Source of the DNA: Desulfobacteraceae bacterium
GTDB lineage: Bacteria > Desulfobacterota > Desulfobacteria > Desulfobacterales > SURF-7
NCBI GenBank assembly: GCA_003599865.1
Contig: QZKS01000083.1
Location: 1-39,575 of the forward strand
DNA: 39,575 bases
Direction of reading: 5' to 3'
Positions 1 to 39,575 of this stretch are shown one piece after another. Below the pieces are notes generated by a model. That model made no database searches. It saw nothing but the letters and a program-made list of their open reading frames with translations, and was not told the DNA's origin. Numbering within the stretch: the stretch's first letter is position 1; the number at the start of each line of letters is the position of its first letter. The translations under genes and the position numbers were made by a program.

Positions 1-887
1 CCGGCGACGATTTCCACCCGGTCTCCCTTGTAGATCGTTGGCGGTGTTTCCAGGGAACTGATCCGGAGAAAGGTCTCCGCCTGCACGCGCTGTTTGACTC
101 TTTTGCCGAGGGCGTCTTCAAAGCTCCTGCAAATATTGTCCGGAGCCCTGGATAGATTCATCTTCCGCATGTATAAATCTTTTTCCGCGATCAGGGCATT
201 TCTGGACAGGGCGTGTTTGGTAAAAACAGCATCCTCATACCGGTCGACCCACGAGGAGACATATGCATGAACGGCGCTTTGTTCATCGACCGTTACGGAC
301 AGAACGAATTTCACGTTTCCCAGAAGATCGTCGGAATGATGGCGGGTCACGGAGGCTTTCAGCTTGCCGACCGGGAAACAGTTTTTTCCATGAAATTTAA
401 TGGTTCCCAGTTTGAAGTCGGCGTTCGGAATCTTCCGGTCGATATAGTTCCGGATCACCTGCCGGAGATATTCGTCCGGAATCGGCTGGTATGCGCGATG
501 AATTTGAATGAAATCAGGGCCTTTTAGAACAATCCCGGGGTGCTGTTCTTTCCGGGTGTTCAGGGAGTAAAAAATTTTTGCCTTGGGAAGAAGCCTTTTC
601 ATTCCCGGCCGCGGTGACCGGGCTATCCGCATGGAACCAAGTTCTTCCGCCAGGGGGCCGTCCGGCCGGATCACGGCAATGTCCCGTAAAAGAATTCCGG
701 AACCAATGATCTCGGCAGATGGCTGAAGGTGGATGATAACGGTGGATGAATTCCTTCCGGCCGGGACTTCCGGTATTGCCGGACTTCCGGATGCAGAGGC
801 GCATATCCACCCGAAGAAGATCACGATGAAAAAACCCTTTCGGCAGGCGGAACATAAATGAATCGGCAGATGATACAAAATACGCAT
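1..887 (-). CDS. flgA: Flagellar P-ring assembly chaperone FlgA (3' end beyond window)
   Basis: FlgA is the periplasmic chaperone that helps FlgI form the P ring around the rod. Translating the minus strand gives a continuous frame from 887 to the window edge. A positively charged, hydrophobic N-terminus (MRILYHLPIHL, then a FIVIFFGWICASASG core) looks like a Sec signal peptide. The C-terminal part has the SAF-type pattern KRVKQRV followed by PPTIYKGDRVEIVA, typical of FlgA. The start at 887 is preferred because GGGGGA lies 5-6 bases upstream; an in-frame ATG at 899, next to the flgG stop, has no such site. The gene lies 13 bases after flgG in the same operon, and flgH and flgI would be expected outside the window. 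The last residues are missing because of the window edge. Confidence 0.9.
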   Translation of the reverse strand, partial: MRILYHLPIHLCSACRKGFFIVIFFGWICASASGSPAIPEVPAGRNSSTVIIHLQPSAEIIGSGILLRDIAVIRPDGPLAEELGSMRIARSPRPGMKRLLPKAKIFYSLNTRKEQHPGIVLKGPDFIQIHRAYQPIPDEYLRQVIRNYIDRKIPNADFKLGTIKFHGKNCFPVGKLKASVTRHHSDDLLGNVKFVLSVTVDEQSAVHAYVSSWVDRYEDAVFTKHALSRNALIAEKDLYMRKMNLSRAPDNICRSFEDALGKRVKQRVQAETFLRISSLETPPTIYKGDRVEIVA

Positions 888-900
888 TTTTTCCCCCATC

Positions 901-1683
901 TTATCGTTTCACACTGTTGGCGATTCCCAGCATGCTGTCCGCAGTCTGAACCGTTTTGGAGTTTGCCTCATAAGCCCTCTGGCCGACAATCATGGCCACC
1001 ATTTCCTCCACCACACTGACATTGGACATTTCCAGAAAGGAATTGGAGATGGTTCCCACACCGTCCGTTCCGGGAATCCCTTCAATCGCGTCTCCGGAGC
1101 CTTCGGTCTGCCGCAGCAGGTTCTGCCCGACGGCAAAAAGGCCGGCGGGATTGACAAAGGTGTAAAGGTTGATCTGTTCGGTCAGAAGAACGGTATCACC
1201 TGCTCCATGAGCGGTAAGCTGACCGTTGGATTGCACGGTGACAAGTACGGTTTCTGCCGGGAGACTGATTTCCGGTTGCAGCCTGGCTCCGGCCGGAGTG
1301 GTCAGAAAACCTTCGCTGTCCAGCGAAAAATTACCGGCGCGGGTATACAGTTCTTCATCCCCATTTAAAACCCGGAAGAATCCGCGCCCTTCAATGGCCA
1401 TATCCAGGTCATTTCCGGTTTGCACATAATCTCCCTGGGTGAAAATTTTTTGTACGCTGGATGGCTTGGTTCCCATTCCGACCTGAATTCCGGATGGAAT
1501 CTGCCCTCCTCCGGGAGTGGTGGCGCCGGCAATCAACTGGGTCTGGTACATAAGGTCCTGAAAATTGGCGCGGCTTTTCTTAAAACCGGTGGTATTGGAG
1601 TTGGCCAGGTTATTGGAAATCACATCGACGGTCATTTGCTGCGCATTCATTCCGGATGCGGCTGTCCAAAGAGATCGAATCAT
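901..1683 (-). CDS. flgG: Flagellar distal rod protein FlgG
   Basis: FlgG polymerises into the distal rod that crosses the P and L rings. The 260-residue product has the rod/hook N-terminal signature (SLWTAASGMNAQQ, then ISNNLANSNTTGFKKSRANF), the central GRGFFRV motif, and the C-terminal signature VVEEMVAMIVGQRAYEANSK. Length is the family norm. The start is taken at 1683 (MIRSLW): GGAGG sits 6 bases upstream of it, whereas the ATG at 1689 abuts the GGAGG and is too close to be used. It lies between flgF and flgA. Confidence 0.97.
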   Translation of the reverse strand: MIRSLWTAASGMNAQQMTVDVISNNLANSNTTGFKKSRANFQDLMYQTQLIAGATTPGGGQIPSGIQVGMGTKPSSVQKIFTQGDYVQTGNDLDMAIEGRGFFRVLNGDEELYTRAGNFSLDSEGFLTTPAGARLQPEISLPAETVLVTVQSNGQLTAHGAGDTVLLTEQINLYTFVNPAGLFAVGQNLLRQTEGSGDAIEGIPGTDGVGTISNSFLEMSNVSVVEEMVAMIVGQRAYEANSKTVQTADSMLGIANSVKR

Positions 1684-1721
1684 TATCATCCTCCATGTTG
1701 ATGTAAGACGGAACGGGTTTC

Positions 1722-2402
1722 TTACGGTCTTCCCAGTTCCAGAATGGCCTTTGAATCAATTTCATCAAAGGTCATGATCATTTTCTGATAGGCTTCATAC
1801 ATTCTGTGGGTCTGAATCATTTCCACCATTTCAACGGCCGTGGAAATATTGGATTTTTCCAGAGCGCCCTGCCGGACATTCACATTCTGCGTGATTTGCT
1901 CATCGACTCCGGCATCGCCTTCATACCGGAACAGGGATTGCTCGGTCTTTTTCAAACGGGTCAGGTCTTCAAAGGTGACGATGTCCAGGTTTCCGACAGC
2001 CTCTCCATCCACAAACACTTCTCCGGACTGATTGATGTGAATTTCCGTTCCCTGAATGGCAAGGGGGGCGTTGTTTCCCAGAACCGCATTTCCGTTCTGG
2101 GTGACCAGGGTCCCATTCCGGTCAACGGTGAAGTTGCCATCCCGGGTATATTGTATTCCCTGCGGGGTTTGAATTTTAAAAAAGCCTTTGTCTCCCAGAG
2201 CAAGATCGAGCGTGTTTCCGGTGACGTTCAGGCTTCCCGGACTGTGATCGGTGACCAGGTTGGCCTTGAACACGTCATCAAACGCCAGAATATCGCCTTT
2301 AAACCCGTTGGTGTCGGAATTGGCCAGGTGGTTGGCAATGATATCCAGTTTTCGTTCCTGCCGAAGGCCTCCCTGCACCGCTCTGGTCATTTGCAATATC
2401 AT
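1722..2402 (-). CDS. flgF: Flagellar proximal rod protein FlgF
   Basis: A 226-residue rod protein of the FlgF/FlgG family. It shows the N-terminal motif IIANHLANSDTNGFKGD, the central LALGDKGFFKIQTP motif, and C-terminal VEMVEMIQTHRMYEAYQKMI. It is shorter than FlgG and lies directly upstream of it, which is the usual flgF position. AGGAGA is placed 6-7 bases before the ATG. It is the first gene after a candidate sigma-54 promoter at 2430-2445, so it probably heads an flgF-flgG-flgA operon. A second FlgG-like rod protein is the only realistic alternative name. Confidence 0.92.
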   Translation of the reverse strand: MILQMTRAVQGGLRQERKLDIIANHLANSDTNGFKGDILAFDDVFKANLVTDHSPGSLNVTGNTLDLALGDKGFFKIQTPQGIQYTRDGNFTVDRNGTLVTQNGNAVLGNNAPLAIQGTEIHINQSGEVFVDGEAVGNLDIVTFEDLTRLKKTEQSLFRYEGDAGVDEQITQNVNVRQGALEKSNISTAVEMVEMIQTHRMYEAYQKMIMTFDEIDSKAILELGRP

Positions 2403-2429
2403 TTGATTTCTCCTTTTGTGTCCTGTTTC

Positions 2430-2445
2430 TGCAATATGAATGCCG
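2430..2445 (-). promoter_or_regulatory. Candidate sigma-54 promoter for flgFGA
   Basis: The minus strand reads CGGCATTCATATTGCA. GG (-24) and GC (-12) have the exact 12-base offset required by sigma-54, and GGCA and TTGC cores are both present; only the base before GG (C instead of T) departs from consensus. The expected transcript start near 2419 leaves just enough leader for the AGGAGA site of flgF. Confidence 0.65.
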
Positions 2446-2578
2446 GCTGCCTGTATGGCGGATTCCGCAGAAGCCGGTTTTCGTCAAGCAGCGCCATATA
2501 TGACTTTTCTGAAATTAATGGGGAAGACGGGCTGGATGACAGGCGCATGTGGCAAAAAAGCCGGAAGGAAAAAAATAC

Positions 2579-2851
2579 CTAAACAGGCTGTTTTTTCCCA
2601 TTCATGGAATAGGCAAAGGCCAGCAGCTCGGCAACCACGACATACACGTTCGGTGGAATTTCCGAGTCCAGTTCCAGTCCGGACAGAACCTCAACCAGGT
2701 CCGGATCATCTTTAACCGGTATCCCGTGTTCTTTTGCCAGCTGAATGATTCTTTCGGCAACAAGCCCCTGCCCCTTGGCGGTTACCCTGGGGGCTTTTCC
2801 TTTTGCAGGGTCATACTTGAGCGCAACCGCTTTTTTGGTTTTTTTTTTCAT
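2579..2851 (-). CDS. Stand-alone FlhB C-terminal-domain homologue (EscU/YscU switch family)
   Basis: A 90-residue protein matching only the part of FlhB that follows its autocleavage site. It has KYDPAKGKAPRVTAKGQG, LAKEHGIPVKDDPDLVE and PPNVYVVVAELLAFAYSMN, which parallel QYDASKMNAPRIVAKGAG and the C-terminus of the full FlhB encoded at 11997-13067. There are no membrane segments and no NPTH cleavage motif. In full FlhB this domain switches substrate specificity from rod/hook to filament proteins together with FliK. Its ATG overlaps the stop of the upstream FliK-like gene (ATGA), implying translational coupling. Ten A residues follow the start codon directly. Its own role is unknown; a modulator of the export switch is an inference. 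Confidence 0.88.
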   Translation of the reverse strand: MKKKTKKAVALKYDPAKGKAPRVTAKGQGLVAERIIQLAKEHGIPVKDDPDLVEVLSGLELDSEIPPNVYVVVAELLAFAYSMNGKKQPV

Positions 2852-3963
2852 ATCACAATATTCAGCATGCCGTCTTCAGGACCGGATAAGAATGTTTCGA
2901 TCAGAGATGTTCCGGCCAGGGTTTCCGGGCTGAGAATACGGCAGGTAATCGGATAGACGATAAATCCGTGAGAGATCAATTTCGTTTGCAGATCCGGGAT
3001 GTTTTCCCGGATCAATTGTTGAACATCCGGATTGGCCACACCAAATGATCCGCGGATTTGATTGTTCAAGATCGAAAAATCAGCCAGAAATTCACCGAGC
3101 CGGGTCATTTCGAGCAAAAAAGATACCCGAAGCGTTTTTTCCTCTGGTGGGTGTTCTTCCAGGGCATGGTTCAGATCGATGAAAAGCTGCCCGAATGTCA
3201 GGGTTCCATCAAACAATATCGGCAGGTGAAGAAAGAATCTGCCGGAATCATCAAACAGTTGCTGATTGAGCACCTGAAGATTTTCCATGCTCCGGGAAAA
3301 AGACTGAATGGAATGGAGAATGCTTTGCTGTTCTTCGGGAATCCGGGCGGATGTTTCCAGGGCCAGCGCCTTGAAGTCATTGTTGACAAGCTCCTGAACT
3401 TTGGGGGGTGAAAAGTCGGTATTGCCGGAAAAAAAGGAAAGAAGCTTGTTTTCCCATTTCATGCCGCTGTTTTCGATGAATCGGCCGAGAACCCCGGTAT
3501 CGGGCTTTCCGGATTGCAGGGCAGCGGTCTGCACCAGACGGACAAAACGTTCCAGGGGTTTCATGGCTGCGGACGGATTGGGGGAGGCTTCCCATTCGAC
3601 CGCCTGCTTGAGAAGTCCTTCCATGTGTTTGAAGGGTCCGGTCCGGCCAAGCGTTTTTACGGCATCATAGAGCTGTTTTTCCGGAAGTACATTCGGCGGT
3701 TCTATTTTAAACACCGTTGTGGGGGTTGTCTTCATGACCCGCAGAAAAATGGTTTCACCGGGCTTTAACGGAGTGTGGGTTTTGGCGGTAATGGTTTTTC
3801 CCAGAAGGAGAATCTGCGCTTGCCGGCTGGACAGTAATTGGACAACCTTGGCTTGAATCAGGCTGCCTTTCTGAAGAGGAGGCAAATTGGGAGAGGAATT
3901 ATTTTCTTTCACAACGGAAATCTTGGAAGAGGAAAGAAAAATTCGGTTGATGATGGATGTCAT
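2848..3963 (-). CDS. Second FliK-like hook-length control protein
   Basis: A protein of about 371 residues. The N-terminal third (roughly 30-100) has a beta-rich stretch, LIQAKVVQLLSSRQAQILL then LKPGETIFLRVMKT. The C-terminal third (roughly 240-350) resembles the FliK substrate-switch domain: GTLTFGQLFIDLNHALEE, LRVSFLLEMTRLGEFLADF, and a terminal ISHGFIVYPITCRI. A genuine fliK (27071-28735) is present elsewhere, so this is a divergent second copy. It overlaps the FlhB-C homologue by 4 bases, reuniting the two natural partners FliK and FlhB. The ATG at 3963 is chosen; a TTG at 3981 is an alternative. The family call rests on pattern similarity plus context and needs a profile search. Confidence 0.68.
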   Translation of the reverse strand: MTSIINRIFLSSSKISVVKENNSSPNLPPLQKGSLIQAKVVQLLSSRQAQILLLGKTITAKTHTPLKPGETIFLRVMKTTPTTVFKIEPPNVLPEKQLYDAVKTLGRTGPFKHMEGLLKQAVEWEASPNPSAAMKPLERFVRLVQTAALQSGKPDTGVLGRFIENSGMKWENKLLSFFSGNTDFSPPKVQELVNNDFKALALETSARIPEEQQSILHSIQSFSRSMENLQVLNQQLFDDSGRFFLHLPILFDGTLTFGQLFIDLNHALEEHPPEEKTLRVSFLLEMTRLGEFLADFSILNNQIRGSFGVANPDVQQLIRENIPDLQTKLISHGFIVYPITCRILSPETLAGTSLIETFLSGPEDGMLNIVI

Positions 3964-3993
3964 AATGATTTTGCTTTTCAAAGCGTATTCCGC

Positions 3994-4482
3994 TTATTGA
4001 AGTTCGATCAATTTTTTTTTCAGATCCAGAACCAGATCGATCTCTCCTTTGGGAAGAGACAGGATTTTGGCGATTTCGGATGAGCTTTTTCCCGTATGGT
4101 AGAGCTTTATAATGGATTCCTGCTGGTCATATACATGAAATGATGTGGATTCCGGATCGGCCGGTTCCGCCATATGGATGGCTTCTGTCCGGTTCAGCAG
4201 CAGATTCAGGCTGATGATTCTGGCGTCCAGTTTTTCATTCAAGGTGTTGATGAGATGGTTTTTTTCCCGGAGCTGTTTTTCGAAAGCGGTGGCCACATGA
4301 TTTGCCTGTGAAAGAAGCGGTTCGATCATATCCATCACCTTTTTCGAGGTTTCTCTGGAAACGTCCTTCTGCAGACGGATTCTCATATTCCTGATCAGCC
4401 GGAAAATGAGAACAATCAGGATAACATCAATGATAATCTGGAAGAGTACCCAGAATTCAATTTTCAGTCCTTCAAAAATCAT
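3994..4482 (-). CDS. Membrane-anchored coiled-coil protein with C-terminal HTH-like segment (DUF2802/DUF6115-like)
   Basis: This 162-residue protein has one N-terminal membrane segment (about 8-28, VLFQIIIDVILIVLIFRLI), a charged heptad-type helix region (about 33-95), and a short C-terminal segment reading IIKLYHTGKSSSEIAKILSLPKGEIDLVL, which has the shape of a helix-turn-helix (IAKILSLPKGEI). Small proteins of this architecture, classed as DUF2802 or DUF6115, are often found in flagellar clusters next to flhF/flhG. I cannot tell which family it belongs to by eye, and no function is assigned. DNA binding is doubtful for a membrane-tethered protein; the segment may be a protein-interaction module. 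Confidence 0.65.
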   Translation of the reverse strand: MIFEGLKIEFWVLFQIIIDVILIVLIFRLIRNMRIRLQKDVSRETSKKVMDMIEPLLSQANHVATAFEKQLREKNHLINTLNEKLDARIISLNLLLNRTEAIHMAEPADPESTSFHVYDQQESIIKLYHTGKSSSEIAKILSLPKGEIDLVLDLKKKLIELQ

Positions 4483-4544
4483 GAAGCAAGTTCCCGGCGT
4501 TTATGGTAATCGGTATCCTGACACTGTTTGCTGTCGGAACGGAA

Positions 4545-4844
4545 TCAGGCGATGGTATCCAGCAGCCTTCCCGGTGAATCCGGATTTTTTTCCGCTTCTT
4601 TTTTTTTCTTTTTTTCCGCTTCTTCTTGTTCCCGTTTCTTTTTTTCCCGCTGCTCCTTATCAGGCGTAATGGCATCGGATTGTTCGGATTCGGGAACCGA
4701 TGACAGTGCGGCCTGATCTTTTTCCTGTTGTTCCGCGGCGGTCAGCTGCCGTGGATCCATGGGCTGGGATTTGGTGCCTTGTGCCGCTTCCCTTGCGATG
4801 TCGCCTTGCTGAACGACAATGTTGAGATTTGATATCGTGGTCAT
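4545..4844 (-). CDS. Small highly charged hypothetical protein
   Basis: A 99-residue protein with no recognised domain. Its N-terminus (MTTISNLNIVVQQGDIAREA) is ordinary; residues 60-92 are extremely rich in Lys and Glu (repeats of KKK and EEAEKKKKK), suggesting a single charged helix or a disordered linker. AGGGGA is well placed before the ATG, and the gene fits neatly between its operon neighbours with short gaps, which supports it being real. No signal peptide or membrane segment is seen. Confidence 0.65.
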   Translation of the reverse strand: MTTISNLNIVVQQGDIAREAAQGTKSQPMDPRQLTAAEQQEKDQAALSSVPESEQSDAITPDKEQREKKKREQEEAEKKKKKEAEKNPDSPGRLLDTIA

Positions 4845-4889
4845 GATTTCCCCTGAAAATGTTCAGAAAAACAATACCATGCCGGCGGC

Positions 4890-6884
4890 TTACGAAAGAT
4901 GGATGTTTTTCAGAACAATCTCCTGAATTCCTTTTTCCGGCAATGCTTTTTCCAAAGCAAGACGGATTTCCGATTTCAGCTTTGTCTGATCGATCACGGG
5001 TAACGGCGGCTGTTGTGCTTTGGATGTATCTGTTTTCTGTTTTTTTCCGGGCTCTTTCGTTTCCGTCTCCGAAACTTCCAGCTTAGCCAAGGCCTGTTTC
5101 AACGTGTCATAAATGATAAATCGAAAGAACGGCATTTGTGAAACCATCTTGTCGGCAGCGGCATCGCTCGTGCAGGTCACCTGTATATCCGCCTTGAGAA
5201 TGGAGATATCATCTCTCTGCATCGGTGCGAGAATGATAAAATCATTAAATGCAACAGACAGATCCGTTGGGGCAGCTTCCACAACAGGAGCCGCTTCCTG
5301 CAAGGTTTCGGATTCCATCACAGCCATTTCCGGTTTCATTACTACATCCTCATCGCCGGATAAAAGCAGGAACAGGGAAATGGAAGAAACCAGGAAAATG
5401 AATGCGCCAATGGAGCAGGCGATCAGCAACTTGGATCGGTACCATTTTTTCGCACCGGCATTTTTGGCCTCCGGCTGATCTTCTTCGGAACCGGTCAGGG
5501 TATCATCATCTTCCTCTAAAACGACCCGGTCCAGTTCAATTTGCGGTGCGGTATCAACCGGCACGTCTTCGCATTCGACTTCATCCCGCAGAAGAGCATC
5601 GATATCATCCTGAGAGACCAGACCGGAACCGTCACCATCGGGAAGATCAGTATCCGCTGTTTCTTCCACTGTCTCTGCAGGATCTTCGGGAGAATCTTCA
5701 CCCACTCCTTTGAGCAGCAGGTCGATATCTTCTTGTGAAATCAGGCTGGATGACTCTTCTTCCGTTTCTTTTTCTTCATCGGAGCCCTTTAGAAGGTTAT
5801 CGATATCATCCTGGGAAATGAGTCCTTCTTCCGGGTTCGCCGATTTTTGGGGGGCATCATCGGCTTCCGTGGATAACAGCATGTCAATGTCATTTTGAGA
5901 AATATCCGTGGCTTTGCCTTTTGTTTCCTCTTTTCCTTTCCCATCCGGAGGATGGCTGTCATACTCTTCCAGAAGTTGATCCAGCTCATTCTGAGAAATG
6001 AACAGGGACCTTTCCTCTTCCTGCGGCAGGGCATCCGGTTCTTCCGGAATGATGGATTCGGATTTGGCTTCTCCGGAAAGCAGTTTGTCGATGTCATCCT
6101 GTGAGATTTCTCCTCCCGGCTCGGATGGCATGTCCGGCTCGGTTTCTTGTGGAGCATCCGGAGCATCCATATGGATATCTGCTGCGAGGAGTTTGTCGAT
6201 GTCATCCTGTGAGATTTCCCCTCCCGGCTCGGATGGCATGTCCGGCTTGGTTTCTTGTGGAGCATCCGGAGCATCGGTATGGATATCTGCTGCGAGGAGT
6301 TTGTCGATGTCATCCTGTGAGATTTCTCCTCCCGGTTCGGATGGCATGTCCGGCTCGGTTTCTTGTGGAGCATCCGGAGCATCCATATGGATATCTGCTG
6401 CGAGCAGTTTGTCGATATCATCCTGTGAGAAGTCACCGCCTGCAAAGGCTGCCGCTTCGGGTTCGGCTGCCGCTTTTGACTCCACGCCAGCAGTCTCGGG
6501 ATGTTCAGGCAGCGGTGTATCGGCATGATCCCCGGATGGTTCATCCGGGAGGATAGCCGTGGGATCCGGATTGACGGAATCGGCGCTTTTCCGATTCGGG
6601 GACTGAGACTGAAGCAGATCCGCTTCCAGATCATCCAGGGAGATTTCAGCAAGCGCTGTGTTCAACAGGGACTGGATATCATCCGGGGTCAGGTCTTCCG
6701 GCGGATGGCTCCCCTCCTCTCCGTTGTGATCCGGAGCGGACTCTTCATGGGAGATATTTCTCAACAGGTCGTCAATTTTTTCCGGTCCCTCTGGATCATC
6801 CCCGTCCGCAGCCCGGAGCAGCTGGTCAATATCATCCTGTGAGAAGGAATCAGATTCCGGATTTTGATTTTTTGATTCAGCCAT
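4890..6884 (-). CDS. Membrane protein with array of FliM/CheZ-like CheY-binding motifs and FliL-like tail
   Basis: A 664-residue acidic protein in three parts. Residues 1-480 are cytoplasmic, probably disordered, and carry ten copies of an SQ-x-[DE]-[IL]-D-x-LL motif (starting near 14, 152, 188, 224, 260, 296, 328, 356, 382, 423), plus a degenerate copy near 65 (LTPDDIQSLL). This matches the FliM N-terminus in the same cluster (LSQEEVDSLLSGL) and the known E. coli CheZ C-terminal peptide (SQDQVDDLL), both of which bind CheY. One membrane helix follows (about 484-509). The remainder (about 540-664) has the FliL periplasmic pattern: a paired beta/helix region and a closing IQEIVLKNIHLS. Start at 6884 is preferred (AGG 8 bases upstream) over the ATG at 6890. 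It follows fliA. Multivalent CheY-P binding near the motor is an inference; I know of no named family with this architecture. Confidence 0.85.
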   Translation of the reverse strand: MAESKNQNPESDSFSQDDIDQLLRAADGDDPEGPEKIDDLLRNISHEESAPDHNGEEGSHPPEDLTPDDIQSLLNTALAEISLDDLEADLLQSQSPNRKSADSVNPDPTAILPDEPSGDHADTPLPEHPETAGVESKAAAEPEAAAFAGGDFSQDDIDKLLAADIHMDAPDAPQETEPDMPSEPGGEISQDDIDKLLAADIHTDAPDAPQETKPDMPSEPGGEISQDDIDKLLAADIHMDAPDAPQETEPDMPSEPGGEISQDDIDKLLSGEAKSESIIPEEPDALPQEEERSLFISQNELDQLLEEYDSHPPDGKGKEETKGKATDISQNDIDMLLSTEADDAPQKSANPEEGLISQDDIDNLLKGSDEEKETEEESSSLISQEDIDLLLKGVGEDSPEDPAETVEETADTDLPDGDGSGLVSQDDIDALLRDEVECEDVPVDTAPQIELDRVVLEEDDDTLTGSEEDQPEAKNAGAKKWYRSKLLIACSIGAFIFLVSSISLFLLLSGDEDVVMKPEMAVMESETLQEAAPVVEAAPTDLSVAFNDFIILAPMQRDDISILKADIQVTCTSDAAADKMVSQMPFFRFIIYDTLKQALAKLEVSETETKEPGKKQKTDTSKAQQPPLPVIDQTKLKSEIRLALEKALPEKGIQEIVLKNIHLS
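6108..6431 (-). repeat. Three tandem 108-bp coding repeats
   Basis: Three near-identical in-frame 108-base units, each encoding 36 residues starting with [FI]SQDDIDKLLAADIH and ending with DMPSEPGGE. They differ at only a few positions (for example Met/Thr and Glu/Lys), so the duplications look recent. A fourth motif copy (ISQDDIDKLLSGE) follows directly but its spacer is different. The outer motif copies have unrelated spacers, so the motif is conserved while the linkers are free to vary. Confidence 0.95.
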
Positions 6885-6935
6885 GGTCATTGCCTGCGGT
6901 GCGTATTTTTTCTGAACGGAATATCGTAAGGGTTA

Positions 6936-7703
6936 CTATTCCTGATAATACAGTCGAAGTTTGTTTTTTAATTTGATCAAGGCGCTTGTATGAATCTGGC
7001 ATATTCTGGATTCGGTTAATTTTAAAATACTTCCGATTTCATGCAGTGTTAATTCGTCATGATAATACAAGGAAATCACCAGCTGTTCTTTTTCGGAAAG
7101 GGTTCGGATGGCTCCGGCCACTTCATTTTTCAATTCTTTCCGGAACATCAGCCGGGATGGATCATCCTTGCTTTTCAGTTTTTCCTGAAATGTTTTTTGA
7201 ACGGAAGATTGGTTGTCCTTGTTTTTAATATAGTCATCCATGCTGAGCAGCGCTGCGCCATGGATATTGGAAAGCTGCTTGTAATATGTTTCCAGATCGA
7301 TCCCGAGTTCCTTGGCGATCTCCCAATCATCCGACAATCGTCCCTCACGGGCCTCCACAGCGGCAACGGCTTTTTCAATATCCCGTATTTTCTTTCTCAT
7401 GGATCGGGAGTACCAGTCCAGACTTCTCAGCTCATCCAGAATGGCTCCCCGGATCCGGAATTCGGCATAGGTTTCCAGGCTGACGTCCCGCTCAGGATCA
7501 AATTTATCAATGGCATCGATTAATCCGAGACATCCGGCGCTGATCAGTTCATCGAAAATCACCGAAGACGGCAGCCGTGCAGCCATTTTTGCGGCAATGC
7601 GCTTGACCAGGGGGGCATGTTTGACAATCAGTTCTTCCCGTGCCTTGGGATCAATCTTTTTGTTGTCATCGGGTGCCGGTATTTTGGTGTAGTCTGTAAT
7701 CAT
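6936..7703 (-). CDS. fliA: Flagellar sigma factor FliA (sigma-28)
   Basis: A 255-residue sigma-70-family factor lacking region 1, of the FliA/WhiG class. Region 2 is seen in VKRIAAKMAARLPSSVIFDEL and GLIDAIDKFDPERDVSLETYAEFRIRG (split here); FRIRGAILDELRSLDW is the standard FliA signature. Region 4 ends with LHEIGSILKLTESRICQIHT, the -35-recognition HTH. It would direct late flagellar genes (flagellin, chemotaxis), none of which are in the window. It starts 17 bases after flhG stops and has no obvious promoter of its own, so it is probably transcribed with the flhA-flhF-flhG unit. The ribosome-binding site is weak. Confidence 0.97.
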   Translation of the reverse strand: MITDYTKIPAPDDNKKIDPKAREELIVKHAPLVKRIAAKMAARLPSSVIFDELISAGCLGLIDAIDKFDPERDVSLETYAEFRIRGAILDELRSLDWYSRSMRKKIRDIEKAVAAVEAREGRLSDDWEIAKELGIDLETYYKQLSNIHGAALLSMDDYIKNKDNQSSVQKTFQEKLKSKDDPSRLMFRKELKNEVAGAIRTLSEKEQLVISLYYHDELTLHEIGSILKLTESRICQIHTSALIKLKNKLRLYYQE

Positions 7704-7720
7704 TGTTCAAGTAACATTCA

Positions 7721-8647
7721 TCAGGTTGTCATTCCGGATGCCGCTTTGTAATCCATAAAACGCTTTAAAAAGAATTTGATATTTCCTTCGGAACTCCATC
7801 GGGCCGGAGCCTTGACAAGATTGTTTGCGAGCGCGCAAAATTGAGCGCTGGATGCGGCGGACGGGTACATTTCAATTACCGTACTGCGATTGATCAATGC
7901 CTGTCTCAGCAATGGATCGGTCGGCAGGAATCCGATATATTCCAGAACCACATCATTGATGAAACGTTCTACGGATTTGCTCAGGGTGAGATATACCATT
8001 TTGGCCTGCATTTCATCCTTGACCATGTTGACCAGAATTTTGAAATAATTGGTTCCGTGCCGGGAGGACATTACCTTGATCATGGCATAGGCGTCTGTAA
8101 TGGATGTGGGTTCATCGGTTGCCACAATAATGCATTCATCCGCCGCCAGATTGAAATAAATCACATTGGAAGAAATTCCGGCGCCGGTATCGATGAGAAG
8201 GATATCGACCATTTCTTCCAGAGATTCGAATTCGCTGAGAATGTTCAGTTTCTGCCCTTCCGTCAGATGGGTGAAATCCGCAAAACCGGAGCCGGCAGGA
8301 ATAATTCGAATTCCTTCCGGTCCGTCGGCCATGACTTCCGAGAGGGCTTTTTCCCCATTGATCACATGTCCCATATTGTAATGGGGATGAATCCGGAATA
8401 AGATATCGATATTGGCGAGACCGAGATCCGCATCAAGGATCATCACTTTTTTGCCCAGCCGGGAAAACGCAATCGCAAGGTTTCCGACAATATTGGTCTT
8501 CCCAACTCCTCCCTTTCCGCTGGTTACGGCGATTACTCTTGGCAGGTTGCTTCCTTTGGATAGCGGAAGGTTGTTGATACGGGCTTTTTTTTGCTGCTGG
8601 TGAATTTCGGTTTTGACGATTTCGCGTAAACTGTTTGCCTGGTCCAA
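7721..8647 (-). CDS. flhG: Flagellar number regulator FlhG (MinD-like ATPase)
   Basis: A 308-residue MinD/ParA-family ATPase that, with FlhF, sets flagellar number and position at the inner membrane. The deviant Walker A motif SGKGGVGKTNIVGNLA is near residue 43, and the MinD signature VMILDADLGLANIDILF follows. The DTGAGISSNV switch region is also present. The N-terminus (MDQANSLREIV) is the usual FlhG segment that stimulates FlhF GTPase. The start codon is TTG: AAGGAG lies 7-8 bases upstream and no nearby ATG fits. It sits 24 bases after flhF. Confidence 0.95.
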   Translation of the reverse strand: MDQANSLREIVKTEIHQQQKKARINNLPLSKGSNLPRVIAVTSGKGGVGKTNIVGNLAIAFSRLGKKVMILDADLGLANIDILFRIHPHYNMGHVINGEKALSEVMADGPEGIRIIPAGSGFADFTHLTEGQKLNILSEFESLEEMVDILLIDTGAGISSNVIYFNLAADECIIVATDEPTSITDAYAMIKVMSSRHGTNYFKILVNMVKDEMQAKMVYLTLSKSVERFINDVVLEYIGFLPTDPLLRQALINRSTVIEMYPSAASSAQFCALANNLVKAPARWSSEGNIKFFLKRFMDYKAASGMTT

Positions 8648-8671
8648 TTTCGATCTCCTTATATCGGTATT

Positions 8672-9763
8672 TCAGGATACATACCGGCTGCGGTTTAATA
8701 TCAGTCTGGATAAGTTGCGTTTGGTTGCGCACAGGATGTCTTCCGGCACCTTCTGTCCGGTTGTGACAAAGGAAACCGGAAGCGGATAGTCCAGAATCTG
8801 ATCAAGGATTCCTCCGCGTTGCCTGGTTTCATCGATTTTTGTAAAGATGTATGTTTGCGGGTGCAGTCGGGAAAAATAGGTAACCGCATCTTTCATATCA
8901 TTTTGTTTGGTCGTCGCACTGAGGACCAGATGGCAGGAGCCTGAAAATTTTTCCCCAAGAAGAGACACAAGATCCGCCATCCTTTCCGTGTCCAGATGGC
9001 TGTGACCTGCCGTATCGACCAGCACGATATCCCTGTTGTTCAGATTGCGCATGGCGGCCGTGATATCTTCTTTAGTAAAGGCCGTCAGGCAGGGGAGCCC
9101 GATGATGGAAGCATATGTCTTTAATTGCTCTACGGCTCCGATTCGATAGTTATCCACGGAAATGAGACCTACTTTTTTTTTGTGCTTCAGATAAAGATCT
9201 GCGGCCAGTTTGGCAATGGTGGTGGTTTTGCCCACGCCGGTCGGACCGATCAGGACGGCAAACGTCGGCGATCCCGAAGGCTGCAAAGAGGCCTCTTTCT
9301 GAAACGGATTGCATACATGGATGGAATCCAGAAGTGTCTGATAGACCTGTTTGGCGATTTCCACATTTTCCGGGTTTTGATGTAAGGGATTTTGGAAGAC
9401 CTTATGAAAAAATGTATTCACCCGTTTTTCGGAGATTCCGGACTTGATCAGCCGTGAATACATTTTTACGCTGTCCGGACAGGCCTGGAACGCTTCCGGA
9501 AGTCCTTTGGGCTGCGAAAGCAGAAACAGCATTTCCTTGATGTTTGAGATTTCCTCCCGGATGGTTTTGGCGCCGGTCGGATATCCGCTGTCCGCCGGTT
9601 GACCGGGAAGCGCCGTTATTTCAAATCGATCCTTCCCATAAGGGTCACAGGCGTTTTTTCGAATACGCCGGGTGGATAGAATCATGGCGTCCGGACCCAG
9701 CTCTTTTTTAATCTTGCTGACCCCTTCCTGAATACTTTTTGTTTTATATTTCTTAACGACCAT
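8672..9763 (-). CDS. flhF: Flagellar placement GTPase FlhF
   Basis: FlhF is the SRP-type GTPase that targets the nascent flagellum to its cell site. This 363-residue protein begins with the family B-domain (KKYKTKSIQEGVSKIKKELG) and has an NG domain with G1 GPTGVGKTTTIAKLA, G3 VDTAGHSH and a G4 TKIDE. The start overlaps the flhA stop by 11 bases, so the two are probably translationally coupled. The product is of ordinary length for the family. Confidence 0.97.
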   Translation of the reverse strand: MVVKKYKTKSIQEGVSKIKKELGPDAMILSTRRIRKNACDPYGKDRFEITALPGQPADSGYPTGAKTIREEISNIKEMLFLLSQPKGLPEAFQACPDSVKMYSRLIKSGISEKRVNTFFHKVFQNPLHQNPENVEIAKQVYQTLLDSIHVCNPFQKEASLQPSGSPTFAVLIGPTGVGKTTTIAKLAADLYLKHKKKVGLISVDNYRIGAVEQLKTYASIIGLPCLTAFTKEDITAAMRNLNNRDIVLVDTAGHSHLDTERMADLVSLLGEKFSGSCHLVLSATTKQNDMKDAVTYFSRLHPQTYIFTKIDETRQRGGILDQILDYPLPVSFVTTGQKVPEDILCATKRNLSRLILNRSRYVS

Positions 9764-11852
9764 GTCGCAACATTACCCTGCCGGTTGATTTGATTTGAAT
9801 ATTCTGAAGGATTTCCGCGTGTGAAAAAACAAATACGGATGGCGCAAACTGTTCGACGAGCTTTCTCAGATGCCGTCTTAATAAAGGTGAACAGAGAATA
9901 ATCGGCTGAATACTGACGGCCATGATTTTTTCGATTTCCTCCTTGATGGAGCCGACAATCGAATCCACGATTTTGGGTTCGGCTGCCAGGTAGGATCCGT
10001 GGTCCGTATGCTGGATGGATTTGGTCAGAACGTTTTCCACTTCCTGATCAACGGTGATCACGGGAAGAACCCCCTCATCCTGGACATAGGGGCTTAACAT
10101 CGAACGGGCAAGCTTCTGTCTGACATATTCGGTCAGCAGGTCCGGGTCCTTGCTCATCGGGGCATAGTCTGCCAGAACTTCCACAATCGTCAGGAGGTCC
10201 CGAACGGAAACCCGTTCTCGCAGGAGGTTTTGCAGGACTTTTTGCAGAATCCCGAGAGGAAGCTGATTGGGAATCAGCTCTTCTACCGCTTTGGGATGGG
10301 TTTTGGCCAGATTGTCCAGAAGATGCTGAACCTCCTGCCTGCCCAGAAGATCCGATGCATTATTCCGGATCACCTCCGTAAGATGGGTGGCGATAACCGT
10401 AGCGTTGTCGACTACCGTATAGCCGTTGAATTTGGCATCTTCTTCTTTTTCCGGCGGAATCCACAATGCCGGAAGATTGAATGCCGGCTCCATTGTGGGA
10501 ACGCCTTCAATCTTGCGGGTTACATTGCCCGGATCCATGGCCAGAAGATGATTGACCATCAGTTCGGAGCCGGCCATCTGGACACCTTTAATCATCAGCC
10601 GGTATTCCGAGGGTTTTAATTTCAGGTTATCCCGGATATGAACCGGTGGTATGATAATTCCCATTTCGGTTGCAAACTGTCTCCGGATGGATCGAATTCT
10701 GCCCAGAAGATCTCCGGCCTGTTCGCTGTCCACCAGCGGTATCAATCCATACCCAACCTCAAGCTCCATGGCATCGAGGGTTAGGAGATGCTCGACTTCT
10801 TCGGGGCCCGCATGCTCCGTTGCTTTTTTATCCGCCGCCGCAGGAAGGGGTTCTTTGACCTTTTTTCGGATAACAGACTGATAATAATAAACCGCTCCGA
10901 TCAGGATCAGGGAAAGCGTCATAAACGGAAATGCCGGGAGCCCGGGAACCATTCCGATCATGAATACGACAGCAGCTCCAATATAAATGGGATTGGGATT
11001 GGCAAAAATCAGATTCAGAAACTCTCTGCCCATTCGATCTTCGGATGCGGCCCTGGATACGAGGAGGCCTGCGGAAGTGGAGATGATGAGTGCCGGAATC
11101 TGTGTGATTAGACCGTCACCCACCGTAAGCAGGGTGTAATTTTCCGCGGCATCGATCATGCTCATTCCTTGCTGAAATACACCGATGATAAATCCGCCGA
11201 TAATATTGATGGCGGTGATGATAATTCCGGCAATGGCATCGCCTCGTACAAACTTGCTGGCACCGTCCATGGCGCCATGGAATTCCGATTCTTTGGCAAT
11301 CACCTTTCTCCGTTCACGGGCTTCATTTTCATCAATAATGCCGGCATTTAAATCCGCGTCGATGGCCATCTGCTTGCCGGGCATGCCATCCAGTGTAAAT
11401 CGGGCCGCTACCTCTGCAATCCGGCCGGAGCCTTTGGTAATAACAATAAAATTGATCAGAACCAGAATGACAAAAATGATCATTCCGATAACATAGTTGC
11501 CGCCGACGACAAAACTGCCGAATGATTTGATAATGGCTCCTGCCGCCAGGCTTCCTTCACTGCCGTGCAACAGAATGAGGCGGGTCGAGGCGACATTCAG
11601 GGAAAGGCGGAACAGGGTCAGAATCAGAAGGACGGAGGGAAAAATGGAAAAATCCAAAGGGGATACGGTATACATGGTGGTAATGAGAACAATGATCGCA
11701 ATGGTAATGTTCAGAGCCAGCAAAAGATCCAGTATGACAGGAGGGAGCGGGAGCAGCATTGCACAGAGAATGCCGATCACGGTCACGACCATGGCCATGT
11801 CCGTATAATCTTTTACGATGTCTTTCAGGATCCTGAGGATTTCCTTTTTCAT
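9753..11852 (-). CDS. flhA: Flagellar export gate protein FlhA
   Basis: FlhA forms the nonameric export gate ring of the flagellar type III apparatus. The 699-residue protein has about eight membrane helices in its first 330 residues. It includes the conserved FHIPEP-family segment GMPGKQMAIDADLNAGIID and, in the cytoplasmic domain, YRLMIKGVQMAGSELM and RVSVRDLLTIVEVLADYA. The length is standard. The 144-base gap to flhB holds a candidate sigma-54 promoter (11959-11974), the only sizeable break in the motA-to-fliA gene run apart from the fliL-fliM gap. Confidence 0.98.
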   Translation of the reverse strand: MKKEILRILKDIVKDYTDMAMVVTVIGILCAMLLPLPPVILDLLLALNITIAIIVLITTMYTVSPLDFSIFPSVLLILTLFRLSLNVASTRLILLHGSEGSLAAGAIIKSFGSFVVGGNYVIGMIIFVILVLINFIVITKGSGRIAEVAARFTLDGMPGKQMAIDADLNAGIIDENEARERRKVIAKESEFHGAMDGASKFVRGDAIAGIIITAINIIGGFIIGVFQQGMSMIDAAENYTLLTVGDGLITQIPALIISTSAGLLVSRAASEDRMGREFLNLIFANPNPIYIGAAVVFMIGMVPGLPAFPFMTLSLILIGAVYYYQSVIRKKVKEPLPAAADKKATEHAGPEEVEHLLTLDAMELEVGYGLIPLVDSEQAGDLLGRIRSIRRQFATEMGIIIPPVHIRDNLKLKPSEYRLMIKGVQMAGSELMVNHLLAMDPGNVTRKIEGVPTMEPAFNLPALWIPPEKEEDAKFNGYTVVDNATVIATHLTEVIRNNASDLLGRQEVQHLLDNLAKTHPKAVEELIPNQLPLGILQKVLQNLLRERVSVRDLLTIVEVLADYAPMSKDPDLLTEYVRQKLARSMLSPYVQDEGVLPVITVDQEVENVLTKSIQHTDHGSYLAAEPKIVDSIVGSIKEEIEKIMAVSIQPIILCSPLLRRHLRKLVEQFAPSVFVFSHAEILQNIQIKSTGRVMLRHGR

Positions 11853-11958
11853 TCCATACTCCTGCTTTTTTATTCAATACCGGTAAAGGTTTGCTGAAAA
11901 ATTCCGGATGGAGTCGACCATATTTTGACATTCATGTTGAAAGAATGACGTATCCTTT

Positions 11959-11974
11959 GGCAAAGATCCTGCCG
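11959..11974 (-). promoter_or_regulatory. Weaker candidate sigma-54 promoter before flhA
   Basis: The minus strand reads CGGCAGGATCTTTGCC: GGCA and TTGC cores at the correct 12-base GG-to-GC offset, but both flanking bases (C before GG, C after GC) depart from consensus. It lies in the flhB-flhA gap, about 105 bases before the flhA ATG. It could be a chance match; it would allow independent expression of flhA-flhF-flhG-fliA. Confidence 0.4.
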
Positions 11975-11996
11975 GCCAGGATCGGGAACAACAGGC

Positions 11997-13067
11997 TTAA
12001 GATGTTTTTCCTTTGAGTTTGTAGACATATGCGAGCAGTTCTGCGACAGCCTGAAAGAATTGCGCCGGGACCTCTTCTCCGATATCGATTAATTTATACA
12101 AATTCTGAGCCAACTCTTTATTCTCAACCACAGGAACATCGTGTTCATGGGCAATTGCCTTGATTCTCTCTGCAATCCGGCCGGCACCTTTGGCAACAAT
12201 TCTGGGCGCATTCATTTTTGAGGCATCATATTGAATGGCAATGGCCAGATGTGTCGGGTTGGTGACAACCACGTCGGATTTCGGCACTTCCTGCATCATT
12301 CTTTTTCTTGCCGCCTGGTACTGGAGTGTCTTGATGCGGGATTTCACCTGCGGATCACCTTCGCTTTGCTTGGCTTCTTCCTTGATTTCCTGCTTGGTCA
12401 TTTTCATCTGTTCCATGAATTGCCATCGCTGAAAGAGATAATCCAGAATCGATAGGAAGATCATGACCACAATGACCCAGAAAAAGATTTTAAAGGCTAT
12501 CCGCACTGTGTATAAGAGAATAAAATCAATCTGCACGGTGTGCAGCATTTTGATTCCGGCGATTTCACTAATGACAATATACCATGCAATCACTCCGATA
12601 ATGATCAGTTTCAGGGTTGACTTGACGGCCTCAAAAAGCGCTTTTTTGGAAAATAATCTTCCGAAACCTTTGATAATACTTAATCGATCCCATTTGGGTT
12701 CGATGGCCTTGAAGGCGATCACAAATCCGACCTGAACAAATCCGCTCAATAGCGCCATGATAAATACAGCCGTAAAAACAGGAGCAAGGATTATCAGGGT
12801 TCGAAAGCCGAATGTCCGAAGCAGGAAAACACAATCGATGAAGTTCATCTCCGGGATGTGGTGAAACGTAAAACTTTGCCGCATAAGGGAAAGCAGTTCT
12901 TTGTAGTATAACAGATAACCAAATCCATACAAGGTCAGCAGGCCTGCCAGCAGAACGAAGACGGACTGGATCTCCGTGCTTTTGGGAACCTGACCCTCTT
13001 CCCTGGATTTTTGGAGTTTTCGCGGGGTCGCCTGTTCGGTTTTTTCCTGAAAACTGTCATCCGCCAT
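11997..13067 (-). CDS. flhB: Flagellar export switch protein FlhB
   Basis: FlhB is the export-apparatus component that changes substrate specificity from rod/hook to filament. The 356-residue protein begins with FQEKTEQATPRKLQKSREEG, the family N-terminus, followed by four membrane helices (about 30-215). The autocleavage motif NPTH occurs in VVVTNPTHLAIAIQYD, and the C-terminal domain ends EEVPAQFFQAVAELLAYVYKLK. A second copy of this terminal domain alone is encoded at 2579-2851. It lies 12 bases after fliR. Confidence 0.98.
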   Translation of the reverse strand: MADDSFQEKTEQATPRKLQKSREEGQVPKSTEIQSVFVLLAGLLTLYGFGYLLYYKELLSLMRQSFTFHHIPEMNFIDCVFLLRTFGFRTLIILAPVFTAVFIMALLSGFVQVGFVIAFKAIEPKWDRLSIIKGFGRLFSKKALFEAVKSTLKLIIIGVIAWYIVISEIAGIKMLHTVQIDFILLYTVRIAFKIFFWVIVVMIFLSILDYLFQRWQFMEQMKMTKQEIKEEAKQSEGDPQVKSRIKTLQYQAARKRMMQEVPKSDVVVTNPTHLAIAIQYDASKMNAPRIVAKGAGRIAERIKAIAHEHDVPVVENKELAQNLYKLIDIGEEVPAQFFQAVAELLAYVYKLKGKTS

Positions 13068-13079
13068 TTTGGAATCCTG

Positions 13080-13868
13080 TTATTGGGCGCCCAATAGGGT
13101 TAATATGGTGGTAAATAAAAGAGGCAGTTTGATGAGATAGGATCGGGTTGCCATAACGATAATCTGAAGCGAAATTCCAAAAAAGAATAAACCCACGACA
13201 ATATTGACCGGAAAAGCGGCAATGAGAATATTCATCTGGGGTGAAAATTTTGCACTCAGACCAAACGCGGTACTGACAAAAAGCAAGGCGACCATTCCCG
13301 GCGCGCCGATTTTTAAGGAAAGGATGAAGATGTCTGCAGAAAGCGTCAGGAACTTCTCCATCAGTTCTTTTTGCAGGGAGACCGTTCCCACATCAATCAG
13401 CTGAAAGCTTTCGGAAATCGCACAGATCATAATGTGATGGCCTCCCAGAAGAAGAAAGACCAGAAGTACAACCCAGTAGGCGAGCTGATCTAAAATGGAT
13501 ACCTGTCCACCGGACTGCGGGTCGATTACGTTGATCATGGCAAAACCCATCTGGAAGCTGACCAGCTGTCCGGCAAGCTGAATGGCGGTAAAGAACAGGC
13601 GGACACTCAGTCCCAGAACCGCTCCGACGATCAGCTCGGAAACCATAAAGATTAAAAATCCGGCAAGGGAATGGGGAAACAGAAGCGGATCAATGGTTAC
13701 GACGGTATACAGTCCCAGGGAAATGACAAGGGCAAGGCCGGTTTTCACCAGCCCCGGCAGCACCTGTGTGCCGAAAATGGGGAATAAAAACAGGATAACA
13801 CTGACCCGCGTCAGCACGAGCAGAAACACTTTAAATTGATCGGGTGAAATGTTGATGATTTCGGTCAT
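13080..13868 (-). CDS. fliR: Flagellar export protein FliR
   Basis: FliR is a core channel subunit of the flagellar export gate with FliP and FliQ. The protein (262 residues from 13868) is strongly hydrophobic, with about six membrane segments, and contains FSQ-type family features such as LAGQLVSFQMGFAMINVIDP and VGLFFFGISLQIIV. The ATG at 13868 gives the typical FliR length and N-terminus (MTEIINISPDQFKVFLLVLTR, split); an upstream ATG at 13898 adds ten polar residues and lacks a ribosome-binding site. It is 37 bases after fliQ. Confidence 0.95.
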   Translation of the reverse strand: MTEIINISPDQFKVFLLVLTRVSVILFLFPIFGTQVLPGLVKTGLALVISLGLYTVVTIDPLLFPHSLAGFLIFMVSELIVGAVLGLSVRLFFTAIQLAGQLVSFQMGFAMINVIDPQSGGQVSILDQLAYWVVLLVFLLLGGHHIMICAISESFQLIDVGTVSLQKELMEKFLTLSADIFILSLKIGAPGMVALLFVSTAFGLSAKFSPQMNILIAAFPVNIVVGLFFFGISLQIIVMATRSYLIKLPLLFTTILTLLGAQ

Positions 13869-13905
13869 GGTATATTTTCCGGACGCTGCCGACACCATCA
13901 GAAAA

Positions 13906-14175
13906 CTATCGAATGTACATGGGGATGTTGATGATGATCTTCTGGGTATAGGTTGTCAGTTTTTCCAGCATCCATGGTGCAAAAAAGAGAAGACCAAGAA
14001 AAACAGCGAGAATTTTCGGGATAAAGGAAAGTGTCATTTCCTGAATAGATGTTACCGCCTGGAAAATGCTTACCGCTAATCCGACAATAAGGCCCAGTCC
14101 CAGCATCGGCATGGAAACGATAATGGTCAGTATAATGGCTTCTTTGGCAAAATTGACGACAAATTCAGGGGTCAT
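13906..14175 (-). CDS. fliQ: Flagellar export protein FliQ
   Basis: An 89-residue protein with two membrane helices, a standard FliQ. It starts MTPEFVVNFAKEAIILTI and contains LGLIVGLAVSIFQAVTSIQEMTLSFIPK (two adjoining stretches), the most conserved part of the family. The start at 14175 overlaps the fliP stop in an ATGA arrangement and gives the usual length; an upstream ATG at 14226 would run through fliP coding sequence. Confidence 0.97.
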   Translation of the reverse strand: MTPEFVVNFAKEAIILTIIVSMPMLGLGLIVGLAVSIFQAVTSIQEMTLSFIPKILAVFLGLLFFAPWMLEKLTTYTQKIIINIPMYIR

Positions 14176-14990
14176 GTGACAAACATCCCGAAACTGTTCA
14201 GCATGGACCCGACAATCATATGCCATCCATCCACAAGAACGAACAGCATCAGTTTGAACGGGAGTGATATCATAATCGGCGGAAGCATCATCATGCCCAT
14301 GGACAGGAGAACGCTGGCCACCACCATATCGATGATTAAAAAGGGAATGTACAATACAAAACCGATGATAAACGCGGTTTTCAGTTCACTGATCACAAAA
14401 GCCGGTATCAGCGTCAGCAAAGAGACATCATCCTGCGTCTGGGGCCTTTTTGCCTTGGAGGCCTTGACAAACAAGGCCAGGTCCTTTTCGCGGGTATTGC
14501 TCAGCATGAATTTTCGCATGGGGGTCTGCGCATTGGCAAATGCTTCCTGATAGGTCATTTTTTCCGCCAGATAGGGACTCAGTGCGTTTTGATAAATATT
14601 TTGCCAGACCGGCGACATGATAAAAAAGGTCAAAAACAGGGAAAGGCCGATCAAAATCTGGTTGGGAGGGCTCTGCTGGGTCCCCAATGCCTGACGGAGA
14701 AAGTGAAAAACAATCACGAGCCGGGTAAAGGAAGTCATGAGGATCAGTATGGCAGGGGCCAGAGAAAGGATGGTCAAGAGGGCGATGATTTCCAGAACAA
14801 CGGCGACCTTGCCCGGATCATTTGTTTTTTCCAGACTGAGATTCAGGGAGGGGATCGTGAGATCCGCGCTGTTTCCCATATCAGGGAGTAAAAACAGAAG
14901 GATGAGGGATAGAAAGAGAAGCAACAGGATGGTTCGTTTTCCGAAACCGGGTCCGGATAAACGGTTATGCAAATCGATATGTTGTTTCAT
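14172..14990 (-). CDS. fliP: Flagellar export protein FliP
   Basis: FliP makes the pentameric core of the export pore. The 272-residue protein has a cleavable-looking hydrophobic N-terminus (about 18-42), then the family features SLAPAILILMTSFTRLVIV, FLRQALGTQQSPPNQILIGL and, near the end, VVASVLLSMGMMMLPPIMIS. It overlaps both fliO (ATGA) and fliQ (ATGA), so the fliOPQ genes are tightly coupled. Confidence 0.98.
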   Translation of the reverse strand: MKQHIDLHNRLSGPGFGKRTILLLLFLSLILLFLLPDMGNSADLTIPSLNLSLEKTNDPGKVAVVLEIIALLTILSLAPAILILMTSFTRLVIVFHFLRQALGTQQSPPNQILIGLSLFLTFFIMSPVWQNIYQNALSPYLAEKMTYQEAFANAQTPMRKFMLSNTREKDLALFVKASKAKRPQTQDDVSLLTLIPAFVISELKTAFIIGFVLYIPFLIIDMVVASVLLSMGMMMLPPIMISLPFKLMLFVLVDGWHMIVGSMLNSFGMFVT

Positions 14991-15421
14991 GAAATCCCAT
15001 TCTCCATCGATCCTGTCTTCTGAGGTTGCGGTTTCATCGGTTTGACATTGTTTTCCGCAGAAGCGTTTACCAGCTTTTGGAAAAAGCTCCTGCTCTCTTT
15101 CGGTTCCGAAAGGGAAAAATCTTCTTCTGTTTCAATCGTTGAAAGACAGTTGATTGAATTGGATGTGATACCGATGAGGATTTTCCGGCCCAGCACATCC
15201 AGCAATACCACTTTTTCCTTGGGAGCCAGATGAAGGGATGCAATCTGCCTGATCATGCCTTGACCGCGAAAGCTGCTTTGTCCGGAGAGGATTTTTTTCA
15301 TCCAGTACAGGACGAGAAAAAGAACCGCCAGAACAATGCACAGCATGATCCCGCTTTTCAGCATGGTGACCCAGAGATCCGGCATGACGGCAACCGATGT
15401 GGATGGATCCATTGGATTCAT
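14987..15421 (-). CDS. fliO: Flagellar biosynthesis protein FliO
   Basis: FliO is a small membrane protein that helps FliP assemble. This 144-residue product has one membrane helix (about 21-43, GIMLCIVLAVLFLVLYWMKK) followed by a FliO-type domain (IRQIASLHLAPKEKVVLLDV, GRKILIGITSNSINCL). The remaining C-terminus is polar and probably disordered. Its ATG overlaps the fliN stop by four bases and its stop overlaps the fliP start. Confidence 0.92.
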   Translation of the reverse strand: MNPMDPSTSVAVMPDLWVTMLKSGIMLCIVLAVLFLVLYWMKKILSGQSSFRGQGMIRQIASLHLAPKEKVVLLDVLGRKILIGITSNSINCLSTIETEEDFSLSEPKESRSFFQKLVNASAENNVKPMKPQPQKTGSMENGIS

Positions 15422-15750
15422 TGGCCAAGACTCCGCACTCGTTCGAGTGGACTGATGATGTCCGTCAGCCGGACACCGAATTTTTCATTGACAACCACGA
15501 CCTCACCCCTGGCAACCAGTTTCCGGTTGATATAAATTTCAAGAGGCTCTCCGGCCAGCTTGTTGAGTTCAATCACCGATCCCTGGCCCAGTTGAAGAAG
15601 ATCATTGATCAGCATTTTGGTTTTTCCCAGCTCAACGGAGAGTTCCAGCGGAATATCCAGAATAAAATCCAGATCGGTTCGTTCACTGTTGTCTTCATTG
15701 GCGCTGAGATTTCCGGATCGGGCGTCTTTTGTTTTGTTTTCTTCGTTCAT
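15418..15750 (-). CDS. fliN: Flagellar switch protein FliN
   Basis: FliN builds the lower C ring and binds the FliH export complex. After a polar tail (1-28), the 110-residue protein has a complete SpoA domain: FILDIPLELSVELGKTKMLI, LLQLGQGSVIELNKLAGEPL, and IYINRKLVARGEVVVVNEKFGVRLTDI (two pieces). Single SpoA domain, normal size. GAGG is 6-7 bases before the ATG, which lies 7 bases after fliM. Confidence 0.98.
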   Translation of the reverse strand: MNEENKTKDARSGNLSANEDNSERTDLDFILDIPLELSVELGKTKMLINDLLQLGQGSVIELNKLAGEPLEIYINRKLVARGEVVVVNEKFGVRLTDIISPLERVRSLGQ

Positions 15751-15757
15751 GGCAACC

Positions 15758-16735
15758 TCATTCTAACGGTATCTGTTTAGTTACACGAAATGCTTGAAAT
15801 CCTCTTTGAACTCCGGCATATCCCTCAAGTTTGGGAAAGCCTTCCACCATCCCGGTCAACGGGCCGTCGGCATCCTGGTCTAGTTGTATAATATCTCCTG
15901 TTTTCATATGGATCAGTCGTTCACCGGTGATCTGGACCGTTCCCAGCTGAACCCTGACATCCACCTTTGAGTCCAGAATGATTTCCCGTAACCGTTTTTG
16001 CCAGGTACGGTCGACATCCAGGGTTTCCGCCTGAAACCCCGCGGTGAGGATGCTTCTGAGCGGCTCCAGCATGGCATAGGGAAGACAGACGATGAACATT
16101 CCGGCGGATTGTTCGAGTTCGATTTCGAATTTTGTGACGATCACCAGATCCGTAGGAAGAACGATGGCTGCGAATTGCGGATTGACTTCTGATTTGACAA
16201 AAACCGTTTTGATGGGTTCTACCGGTTCCCATGCCTCCTCAAGATCTTTCAGACAGGCGATGACAACCTTTTTGACCATGGTTTCCTCGATTTTGGTAAA
16301 ATCTCTTCCTTCGATTTTTGCCTGTCCGGTTGCTTTTCCGCCGAAAAAAGTGTCAATCAGATTAAAGACCAGTTGGGTTTCCAGAACCATCAGGGCGTGT
16401 CCTCTCAGCGGATCCATGCGGAACAGATGGAGACTGGTCGGAACCGGAAGAGATCTTATGAAGTCGCCGAATTTCAGGGTTTCCATTGCTTCTGCACTGA
16501 TATCGATGGTTTTATGAAGAAGCGATGACATGGTTGCCCGGATTTCACGGGCAAAACGTTCGTTGATTACCTCAAACGTGGGCATCCTGCCCCGGATCAC
16601 TCTCTCCTGACTGGCAAAATCATATAGGTCGGTCTTCAGGTCATCGGATGGCTTGTCTGTTTCAGCCTCGATCTTTCCGGCGCTTAAACCCGATAATAGA
16701 CTATCCACTTCTTCTTGTGACAGGATTTCGCTCAT
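15758..16735 (-). CDS. fliM: Flagellar motor switch protein FliM
   Basis: FliM joins FliG to FliN in the C ring and receives phosphorylated CheY. The 325-residue protein starts with the CheY-P-binding peptide (MSEILSQEEVDSLLSGLSAG). A CheC/CheX-like middle domain (about 45-230) contains RIRG-type VIRGRMPTFEVINERFARE and LVFNLIDTFFGGKA, and a C-terminal SpoA domain (about 250-320) closes the protein. The N-terminal peptide is the same motif found in ten copies in the protein at 4890-6884. An 89-base gap separates it from fliL. Confidence 0.98.
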   Translation of the reverse strand: MSEILSQEEVDSLLSGLSAGKIEAETDKPSDDLKTDLYDFASQERVIRGRMPTFEVINERFAREIRATMSSLLHKTIDISAEAMETLKFGDFIRSLPVPTSLHLFRMDPLRGHALMVLETQLVFNLIDTFFGGKATGQAKIEGRDFTKIEETMVKKVVIACLKDLEEAWEPVEPIKTVFVKSEVNPQFAAIVLPTDLVIVTKFEIELEQSAGMFIVCLPYAMLEPLRSILTAGFQAETLDVDRTWQKRLREIILDSKVDVRVQLGTVQITGERLIHMKTGDIIQLDQDADGPLTGMVEGFPKLEGYAGVQRGFQAFRVTKQIPLE

Positions 16736-16824
16736 ATTGTTCCGTTGCCTTTTGTGCTATGGAGAAGCCGGTTCAGGTTGTTCATTTCCCATACGTTTAT
16801 ATTGTTGAACCAATGGTACGTCGT

Positions 16825-17334
16825 TCACTGGATGTAGAAGTCGGTAAAATACAGATTGCGGATTCCGGGCTTTTGTAAAATCGTATTAATTTTTATAATC
16901 AGTTCCTTCCGCAGTGAAATTTTTCCTTCGATACCCTGAATGTCGGCAAGCGATTTGCCGCTCAGTATCATTACCACGGCATCTTTGATCTGCGGTTTTC
17001 CGGCTTGAATCTCTTCGGAAAATCCCTTGTTGGATGATTCCAGTTCAATGGTTGTTTTCAGGAAGCGTTTTCCGCCCGGATCATTCAGGTTGACAACAAA
17101 GCTTTCCAGCGGAATGATCTGTGACCATTCACCGTTCCGGGAGCTTGTTTTGCCGGTTTTCACAGGGGAAATAGGTTTCGGATCCGTTTCAGCCGGGGAC
17201 GGCTTCAGCAGAAAATAGCCGAGCACGCCTCCGGATACAATGACAACCGCCGCGGCCGCAGCAATGACCCATTTCAACGGGAGTTTGTTTTTCCTGCCGG
17301 ATTCTTCTTTGACTTCCGCTTTTTCTTCCGCCAT
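16825..17334 (-). CDS. fliL: Flagellar basal-body protein FliL
   Basis: FliL forms a ring around stator units and supports torque generation. The 169-residue protein has one membrane helix (about 20-44) and a typical periplasmic domain with LESFVVNLNDPGGKRFLKTT, KPQIKDAVVMILSGKSLADI and a final RNLYFTDFYIQ. GGAGA sits 6 bases before the ATG. A divergent FliL-like domain also ends the protein at 4890-6884, so the cluster has two. Confidence 0.96.
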   Translation of the reverse strand: MAEEKAEVKEESGRKNKLPLKWVIAAAAAVVIVSGGVLGYFLLKPSPAETDPKPISPVKTGKTSSRNGEWSQIIPLESFVVNLNDPGGKRFLKTTIELESSNKGFSEEIQAGKPQIKDAVVMILSGKSLADIQGIEGKISLRKELIIKINTILQKPGIRNLYFTDFYIQ

Positions 17335-17356
17335 GATTTTCTCCGGATAAACATTT

Positions 17357-18103
17357 TTAGGATGTTGCTTTCATGAGAACAAATTCAATGCGATCCTGTT
17401 TAATCGTATTCTCCGCAGCATCGGAGGCGGGTTTGGATTTTTGATCCCCTACCCCTCCCGCAGCAAGCCGGCTTTCCGCCATGCCGAAGTTGGCCGTTAA
17501 ATAGTACCGTACATGCAAGGCTCGATACAGTGCCAGATCCCAACTGGTTTTGATTCCGGTTGTGCCGGGCGGAAGGCTGCCGGCATGCCCGAGAATCAAT
17601 ATATTGTTGGAGGTGGTTTTCAACAATTCTCCGGCAATGTCCAGAAGGTGGATTTTCGATGGATGGATTTCCGCCTTTCCCGGTTCGAACAATGCTTCCG
17701 TCCGGAAGGAAACGACCACCCCTTTGGGGTCATCTTCAATGAGGATGGATTTCCGGAACCGGTCTGCTTCGTCCTGTTCCGGCGCTGCGGTCTGGATATC
17801 CCTCATCAGGGCAAAAATCCGTATCAGGATGTCCTTGCTTTCAACAAAGACGGCTTTTTCATTGTCTCCATAATAATCCGGAGCATTTCCGGTAAAACCG
17901 GTTTCAGCATAATCCAGCGGTCCTCCTGTCCGGGAAGCATGGGGAAACAATTCCTTGACATCCTTCCGGTCCAGCGACTTCATGGTCAACAGCATGACAA
18001 AAAAGGTGAGAAGAAGCATAATCAGATCACCAAAGGTAATCATCCAGGAATCGGAAGTCGTCTGCTGCGGTTTCATTTTTCGGGATGATCCGGATGAGCG
18101 CAT
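17357..18103 (-). CDS. motB: MotB-type stator protein, ion-binding Asp present, OmpA site degenerate
   Basis: Stator B subunit, 248 residues. The membrane helix (about 20-42) reads WMITFGDLIMLLLTFFVML and keeps the Asp (in FGD) that binds the driving ion. The C-terminal OmpA-like domain is recognisable (FEPGKAEIHPSKIHLLDIAG, SWDLALYRALHVRYYL) but the normally conserved GHTD is GHAG and the usual NRR is KQDR, so peptidoglycan binding may be weakened. It overlaps nothing and lies 14 bases after the second motB-like gene. Confidence 0.9.
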   Translation of the reverse strand: MRSSGSSRKMKPQQTTSDSWMITFGDLIMLLLTFFVMLLTMKSLDRKDVKELFPHASRTGGPLDYAETGFTGNAPDYYGDNEKAVFVESKDILIRIFALMRDIQTAAPEQDEADRFRKSILIEDDPKGVVVSFRTEALFEPGKAEIHPSKIHLLDIAGELLKTTSNNILILGHAGSLPPGTTGIKTSWDLALYRALHVRYYLTANFGMAESRLAAGGVGDQKSKPASDAAENTIKQDRIEFVLMKATS

Positions 18104-18117
18104 GTTGGGGTTTTTCC

Positions 18118-18870
18118 TTATTCAAATGACTGGAAAAAGAAATCTTTGAAAATAAAGCCGCCTTTCGGCTTTTGTTTTTTCAATTTGTGTACAAAAAGGA
18201 TATCCGTCCTGTTGTTCAGTTTTCTGGTCTCGATTGTCCGGTTGGAATATGCGGGCTGGTATTCGCCCCAGCCGAAAGCGGTCATCCGGTCCATGGGAAT
18301 ATGCTTGGTTTCGGCTAAATATTGCAGAATATGAAGGGCACGCATGGCCGATATTTCCAGGTTGGATTTCTCCCCGGCAATAACGATGGGAATGTTGTCG
18401 GTATGGCATGAAATTTCAATCGGATACTGGTTGCTTGAGAGGGACTTTACGATGGAATCCATCAGCTTATAACCGGAAGGGGTGATCGCTGTTTCCGAAT
18501 GGTTGAACAGTGCCTCTGCCGGTATCCGGAGCCGGCTTCCTTTTGGTTCGGTCAGAACGTGTATGTTTTGTGAAAGAGCCGGATGATCCGTCACAATATC
18601 GGAAAAATCGATTCTTCCGGTATGGGTGGTCAGGGGGACGAGCAGGTCTTGTTCGCCGGTTCCGTCAATGATCGAATATCCGCCGGATTTTTGTCCAAAA
18701 CTCCCGAGAAGGGAGCCGATGGCGACAACCACTTTTTGTTCATTCAAAACAGCAATGGAATTCAGCAGGATAAAAAAAGCGAGCAGGATGATAAACAGAG
18801 AGATCGTCATCATCTGCAGAAGATTCCCATCGGAAAGTATGGTCAAAGGATTTCTTTTTTTCAATTTCAT
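18118..18870 (-). CDS. MotB paralogue lacking the membrane Asp, OmpA site intact
   Basis: A 250-residue MotB-family protein. The membrane segment (about 17-38) reads LLQMMTISLFIILLAFFILL and has no acidic residue; alignment on the shared FF places Ser where MotB has Asp. The OmpA-like domain is canonical: CHTDNIP, SNLEISAMRALHILQYL and KLNNRTDILFV. The start at 18870 (AGG 7 bases upstream) is preferred over a TTG at 18900 without a ribosome-binding site. It is between motA and motB, so it is probably part of the stator or of a periplasmic anchoring structure. It cannot conduct ions by the usual mechanism on its own. Confidence 0.87.
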   Translation of the reverse strand: MKLKKRNPLTILSDGNLLQMMTISLFIILLAFFILLNSIAVLNEQKVVVAIGSLLGSFGQKSGGYSIIDGTGEQDLLVPLTTHTGRIDFSDIVTDHPALSQNIHVLTEPKGSRLRIPAEALFNHSETAITPSGYKLMDSIVKSLSSNQYPIEISCHTDNIPIVIAGEKSNLEISAMRALHILQYLAETKHIPMDRMTAFGWGEYQPAYSNRTIETRKLNNRTDILFVHKLKKQKPKGGFIFKDFFFQSFE

Positions 18871-18904
18871 GGAATGCCTGGCCTGCCTTATGAATGGCAA
18901 TCGT

Positions 18905-19669
18905 TCAGTTAAAAGCGCTTTCTCGGAATTTCGGCGCTAAAAAGGAGAGCAGTTTTTGTTCGATCAACCGTGGATTGTCTCCCCGGGAAAGAGAGATCAC
19001 ACCCTGAACGATCATCTCTTTGATCAGAATTTCCTCCTTGCTCCGGGTTCGCAATTTGCCGGCAATCGGCATAAATACAAGGTTTGCCAGCACCGATCCA
19101 TAAAAGGTGGTCAATAAGGCGACCGCCATGGCCGGTCCGATGGAATTCGGATCATCCATGGATTGAAGCATCTGCACCAGACCGATCAGTGTTCCGATCA
19201 TTCCGAGCGCCGGCGCAAATGATCCCATGGTGGTAAAGATTTCCGCTCCCAGCTGATGCCGTTCACGCAGAAAATCGATCTCTGTTTCCAGAATTTCCTG
19301 TATGGAATGGGGCTCTGTCCCATCAATGGAAAGCTGCAACCCTTTTTTTAAAAAGTCATCCGGCATGGACTGGACTTCCGATTCCAGCGATAAAATGCCT
19401 TCGCGCCGGGCTTTTCCGGCATAGGTGACGAATCTTCCGGCGACCTTTCCGATGGGCACCGGTTTGGTGAAAAACACATTTTTCACGACCGTCAGTGCAC
19501 CCAGAACATCCCGGAGCGGATAGTTGATCATGGTTGCCCCGAGGGTTCCTCCCACAACAATCATGAGTGAAGGCGGATTGATGAACAGGGAGAGACCTCC
19601 TCCCATAAAAATGGCCAGGATTACCAGACCAAATGCAGAGATAGTCCCAAGCAGTGTTGCAATGTCCAT
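18905..19669 (-). CDS. motA: Flagellar stator protein MotA/PomA
   Basis: The stator A subunit, 254 residues, four membrane helices (about 7-25, 33-52, 145-168, 180-200). Diagnostic segments are INPPSLMIVVGGTLGATMIN, MGSFAPALGMIGTLIGLVQM and IGPAMAVALLTTFYGSVLAN. The Thr residues in MIGTLIG and ALLTT match those linked to sodium use in PomA, but they are not decisive. GAGA precedes the ATG. This is the first gene of a long operon behind a sigma-54 promoter at 19825-19840. Confidence 0.97.
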   Translation of the reverse strand: MDIATLLGTISAFGLVILAIFMGGGLSLFINPPSLMIVVGGTLGATMINYPLRDVLGALTVVKNVFFTKPVPIGKVAGRFVTYAGKARREGILSLESEVQSMPDDFLKKGLQLSIDGTEPHSIQEILETEIDFLRERHQLGAEIFTTMGSFAPALGMIGTLIGLVQMLQSMDDPNSIGPAMAVALLTTFYGSVLANLVFMPIAGKLRTRSKEEILIKEMIVQGVISLSRGDNPRLIEQKLLSFLAPKFRESAFN

Positions 19670-19824
19670 TCGATTTCTCTTATGATTTCGTTAATGCCAA
19701 TCCCTATAATGATGAAGCCGGATGATCTTGACCCAATTATTCTGTCCCTGAAGAAACACTGATTTCGGAAGCAAATGTGCAGATTTTATAATACCGGTTA
19801 CGGATCATTGTCACCATACCAGAC

Positions 19825-19840
19825 AGCAATCTCTATGCCA
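19825..19840 (-). promoter_or_regulatory. Sigma-54 promoter for motA operon
   Basis: The minus strand reads TGGCATAGAGATTGCT, an excellent match to the -24/-12 consensus with exact spacing. The transcript would start near 19814, giving motA a leader of about 145 bases. Confidence 0.78.
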
Positions 19841-19922
19841 AGCCCGTGCAGATGGCGGCATGGATAAAAACCGCTGATTATCAATTGGTTACTGTGCCGT
19901 TCCCGGAGGCGCTTTCCATGGA

Positions 19923-19960
19923 TTTGAGAAACCATGTCAATCCTGTTTGAGAAATGTCAA
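19923..19960. repeat. Direct repeat, candidate activator-binding sites
   Basis: TTTGAGAAACCATGTCAA (19923) and TTTGAGAAATGTCAA (19946) are two copies of TTTGAGAAA-TGTCAA, the first with a 3-base insert. Their starts are 23 bases apart, about two helical turns. They lie about 110-145 bases upstream of the predicted motA transcript start, the usual place for enhancer sites of NtrC-type activators. The binding role is inferred. Confidence 0.5.
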
Positions 19961-20058
19961 GATAATGACGAACCACAAGGCGGGATACTGCCGGGTCATG
20001 GGGATGTTTCATGCAATGGACGATTCTGCAATGCTGGAAAATATTGCAGTTCCCGGAA

Positions 20059-20082
20059 TGTTTTTCCGGATACGGAAAAACA
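20059..20082. promoter_or_regulatory. Perfect 10-bp inverted repeat, possible operator or enhancer site
   Basis: TGTTTTTCCG and CGGAAAAACA flank the loop GATA. There is no T tract after either arm, so a terminator is unlikely. Its centre is about 100 bases upstream of the predicted start of the lipoprotein transcript, which suits an enhancer site. Which protein binds is unknown. Confidence 0.45.
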
Positions 20083-20119
20083 GTGTTGCCATGTTCTTAA
20101 TGCTAACAATCCAAAATAA

Positions 20120-20142
20120 GGATTAAAATTGAATTTTAATCC
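20120..20142. promoter_or_regulatory. Perfect AT-rich inverted repeat abutting a -24 element
   Basis: GGATTAAAAT and ATTTTAATCC flank a 3-base loop (TGA). The repeat ends two bases before the TGGCA of the plus-strand sigma-54 promoter. A factor bound here would touch sigma-54 polymerase, so repression or IHF-like bending are both possible. No T tract follows, which argues against a terminator. Confidence 0.45.
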
Positions 20143-20144
20143 CA

Positions 20145-20160
20145 TGGCATAGCCTTTGCT
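20145..20160 (+). promoter_or_regulatory. Sigma-54 promoter for the FlgP-like lipoprotein gene
   Basis: TGGCATAGCCTTTGCT matches the sigma-54 -24/-12 consensus with correct spacing and shares its first eight bases with the motA promoter. The transcript would start near 20171, about 53 bases before the ATG. Confidence 0.78.
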
Positions 20161-20223
20161 TTTCTTCGCGGCAAGCCCTGTTCCATTCTGCTGTTCCCAA
20201 GCATTTCTTGAGGAGAATACATT

Positions 20224-20772
20224 ATGCAAATGAATAATTGTTTTTTCAATATCCGATGGATACCGGTAATACTGCCCGCCCTGATCCTGTTGTTCACCGG
20301 ATGCTCTACCAGCCATGAAGTGATCAAATATGAATCCAGGATGAATAACAGCGACCTGAATCTGATACCCGGCCTTGAACCGGAAGAAGCATCGCAAAAA
20401 ATTCTGATCAGTGTCCGGGGACAGGGTATCGAGCCCGAAACCGGGACACCCCAGCAGAAGAAGCTGATGGCGGAAAGAGCGGCGGTCGTTGACGGGTACC
20501 GGAAAATTTCGGAAAGAGTCGCCGGTATGATCATCAAGGCCTATTCCGCCGCCGGTTACAATAATATTTCCGAGGATCAGGTGACCAGTGAGACCAATGC
20601 GTATCTTCGGGGAGCACAGGTAAATTCCGTCAGCTTCAAGGACGGAGTCGCGGATGCAACCGTAAAGATTTACATGGCACCGCGGGAGTTCAAGTTTTAT
20701 AACGGCTCGATTTTTTCCAGAGGCCTTCTGGGTTCTATGGGCGGTGGGTCAGCCGGAGCTGCCGGAAGATAA
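20224..20772 (+). CDS. LPP20/FlgP-like outer-membrane lipoprotein
   Basis: A 182-residue lipoprotein, the only clear plus-strand gene. The signal peptide (hydrophobic ILPALILLF) ends in a lipobox FTGC, so Cys near residue 27 would be lipidated. The LPP20/FlgP-type domain follows: ISVRGQGIEPETGTPQQKKL, MAERAAVVDGYRKISERVAG, and VSFKDGVADATVKIYMAP. FlgP proteins form an outer-membrane-associated disk or ring around the motor in Vibrio and Campylobacter. The flagellar setting and sigma-54 promoter support that role here; the exact function is inferred. GAGGAG precedes the ATG. The last 76 bases overlap the 3' end of the opposing glycosyltransferase gene. Confidence 0.88.
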   Translation: MQMNNCFFNIRWIPVILPALILLFTGCSTSHEVIKYESRMNNSDLNLIPGLEPEEASQKILISVRGQGIEPETGTPQQKKLMAERAAVVDGYRKISERVAGMIIKAYSAAGYNNISEDQVTSETNAYLRGAQVNSVSFKDGVADATVKIYMAPREFKFYNGSIFSRGLLGSMGGGSAGAAGR

Positions 20773-22571
20773 AGATCTTTACGCTCTATGATCAGGATGC
20801 CGAATCGGTTGTCCTGAAAAGGAAGATCGCCAATCAGTTGCACCGGGCGATATTCCTCCCGCAGCCAGTGCATAATGGATTGACCATAATCCAAACCAAA
20901 GAAACGGTAACCAAATTCGCTGTCATCTCGATGAACCAGCGCAATAAAGGTCGGAGGTGCTTCTCGGATCAATTGGAGGATACGACTTTCTCCGAACATA
21001 ACAATGTCGGGAGGAACAACGGTGATTATTGGGGAAGAGTTTTTTCGGCGGGTGAGGTAATTGATCATAGTACCTTCCGGGAGAACGGCGAGTGTTTCAT
21101 GGGTCTTCATATTGCGATTCAACCAATCAACCGCAAGGTTCACAAGCTCGCCGCGGCGATCTGCCAGGAAACGATCCGCACACTTGCCAACAGGAACGGA
21201 CTTCAGGGCATAGCGTTTTTCAGATATATCCATGTAACGAATCGTGATTACACCAAACAGTGCAAATGCAGCGGCGTAGAATATCACCGGCCGTCCACCC
21301 TTGTCTTTTATTGCCGCCGGAATCCAGTCAAAAACTGCCACAACGCTGACCATCACGGCGGGCATTGCCAAAACAAAGCCATAATGAAAGATGCGCGTAT
21401 TGAGCAGCATCTTTGCCAACAGAGCCAATGAGAATACGATCAGTATCACAGCGGCCTGGTGTTTCTCTTCCCGGTGACGGATCAGCTCAATTAATTTCCA
21501 TCCGAACAATAGTATCAACAGAAGCGGGAGCGGTCTGGCGACTTCAAACCAGAAAAGGTTTTCCCAGAACAGACCGGCGGAACCCAGCACGATAAGAACC
21601 TCCATGAATGCGATCAGGAACACGGCCTGCCTTCGGCGGAACACCATTGCCGGCGCTGCCGCAGAAAGGAAGATGTAGGCATAAATCCCAGCTGCGGTCA
21701 GCATCGCTTTCAGGTTGACCAAAGGGTTTTCAATACCCATTCCGGTACGGAAAAACGATAACGCTGAGACACGGCTATTCAGGATATACCACCACTCGCC
21801 AAGTGCTCCAACGCCCGCTTCCGCCCATGTCAGCTGGGTGGATAGCAAGGCAAATGCCGCAAAGGGAGAGATCAGAAGTGTGACAATGAATGCGCCGATA
21901 GACCTGGCTGCCAAGGCAATGCCCGGCCGCATCCGCCAGGCCCATAATCCCAATGCCGCAGCAGATGCTGCCATCAGAGCGACAAAAAATTCCGGCTTGA
22001 TCAGAAAAACCATGCCGGTCAAAAAGCCGGATAGAGAGGGCCATGCCATTTTGGGTGAGCGAACATGCTTCATCAGGCATGCCAGGACGACCCATGAAAG
22101 CAGCATCGCGTGTGTTGTTTCATGAGCGTAGGGACAAACATAATTGTAATTCGCGATTCCTGCGTGCTGGCTGAAAGCAAAAAGAAGAATGAACACCAGG
22201 CAGGCAGCGAACGAGGCGAAAGACGAACTCACACGGCGCAATACTTGATGCATCACCACCATCATGATGGCGAGCAGCGCCAGGTTCACCCAGACAAGAG
22301 TATACAAACCAGGCCCAAACAAAACAAACCACAAAGCATTCCAATAAGGGCTAAATGGGCCCCTGAAGTTCAGCAGGTCGCGATACAGCATCTTGCCCTC
22401 GGCAAGCATCCAGGGTATGTATAGCTCGTGGCCGAAGTCAACCAGTACATCAGGCCACTTCCCCCAGCTGATCCACAGCATGGCGGCTGCCGCTCCGGCA
22501 AGCGCAATGAGCCCGGCAACCCTTGCCGCCCATACGGCACCGGATGAATTCCGATCAAATACGATCTTCAT
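20697..22571 (-). CDS. GT-C-like integral membrane glycosyltransferase (GT39-like)
   Basis: A 624-residue protein with about ten or more membrane helices and a soluble C-terminal part (about 460-624). The first loop (VDFGHELYIPWMLAEGKMLY followed by RDLLNFRGPFSPYWNALW) has the acidic-residue and GPxxPY-like layout of GT-C enzymes such as the protein-mannosyltransferase/ArnT group that use lipid-linked sugars. Substrate is unknown. The start at 22571 is set by a promoter at 22645-22673; a longer frame from 22673 would start inside that promoter. It is not a known flagellar gene and sits between flgE and motA; modification of flagellar or surface components is a guess. The 3' end overlaps the lipoprotein gene by 76 bases. 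Confidence 0.75.
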   Translation of the reverse strand: MKIVFDRNSSGAVWAARVAGLIALAGAAAAMLWISWGKWPDVLVDFGHELYIPWMLAEGKMLYRDLLNFRGPFSPYWNALWFVLFGPGLYTLVWVNLALLAIMMVVMHQVLRRVSSSFASFAACLVFILLFAFSQHAGIANYNYVCPYAHETTHAMLLSWVVLACLMKHVRSPKMAWPSLSGFLTGMVFLIKPEFFVALMAASAAALGLWAWRMRPGIALAARSIGAFIVTLLISPFAAFALLSTQLTWAEAGVGALGEWWYILNSRVSALSFFRTGMGIENPLVNLKAMLTAAGIYAYIFLSAAAPAMVFRRRQAVFLIAFMEVLIVLGSAGLFWENLFWFEVARPLPLLLILLFGWKLIELIRHREEKHQAAVILIVFSLALLAKMLLNTRIFHYGFVLAMPAVMVSVVAVFDWIPAAIKDKGGRPVIFYAAAFALFGVITIRYMDISEKRYALKSVPVGKCADRFLADRRGELVNLAVDWLNRNMKTHETLAVLPEGTMINYLTRRKNSSPIITVVPPDIVMFGESRILQLIREAPPTFIALVHRDDSEFGYRFFGLDYGQSIMHWLREEYRPVQLIGDLPFQDNRFGILIIERKDLYLPAAPADPPPIEPRRPLEKIEPL

Positions 22572-22644
22572 GATTTGAAACGCACCTTTGAATGATAACC
22601 ATTTATAGGGAAACGCATTCCTTTTTACGGGTTTCCGTGTGGTT

Positions 22645-22673
22645 TGTATATACCACCATACTCTTTCCGTCAA
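22645..22673 (-). promoter_or_regulatory. Sigma-70-type promoter for the glycosyltransferase gene
   Basis: The minus strand has TTGACG (22673-22668), a 17-base spacer and TATACA (22650-22645), a good housekeeping promoter. Transcription would start near 22638, 67 bases before the ATG at 22571. Confidence 0.6.
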
Positions 22674-22743
22674 ACAAAGAGGGCCTATGATGGAATCAGG
22701 AGCGGGAATACTTTTCGGCTGATCAAACGGCGATTCATAAAGA

Positions 22744-22785
22744 AAAAACCAGGATAAGGGAGGATATTCCCTGATCCTGGTTTTT
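22744..22785 (-). terminator. Intrinsic terminator after flgE
   Basis: Read on the minus strand, AAAAACCAGGAT...ATCCTGGTTTTTT forms a long stem (CCAGGAT/ATCCTGG plus an inner GGGA/TCCC, one mismatch) and ends in a T run. It is 28 bases after the flgE stop. Its A/T flanks make it potentially bidirectional. Confidence 0.88.
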
Positions 22786-22812
22786 GACTGGTTCCGGCTG
22801 GAAAGGATGCTT

Positions 22813-25800
22813 TTACCGTTTCATGGCGATGACCTCACCCAGCATGGCATCAACCGTGGTCACAATCTTGGAGTTGGCCTGGAATGCTCTCTGGGTGGTA
22901 ATCATCTTGACGAATTCATTGGCGATATCCACATTGGACTGCTCCAGCGAATTGGGTGTAATGCTTCCAAGTCCGTTGGTGCCGGGTTTGTTGGTGATGG
23001 CGGTACCGCTGTTACGGGTTTCACGATACAGGTTGCCGCCGAGTTTATACAGTCCGTGTTCGTTCAGAAAGTTGGCGAGTGCGATCCGGTAAAGCGGTAT
23101 GAGCTGTCCGTTTGAATAAATGCCGGTCATGACGCCGTCCGTATCCACGTCAACCCCCTCAAGATCTCCTGCCCCATATCCGTCGGCCGATTGAAAGGTT
23201 GTGGTGGAAGATCTGGCATACTGGGTGGTCGTCAAGGAGTCATTGATAAACTGACCGGTTCCGTCATCCTTGGTACCAATGTTAAACTCAATTCCATTTT
23301 CGGTTACGCCAAGCTCACCGCCTAAAAAATCAGCCATAAATTCATAATATCCGTTTGAATTGGTGGATACTTCATTCCAGGCAGTGGTCCCCTCAATATC
23401 GAATTTTATGGCACTGTCCTGAGCGGATGCACCGGATGGCAAAGGTGTGTCAAAGGTGAAAACGATATCATTTTCACCATCATTATTCATGTCTATCATT
23501 ACTTCATCTCTGTCTCCTGAAAGGGTTGCAGTGGAATATTCCGTTGGCGGGACTCTTGGATCAATATCAAAGACAAATGTTCCGTTATCGGTCAGGGCCT
23601 GGGGTACTCCTGCGTCAAGAAAGGAGAAGTTCACATCATTGATATTATCCCCATTCAGGTCCACATAGAGTGCGCTGGCATTGGAAGAAACGTTGTCAAT
23701 GGATGCATTGGGATACTCGAATGGCGGAATATGGGTGTCGATATCAAACGTAATGGTTCCGTTAGAGGTTAGGGGAGAGAGGAAGCTTAACACCAGGTCC
23801 GAGGTCCCGTTTCCGGTCATGTCAATGCTCAGTATATCGGACCCGGATGTAGAGGCGATGTCGGCAGATGAGTATTCCGGTGGAGGATTGCCGGCGGGAT
23901 CAATGGAAAAATTCAGTGTGCCGTCGGCAGCAAGGGCAGCGGTAAAGGTGTAGGTGACATCGGCAAGGCCGTCCGCATCAAGATCAATGGAAACTTCATT
24001 TTCGTTGTTTACGATAAAGGTTTCAGAGGCATAGGTTCCATTGGTTGCCCCGGCTCCCCCTGCGGCAGGAGAATGACCGGCAGCATCCCAACTCCAGGTG
24101 TTGGTGGCATCCGTATAAACAAGGTTGTAGTTCGGACCGCCGACATCGGTTGCGGAATCATAATATGCGGCCGGTGCGGTCAAAGCGGAGGAAATGTTCC
24201 CGGTGATATTGGTCGGGACAATACCACCGGTTGTACTGGCAATGTTATAGGTGGGCATGGCCCATGTCCAGCTGCCGTCTGCATCGATGCGAAAGGAGAT
24301 GGTGTCGCCGTCCGATGCGGCAGTCAGTCCTCCGGCTACCGAAAAGTCGACAATAAAATCAGCTCCATCACCGGTCAGGTCCACGCTCAGCCGTTCGGAA
24401 ACGGAATCCCATGTCGGGTTTTGCCGATTCAGGTAATCCACGACAGGGTCTCCTCCGGCACCCCAGACCCAGGTGTCGCCAACACCATCATACTCTAGGA
24501 TATAGGCAATGCTGGAGTCCCTGGTGAAGTTTTCTTCCTGGGAGACGGTAATGGCTGTGTTGGTTGCCAGAATTTCATTGGCTCCGCTGGTATTGCTGTA
24601 AGCGAGATCGGTCAGACCGACAATGTTGTCCCATGCCAGCTGGATACCGGTCGAATGGTTCTGCAAAACAGTAGGATCTGAGATCACAACGGAGGTATTG
24701 GCCTGCGTAATGCCGCCGGTAAAATTCTGATTGCTCAATTCCCGCGCATGGGGAGAGACAAAATTCCATAGACCTGTATTGCTGTTAAACCAAACGGTTG
24801 TGTCATTGGAATAGCTGGTCATGACTTCCGCATTGGTTACATTGGCAGATCCGGTCAGGTTGGCGGGTGTTAAAGTGGATGTATCCATGGTGGTAATGTT
24901 CTGAAGCAGCGGCATCGCCCAGTACCAGCTCTCTTCACTGGCATCCCAGTTGATGCGCAAATCAGAGGAGTCGGTAGTGAGTACTTCCGGATGGCTGATC
25001 TCCAGCTGGGTGTTTTCATTTCCGGTATCACCGATATACTGGGTGTTGGTGACATCCTGAATATGAATATTCTGCGGGTTGATAATATCAAAGCTCAGGG
25101 AATCGGTTGCCTGGGCTGGATTTGTAAATGCGATGGTGAGGTCGGCGGTCCTGTCCGTATCCCCATCCAGATTGATCCGGATACCGTTGGCATCACCGCT
25201 GATAATGGTGGCAAACGGGTAATTTGCCGGGAGATCCGAGGCTGTAATGACACCGGCTGGAGCGGCAATGTCCTCAAAAGACCAGTTGGTACCGTCAAAT
25301 TCCAGACTGAAATTGTATCCGTCCAGAGACAGGGCGTCATAGTTGTTGATGGTAAAATTGGTACTCTGGTCTGTGATGGCACCGTTGGTAGACAAGTTGC
25401 CGATCCTGCCGGTAAATTCTCTCATGGTCATGTTGGAAATGGTTCCACTGCTGTCTGAAAACGTGATCTCTCCCTTTGCCAAAAGCCCTTTGGCAGACGT
25501 TTCCTGAACCAGTCCTCTTTTATCTTCATCCGGATTGCAGGTAACGATGTATTCCCATTTGGATTCGGATTGTTTGTCATAATAGATGGTAATATCATGG
25601 GTGCTGCCGAGGGAATCATATACCTTGACAACAGACTGATAGTTATAACCGGAGCCGGCTATGGGTGTCGTTTCCTCCGCATCCCATGCATTGGCCAGAA
25701 CCACGGATTTGCTGAGCGCATCCGAATCCAGATTGGTGATCATGGTGAGATTGGAACTGACTTTGGGTGGTGAAGTAAAGGAAGCCAGCTTGATATCGGT

Positions 25801-26232
25801 AACCGAACCAACCTCATCCCCTTCATCATCCAAAGCCCAGCCCTGGGCTACATAGCCGGAGGAGTTGATCAGAACGCCGTCCCGGTCAAATTTAAAGTTT
25901 CCGGCCCGGGAATAATACAATTGCTCGGTCGTGGATTCCCGAAGGACAAAAAAGCCTTCTCCGCCGATGGCCAGATCGGTCGTGTTTCCGGTTGACTCAA
26001 AAGAGCCCTGTTCAAATACGGAAGCAACCTCTCCAAGGGCCATACCGCGACCGACCTGAGCAGTACCGGACTGGGTGGCAATCTGTTGGCTCAGCAAATC
26101 CTGAAAAACATAGTTGCTGCCTTTAAATGCGGTTGTATTGACATTTGCGATATTATCACCGATGATCTGCATGGCATTCCCCAGGTTGGTCATGCCGCTG
26201 ATACCCGAAAATAATGAACTGGTTAGAGACAT
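22813..26232 (-). CDS. flgE: Very large flagellar hook protein FlgE
   Basis: FlgE builds the hook. Both ends are typical: N-terminal SLTSSLFSGISGMTNLGNAM and IIGDNIANVNTTAFKGSNYV, the central IGGEGFFVLRE motif, and C-terminal NSLEQSNVDIANEFVKMITT followed by QRAFQANSK. At 1139 residues it is two to three times the usual 400-500. The extra material (roughly 285-950) forms the hook's outer, surface-exposed domains. It contains at least four adjacent repeats with Asp-rich loops such as DMNNDGENDIVF and DLDADGLADV, two more distant copies, and recurrent W-x-W/F segments. AAGGAGG precedes the ATG. The last gene of the fliK-flgD-flgE operon, followed by a terminator. Confidence 0.96.
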   Translation of the reverse strand: MSLTSSLFSGISGMTNLGNAMQIIGDNIANVNTTAFKGSNYVFQDLLSQQIATQSGTAQVGRGMALGEVASVFEQGSFESTGNTTDLAIGGEGFFVLRESTTEQLYYSRAGNFKFDRDGVLINSSGYVAQGWALDDEGDEVGSVTDIKLASFTSPPKVSSNLTMITNLDSDALSKSVVLANAWDAEETTPIAGSGYNYQSVVKVYDSLGSTHDITIYYDKQSESKWEYIVTCNPDEDKRGLVQETSAKGLLAKGEITFSDSSGTISNMTMREFTGRIGNLSTNGAITDQSTNFTINNYDALSLDGYNFSLEFDGTNWSFEDIAAPAGVITASDLPANYPFATIISGDANGIRINLDGDTDRTADLTIAFTNPAQATDSLSFDIINPQNIHIQDVTNTQYIGDTGNENTQLEISHPEVLTTDSSDLRINWDASEESWYWAMPLLQNITTMDTSTLTPANLTGSANVTNAEVMTSYSNDTTVWFNSNTGLWNFVSPHARELSNQNFTGGITQANTSVVISDPTVLQNHSTGIQLAWDNIVGLTDLAYSNTSGANEILATNTAITVSQEENFTRDSSIAYILEYDGVGDTWVWGAGGDPVVDYLNRQNPTWDSVSERLSVDLTGDGADFIVDFSVAGGLTAASDGDTISFRIDADGSWTWAMPTYNIASTTGGIVPTNITGNISSALTAPAAYYDSATDVGGPNYNLVYTDATNTWSWDAAGHSPAAGGAGATNGTYASETFIVNNENEVSIDLDADGLADVTYTFTAALAADGTLNFSIDPAGNPPPEYSSADIASTSGSDILSIDMTGNGTSDLVLSFLSPLTSNGTITFDIDTHIPPFEYPNASIDNVSSNASALYVDLNGDNINDVNFSFLDAGVPQALTDNGTFVFDIDPRVPPTEYSTATLSGDRDEVMIDMNNDGENDIVFTFDTPLPSGASAQDSAIKFDIEGTTAWNEVSTNSNGYYEFMADFLGGELGVTENGIEFNIGTKDDGTGQFINDSLTTTQYARSSTTTFQSADGYGAGDLEGVDVDTDGVMTGIYSNGQLIPLYRIALANFLNEHGLYKLGGNLYRETRNSGTAITNKPGTNGLGSITPNSLEQSNVDIANEFVKMITTQRAFQANSKIVTTVDAMLGEVIAMKR
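23389..24000 (-). repeat. Four degenerate repeats with Asp-rich loops inside flgE
   Basis: Residues about 745-948 of FlgE divide into four units of about 45-55 residues. Each has a D-[LM]-x-x-[DN]-x-x-x-D-[LIV] loop (SIDLDADGLADV, SIDMTGNGTSDL, YVDLNGDNINDV, MIDMNNDGENDI), then a beta strand, an (N)GT turn in three of four, a FDID-like strand and PPxEY in the first three. They are divergent at the DNA level, so the duplication is old. The loops resemble calcium-binding DxNxDG loops; metal binding is inferred. Confidence 0.85.
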
Positions 26233-26289
26233 CTTGATACCTCCTTGACAGCGATCTTACAATATATTGTTAATAATAAAGAACTGAAA

Positions 26290-27006
26290 TCAGGTGCTTT
26301 CAACAGATTCATCCTCCTTCGTTTCCTGGGGTAGAAGTATTTTGGTAATCGTTGACGGATCGAGCAATCTTTCTCCGATTTGCAGATAGGGAATATCATG
26401 CTCGTACGTCACACCGGTGACTTTTCCTTCTACAGCGGTTTTGGCTTCGACGTATCCTCCGATGTCGCTCAAAGCCAGGATTTCAAACGTATAGGCGCCG
26501 TCCGGCACCGGGCCGCCTTCCAGATTTTTGCCGTCCCAATCGATTTTGTGTGTTCCGGCATCTTTCTGGCCCGCATAAATATTTTGCATTAAACTGCCAT
26601 TGCCGTCATAGATGGCAATGGATACATCGGCAGTGTCATCAATCGTATAGTATCCGGTTGTGGTATTGCCTTTTGAGATGGATATGCTGTTGGATTCTCC
26701 CACTACCTCTTTTCCGATATAATCGATAAGGTTCTCCTGTGTTTTGGTTCCAAGGGCATCCAGTATGGCCTCCAGGCTTTTGTTCATGGTGAATTGCTGT
26801 TCCAGGCTTGAAAACTGTGCCAGCTGGGCAGTGAAATCGGTTCCTTCCATTGGGTTCAAAGGATCCTGATGCCGAAGTTGCGCGACCAGCATGGTTAAGA
26901 ATGCTTCCCGTCCCAAGGGGTCTTTTTTTTCGGCGACTTCTTCGGTGTGCCCGGTGAATAATTTATTGATGCTGCTGTTTCCGTACGCGCTTTGGTTGAT
27001 ATTCAT
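26290..27006 (-). CDS. flgD: Hook-capping protein FlgD
   Basis: FlgD is the temporary cap that guides FlgE polymerisation. The 238-residue protein has the N-terminal signature GREAFLTMLVAQLRHQDPLN followed by PMEGTDFTAQLAQFSSLEQ. A FLG-type beta-sandwich follows, with DGNGSLMQNIYAGQKDAGTH and DGKNLEGGPVPDGAYTFEI. The ATG at 27006 is preceded by a perfect GGAGGTG. It is between fliK and flgE, as is usual. Confidence 0.97.
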   Translation of the reverse strand: MNINQSAYGNSSINKLFTGHTEEVAEKKDPLGREAFLTMLVAQLRHQDPLNPMEGTDFTAQLAQFSSLEQQFTMNKSLEAILDALGTKTQENLIDYIGKEVVGESNSISISKGNTTTGYYTIDDTADVSIAIYDGNGSLMQNIYAGQKDAGTHKIDWDGKNLEGGPVPDGAYTFEILALSDIGGYVEAKTAVEGKVTGVTYEHDIPYLQIGERLLDPSTITKILLPQETKEDESVEST

Positions 27007-27070
27007 GTTCACCTCCAATAGATAGTGAAATATTCCATGCTGCCGATCAATGAAATGGTTCTAAAATGTT

Positions 27071-28735
27071 TCAGGCAATCAGATCGAGTGTTCCGGCAGC
27101 ATTCCCGGTCAATGGATCAAGATGTGCAATGGATGGGATGCCAACGGTTTCAGAGAGACCGTCCATATTGAATACCTGTTCTTTATGATCAGGCGATTTC
27201 CGGGAATCCTGTTTTGCCTGAGACATGGACTGGTCAAAGTTGAACGAGATTTGGACATCAATTTTTTCAAGCCGGATTCCATGCTCCAGGAGAGCCGCCT
27301 TCAGCTCGTCGGAGTGGGTTTTTAACATTTTTTGAGTCGTATTGTTTTCAGCAATAATGCTGACCTTCAAAACATCGTTGATGGTTTTCATGTGAATCTG
27401 AAGCCGTCCCAGATGAGGTGGTTTTAATTGTAACCGGATTTCACTCAGACCATCTTGAAAGGATCGGATAATCTGCTTGCTGACCTGATTCAGAACATAG
27501 GAAGGCAGAGGCTTATCGCCAATCGTTTTGCTTCCTGCAACAGAATGAATATCCCTTTTCATGTCGATCAACGGGTTGCTTTCCATTCCGGAATCCATTT
27601 CCTTGGCCGCACCCTGCTTATGGATTGCCTGTTCCATGGTTTCCTGCATGGAGGATTTCAACAACTGCCGATCGTTCTGATCCGATGTTTCGTTAAGGAG
27701 AGATTGAATATCCTTTCCGGTAAAATGGCTTTCCCGATTCATCGCCTGGTACAGGTTTTGCCCGGAGCGATCGGAATCATAGGATGCCGGCTGCATACTC
27801 CGGGTGTTTGAGAAAAGAGAATGTTTGCCGTTTGCGTCACTTTTGGATGCCTCAAGAGGATTGGTGCTTTTCAGACGGGTCAGTTTTTCCGTCAGCGCAT
27901 GATTGTTTGAAAAAACAGGAGCCATGGTCAGGCTGTTCAGGAATTCGAGCCATTCTTTTTTCTGTTGGGTCCCGGAAGTGGATTTGCCGGCTTTTTCATG
28001 AAGCATCATTTCCAGCCGTGAAACAAACTGAGGAAGGGACAGTCTGGTTTCCGGACCAGCGGATATGGGAATACCCAGACTCTTCATCATTTGGGATACC
28101 GTATCCGGCAATTGTTTGTCTGCACCGGATTCTGAATTCAAGGCACCAAGGCCTTTTAAAAAGGATATCAGCCGCTCCGTATGGATATTGCCGCCTTGTG
28201 CTTTTGCATAGGAGAGAGCGGACTCAACGGTTTGTTCATCAAGACCCAGTACCGGGAGGATGGCTTGAAAAAAAGGAACCGCAGAGCTCGGCATCAGGAT
28301 TGATCCTTCTTCTTCCTCTTTTTCATGCAAACCCGATAGTTTGGCGAAAAGATCGGAAAGCTTGACTTTATGGCCATCCGATGCTGTCTGGAATGAATCA
28401 AACAGGTTCTGAATTTCTTCCGGGTCAAAATCATGCTTGAGCAGCATTTTTTGCAGCCATGCCAGGGATTCTTTTCCGGCATATACCTGTTCCGATTTCA
28501 ATCCCAGTCCTTGAAGGAATTTTTTGATATTTTCCAAAAAGTCTTTTCCGGATGTACCGTTTATGCTGCTGAAAAAAGAGGATGGAGAAAGAAGATTGTT
28601 TTCTTTCGAACCCGTAAGCTGTTTTTCGAAAATTTCGTCAAATGATCGGGTATTGTTTGAACCGGTTCCACGCCCTGCTTTGATGGACAAAAAATCGTTC
28701 AATAGTTGTTCAAGCTTTATACCCTGAGAGATCAT
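27071..28735 (-). CDS. fliK: Flagellar hook-length control protein FliK
   Basis: FliK measures hook length and triggers the FlhB switch. The 554-residue protein is polar and low in conserved features up to about residue 400. The C-terminal Flg_hook domain (about 415-510) has the hallmark RLQLKPPHLGRLQIHMKTIN and LKAALLEHGIRLEKIDVQIS. It heads the fliK-flgD-flgE operon behind a sigma-54 promoter at 28819-28834; AGGTG lies before the ATG. The hook protein it would measure is unusually large, and a second FliK-like gene lies at 2848-3963. Confidence 0.93.
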   Translation of the reverse strand: MISQGIKLEQLLNDFLSIKAGRGTGSNNTRSFDEIFEKQLTGSKENNLLSPSSFFSSINGTSGKDFLENIKKFLQGLGLKSEQVYAGKESLAWLQKMLLKHDFDPEEIQNLFDSFQTASDGHKVKLSDLFAKLSGLHEKEEEEGSILMPSSAVPFFQAILPVLGLDEQTVESALSYAKAQGGNIHTERLISFLKGLGALNSESGADKQLPDTVSQMMKSLGIPISAGPETRLSLPQFVSRLEMMLHEKAGKSTSGTQQKKEWLEFLNSLTMAPVFSNNHALTEKLTRLKSTNPLEASKSDANGKHSLFSNTRSMQPASYDSDRSGQNLYQAMNRESHFTGKDIQSLLNETSDQNDRQLLKSSMQETMEQAIHKQGAAKEMDSGMESNPLIDMKRDIHSVAGSKTIGDKPLPSYVLNQVSKQIIRSFQDGLSEIRLQLKPPHLGRLQIHMKTINDVLKVSIIAENNTTQKMLKTHSDELKAALLEHGIRLEKIDVQISFNFDQSMSQAKQDSRKSPDHKEQVFNMDGLSETVGIPSIAHLDPLTGNAAGTLDLIA

Positions 28736-29039
28736 GGATCACCTGGTGTGCAATTCGTGGTTGCCTATTTTGAATCTGGTTAGCGGTTCGATATAGATTC
28801 ATGTTTGATTGTGATATGAGCAATGAGTGTGCCAACCGGAGGACGGTTTTATAAAAGATATAAATTCAGATAGATACAGTGATAGTTGGGCGGCGGAAAA
28901 AAATGGAATGCAAGCGGGAAAGCATTTATTTCCAGGAAGATTTTTTGGAGGCGGGAAATTTTTGCCTATACTCCCGGATTTGAAAAACGGGTTCCGGGGG
29001 GGTGGGCAATGAAAAAGGACAATGGAAAGATAGAGGGGG
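28736..29039. other. Intergenic region between motE-like gene and fliK (304 bases)
   Basis: No gene is supported. It contains the sigma-54 promoter of fliK and, about 105-150 bases upstream of the predicted start, two GCGGGAAA copies (28914 and 28951) that might be activator sites. No convincing terminator for the upstream operon is seen. Confidence 0.6.
28819..28834 (-). promoter_or_regulatory. Sigma-54 promoter for fliK-flgD-flgE
   Basis: The minus strand reads TGGCACACTCATTGCT, the closest match in the window to the TGGCAC-N5-TTGCT consensus, with exact spacing. Predicted start near 28808, about 73 bases before the fliK ATG. Confidence 0.8.
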
Positions 29040-29714
29040 TCATTCGGCTATTTTTTGTTGATTGGCATTGATGAGCTGTTGGCTGATTTTTACGGCCCGC
29101 TCCTGATTCACAAAGGTCAATATTTTTGAGGCCTGATCACCTTTCATCCGGAGGAAAATGGTCAATGCATCCTGAAACTCCAGTTTGTCGATGATGGAAC
29201 CCACATCTTTGGGTTTCATTCCGGAATAGATTTTGAGAAGCTGTTTGATCTTTTGTTCTTTGGCTTCTTTTGCCTGAATTTCCTGAGCGGTTTCCTTCTT
29301 TTCGATGCGGATCATCTTTTCTTCGATTTGCTTATGGATATTGTTAAGGGTTTGAACTTTTTCTTCCATTTCTTCCTTCAGGGCTTCGAGCTGCTTTCTT
29401 TCTTCTTCAATTCGGATTTCTTCCTGCTGCAGGAACAGACGCTTTTTTTCCATGCTTTCCAGTATGATTTTTGTTTCAATAACAGCGGTATCTTTGTTTT
29501 CCGGTTCCACAGCGGTCGGGGTTTCTTCCACTGTTTTTCCTTCCGGCTGTTTGGGCGCTTCCGGCTTTTCATTCTGCGCATGGGCGAGCTGCGGGACATG
29601 AAACAGATGGGAGAGGCTTTCCCATCCGGTCAATATCAAAATGGATGCGGTAATTTTGATGGCAACCAATCCGATTAAAAGAAATTTGAGGAAGGGGTGA
29701 AGATATTTTTTCAT
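29040..29714 (-). CDS. MotE-like coiled-coil flagellar protein
   Basis: A 224-residue protein with an N-terminal signal/anchor (about 9-30, FLLIGLVAIKITASILIL), a charged linker, a long coiled coil (about 85-160, rich in Glu/Lys/Arg heptads) and a C-terminal MgtE-N-like helical domain (LLKIYSGMKPKDVGSIIDKL, ALTIFLRMKGDQASKILTFV). This is the layout of MotE of rhizobia and FlbB of spirochetes, proteins of the periplasm that support the stator or its partners. The start overlaps the fliJ stop (ATGA), with AAGGAG upstream. The function in this organism is inferred. Confidence 0.82.
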   Translation of the reverse strand: MKKYLHPFLKFLLIGLVAIKITASILILTGWESLSHLFHVPQLAHAQNEKPEAPKQPEGKTVEETPTAVEPENKDTAVIETKIILESMEKKRLFLQQEEIRIEEERKQLEALKEEMEEKVQTLNNIHKQIEEKMIRIEKKETAQEIQAKEAKEQKIKQLLKIYSGMKPKDVGSIIDKLEFQDALTIFLRMKGDQASKILTFVNQERAVKISQQLINANQQKIAE

Positions 29715-30160
29715 TTTTTATTCTCCTTGATTTTTCTCATGATAATCATATCCTCAGATTCCTTTTGAAGGTAATCGTTGAGATCTTTATAATAGGTTTC
29801 CTTTTTTCGCTGTTTTAAATTTTCAATGGCTTTTTTTTCAATGGACCGCTGTTTCAGAACCTTTTGCTTGTGCGAAAGCTCTTTTTGCAGATGAGCATAT
29901 TGCAGGTTTTCATTTTTTAAAATCAGATTCAGGCGATCATGATAAGAAGTATATATCCGGATCTGATTGGCATCGATACCGGAAGTCATTTTTTCATGTA
30001 ATTCCGTGATATTCTGTTGCTGATTCGTTTCATATGAGTCGATCCGTTTCCGGCAGTCACTGATTTTGTTGCGTGTCAGGGACACATCCTGTTTGGCTTC
30101 CTGCTCCAGATGTTTTCGATAGCTGAGAAATGAATTTAGACGAAACCGGAATTTTTTCAT
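29711..30160 (-). CDS. fliJ: Flagellar export chaperone/ATPase stalk FliJ
   Basis: FliJ is the coiled-coil stalk that connects the FliI ATPase ring to FlhA. The 149-residue protein begins MKKFRFRLNSFLSYRKHLEQ, the characteristic FliJ N-terminus, and is almost entirely helical and charged. It follows fliI by 34 bases. No clear ribosome-binding site is seen at the ATG at 30160; a TTG at 30169 in the same frame is possible. Confidence 0.9.
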   Translation of the reverse strand: MKKFRFRLNSFLSYRKHLEQEAKQDVSLTRNKISDCRKRIDSYETNQQQNITELHEKMTSGIDANQIRIYTSYHDRLNLILKNENLQYAHLQKELSHKQKVLKQRSIEKKAIENLKQRKKETYYKDLNDYLQKESEDMIIMRKIKENKK

Positions 30161-30194
30161 AATGTTCAATCATATAAAAAGAAATGATGATCCT

Positions 30195-31529
30195 TTATGA
30201 CACGATTTTCCGAAGTCTTTCGAGAGAGGTTTCATATGGAATTGTTTCCGTGACGTTCTGCTTGAGAAACTGATTCAGGGCCGGCATGACTTTTTTGGAA
30301 AAGTCGACATTCGGATCCGATCCGTCCCGGTAGGCACCGATGGTAATCATGTCCTCGGCATCCCGATACGTGGCAATGGTGGCAATGGCTTTTTCCCGGA
30401 GTTTCAGGTGTTCCGGTCCGACAACACTACTGGTAACCCGGCTGATGCTTTCGAGGACATCAATGGCTGGAAAGTGTCCGCGGTTGGCCAGTTTTCGGGA
30501 TAAAACGATATGTCCGTCTACAATGGATCTTACGGTATCGCCGACAGGATCATTCATATCGTCGCCTTCAACCAGAACCGTATAGATTCCGGTGATGCTG
30601 CCCTTGTTCTGCACACTGCCGGCTCTTTCCAGCAGGATGGGTATTTTGGAAAAAAAGGACGGAGTATAGCCCCGGTTTGTGGGCGGTTCTCCGGCAGCCA
30701 GACCAACGTCCCTGGATGACATGGCGAAACGGGTGATGGAGTCGACAATCAGCAGGACATTTTTACCTTGATTCATGAAGTATTCCGCCATGGTAGTGGC
30801 AAGATATGCACCCCGCATCCGGATCAGCGGCGGTGAATCGGATGTCGCTGCCACAACCACAGCCTTCTTCAGTCCCTCGGGGCCTAAATTTCCTTCCACA
30901 AACTCTTTGACTTCGCGGCCTCTTTCTCCGATTAATCCGATGATGGTTACGTCCGCTTTGGCATGACGGGTCATCATACCGATCAGGATGCTTTTGCCGA
31001 CACCGGAACCCGCCATGATGGCGATTCTTTGTCCCTGGCCCAGCGGAACCATCATGTTGATTGCGGTGATACCGACATCCATGAGCTGATTGATCTGTCT
31101 GCGTTTCATGGGGTTAATCCGCTTTCCATACAGCGGATAGTGTCCGGATGGTATGATCGGACCGAGGCCGTCTATGGGTTTTCCCATACCGTTGATGACA
31201 CGTCCGATATAATTGTCGCCGACAGCGACTCTCGGATTGTTGTCCAGAAAGGAGATACGGCTTCCGGGCTTGATCCCCATCATCTCGCCATAGGGCATCA
31301 GGAGAATCCTATCCTCTCTGAAGCCGACAACTTCCGCAATAATGGGCGGGCCGTGATCATTATCGATTTTGCAAAGACTGCCGATACTCATCCCAAGACC
31401 ATGGCCTTCTGCAATCAGACCGATCACCTGAACGATCCGGCCCTCAAGCCGGGTGCACACGGATCGGTCAACAGCCTTGAAATATTGGTTCCAATTGATA
31501 TCCATATCCATGTTTTGGATGGTTTCCAT
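30195..31529 (-). CDS. fliI: Flagellum-specific export ATPase FliI
   Basis: The hexameric ATPase of the flagellar export apparatus, 444 residues. Walker A AGSGVGKS (about 173-180), LIGERGREVKEFVEGNLG, the Walker B LLIVDSITRFA and the family loop AAGEPPTNRGYTPSFF are all present. TAGGAG is upstream of the ATG at 31529. It lies 9 bases after fliH and belongs to the flgB-fliJ operon. Length is standard. Confidence 0.98.
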   Translation of the reverse strand: METIQNMDMDINWNQYFKAVDRSVCTRLEGRIVQVIGLIAEGHGLGMSIGSLCKIDNDHGPPIIAEVVGFREDRILLMPYGEMMGIKPGSRISFLDNNPRVAVGDNYIGRVINGMGKPIDGLGPIIPSGHYPLYGKRINPMKRRQINQLMDVGITAINMMVPLGQGQRIAIMAGSGVGKSILIGMMTRHAKADVTIIGLIGERGREVKEFVEGNLGPEGLKKAVVVAATSDSPPLIRMRGAYLATTMAEYFMNQGKNVLLIVDSITRFAMSSRDVGLAAGEPPTNRGYTPSFFSKIPILLERAGSVQNKGSITGIYTVLVEGDDMNDPVGDTVRSIVDGHIVLSRKLANRGHFPAIDVLESISRVTSSVVGPEHLKLREKAIATIATYRDAEDMITIGAYRDGSDPNVDFSKKVMPALNQFLKQNVTETIPYETSLERLRKIVS

Positions 31530-31538
31530 GATCAACTC

Positions 31539-32378
31539 CTATTGATCGTCTGCTATTTCATTGGCTGCATCCATAATACTTCTGGATATGGCATCCAGAC
31601 GACTTCCGATATCCGCATCCACTTCTCCGGATGTTGTTTCCACACGACAACCGCCGCGGCTTAAAGAGGGATCGGAAACGATGGAAACGTTTTTTAATGA
31701 TTTTATCTTTTCAAAAAGATCTTCCTTTGCGGTTTCGATAAACTCATAATCTTCGGCGCTGACGTTGATCGTTGCTTCGGTTGGGTCCGGAATCAGTTCA
31801 AAGGTCTTTAGAATGGCTCTTTTCACAATTTCATTGTCGATCTGGGTTTGTCCATATATCACCTTTTCCGATATTCGTTTCACCAGTTCGATGATTTCAT
31901 TTTCATAGCGAGACACCATACGATGCCATAAATCATCCAGGGACGACATGATATGGGCAAGACTATCAACGGTCTTCCCGGCCTCCAGCATTCCGGCATC
32001 ATATCCTTCTTTTTTCCCCTGTAAAAATCCTTGCTCATGGGCATCCTTTTTTAATTTTTCAAGAATTTCCTTCTGCATGAGTTCATTGGCAGCGGTATCC
32101 GTTTTGATATCCTTTTTATCCGGCAGGTTCGATTCCGGAGAAGCTGCGGATGCCTTTTTATCCTGATAGGTGTATATCGGCTCAAAATGGTCTTTTGCGT
32201 CGTTCTTGCCGGTTCTTTCATACATCCGTTTAAATGACTCCTGTTCACTCAGAACGCCGGTTGCATTTTTTTTGGCGGCACCAGCCTTATAGAACTGGTC
32301 CTGCCCGGATATCAGGGGTTGCCATTCCGGTGAACGATGATGATTTTGCCGGATCGATTTATCAGACAAGGATCTCAC
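31539..32378 (-). CDS. fliH: Flagellar export ATPase regulator FliH
   Basis: FliH holds FliI at the C ring and inhibits it until docked. The roughly 279-residue protein has a polar N-terminus, a helical section with AHEQGFLQGKKEGYDAGMLEAG (two stretches), in which GxxxG-type spacing is seen, and a V-ATPase-E-like C-terminal domain (IIELVKRISEKVIYGQTQID, DPSLSRGGCRVETTSGEVDA). The start is ambiguous and overlaps fliG: GTG at 32378 is chosen; GTG at 32393 or TTG at 32369, which has GGTGAG just upstream, are possible. No ATG fits. Confidence 0.92.
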   Translation of the reverse strand: MRSLSDKSIRQNHHRSPEWQPLISGQDQFYKAGAAKKNATGVLSEQESFKRMYERTGKNDAKDHFEPIYTYQDKKASAASPESNLPDKKDIKTDTAANELMQKEILEKLKKDAHEQGFLQGKKEGYDAGMLEAGKTVDSLAHIMSSLDDLWHRMVSRYENEIIELVKRISEKVIYGQTQIDNEIVKRAILKTFELIPDPTEATINVSAEDYEFIETAKEDLFEKIKSLKNVSIVSDPSLSRGGCRVETTSGEVDADIGSRLDAISRSIMDAANEIADDQ

Positions 32379-33381
32379 CTGCACCCTTTCCACCTAAGGT
32401 GATTGTGCCATCGGCCTCTAGCTCTTTGGCCGCATTGACAATTTGCTGTTGCGCTTCTTCCACATCGGAAAGCTTAACCGGTCCCATGACCTCCAGGTCC
32501 TCAAGCAGCATTTCTGCCGCACGGGATGACAGGTTGGACAGAATCTTGTTTTTCATATCTTCGCTTGCTGTTTTGAGCGCAAGGGTAAGCTGCGTGCTTT
32601 CCACCTTTTTCAGAATTTCTCTCATGCCGCGATCATCCACCGCATTCAGATCCTCGAAAACGAACATCAATTGCCGGATTTCAGTCGCCATTTCAGCATG
32701 TTCTTCTTCGATGCTTTCCATGACGATATCTTCTGTTGCCTTATCGACGTTGTTCAGGATTTCAACCAGGACCGGAATGCCGCCGCCCCTTCCTCCTCCC
32801 TTGCCGATGGAACTGAGCTCGATCTTCAAGGCCTCATCCACGTCCCTCAGAACTTCTTCCGGAACCTGTCCGAGCTGAGCGATTCGGATTGCAAGATCCC
32901 CCTTTTTTTCTTCCGGAAGTCCGACCATGACTTCTGCGGCTATTTCCGGAGGGAGATTGGCCAGGATCAATGCAATCGTTTGCGGGTGCTCACTTTTCAG
33001 GTAGCCGGTGAGCGTGGCTGTATTAATATTATGACTCCATTTAAAAGGCTGTTCCCGTTTGCTTTCTTCGACTTCTTTAAAAAGCTGCTTTGCATTTTCA
33101 GCGCTCAATGATTTTCCGATCACATTTTTGAGAAAATTTCCCCCCCCTACAATGAGGCGATCCCTATCTTCATATATCGTCACAAAGTCTTGTGTTACGG
33201 CATTGAGAATCTCCGGGGTAATTTCATCAATTTCGGCCATTGCAGAGGCGATTTGCCTGATTTCATCATTTCCCATTTGCTTGAAAACTTGCGTCGTGTA
33301 TTCTTCTCCCATATATAAGAGAAATATCGCTGATTTATGTATTCCCGTTAATTTCTGGGGATCAAGCTTGTTTTTTGCCAT
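32362..33381 (-). CDS. fliG: Flagellar motor switch protein FliG
   Basis: FliG transmits torque between the stator and the MS ring. The 339-residue protein has three ARM-like domains: KSAIFLLYMGEEYTTQVFKQ at the start, the middle motif KSEHPQTIALILANLPPEIA, and the C-terminal charged torque helix region (MREILKKVESTQLTLALKTA, MKNKILSNLSSRAAEMLLED). The start shares one base with the fliF stop (TAATG). Confidence 0.98.
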   Translation of the reverse strand: MAKNKLDPQKLTGIHKSAIFLLYMGEEYTTQVFKQMGNDEIRQIASAMAEIDEITPEILNAVTQDFVTIYEDRDRLIVGGGNFLKNVIGKSLSAENAKQLFKEVEESKREQPFKWSHNINTATLTGYLKSEHPQTIALILANLPPEIAAEVMVGLPEEKKGDLAIRIAQLGQVPEEVLRDVDEALKIELSSIGKGGGRGGGIPVLVEILNNVDKATEDIVMESIEEEHAEMATEIRQLMFVFEDLNAVDDRGMREILKKVESTQLTLALKTASEDMKNKILSNLSSRAAEMLLEDLEVMGPVKLSDVEEAQQQIVNAAKELEADGTITLGGKGAGEILV

Positions 33382-34997
33382 TATTTTGCCTCTGAAAGCC
33401 AGCCCCGGAAGATATTCACCGCTTTTCCCATATTTTCTTTTGCAAGGTATGCGGATTTCTCTTTTGGACTCATCTGCGACGGGTCGGTCAAGGCGCCGGT
33501 TCCGTCATCTTTTCCCAGAAGAGCTCTTCTCTCATCAGGCGATGGAAGAGCTTCTACGACCTTAACCTTGATTTCCTTCATGGTTTTCAAAAGGGGCAGT
33601 ACAACAAATATAAACAGTAAAAATATCAGAAAAATGTTGGTGAACGACCGGCCATATTGCCGCATGAAAATTTTCCAATCAAACTCCTCCTGGCTGAAGT
33701 CATCCACATGTGCAAACGGGAACGATTCAACCGTAATTTGATCTTCCCGGTCTTCACTGTATCCCATTGCATTTTGAACAATTTTCCGAAACTGACTCAG
33801 TTCTTCATCGGTTCTGGCAATATATTTTCGAACGCTTTGTCCGGCTTCGCCGGTTTCCATGATGTAGGTACCATCGAGGACTGTGGCTACGGAAAGACGT
33901 CTCAGGGTGCCGACCGGTTTGACCGTCCTTCGCAGGGTCCGGTTGAGTTCATAATTGATGGTTTCATCCTGCTTTTCACTTCTTTCACTGCTTTCCGTGT
34001 TCGCCGGTTCACCACCGGGCGGCACAATCGGATTGACGCTTGAAATTTCCCCGGGTCCTCCGGTTCTGTTAAATGTTTCAACCAGGTTCTGCCGGCTTCG
34101 AATCACCCGAATATCAGGATCATACAGTTCCTCATTCATATCTACCTGGCTGAAGTCCAAATCGGCCGTGACGCGGACAATGGCTTTGCCGGTGCCGACA
34201 ATCTGTTCCAGCATGGTCTGGATTCGTTTGGCCAGGTTGAGTTCCAGTGCATTTTTATATTTAAACTGGGTTGTGGCAGCATCGCCAAGTTTTTCATCAT
34301 CGGACGTTTTGTGGGAAAGAACCCTTCCCTTTGTATCGACAACGGTTACCAGTTCAGGCGTCATCCCTTCCAGGGAACTGGCCACCAGATGCACTACCGC
34401 ACTGATTTTTTCCGGGGACAGGTCTGATTTCAGTTTGAGCAAAACAGAAGCGGAGGGCGGTTTGGACTCTTCAACAAAAACAGATTCCTTGGGCGTGACA
34501 ATCATCACCCGAGCATCTTCCACTTCCCGGAACTCTTTGATCGTTCGGGACAATTCTCCCTGCAGGGCCCTTTTGTAATTCAACTGCTGAACAAACTCCG
34601 TTGTTCCGAAATCGGTTTCATCGAACAGCTCATAGCCGACATTTCCTCCTTTGGGGAGTCCGACAGCAGCCAGAGACAGTCGGGCGTCATATAATTTTTC
34701 AGCCGGAACACGCACAATATTGCCATCTCCGGCAAGTTCATATTTAATCCCCAGCTCTTTCAGTTTTTCCACAATGGCGGATGCATCGTCAGCCGAAAGT
34801 CCGGTGTATAAGGTCTGGTAATCGATTTTGTTTGCCCAGAAAAACATGCCGGCAAAGCCCAGAATCACCATGAAAATGACGATGCCCATAACCACCTTGC
34901 GTGAAAGAGGCATATCTTTGTATATCCGGACGATCTGATTGACGACCGGATTTTCCGGACTTTTGGCTGCGCTGAGCTGATTTCCTGTTTCCGCCAT
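33381..34997 (-). CDS. fliF: Flagellar MS-ring protein FliF
   Basis: FliF forms the MS ring in the inner membrane. The protein (538 residues from 34997) has membrane helices near residues 36-56 (VVMGIVIFMVILGFAGMFFW) and 435-455, with the periplasmic ring-building motifs between (YQTLYTGLSADDASAIVEKL, KRALQGELSRTIKEFREVED). The extreme C-terminus (VNIFRGWLSEAK) is the FliG-binding segment. AAGGA sits 8 bases before the ATG at 34997; an ATG at 35006 overlaps this site. Confidence 0.97.
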   Translation of the reverse strand: MAETGNQLSAAKSPENPVVNQIVRIYKDMPLSRKVVMGIVIFMVILGFAGMFFWANKIDYQTLYTGLSADDASAIVEKLKELGIKYELAGDGNIVRVPAEKLYDARLSLAAVGLPKGGNVGYELFDETDFGTTEFVQQLNYKRALQGELSRTIKEFREVEDARVMIVTPKESVFVEESKPPSASVLLKLKSDLSPEKISAVVHLVASSLEGMTPELVTVVDTKGRVLSHKTSDDEKLGDAATTQFKYKNALELNLAKRIQTMLEQIVGTGKAIVRVTADLDFSQVDMNEELYDPDIRVIRSRQNLVETFNRTGGPGEISSVNPIVPPGGEPANTESSERSEKQDETINYELNRTLRRTVKPVGTLRRLSVATVLDGTYIMETGEAGQSVRKYIARTDEELSQFRKIVQNAMGYSEDREDQITVESFPFAHVDDFSQEEFDWKIFMRQYGRSFTNIFLIFLLFIFVVLPLLKTMKEIKVKVVEALPSPDERRALLGKDDGTGALTDPSQMSPKEKSAYLAKENMGKAVNIFRGWLSEAK

Positions 34998-35159
34998 ATT
35001 CGGCATCCTTATTTTAAATGAAAAGTCACTACAAAACGTTGCTTCGTCTTTAAGTTAATTTTTGGTTTTGACGGACGGAATTCCGGGTACGGGAATTTTC
35101 AAATCTGGATGAGAAGAGTAAGCTCACGCAACATCTTGTTGAACCATCGGAAGCGCTTT

Positions 35160-35453
35160 TTAAAATTGCATTCGCATAATTTCCGTATAGGCGTCCATTA
35201 CTTTCCGGCGAACCTGAAGAAGCAGTCGCAGGGATATATCCGCCTCTTGAATTTTGAGCATCCCCTCATGGATACCCAACTCTCCTGTAATCACCTTTTC
35301 AATCGCCTGATCCGCATCCTGCTGACGTTGATTGACTTCCATGATCGATTCTTTCAGTTTTTCCGCAAAGCCGGCGTCTTGTGATCGGGCGGCTATTTTC
35401 CGTTGTTCTTTCGGGAGGATTTCACTCATATTGTTGAAATTGATTTTTTCCAT
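35160..35453 (-). CDS. fliE: Hook-basal body complex protein FliE
   Basis: FliE joins the MS ring to the rod. The 97-residue protein has the family features FAEKLKESIMEVNQRQQDAD and IHEGMLKIQEADISLRLLLQ, ending VRRKVMDAYTEIMRMQF. It is 3 bases after flgC and 153 bases before fliF, which is the usual flgB-flgC-fliE-fliF order. The gap before fliF shows nothing recognisable. Confidence 0.97.
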   Translation of the reverse strand: MEKINFNNMSEILPKEQRKIAARSQDAGFAEKLKESIMEVNQRQQDADQAIEKVITGELGIHEGMLKIQEADISLRLLLQVRRKVMDAYTEIMRMQF

Positions 35454-35456
35454 GAT

Positions 35457-35894
35457 TTATTTCCCGATTTCCAGTGCTTTGTTGACCAAGCTTCTAGTGT
35501 TTTCAATGGCGGTAACATTTGCCTCGTAGGCTCTTCTGGCGACCATCATATCGGTCATCTCCGTCAGGTGATCGACATTCGGCATGGCCACATAGCCGGT
35601 GACAGGATCAGCATCCGGATGGGCCGGCTTGTAGACCATCCGGAAATCTTCCTGGGACCGGACGATTTCCGAAACCTCCACACCGCTGTAATTTTTTTTT
35701 ACATTATCCATTGCACTTTTAAAGGATCGTATCGGCTTTTCCTTAAAAACAACCATTCGGCGCCTGTATGGTCCGCCTTCTCTGGTCCTGGTTGTTTCCG
35801 AGTTGGCAAGATTTTCAGATATGACATTCAATTTCGTCCGCTGGGCCGCCAGACCGGATGAACTGATTTTAAAGGCTTGCAGAAGGTCCATCAA
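35457..35894 (-). CDS. flgC: Flagellar proximal rod protein FlgC
   Basis: A rod component of 145 residues. It starts MMDLLQAFKISSSGLAAQRT and contains ENLANSETTRTREGGPYRRR, the FlgC signature with its GGPYRR, and ends with MVARRAYEANVTAIENTRSL. Its ATG overlaps the flgB stop by four bases. Confidence 0.98.
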   Translation of the reverse strand: MMDLLQAFKISSSGLAAQRTKLNVISENLANSETTRTREGGPYRRRMVVFKEKPIRSFKSAMDNVKKNYSGVEVSEIVRSQEDFRMVYKPAHPDADPVTGYVAMPNVDHLTEMTDMMVARRAYEANVTAIENTRSLVNKALEIGK

Positions 35895-36298
35895 TTCCCT
35901 CCTTCGTTAATGGATTGCCGAAGAATGGCTATTTTTCGCAAAAGCATTTCCACACTGGTTTTATATTTTCCATTGTTGGAAATCAGGCTGGTCATTTCCG
36001 TATCGATATTCACCCTGTCAAGGTTATGAGGATCACCGCTGTTTTCACGCGGCTTTCCCTGATAGATCCTTTTTTCCGACCGTTGTTCCATGTGATCGGG
36101 GTGGGTTTTGTATAGTTCACCGCCGCCGGAATTCATGGCTCTTTGAAGCGTTTTGTCAAAATCGAGATCCCTGGGTTGATACCCGATTGTGTCCATGTTG
36201 GCGATATTGCCTGTGATCAAGCTGTGTCTTCGGGCAGCGATATTGAGGGATTTGCCCAAGAGATCATACGTTCGATCAAAGGGATATATTTTGTCCAT
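35891..36298 (-). CDS. flgB: Flagellar proximal rod protein FlgB
   Basis: A rod component of 135 residues. Residues 1-45 (MDKIYPFDRTYDLLGKSLNI, ITGNIANMDTIGYQPRDLDF) and the terminal KTSVEMLLRKIAILRQSINE are typical FlgB. The start at 36298 is supported twice: AGGAG is 6 bases upstream, and the sigma-54 promoter at 36353-36368 would start transcription near 36342, which rules out the longer frame beginning at 36343. Confidence 0.97.
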   Translation of the reverse strand: MDKIYPFDRTYDLLGKSLNIAARRHSLITGNIANMDTIGYQPRDLDFDKTLQRAMNSGGGELYKTHPDHMEQRSEKRIYQGKPRENSGDPHNLDRVNIDTEMTSLISNNGKYKTSVEMLLRKIAILRQSINEGGN

Positions 36299-36352
36299 GA
36301 TCATCTCCTGATGAGAAATATTTTCAGCCTTGCATCTGATCATCTGAATAAA

Positions 36353-36368
36353 AGCAAAGAGTATGCCG
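36353..36368 (-). promoter_or_regulatory. Sigma-54 promoter for the flgB operon
   Basis: The minus strand reads CGGCATACTCTTTGCT. GGCA and TTGCT cores have the right spacing; the base before GG is C rather than T. It lies immediately after the stop codon of the sigma-54 activator gene and about 55 bases before the flgB start. Confidence 0.72.
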
Positions 36369-36369
36369 A

Positions 36370-37740
36370 TTAAACCGATTCCATAAATTCCCGGTATTCG
36401 TTTAATTTGTTCCGGAGCGTCCGGACGCTGATACCCAGGATTTTCGCAGCATGTGTCCGGTTGCCATGGGTCTGATCAAGGGTTTGGAATATCATTTTTT
36501 TTTCAATTTCTTTGAGCGGTTCCACCATGATTTTGGCAGCCGGTTCTTCCGTATTGCCGGAAAGGTCGGATACAGCCGGTTCCTGATTTTCAAGAAACAG
36601 ATCTTTTTCCTGAATGGTCTGACCGTCAGAAAGCAATACAGCGCGCTGAATAATATTCTCCAGTTCTCTGACGTTCCCGTTAAACCTCAGATTTTTAAGG
36701 ATATCCAAGGACGGCTTAGTCAAAGTTTTGACGTTGCGTCCGTCAACCCTGTTATATTTGCTGATCAAAAACAATACCAGCGGTTCAATGTCTTCCGGTC
36801 GCATTCTCAGGGGAGGTATGGTGATGGGGATTGTATTTAACCGGAAATACAGATCTTCCCTGAATTTTCCCTCTTTGACAGTCTGGCTGATATTCCGGTT
36901 GCTGGTTGCAATGATGCGGACATCGATCTTTACCGGTTTTAGTCCACCGACCCGATCCACTTCATGTTCCTGGATGATTCTCAACAGTTTGGATTGCAGA
37001 TGCAGCTGCATTTCCGTGATTTCATCCAGCAGTATCGTACCTTTGTCCGCCAGTTCAAATTTACCGGGCTTTTGAGAGATGGCACCGGTGAATGAGCCCT
37101 TTTCATGACCGAATAACTCACTTTCCAGAAGTGTTTCGGGAAGAGCGGCACAGTTCACGGCAATAAAGGGTCCATTTTTCCGGTTGCCGGCTTCATGAAT
37201 ATATCGGGCAAACAGTTCTTTCCCGGTCCCGCTTTCCCCCTGGATAAAAACAGAAGCCGTACTGTTTGCGATCTGCCTTGACAAATCCAGCAGGTGTAAA
37301 ACGGTTTTATTTTTGGTAATAATGTTGATCCTGCCGTTTGTCTGCCGGCTGGATGAACCGTTCTCCGGTTGATTTTCGCACAAGGCTTTTTCAAGCGTAT
37401 ATTGCATCTGGGCTTCGTCTACCGGTTTTACCAGATAATCGATGGCGCCGGCCTTAATGGCTTCTACGGCATTCCTTACGGAGCTTTCCAGGGAAATGAA
37501 CAGTATCCGTGTGGTTTCGCTGATCGAATGAATATGCCGGATCAGGTCTGCACCATTCTGTCCGCCCGGCATCATATAATCGGAAATAACCAGCGCATAG
37601 TCTTCCGATTTTATTTTTGACAGAGCGTCCGCCTCATCATGGGAAGTGGTGACATAATATCCCCAATCCTCCAGCAGACTGGACAGACCGGATCTCTCCC
37701 GAACGTTTGGTTCAATGATCAGAATGTTTCGATTGTTCAT
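36370..37740 (-). CDS. NtrC-family sigma-54 response regulator (FlgR/FlrC-like)
   Basis: This 456-residue protein has three domains. The receiver (about 5-115) has the phosphorylation Asp at 54 (VISDYMMPGG) and the KP of LVKPVDE, but the acidic pocket, usually DD, is EP (ILIIEPN). The AAA+ domain (about 145-380) has Walker A GESGTGKE, the sigma-54 contact loop GSFTGA (GAFTGA in most relatives) and GTILLDEI. A Fis-type HTH closes it (NRTHAAKILGISVRTLRNKL). The start at 37740 overlaps the upstream TPR gene stop (ATGA), which excludes the longer frame from 37803. It is the probable activator of the window's sigma-54 promoters; this is inference. Confidence 0.93.
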   Translation of the reverse strand: MNNRNILIIEPNVRERSGLSSLLEDWGYYVTTSHDEADALSKIKSEDYALVISDYMMPGGQNGADLIRHIHSISETTRILFISLESSVRNAVEAIKAGAIDYLVKPVDEAQMQYTLEKALCENQPENGSSSRQTNGRINIITKNKTVLHLLDLSRQIANSTASVFIQGESGTGKELFARYIHEAGNRKNGPFIAVNCAALPETLLESELFGHEKGSFTGAISQKPGKFELADKGTILLDEITEMQLHLQSKLLRIIQEHEVDRVGGLKPVKIDVRIIATSNRNISQTVKEGKFREDLYFRLNTIPITIPPLRMRPEDIEPLVLFLISKYNRVDGRNVKTLTKPSLDILKNLRFNGNVRELENIIQRAVLLSDGQTIQEKDLFLENQEPAVSDLSGNTEEPAAKIMVEPLKEIEKKMIFQTLDQTHGNRTHAAKILGISVRTLRNKLNEYREFMESV

Positions 37741-39575
37741 GTTTTGTTTATCTTTTTGGTGAGATTCAGGCCTTTTAATTTTTCCGCTGCAAGTTTGCTC
37801 CAAAACGCGTCACCTGAAGAAACAACCGCTTGATATGCCTGAGATGCTTCATTCAGATGGCCCTCTTTTGAATAGGATTCTCCGAGCAGGAAATGTAAAC
37901 CGATCCGATCTTCATCAATTTCCGAAAATTTGAGAGCCATGGCAAATGCATCGGCCGCTTTGAGAAAATCGTGAAGAAACATATAGGACTTCCCGAGTTC
38001 CCGGTGTGCGTTTAATATCATGGCTTTATCGCTTTCCGGCGAGGAGGATAGGATGTTGACCGCTTTAACCAGCAAGGCCGCACTTTCATGATACTGATGA
38101 TTCTTATTGAAAAGGTCTGCGTGCTCTATCAGAATATCGGCTTTCTCTACTTCACGCCGGCTGCTGTTAAATGCCGTCTGAAAATATTCAGATGCTTTCC
38201 GGTCCTTATTGTTTTGTTTTTCAATTCGCGCCATTCTTCGAAAAGCATCGGCGGTATATTCACTTTTCGGATTCGATTTGATATAGCGGAGCAAATAACT
38301 TGAGGCTTTATCATTTTCACCGGATTCCTGAAGGGAAACACCGATCATATAGGTGTACTTGTCCGGTTTCCGGGTATCTTTTGTATAGTTATCCGCTTCC
38401 AGGAGGAGCCTGGCGGCACTTTCATAGAGATGCCCCCGGAAATAGGATTCTCCAACCAGGTAGAAAAGACCCGGATTTTCATAGGTGTCCAGAGATTGTT
38501 TGTCTCTTTCATACATGGCCAGCACCTCCGGATAGTTCCCCTTTTCCATGATCCATTTAAAGTAGGATTCAAATGAATTCTGTTTCAAAAACAAAGCTTC
38601 CTTATTTAACGCCCGGGGATTCTCCAGGAAGAGTTCATTGATGGTTTCGATGGATTTTTTATATTCTCCGGCATTGTTCTGGATTTCTGCAATTCGAAGT
38701 CTGGCCAGATTCGCCATTGGGTTATCCGGATAATCTTCGATTATCAGCCGATAGACTTTTTCCTTTTCTTCTCTGGTTTCAAAATACTTGGCAAGCCGCA
38801 CGGAGCTGATAACAAATCCATCGGTTCCCGGGTATTTTTCGATTACCAGTTGATATAACTTTTTGGCCCTTTCAATTTTTTCTTCATCGGCAAGCGTATC
38901 GGCAATTCGAGTCAGCACAATATGGCTGGAATCGATTTCCGGGTAAAGATTGTAGGCTTTTTCCAGAATGGTTCGGGCCTCTTTATACTTCCCCGTATGA
39001 TAATAACTGTTGCCCATAAACAGCAGCGCATCAGAGGAATTATAGATTTTCCGGGGATTTTCGTTGATCAGCAATTCCAGCTGTTCAATCGCCTTGGAAA
39101 AATTGTTGATTTTAAAATGTGCTTTTCCCAGTTCCAGTCGGGCATCGGAAATGAAAATACTTTTGGGATATTGGGAGATAATTTTTTCGAAATTTTCGAT
39201 GGCGTTTCGATGGTTGTTTTTTTTCTCTTCCAGAACCCCGAGTTCAAAAATGATTTCCGGAGATCCCCTGTATTTTGGATACTTGTCCAGAACAATTTTA
39301 AAATATCCTTTTGCTTCCGCCTGATTGTTCAGCGCAAAATAAAGTTTTCCGATCATGGTCATCCCATAGGGCAGATATCGTGAGTCGGAAAAGAGGTTGA
39401 CGGCATCCTGGCAAACGGAAATGGATTCGAGTATGTTGTCTTCTTTATCGAAATCGACTTGTTTATAGAAACCGTAGGCTTTTAAAAAAAATGCGGAATC
39501 CCGGCAGGTTTCATCTGTGTTAGTTTTCAGAAACCGGGTTAATTCCGACGCTGCTTCCTTCCAGTTTTTGTTTTT
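37737..39575 (-). CDS. TPR-repeat protein (5' end beyond window)
   Basis: The open frame runs from the stop at 37737 to the window edge, about 612 residues, without its start. It is built of TPR-type helical pairs throughout (for example AKGYFKIVLDKYPKYRGSPE, AIENFEKIISQYPKS, RARTILEKAYNLYPE-like units), in which the recurrent P near the end of each repeat resembles BamD/YbgF-type TPRs. Location is not visible because the N-terminus is missing. It is translationally coupled to the sigma-54 activator, so it may regulate or sense for it; no specific function can be given. Confidence 0.85.
   Translation of the reverse strand, partial: KNKNWKEAASELTRFLKTNTDETCRDSAFFLKAYGFYKQVDFDKEDNILESISVCQDAVNLFSDSRYLPYGMTMIGKLYFALNNQAEAKGYFKIVLDKYPKYRGSPEIIFELGVLEEKKNNHRNAIENFEKIISQYPKSIFISDARLELGKAHFKINNFSKAIEQLELLINENPRKIYNSSDALLFMGNSYYHTGKYKEARTILEKAYNLYPEIDSSHIVLTRIADTLADEEKIERAKKLYQLVIEKYPGTDGFVISSVRLAKYFETREEKEKVYRLIIEDYPDNPMANLARLRIAEIQNNAGEYKKSIETINELFLENPRALNKEALFLKQNSFESYFKWIMEKGNYPEVLAMYERDKQSLDTYENPGLFYLVGESYFRGHLYESAARLLLEADNYTKDTRKPDKYTYMIGVSLQESGENDKASSYLLRYIKSNPKSEYTADAFRRMARIEKQNNKDRKASEYFQTAFNSSRREVEKADILIEHADLFNKNHQYHESAALLVKAVNILSSSPESDKAMILNAHRELGKSYMFLHDFLKAADAFAMALKFSEIDEDRIGLHFLLGESYSKEGHLNEASQAYQAVVSSGDAFWSKLAAEKLKGLNLTKKINKT

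Follow-up and report, generated by a model that had tools for sequence, protein, structure and literature searches.

What role might be served by a flagellar membrane protein in which a long series of FliM-like segments is joined to a FliL-like domain? The question is raised by a locus of a Desulfobacteraceae bacterium (SURF-7), examined here within a window of 39,575 nucleotides (positions 1-39,575 of contig QZKS01000083.1, assembly GCA_003599865.1). The gene, here called X (4890..6884, 664 amino acids; all features described below are on the minus strand), was delimited by open reading frame analysis, motif scanning, synteny and phylogeny as encoding a FliL paralogue with an N-terminal motif array. 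Its reading frame is open from a first ATG at 6890 (4890-6890, 666 codons), and a second ATG lies at 6884; the latter, giving a protein that begins MAES, is the likelier start because relatives of the same genus (L005, L007, L033) begin with MAE or MVE at the equivalent point, and the spacing of an upstream GCAGG, judged by eye, suits it better. The predicted protein consists of an acidic string of approximately 485 residues that is probably disordered (net charge -113 over residues 1-500), a membrane helix, a linker of low confidence and, at the C-terminus, a domain of the FliL/SPFH fold (4896..5258), which by the precedent of FliL would be periplasmic. The original prediction of one membrane helix was borne out by hydropathy, which gave a single helix at about residues 488-513 (5352..5429), corresponding to helix 2-24 of the AlphaFold model.

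The N-terminal string of X contains ten exact copies of the motif SQxx[IL]DxLL: SQDDIDQLL (copy 1, 6816..6842), SQDDIDKLL (copies 2, 3, 4 and 5 at 6402..6428, 6294..6320, 6186..6212 and 6078..6104), SQNELDQLL (copy 6, 5970..5996), SQNDIDMLL (copy 7, 5874..5900), SQDDIDNLL (copy 8, 5790..5816), SQEDIDLLL (copy 9, 5712..5738) and SQDDIDALL (copy 10, 5589..5615). When residues 1-490 were shuffled 20,000 times, no more than one SQ..[ILV]D.LL was ever obtained (mean 0.00035). An array of ten copies with an additional degenerate one had been predicted originally, and the degenerate forms EKIDDLL and LTPDDIQSLL are indeed present near the N-terminus. Part of the array arose by recent tandem duplication of a 108-bp unit encoding 36 amino acids (3.2 copies with 95% matches, 6082..6430), which holds copies 2 to 4 and most of copy 5; the copies outside this repeat differ in their codons and linkers.

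The motif was recognized as that of the FliM N-terminus, in agreement with the original prediction. The FliM encoded in the same cluster begins with a single copy (SQEEVDSLL, 16694..16720), and this is the only exact match in the six frames of the window outside X. A whole-genome DNA pattern search for Qx[DE]xDxLL gave 25 matches (10 in X, 1 in FliM and 14 elsewhere), against 10 for the backwards-pattern control; among the 14 found elsewhere, the Q is preceded by S in none and by T in one (TQKDVDYLF, close to the end of an open reading frame of 482 residues). When a profile of 41 motif segments was searched against 177,635 PDB sequences, the top match was the N-terminus of FliM (8umd_C, E 0.0014), and the third was a FliM peptide of T. 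maritima (4iga_B, E 0.22), from an entry described in a table and the reference list of PMC7693769 as CheY with the N-terminal region of FliM. The second match (2n5d, a fusion of two PKS domains, E 0.022) was considered as another kind of docking module and set aside because of its enzyme context and its score below that of FliM. In all 210 motif instances (to rounding, and including one FliM copy from L225, a region without an array), S/T is preceded by I, V, L, F or M, as it is in FliM, and the search pattern makes no such demand.

The consensus of the FliM N-terminal helix, or FliM/CheZ docking motif (hydrophobic-[ST]-Q-x-[DE]-[ILV]-D-x-L-L), is therefore shared by X, with differences in number and form: FliM has one copy, of the form xEVD[SN]LL in genomes where both were read, whereas X has up to 17 copies, mostly DDIDxL[LM], and no C-ring domain. 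Neither the middle and C-terminal domains of FliM nor the phosphatase domain of CheZ was detected in X, which matches no Pfam family at E values up to 1. No co-variation of the FliM form with the array form was seen by eye, which is not decisive as to a shared ligand; the divergence of EVD and DDID without it suggests that the array may be adapted to a different partner.

The C-terminal tail was resolved through its relatives. Pfam and NCBIfam alone would have left it unassigned, the former yielding no family for the X protein of the window at E values up to 1 and the latter no match for its tail, but PF03748 was matched, at E values of 1 or less, by the tails of 9 of 15 relatives (best 4.7e-8). 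Searching the PDB with a profile built from all 15 tails gave two significant matches, both to FliL (1.7e-6 and 1.2e-5), the third entry (E 0.83) being not significant, and hhalign of X tails against 17 canonical FliL proteins of the same class, the profile-profile comparison proposed with the original prediction, gave 98.5% with E 2.8e-15. In the AlphaFold model of the tail the mean pLDDT is 79, and the core blocks are at 85-98 apart from one loop (56-57). Foldseek ranked the FliL structures 9hmf (Campylobacter), 6ahq (Vibrio, according to a table in PMC7693769) and 7sgn (Helicobacter) first to third, followed by stomatin, with TM-scores (target) of 0.65-0.80 for the three and a best E value of 2.4e-3, none being below 0.001. 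The FliL-like tail that had been predicted is thus upheld by profile and by fold: both the PF03748 similarity, by way of the relatives, and the SPFH/stomatin-like fold of the family are present.

X is nevertheless a FliL paralogue distinct from canonical fliL. Its one membrane helix, matching C-terminal SPFH-like fold and location in a flagellar cluster are those of FliL, but canonical FliL has a short cytoplasmic stub before its N-terminal membrane helix, whereas the helix of X follows about 485 residues with ten motifs on the cytoplasmic side. The gene fliL is often first in an operon with fliM/fliN, or lies beside motA/motB (PMC9195833), whereas X follows fliA. Furthermore, the window encodes a canonical fliL of its own (16825..17334, PF03748 2e-23) upstream of fliM, which belongs to a clade separate from X, and a separate fliL lies within 2.5 kb of fliM both in the window and in 31 of 40 flagellar regions.

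These 40 regions (L203-L242) were picked for having a match to the X tail, so that the frequencies of conserved order found among them are not unbiased rates. X occupies a fixed slot in them. Upstream, the order flhF-flhG-fliA was found in all 40; in the window, flhG (MinD-like, 7721..8647) and fliA (sigma-28, 6936..7703), the latter immediately upstream of X as the left border of the slot, were identified by eye and from this conserved order. The right border is a DUF6115 membrane protein (3994..4482, PF19610 2.2e-9), found downstream of X in 39 of the 40 regions and undetected in one (L215). Between X and this gene lies a small charged open reading frame (4545..4844) with relatives in 28 of 40 regions and no Pfam family above cut-off. 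X has at least one motif in 31 of the 40 regions; in the other nine (L222-L225, L228, L229 and L237-L239) the slot holds a motif-free membrane protein with a FliL-like tail. As read, the protein of L238 has almost no N-terminal part, and the slot of L228 contains an additional open reading frame.

A match with the full X protein was found in 17 of 59 relatives (the genome of the window included). At E values up to 0.001 the profile of the X tail matches 124 of 291 genomes of the class, the weak matches including canonical fliL, and strong matches (83 bits or more) are present in 64 of the 291. This strong set was selected by hand, and at least one motif is present in all 58 of its genomes that were read, the six others being G074, G080, G084, G149, G168 and G230. 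In a sample of 395 genomes of the phylum, which includes other genomes of the order of the window, X was matched at E 1e-18 in two genomes, both of that order; this threshold is strict, so that weaker relatives of X may exist elsewhere in the phylum. Phylogenetic analysis separated 28 X tails from 17 canonical FliL proteins (support 100/99) and placed the 19 motif-bearing X proteins in one clade (90/86), with nine motif-free X proteins outside it and branching more deeply, in a tree where the family richest in arrays (f35) is sparsely represented. These relationships are most simply read as a single acquisition of the motif by an old FliL paralogue occupying a fixed slot, followed by multiplication of the copies.

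The number of copies varies widely, from 1 to 17 per X (median 6, in 54 genomes counted), and from 4 to 9 among 13 genomes of a single genus. Of 65 genomes entered in this count, 54 had at least one motif and 11 had none, the latter comprising nine motif-free slots, a region of 100-base filler (G284), and an X protein overlooked by the helix filter, in which 13 copies were counted when its region was read (G076); among the sequences counted, those of G001, G037 and G054 contain runs of N, and the piece from G020 stops at a contig edge. In 12 of 12 ortholog pairs, pN was lower in motif codons than in linkers, with pS broadly similar, and in 10 of 12 it was lower than in the tail; the pairs are not fully independent (one member is shared and some are close kin), and motif sites were chosen in one member of each pair.

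Which protein the array might bind is the next matter. CheY, the ligand of the original prediction, is favoured as the best reading and has gained new support, because other proteins acting on phosphorylated CheY (CheY-P), namely CheZ and FliY, carry the same arrays. Among the matches listed in a scan of the genomes' contigs for two spaced motif copies (at least 114 stretches, many of them without an open reading frame for an array, and with arrays outside this class undercounted), arrays of two to four copies are present on CheZ in at least four loci, from Asticcacaulis, Pseudovibrio, a Rhodothermus MAG and a Bacteroidetes MAG (L142, L164, L111 and L098), all supported by Pfam CheZ matches of 1.7e-12 to 4.4e-10. 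In the class of the window, each of the 12 CheZ proteins read has a single copy of the motif, or of a variant, at its end: five in the motif itself (SQDEVDALL or SQENIDALL; L243, L244, L276-L278), five in a DQ variant (L245, L246, L280-L282) and two in a KQ variant (L275, L279), with five of the twelve being from genomes with arrays (L275-L279). This C-terminal CheY tether of CheZ is the same motif as that of X, but CheZ is a soluble phosphatase and X has no detected CheZ domain. Likewise, FliY of Lachnospiraceae is a motor-associated protein with an array of two or three copies (two exact and one near copy in L093, which has CheC and FliN domains); it differs from X as a component of the C-ring with phosphatase domains (by Pfam, in L093 only), the motif form SQEEMDAL[LM], and no membrane helix found.

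The presence of FliM and CheA in most genomes with X speaks for CheY as a ligand, and the link with CheA is not specific to X. The genome of the window has four CheA matches and encodes, within a che cluster, a homologue of CheY (L247:4975-5340), the best PDB match of which is 3h1g (5.4e-17), labelled 'Chemotaxis protein cheY homolog'; no match to CheZ was found in this genome. A gene named by eye as CheX-like is present in one of its che clusters. FliM was found in 61 and CheA in 60 of the 64 genomes with strong X matches. The four without a CheA match at 1e-5 include G013 (92% complete, two motifs) and G080 (97% complete, array unread). CheA as a strict requirement for the array was rejected, given its presence in 60 of 64 and in similar proportions with and without X (57 of 61, versus 83 of 96 flagellated genomes without X, p = 0.2), and absence of CheZ as the reason for the array was rejected also, there being no association of CheZ with X (6 of 64 versus 9 of 96, p = 1).

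Arrays of the motif extend beyond X, CheZ and FliY. Among the matches listed are arrays on alphaproteobacterial membrane proteins with zinc ribbons, one with DUF3426, and on proteins of unknown kind in MAGs of Planctomycetota, Verrucomicrobia and Hydrogenedentota, as well as array proteins of a Nitrospirae (L080) and a Nitrospinaceae (L152) MAG, the tail model of which matches FliL best (pLDDT 62 on average and 59-90 in the core blocks, with no Foldseek E value below 0.001). The latter two resemble X in combining an array, a membrane helix and a FliL-fold tail, and differ from it in having gatB as a neighbour (by eye in L152), a zinc ribbon in L152, and no Pfam FliL match; their tail is only distantly related to that of X (hhalign 95.7%, E 8.4e-9, with a two-row profile). 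Besides these two by gatB, an array gene by an FtsE-like ABC gene (L071) also has no flagellar context in the stretch seen. In other phyla, again among the matches listed, array genes lie beside genes of response receivers in L063 (a lone receiver) and L097 (a receiver-HD protein), and others examined do not. The array is possibly a general module for docking receivers. The view that no such system had been described is consistent with the literature searched, mostly open-access papers, in which no description of such CheY-motif arrays was found by title and abstract opening among the papers listed, and no match to the motif strings themselves was obtained.

Taken together, the sequence evidence leads us to propose, with somewhat more confidence than doubt, that X may be a motor-anchored, multivalent dock for response regulators of the CheY type. 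FliL forms decameric rings or arcs that surround stators (PMC9195833, PMC12222027), and the FliL domain of X would be arranged likewise, at the rim of the C-ring; in Caulobacter, the N-terminus of FliM is likely to face outward (PMC7534056). Every motif would occupy, on a response regulator of the CheY type and most probably on CheY-P, the groove in which FliM and CheZ dock, and a ring of X would thereby offer many times more docking sites beside the switch than FliM does. If X forms rings, ten proteins with ten motifs each would amount to approximately 100 docking sites per stator unit. CheY-P would then be concentrated or buffered at motors with assembled stators, such that switching sensitivity would shift with load or stator number, and X would provide one more physical connection between the assembly of stators and the CheY-P around them. 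Binding of CheY-P in E. coli is increased by stator recruitment (PMC8440544). The sign of the effect of X on switching could be that of an antenna or of a sink, and the array may act as a reservoir or a sensor, as suggested originally, or as a sink.

If a sink, the array might draw CheY-P away from FliM and damp switching, or present it to a phosphatase, in species most of which have no CheZ. This variant, which shares part of its probability with the proposal above, is a possibility that we regard with some reserve. The array sites would outnumber those of FliM, CheZ and FliY (which dephosphorylate CheY) bear arrays, CheZ is above cut-off in just 6 of 64 genomes with X, and the CheX-like gene is in keeping with this variant; but CheZ is equally rare in flagellated genomes without arrays (9 of 96), and a cytoplasmic sink would need no FliL anchor. 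The array could also serve CheY-P or a CheY-like protein in acting on the stator through the FliL ring, altering torque or stator number instead of direction. Cle proteins and chemokinetic CheY are precedents for CheY-like action on torque or stators. The FliL domain with its precedent of stator rings and the link between stator recruitment and CheY-P binding in E. coli (PMC8440544) speak for such a role, as does CleD, a FliM-binding CheY homologue that inhibits motility of Caulobacter (PMC7534056), but signalling to a single stator would hardly seem to call for so long an array, and this version, which again overlaps the proposed dock, is judged rather unlikely.

A serious rival, overlooked in the original prediction, is that the array docks not CheY but FlhG, the MinD-like ATPase that counts flagella. 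X would then keep FlhG bound to the membrane or to motors already completed, away from FliM during assembly of the C-ring, and so set the number or place of flagella. FlhG is reported to interact with the N-terminus of FliM in monotrichous bacteria, and in Gram-positives 36 N-terminal residues of FliY suffice (PMC12826062, PMC12327844). The position of flhG two genes upstream of X in all 40 regions is in keeping with this explanation, and genomes that have an array and no CheA match would be accounted for. The gene order may, however, merely mirror the general flagellar operon, and the slot with flhG is present also in the nine genomes with motif-free X. What tips the balance toward CheY is CheZ, which carries the same arrays in other bacteria and is not known to bind FlhG; FlhG as the ligand is considered rather unlikely. 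Least credible of all is that the repeats are a low-constraint acidic spacer, grown by slippage and without a specific partner. Such an origin would fit the recent 108-bp tandem duplication and the range of 4 to 9 copies within one genus, but not the lower pN of motifs than linkers in every ortholog pair at broadly similar pS, the hydrophobic residue that precedes all 210 motif instances without being demanded by the pattern, or the rank of FliM as top PDB match of the motif profile, and this explanation is very improbable.

A CheY dock would bear on the problem of how motors keep the switch within its range under changing load and CheY-P: X could enable a cell to stock or enrich its steering signal at the motor, and if it docks CheY the stator ring itself would carry a large pool of docking sites that is open to evolutionary change. 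The natural variation from 0 to 17 copies in one syntenic gene means that a dose-response could be compared across species, and, in E. coli, the motif array could be employed to sequester CheY-P. Should FlhG prove to be the ligand instead, X would show how control of flagellar number is tethered to finished motors. Returning to CheY, a broader view is offered more tentatively than the dock itself, that X may represent a class of antennae in which FliL rings with hundreds of CheY sites at the rim of the C-ring couple stator assembly, and with it load, to the local supply of CheY-P and copy number acts as a sensitivity dial, CheZ, FliY and unrelated membrane proteins of other phyla having perhaps acquired the array in separate events as a general receiver-docking module.

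The genome of the Desulfobacteraceae bacterium encodes, in addition to the FliL paralogue that carries the motif array (X), two FliL-like matches (L002:970-1890 and L003:1480-1860, on contigs C98 and C45), one of them weak. Their neighbourhoods are not flagellar in appearance, and by eye both look like lipoproteins. Within the window, a small, strongly charged ORF with a short hydrophobic tail at its end (4545-4844, minus strand) lies between X and the DUF6115 gene; the Pfam scan assigned it to no family past the cut-off, and its relatives are present in 28 of the 40 flagellar regions selected around matches to the tail of X. After the fliK-like gene there is a short ORF resembling the C-terminal domain of FlhB (2579-2851, minus strand), distinct from the full-length flhB (11997-13067; its name assigned by eye).

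Arrays of the FliM-type docking motif were also noted on proteins of other groups. An array, a membrane helix and a FliL-fold tail are combined in L080:3-1454 (Nitrospirae) and L152:2857-5136 (Nitrospinaceae), both encoded next to gatB (in L152 by eye) and not next to flagellar genes within the stretch seen. Three alphaproteobacterial proteins consist of a zinc-ribbon, a SQDDIDSLF-type array and a membrane helix: L088:4604-5779, which carries DUF3426; L071:241-1596, adjoined by an ABC gene of FtsE-like appearance; and L063:3355-4581, adjoined by a lone receiver gene. Long arrays are found on large proteins (L097:775-3774, L114, L148, L156, L084, L132) of Verrucomicrobia, Planctomycetota, Hydrogenedentota, Lentisphaera and further MAGs, with a receiver-HD gene adjoining that of L097. 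An ORF of 147 amino acids from a Lachnospiraceae MAG (L105:5391-5831) consists of four copies of SQ[KEDR]EID[AS]LI and hardly anything more. In FliY-like proteins of Lachnospiraceae and Clostridiaceae (L093, L107, L118 and L076, the Pfam check among these covering L093), the linker that joins the CheC-like to the FliN-like part holds the motif SQ[EA]EMDAL[LM] in two or three copies.

The CheY-tether motif is present in two to four C-terminal copies in CheZ-type proteins of Asticcacaulis (L142, L161), Pseudovibrio (L164), a Rhodothermus MAG (L111) and a Bacteroidetes MAG (L098:2996-3988); Pfam confirmed the CheZ domain in the four of these five that were scanned (L142, L164, L111 and L098). Two CheZ proteins of the window's class, L243 (genome G059) and L244 (G069), are 537 and 530 residues in length, and in each the phosphatase domain is preceded by a long N-terminal stretch; in G059, X lacks the array (L225). 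The CheZ-like proteins of the array-bearing genomes G076, G037 and G031 (L276, L277 and L278) terminate in ...KISQENIDALLSEYGID or a near form; these genomes thus combine the array of X with a tether that is present in one copy.
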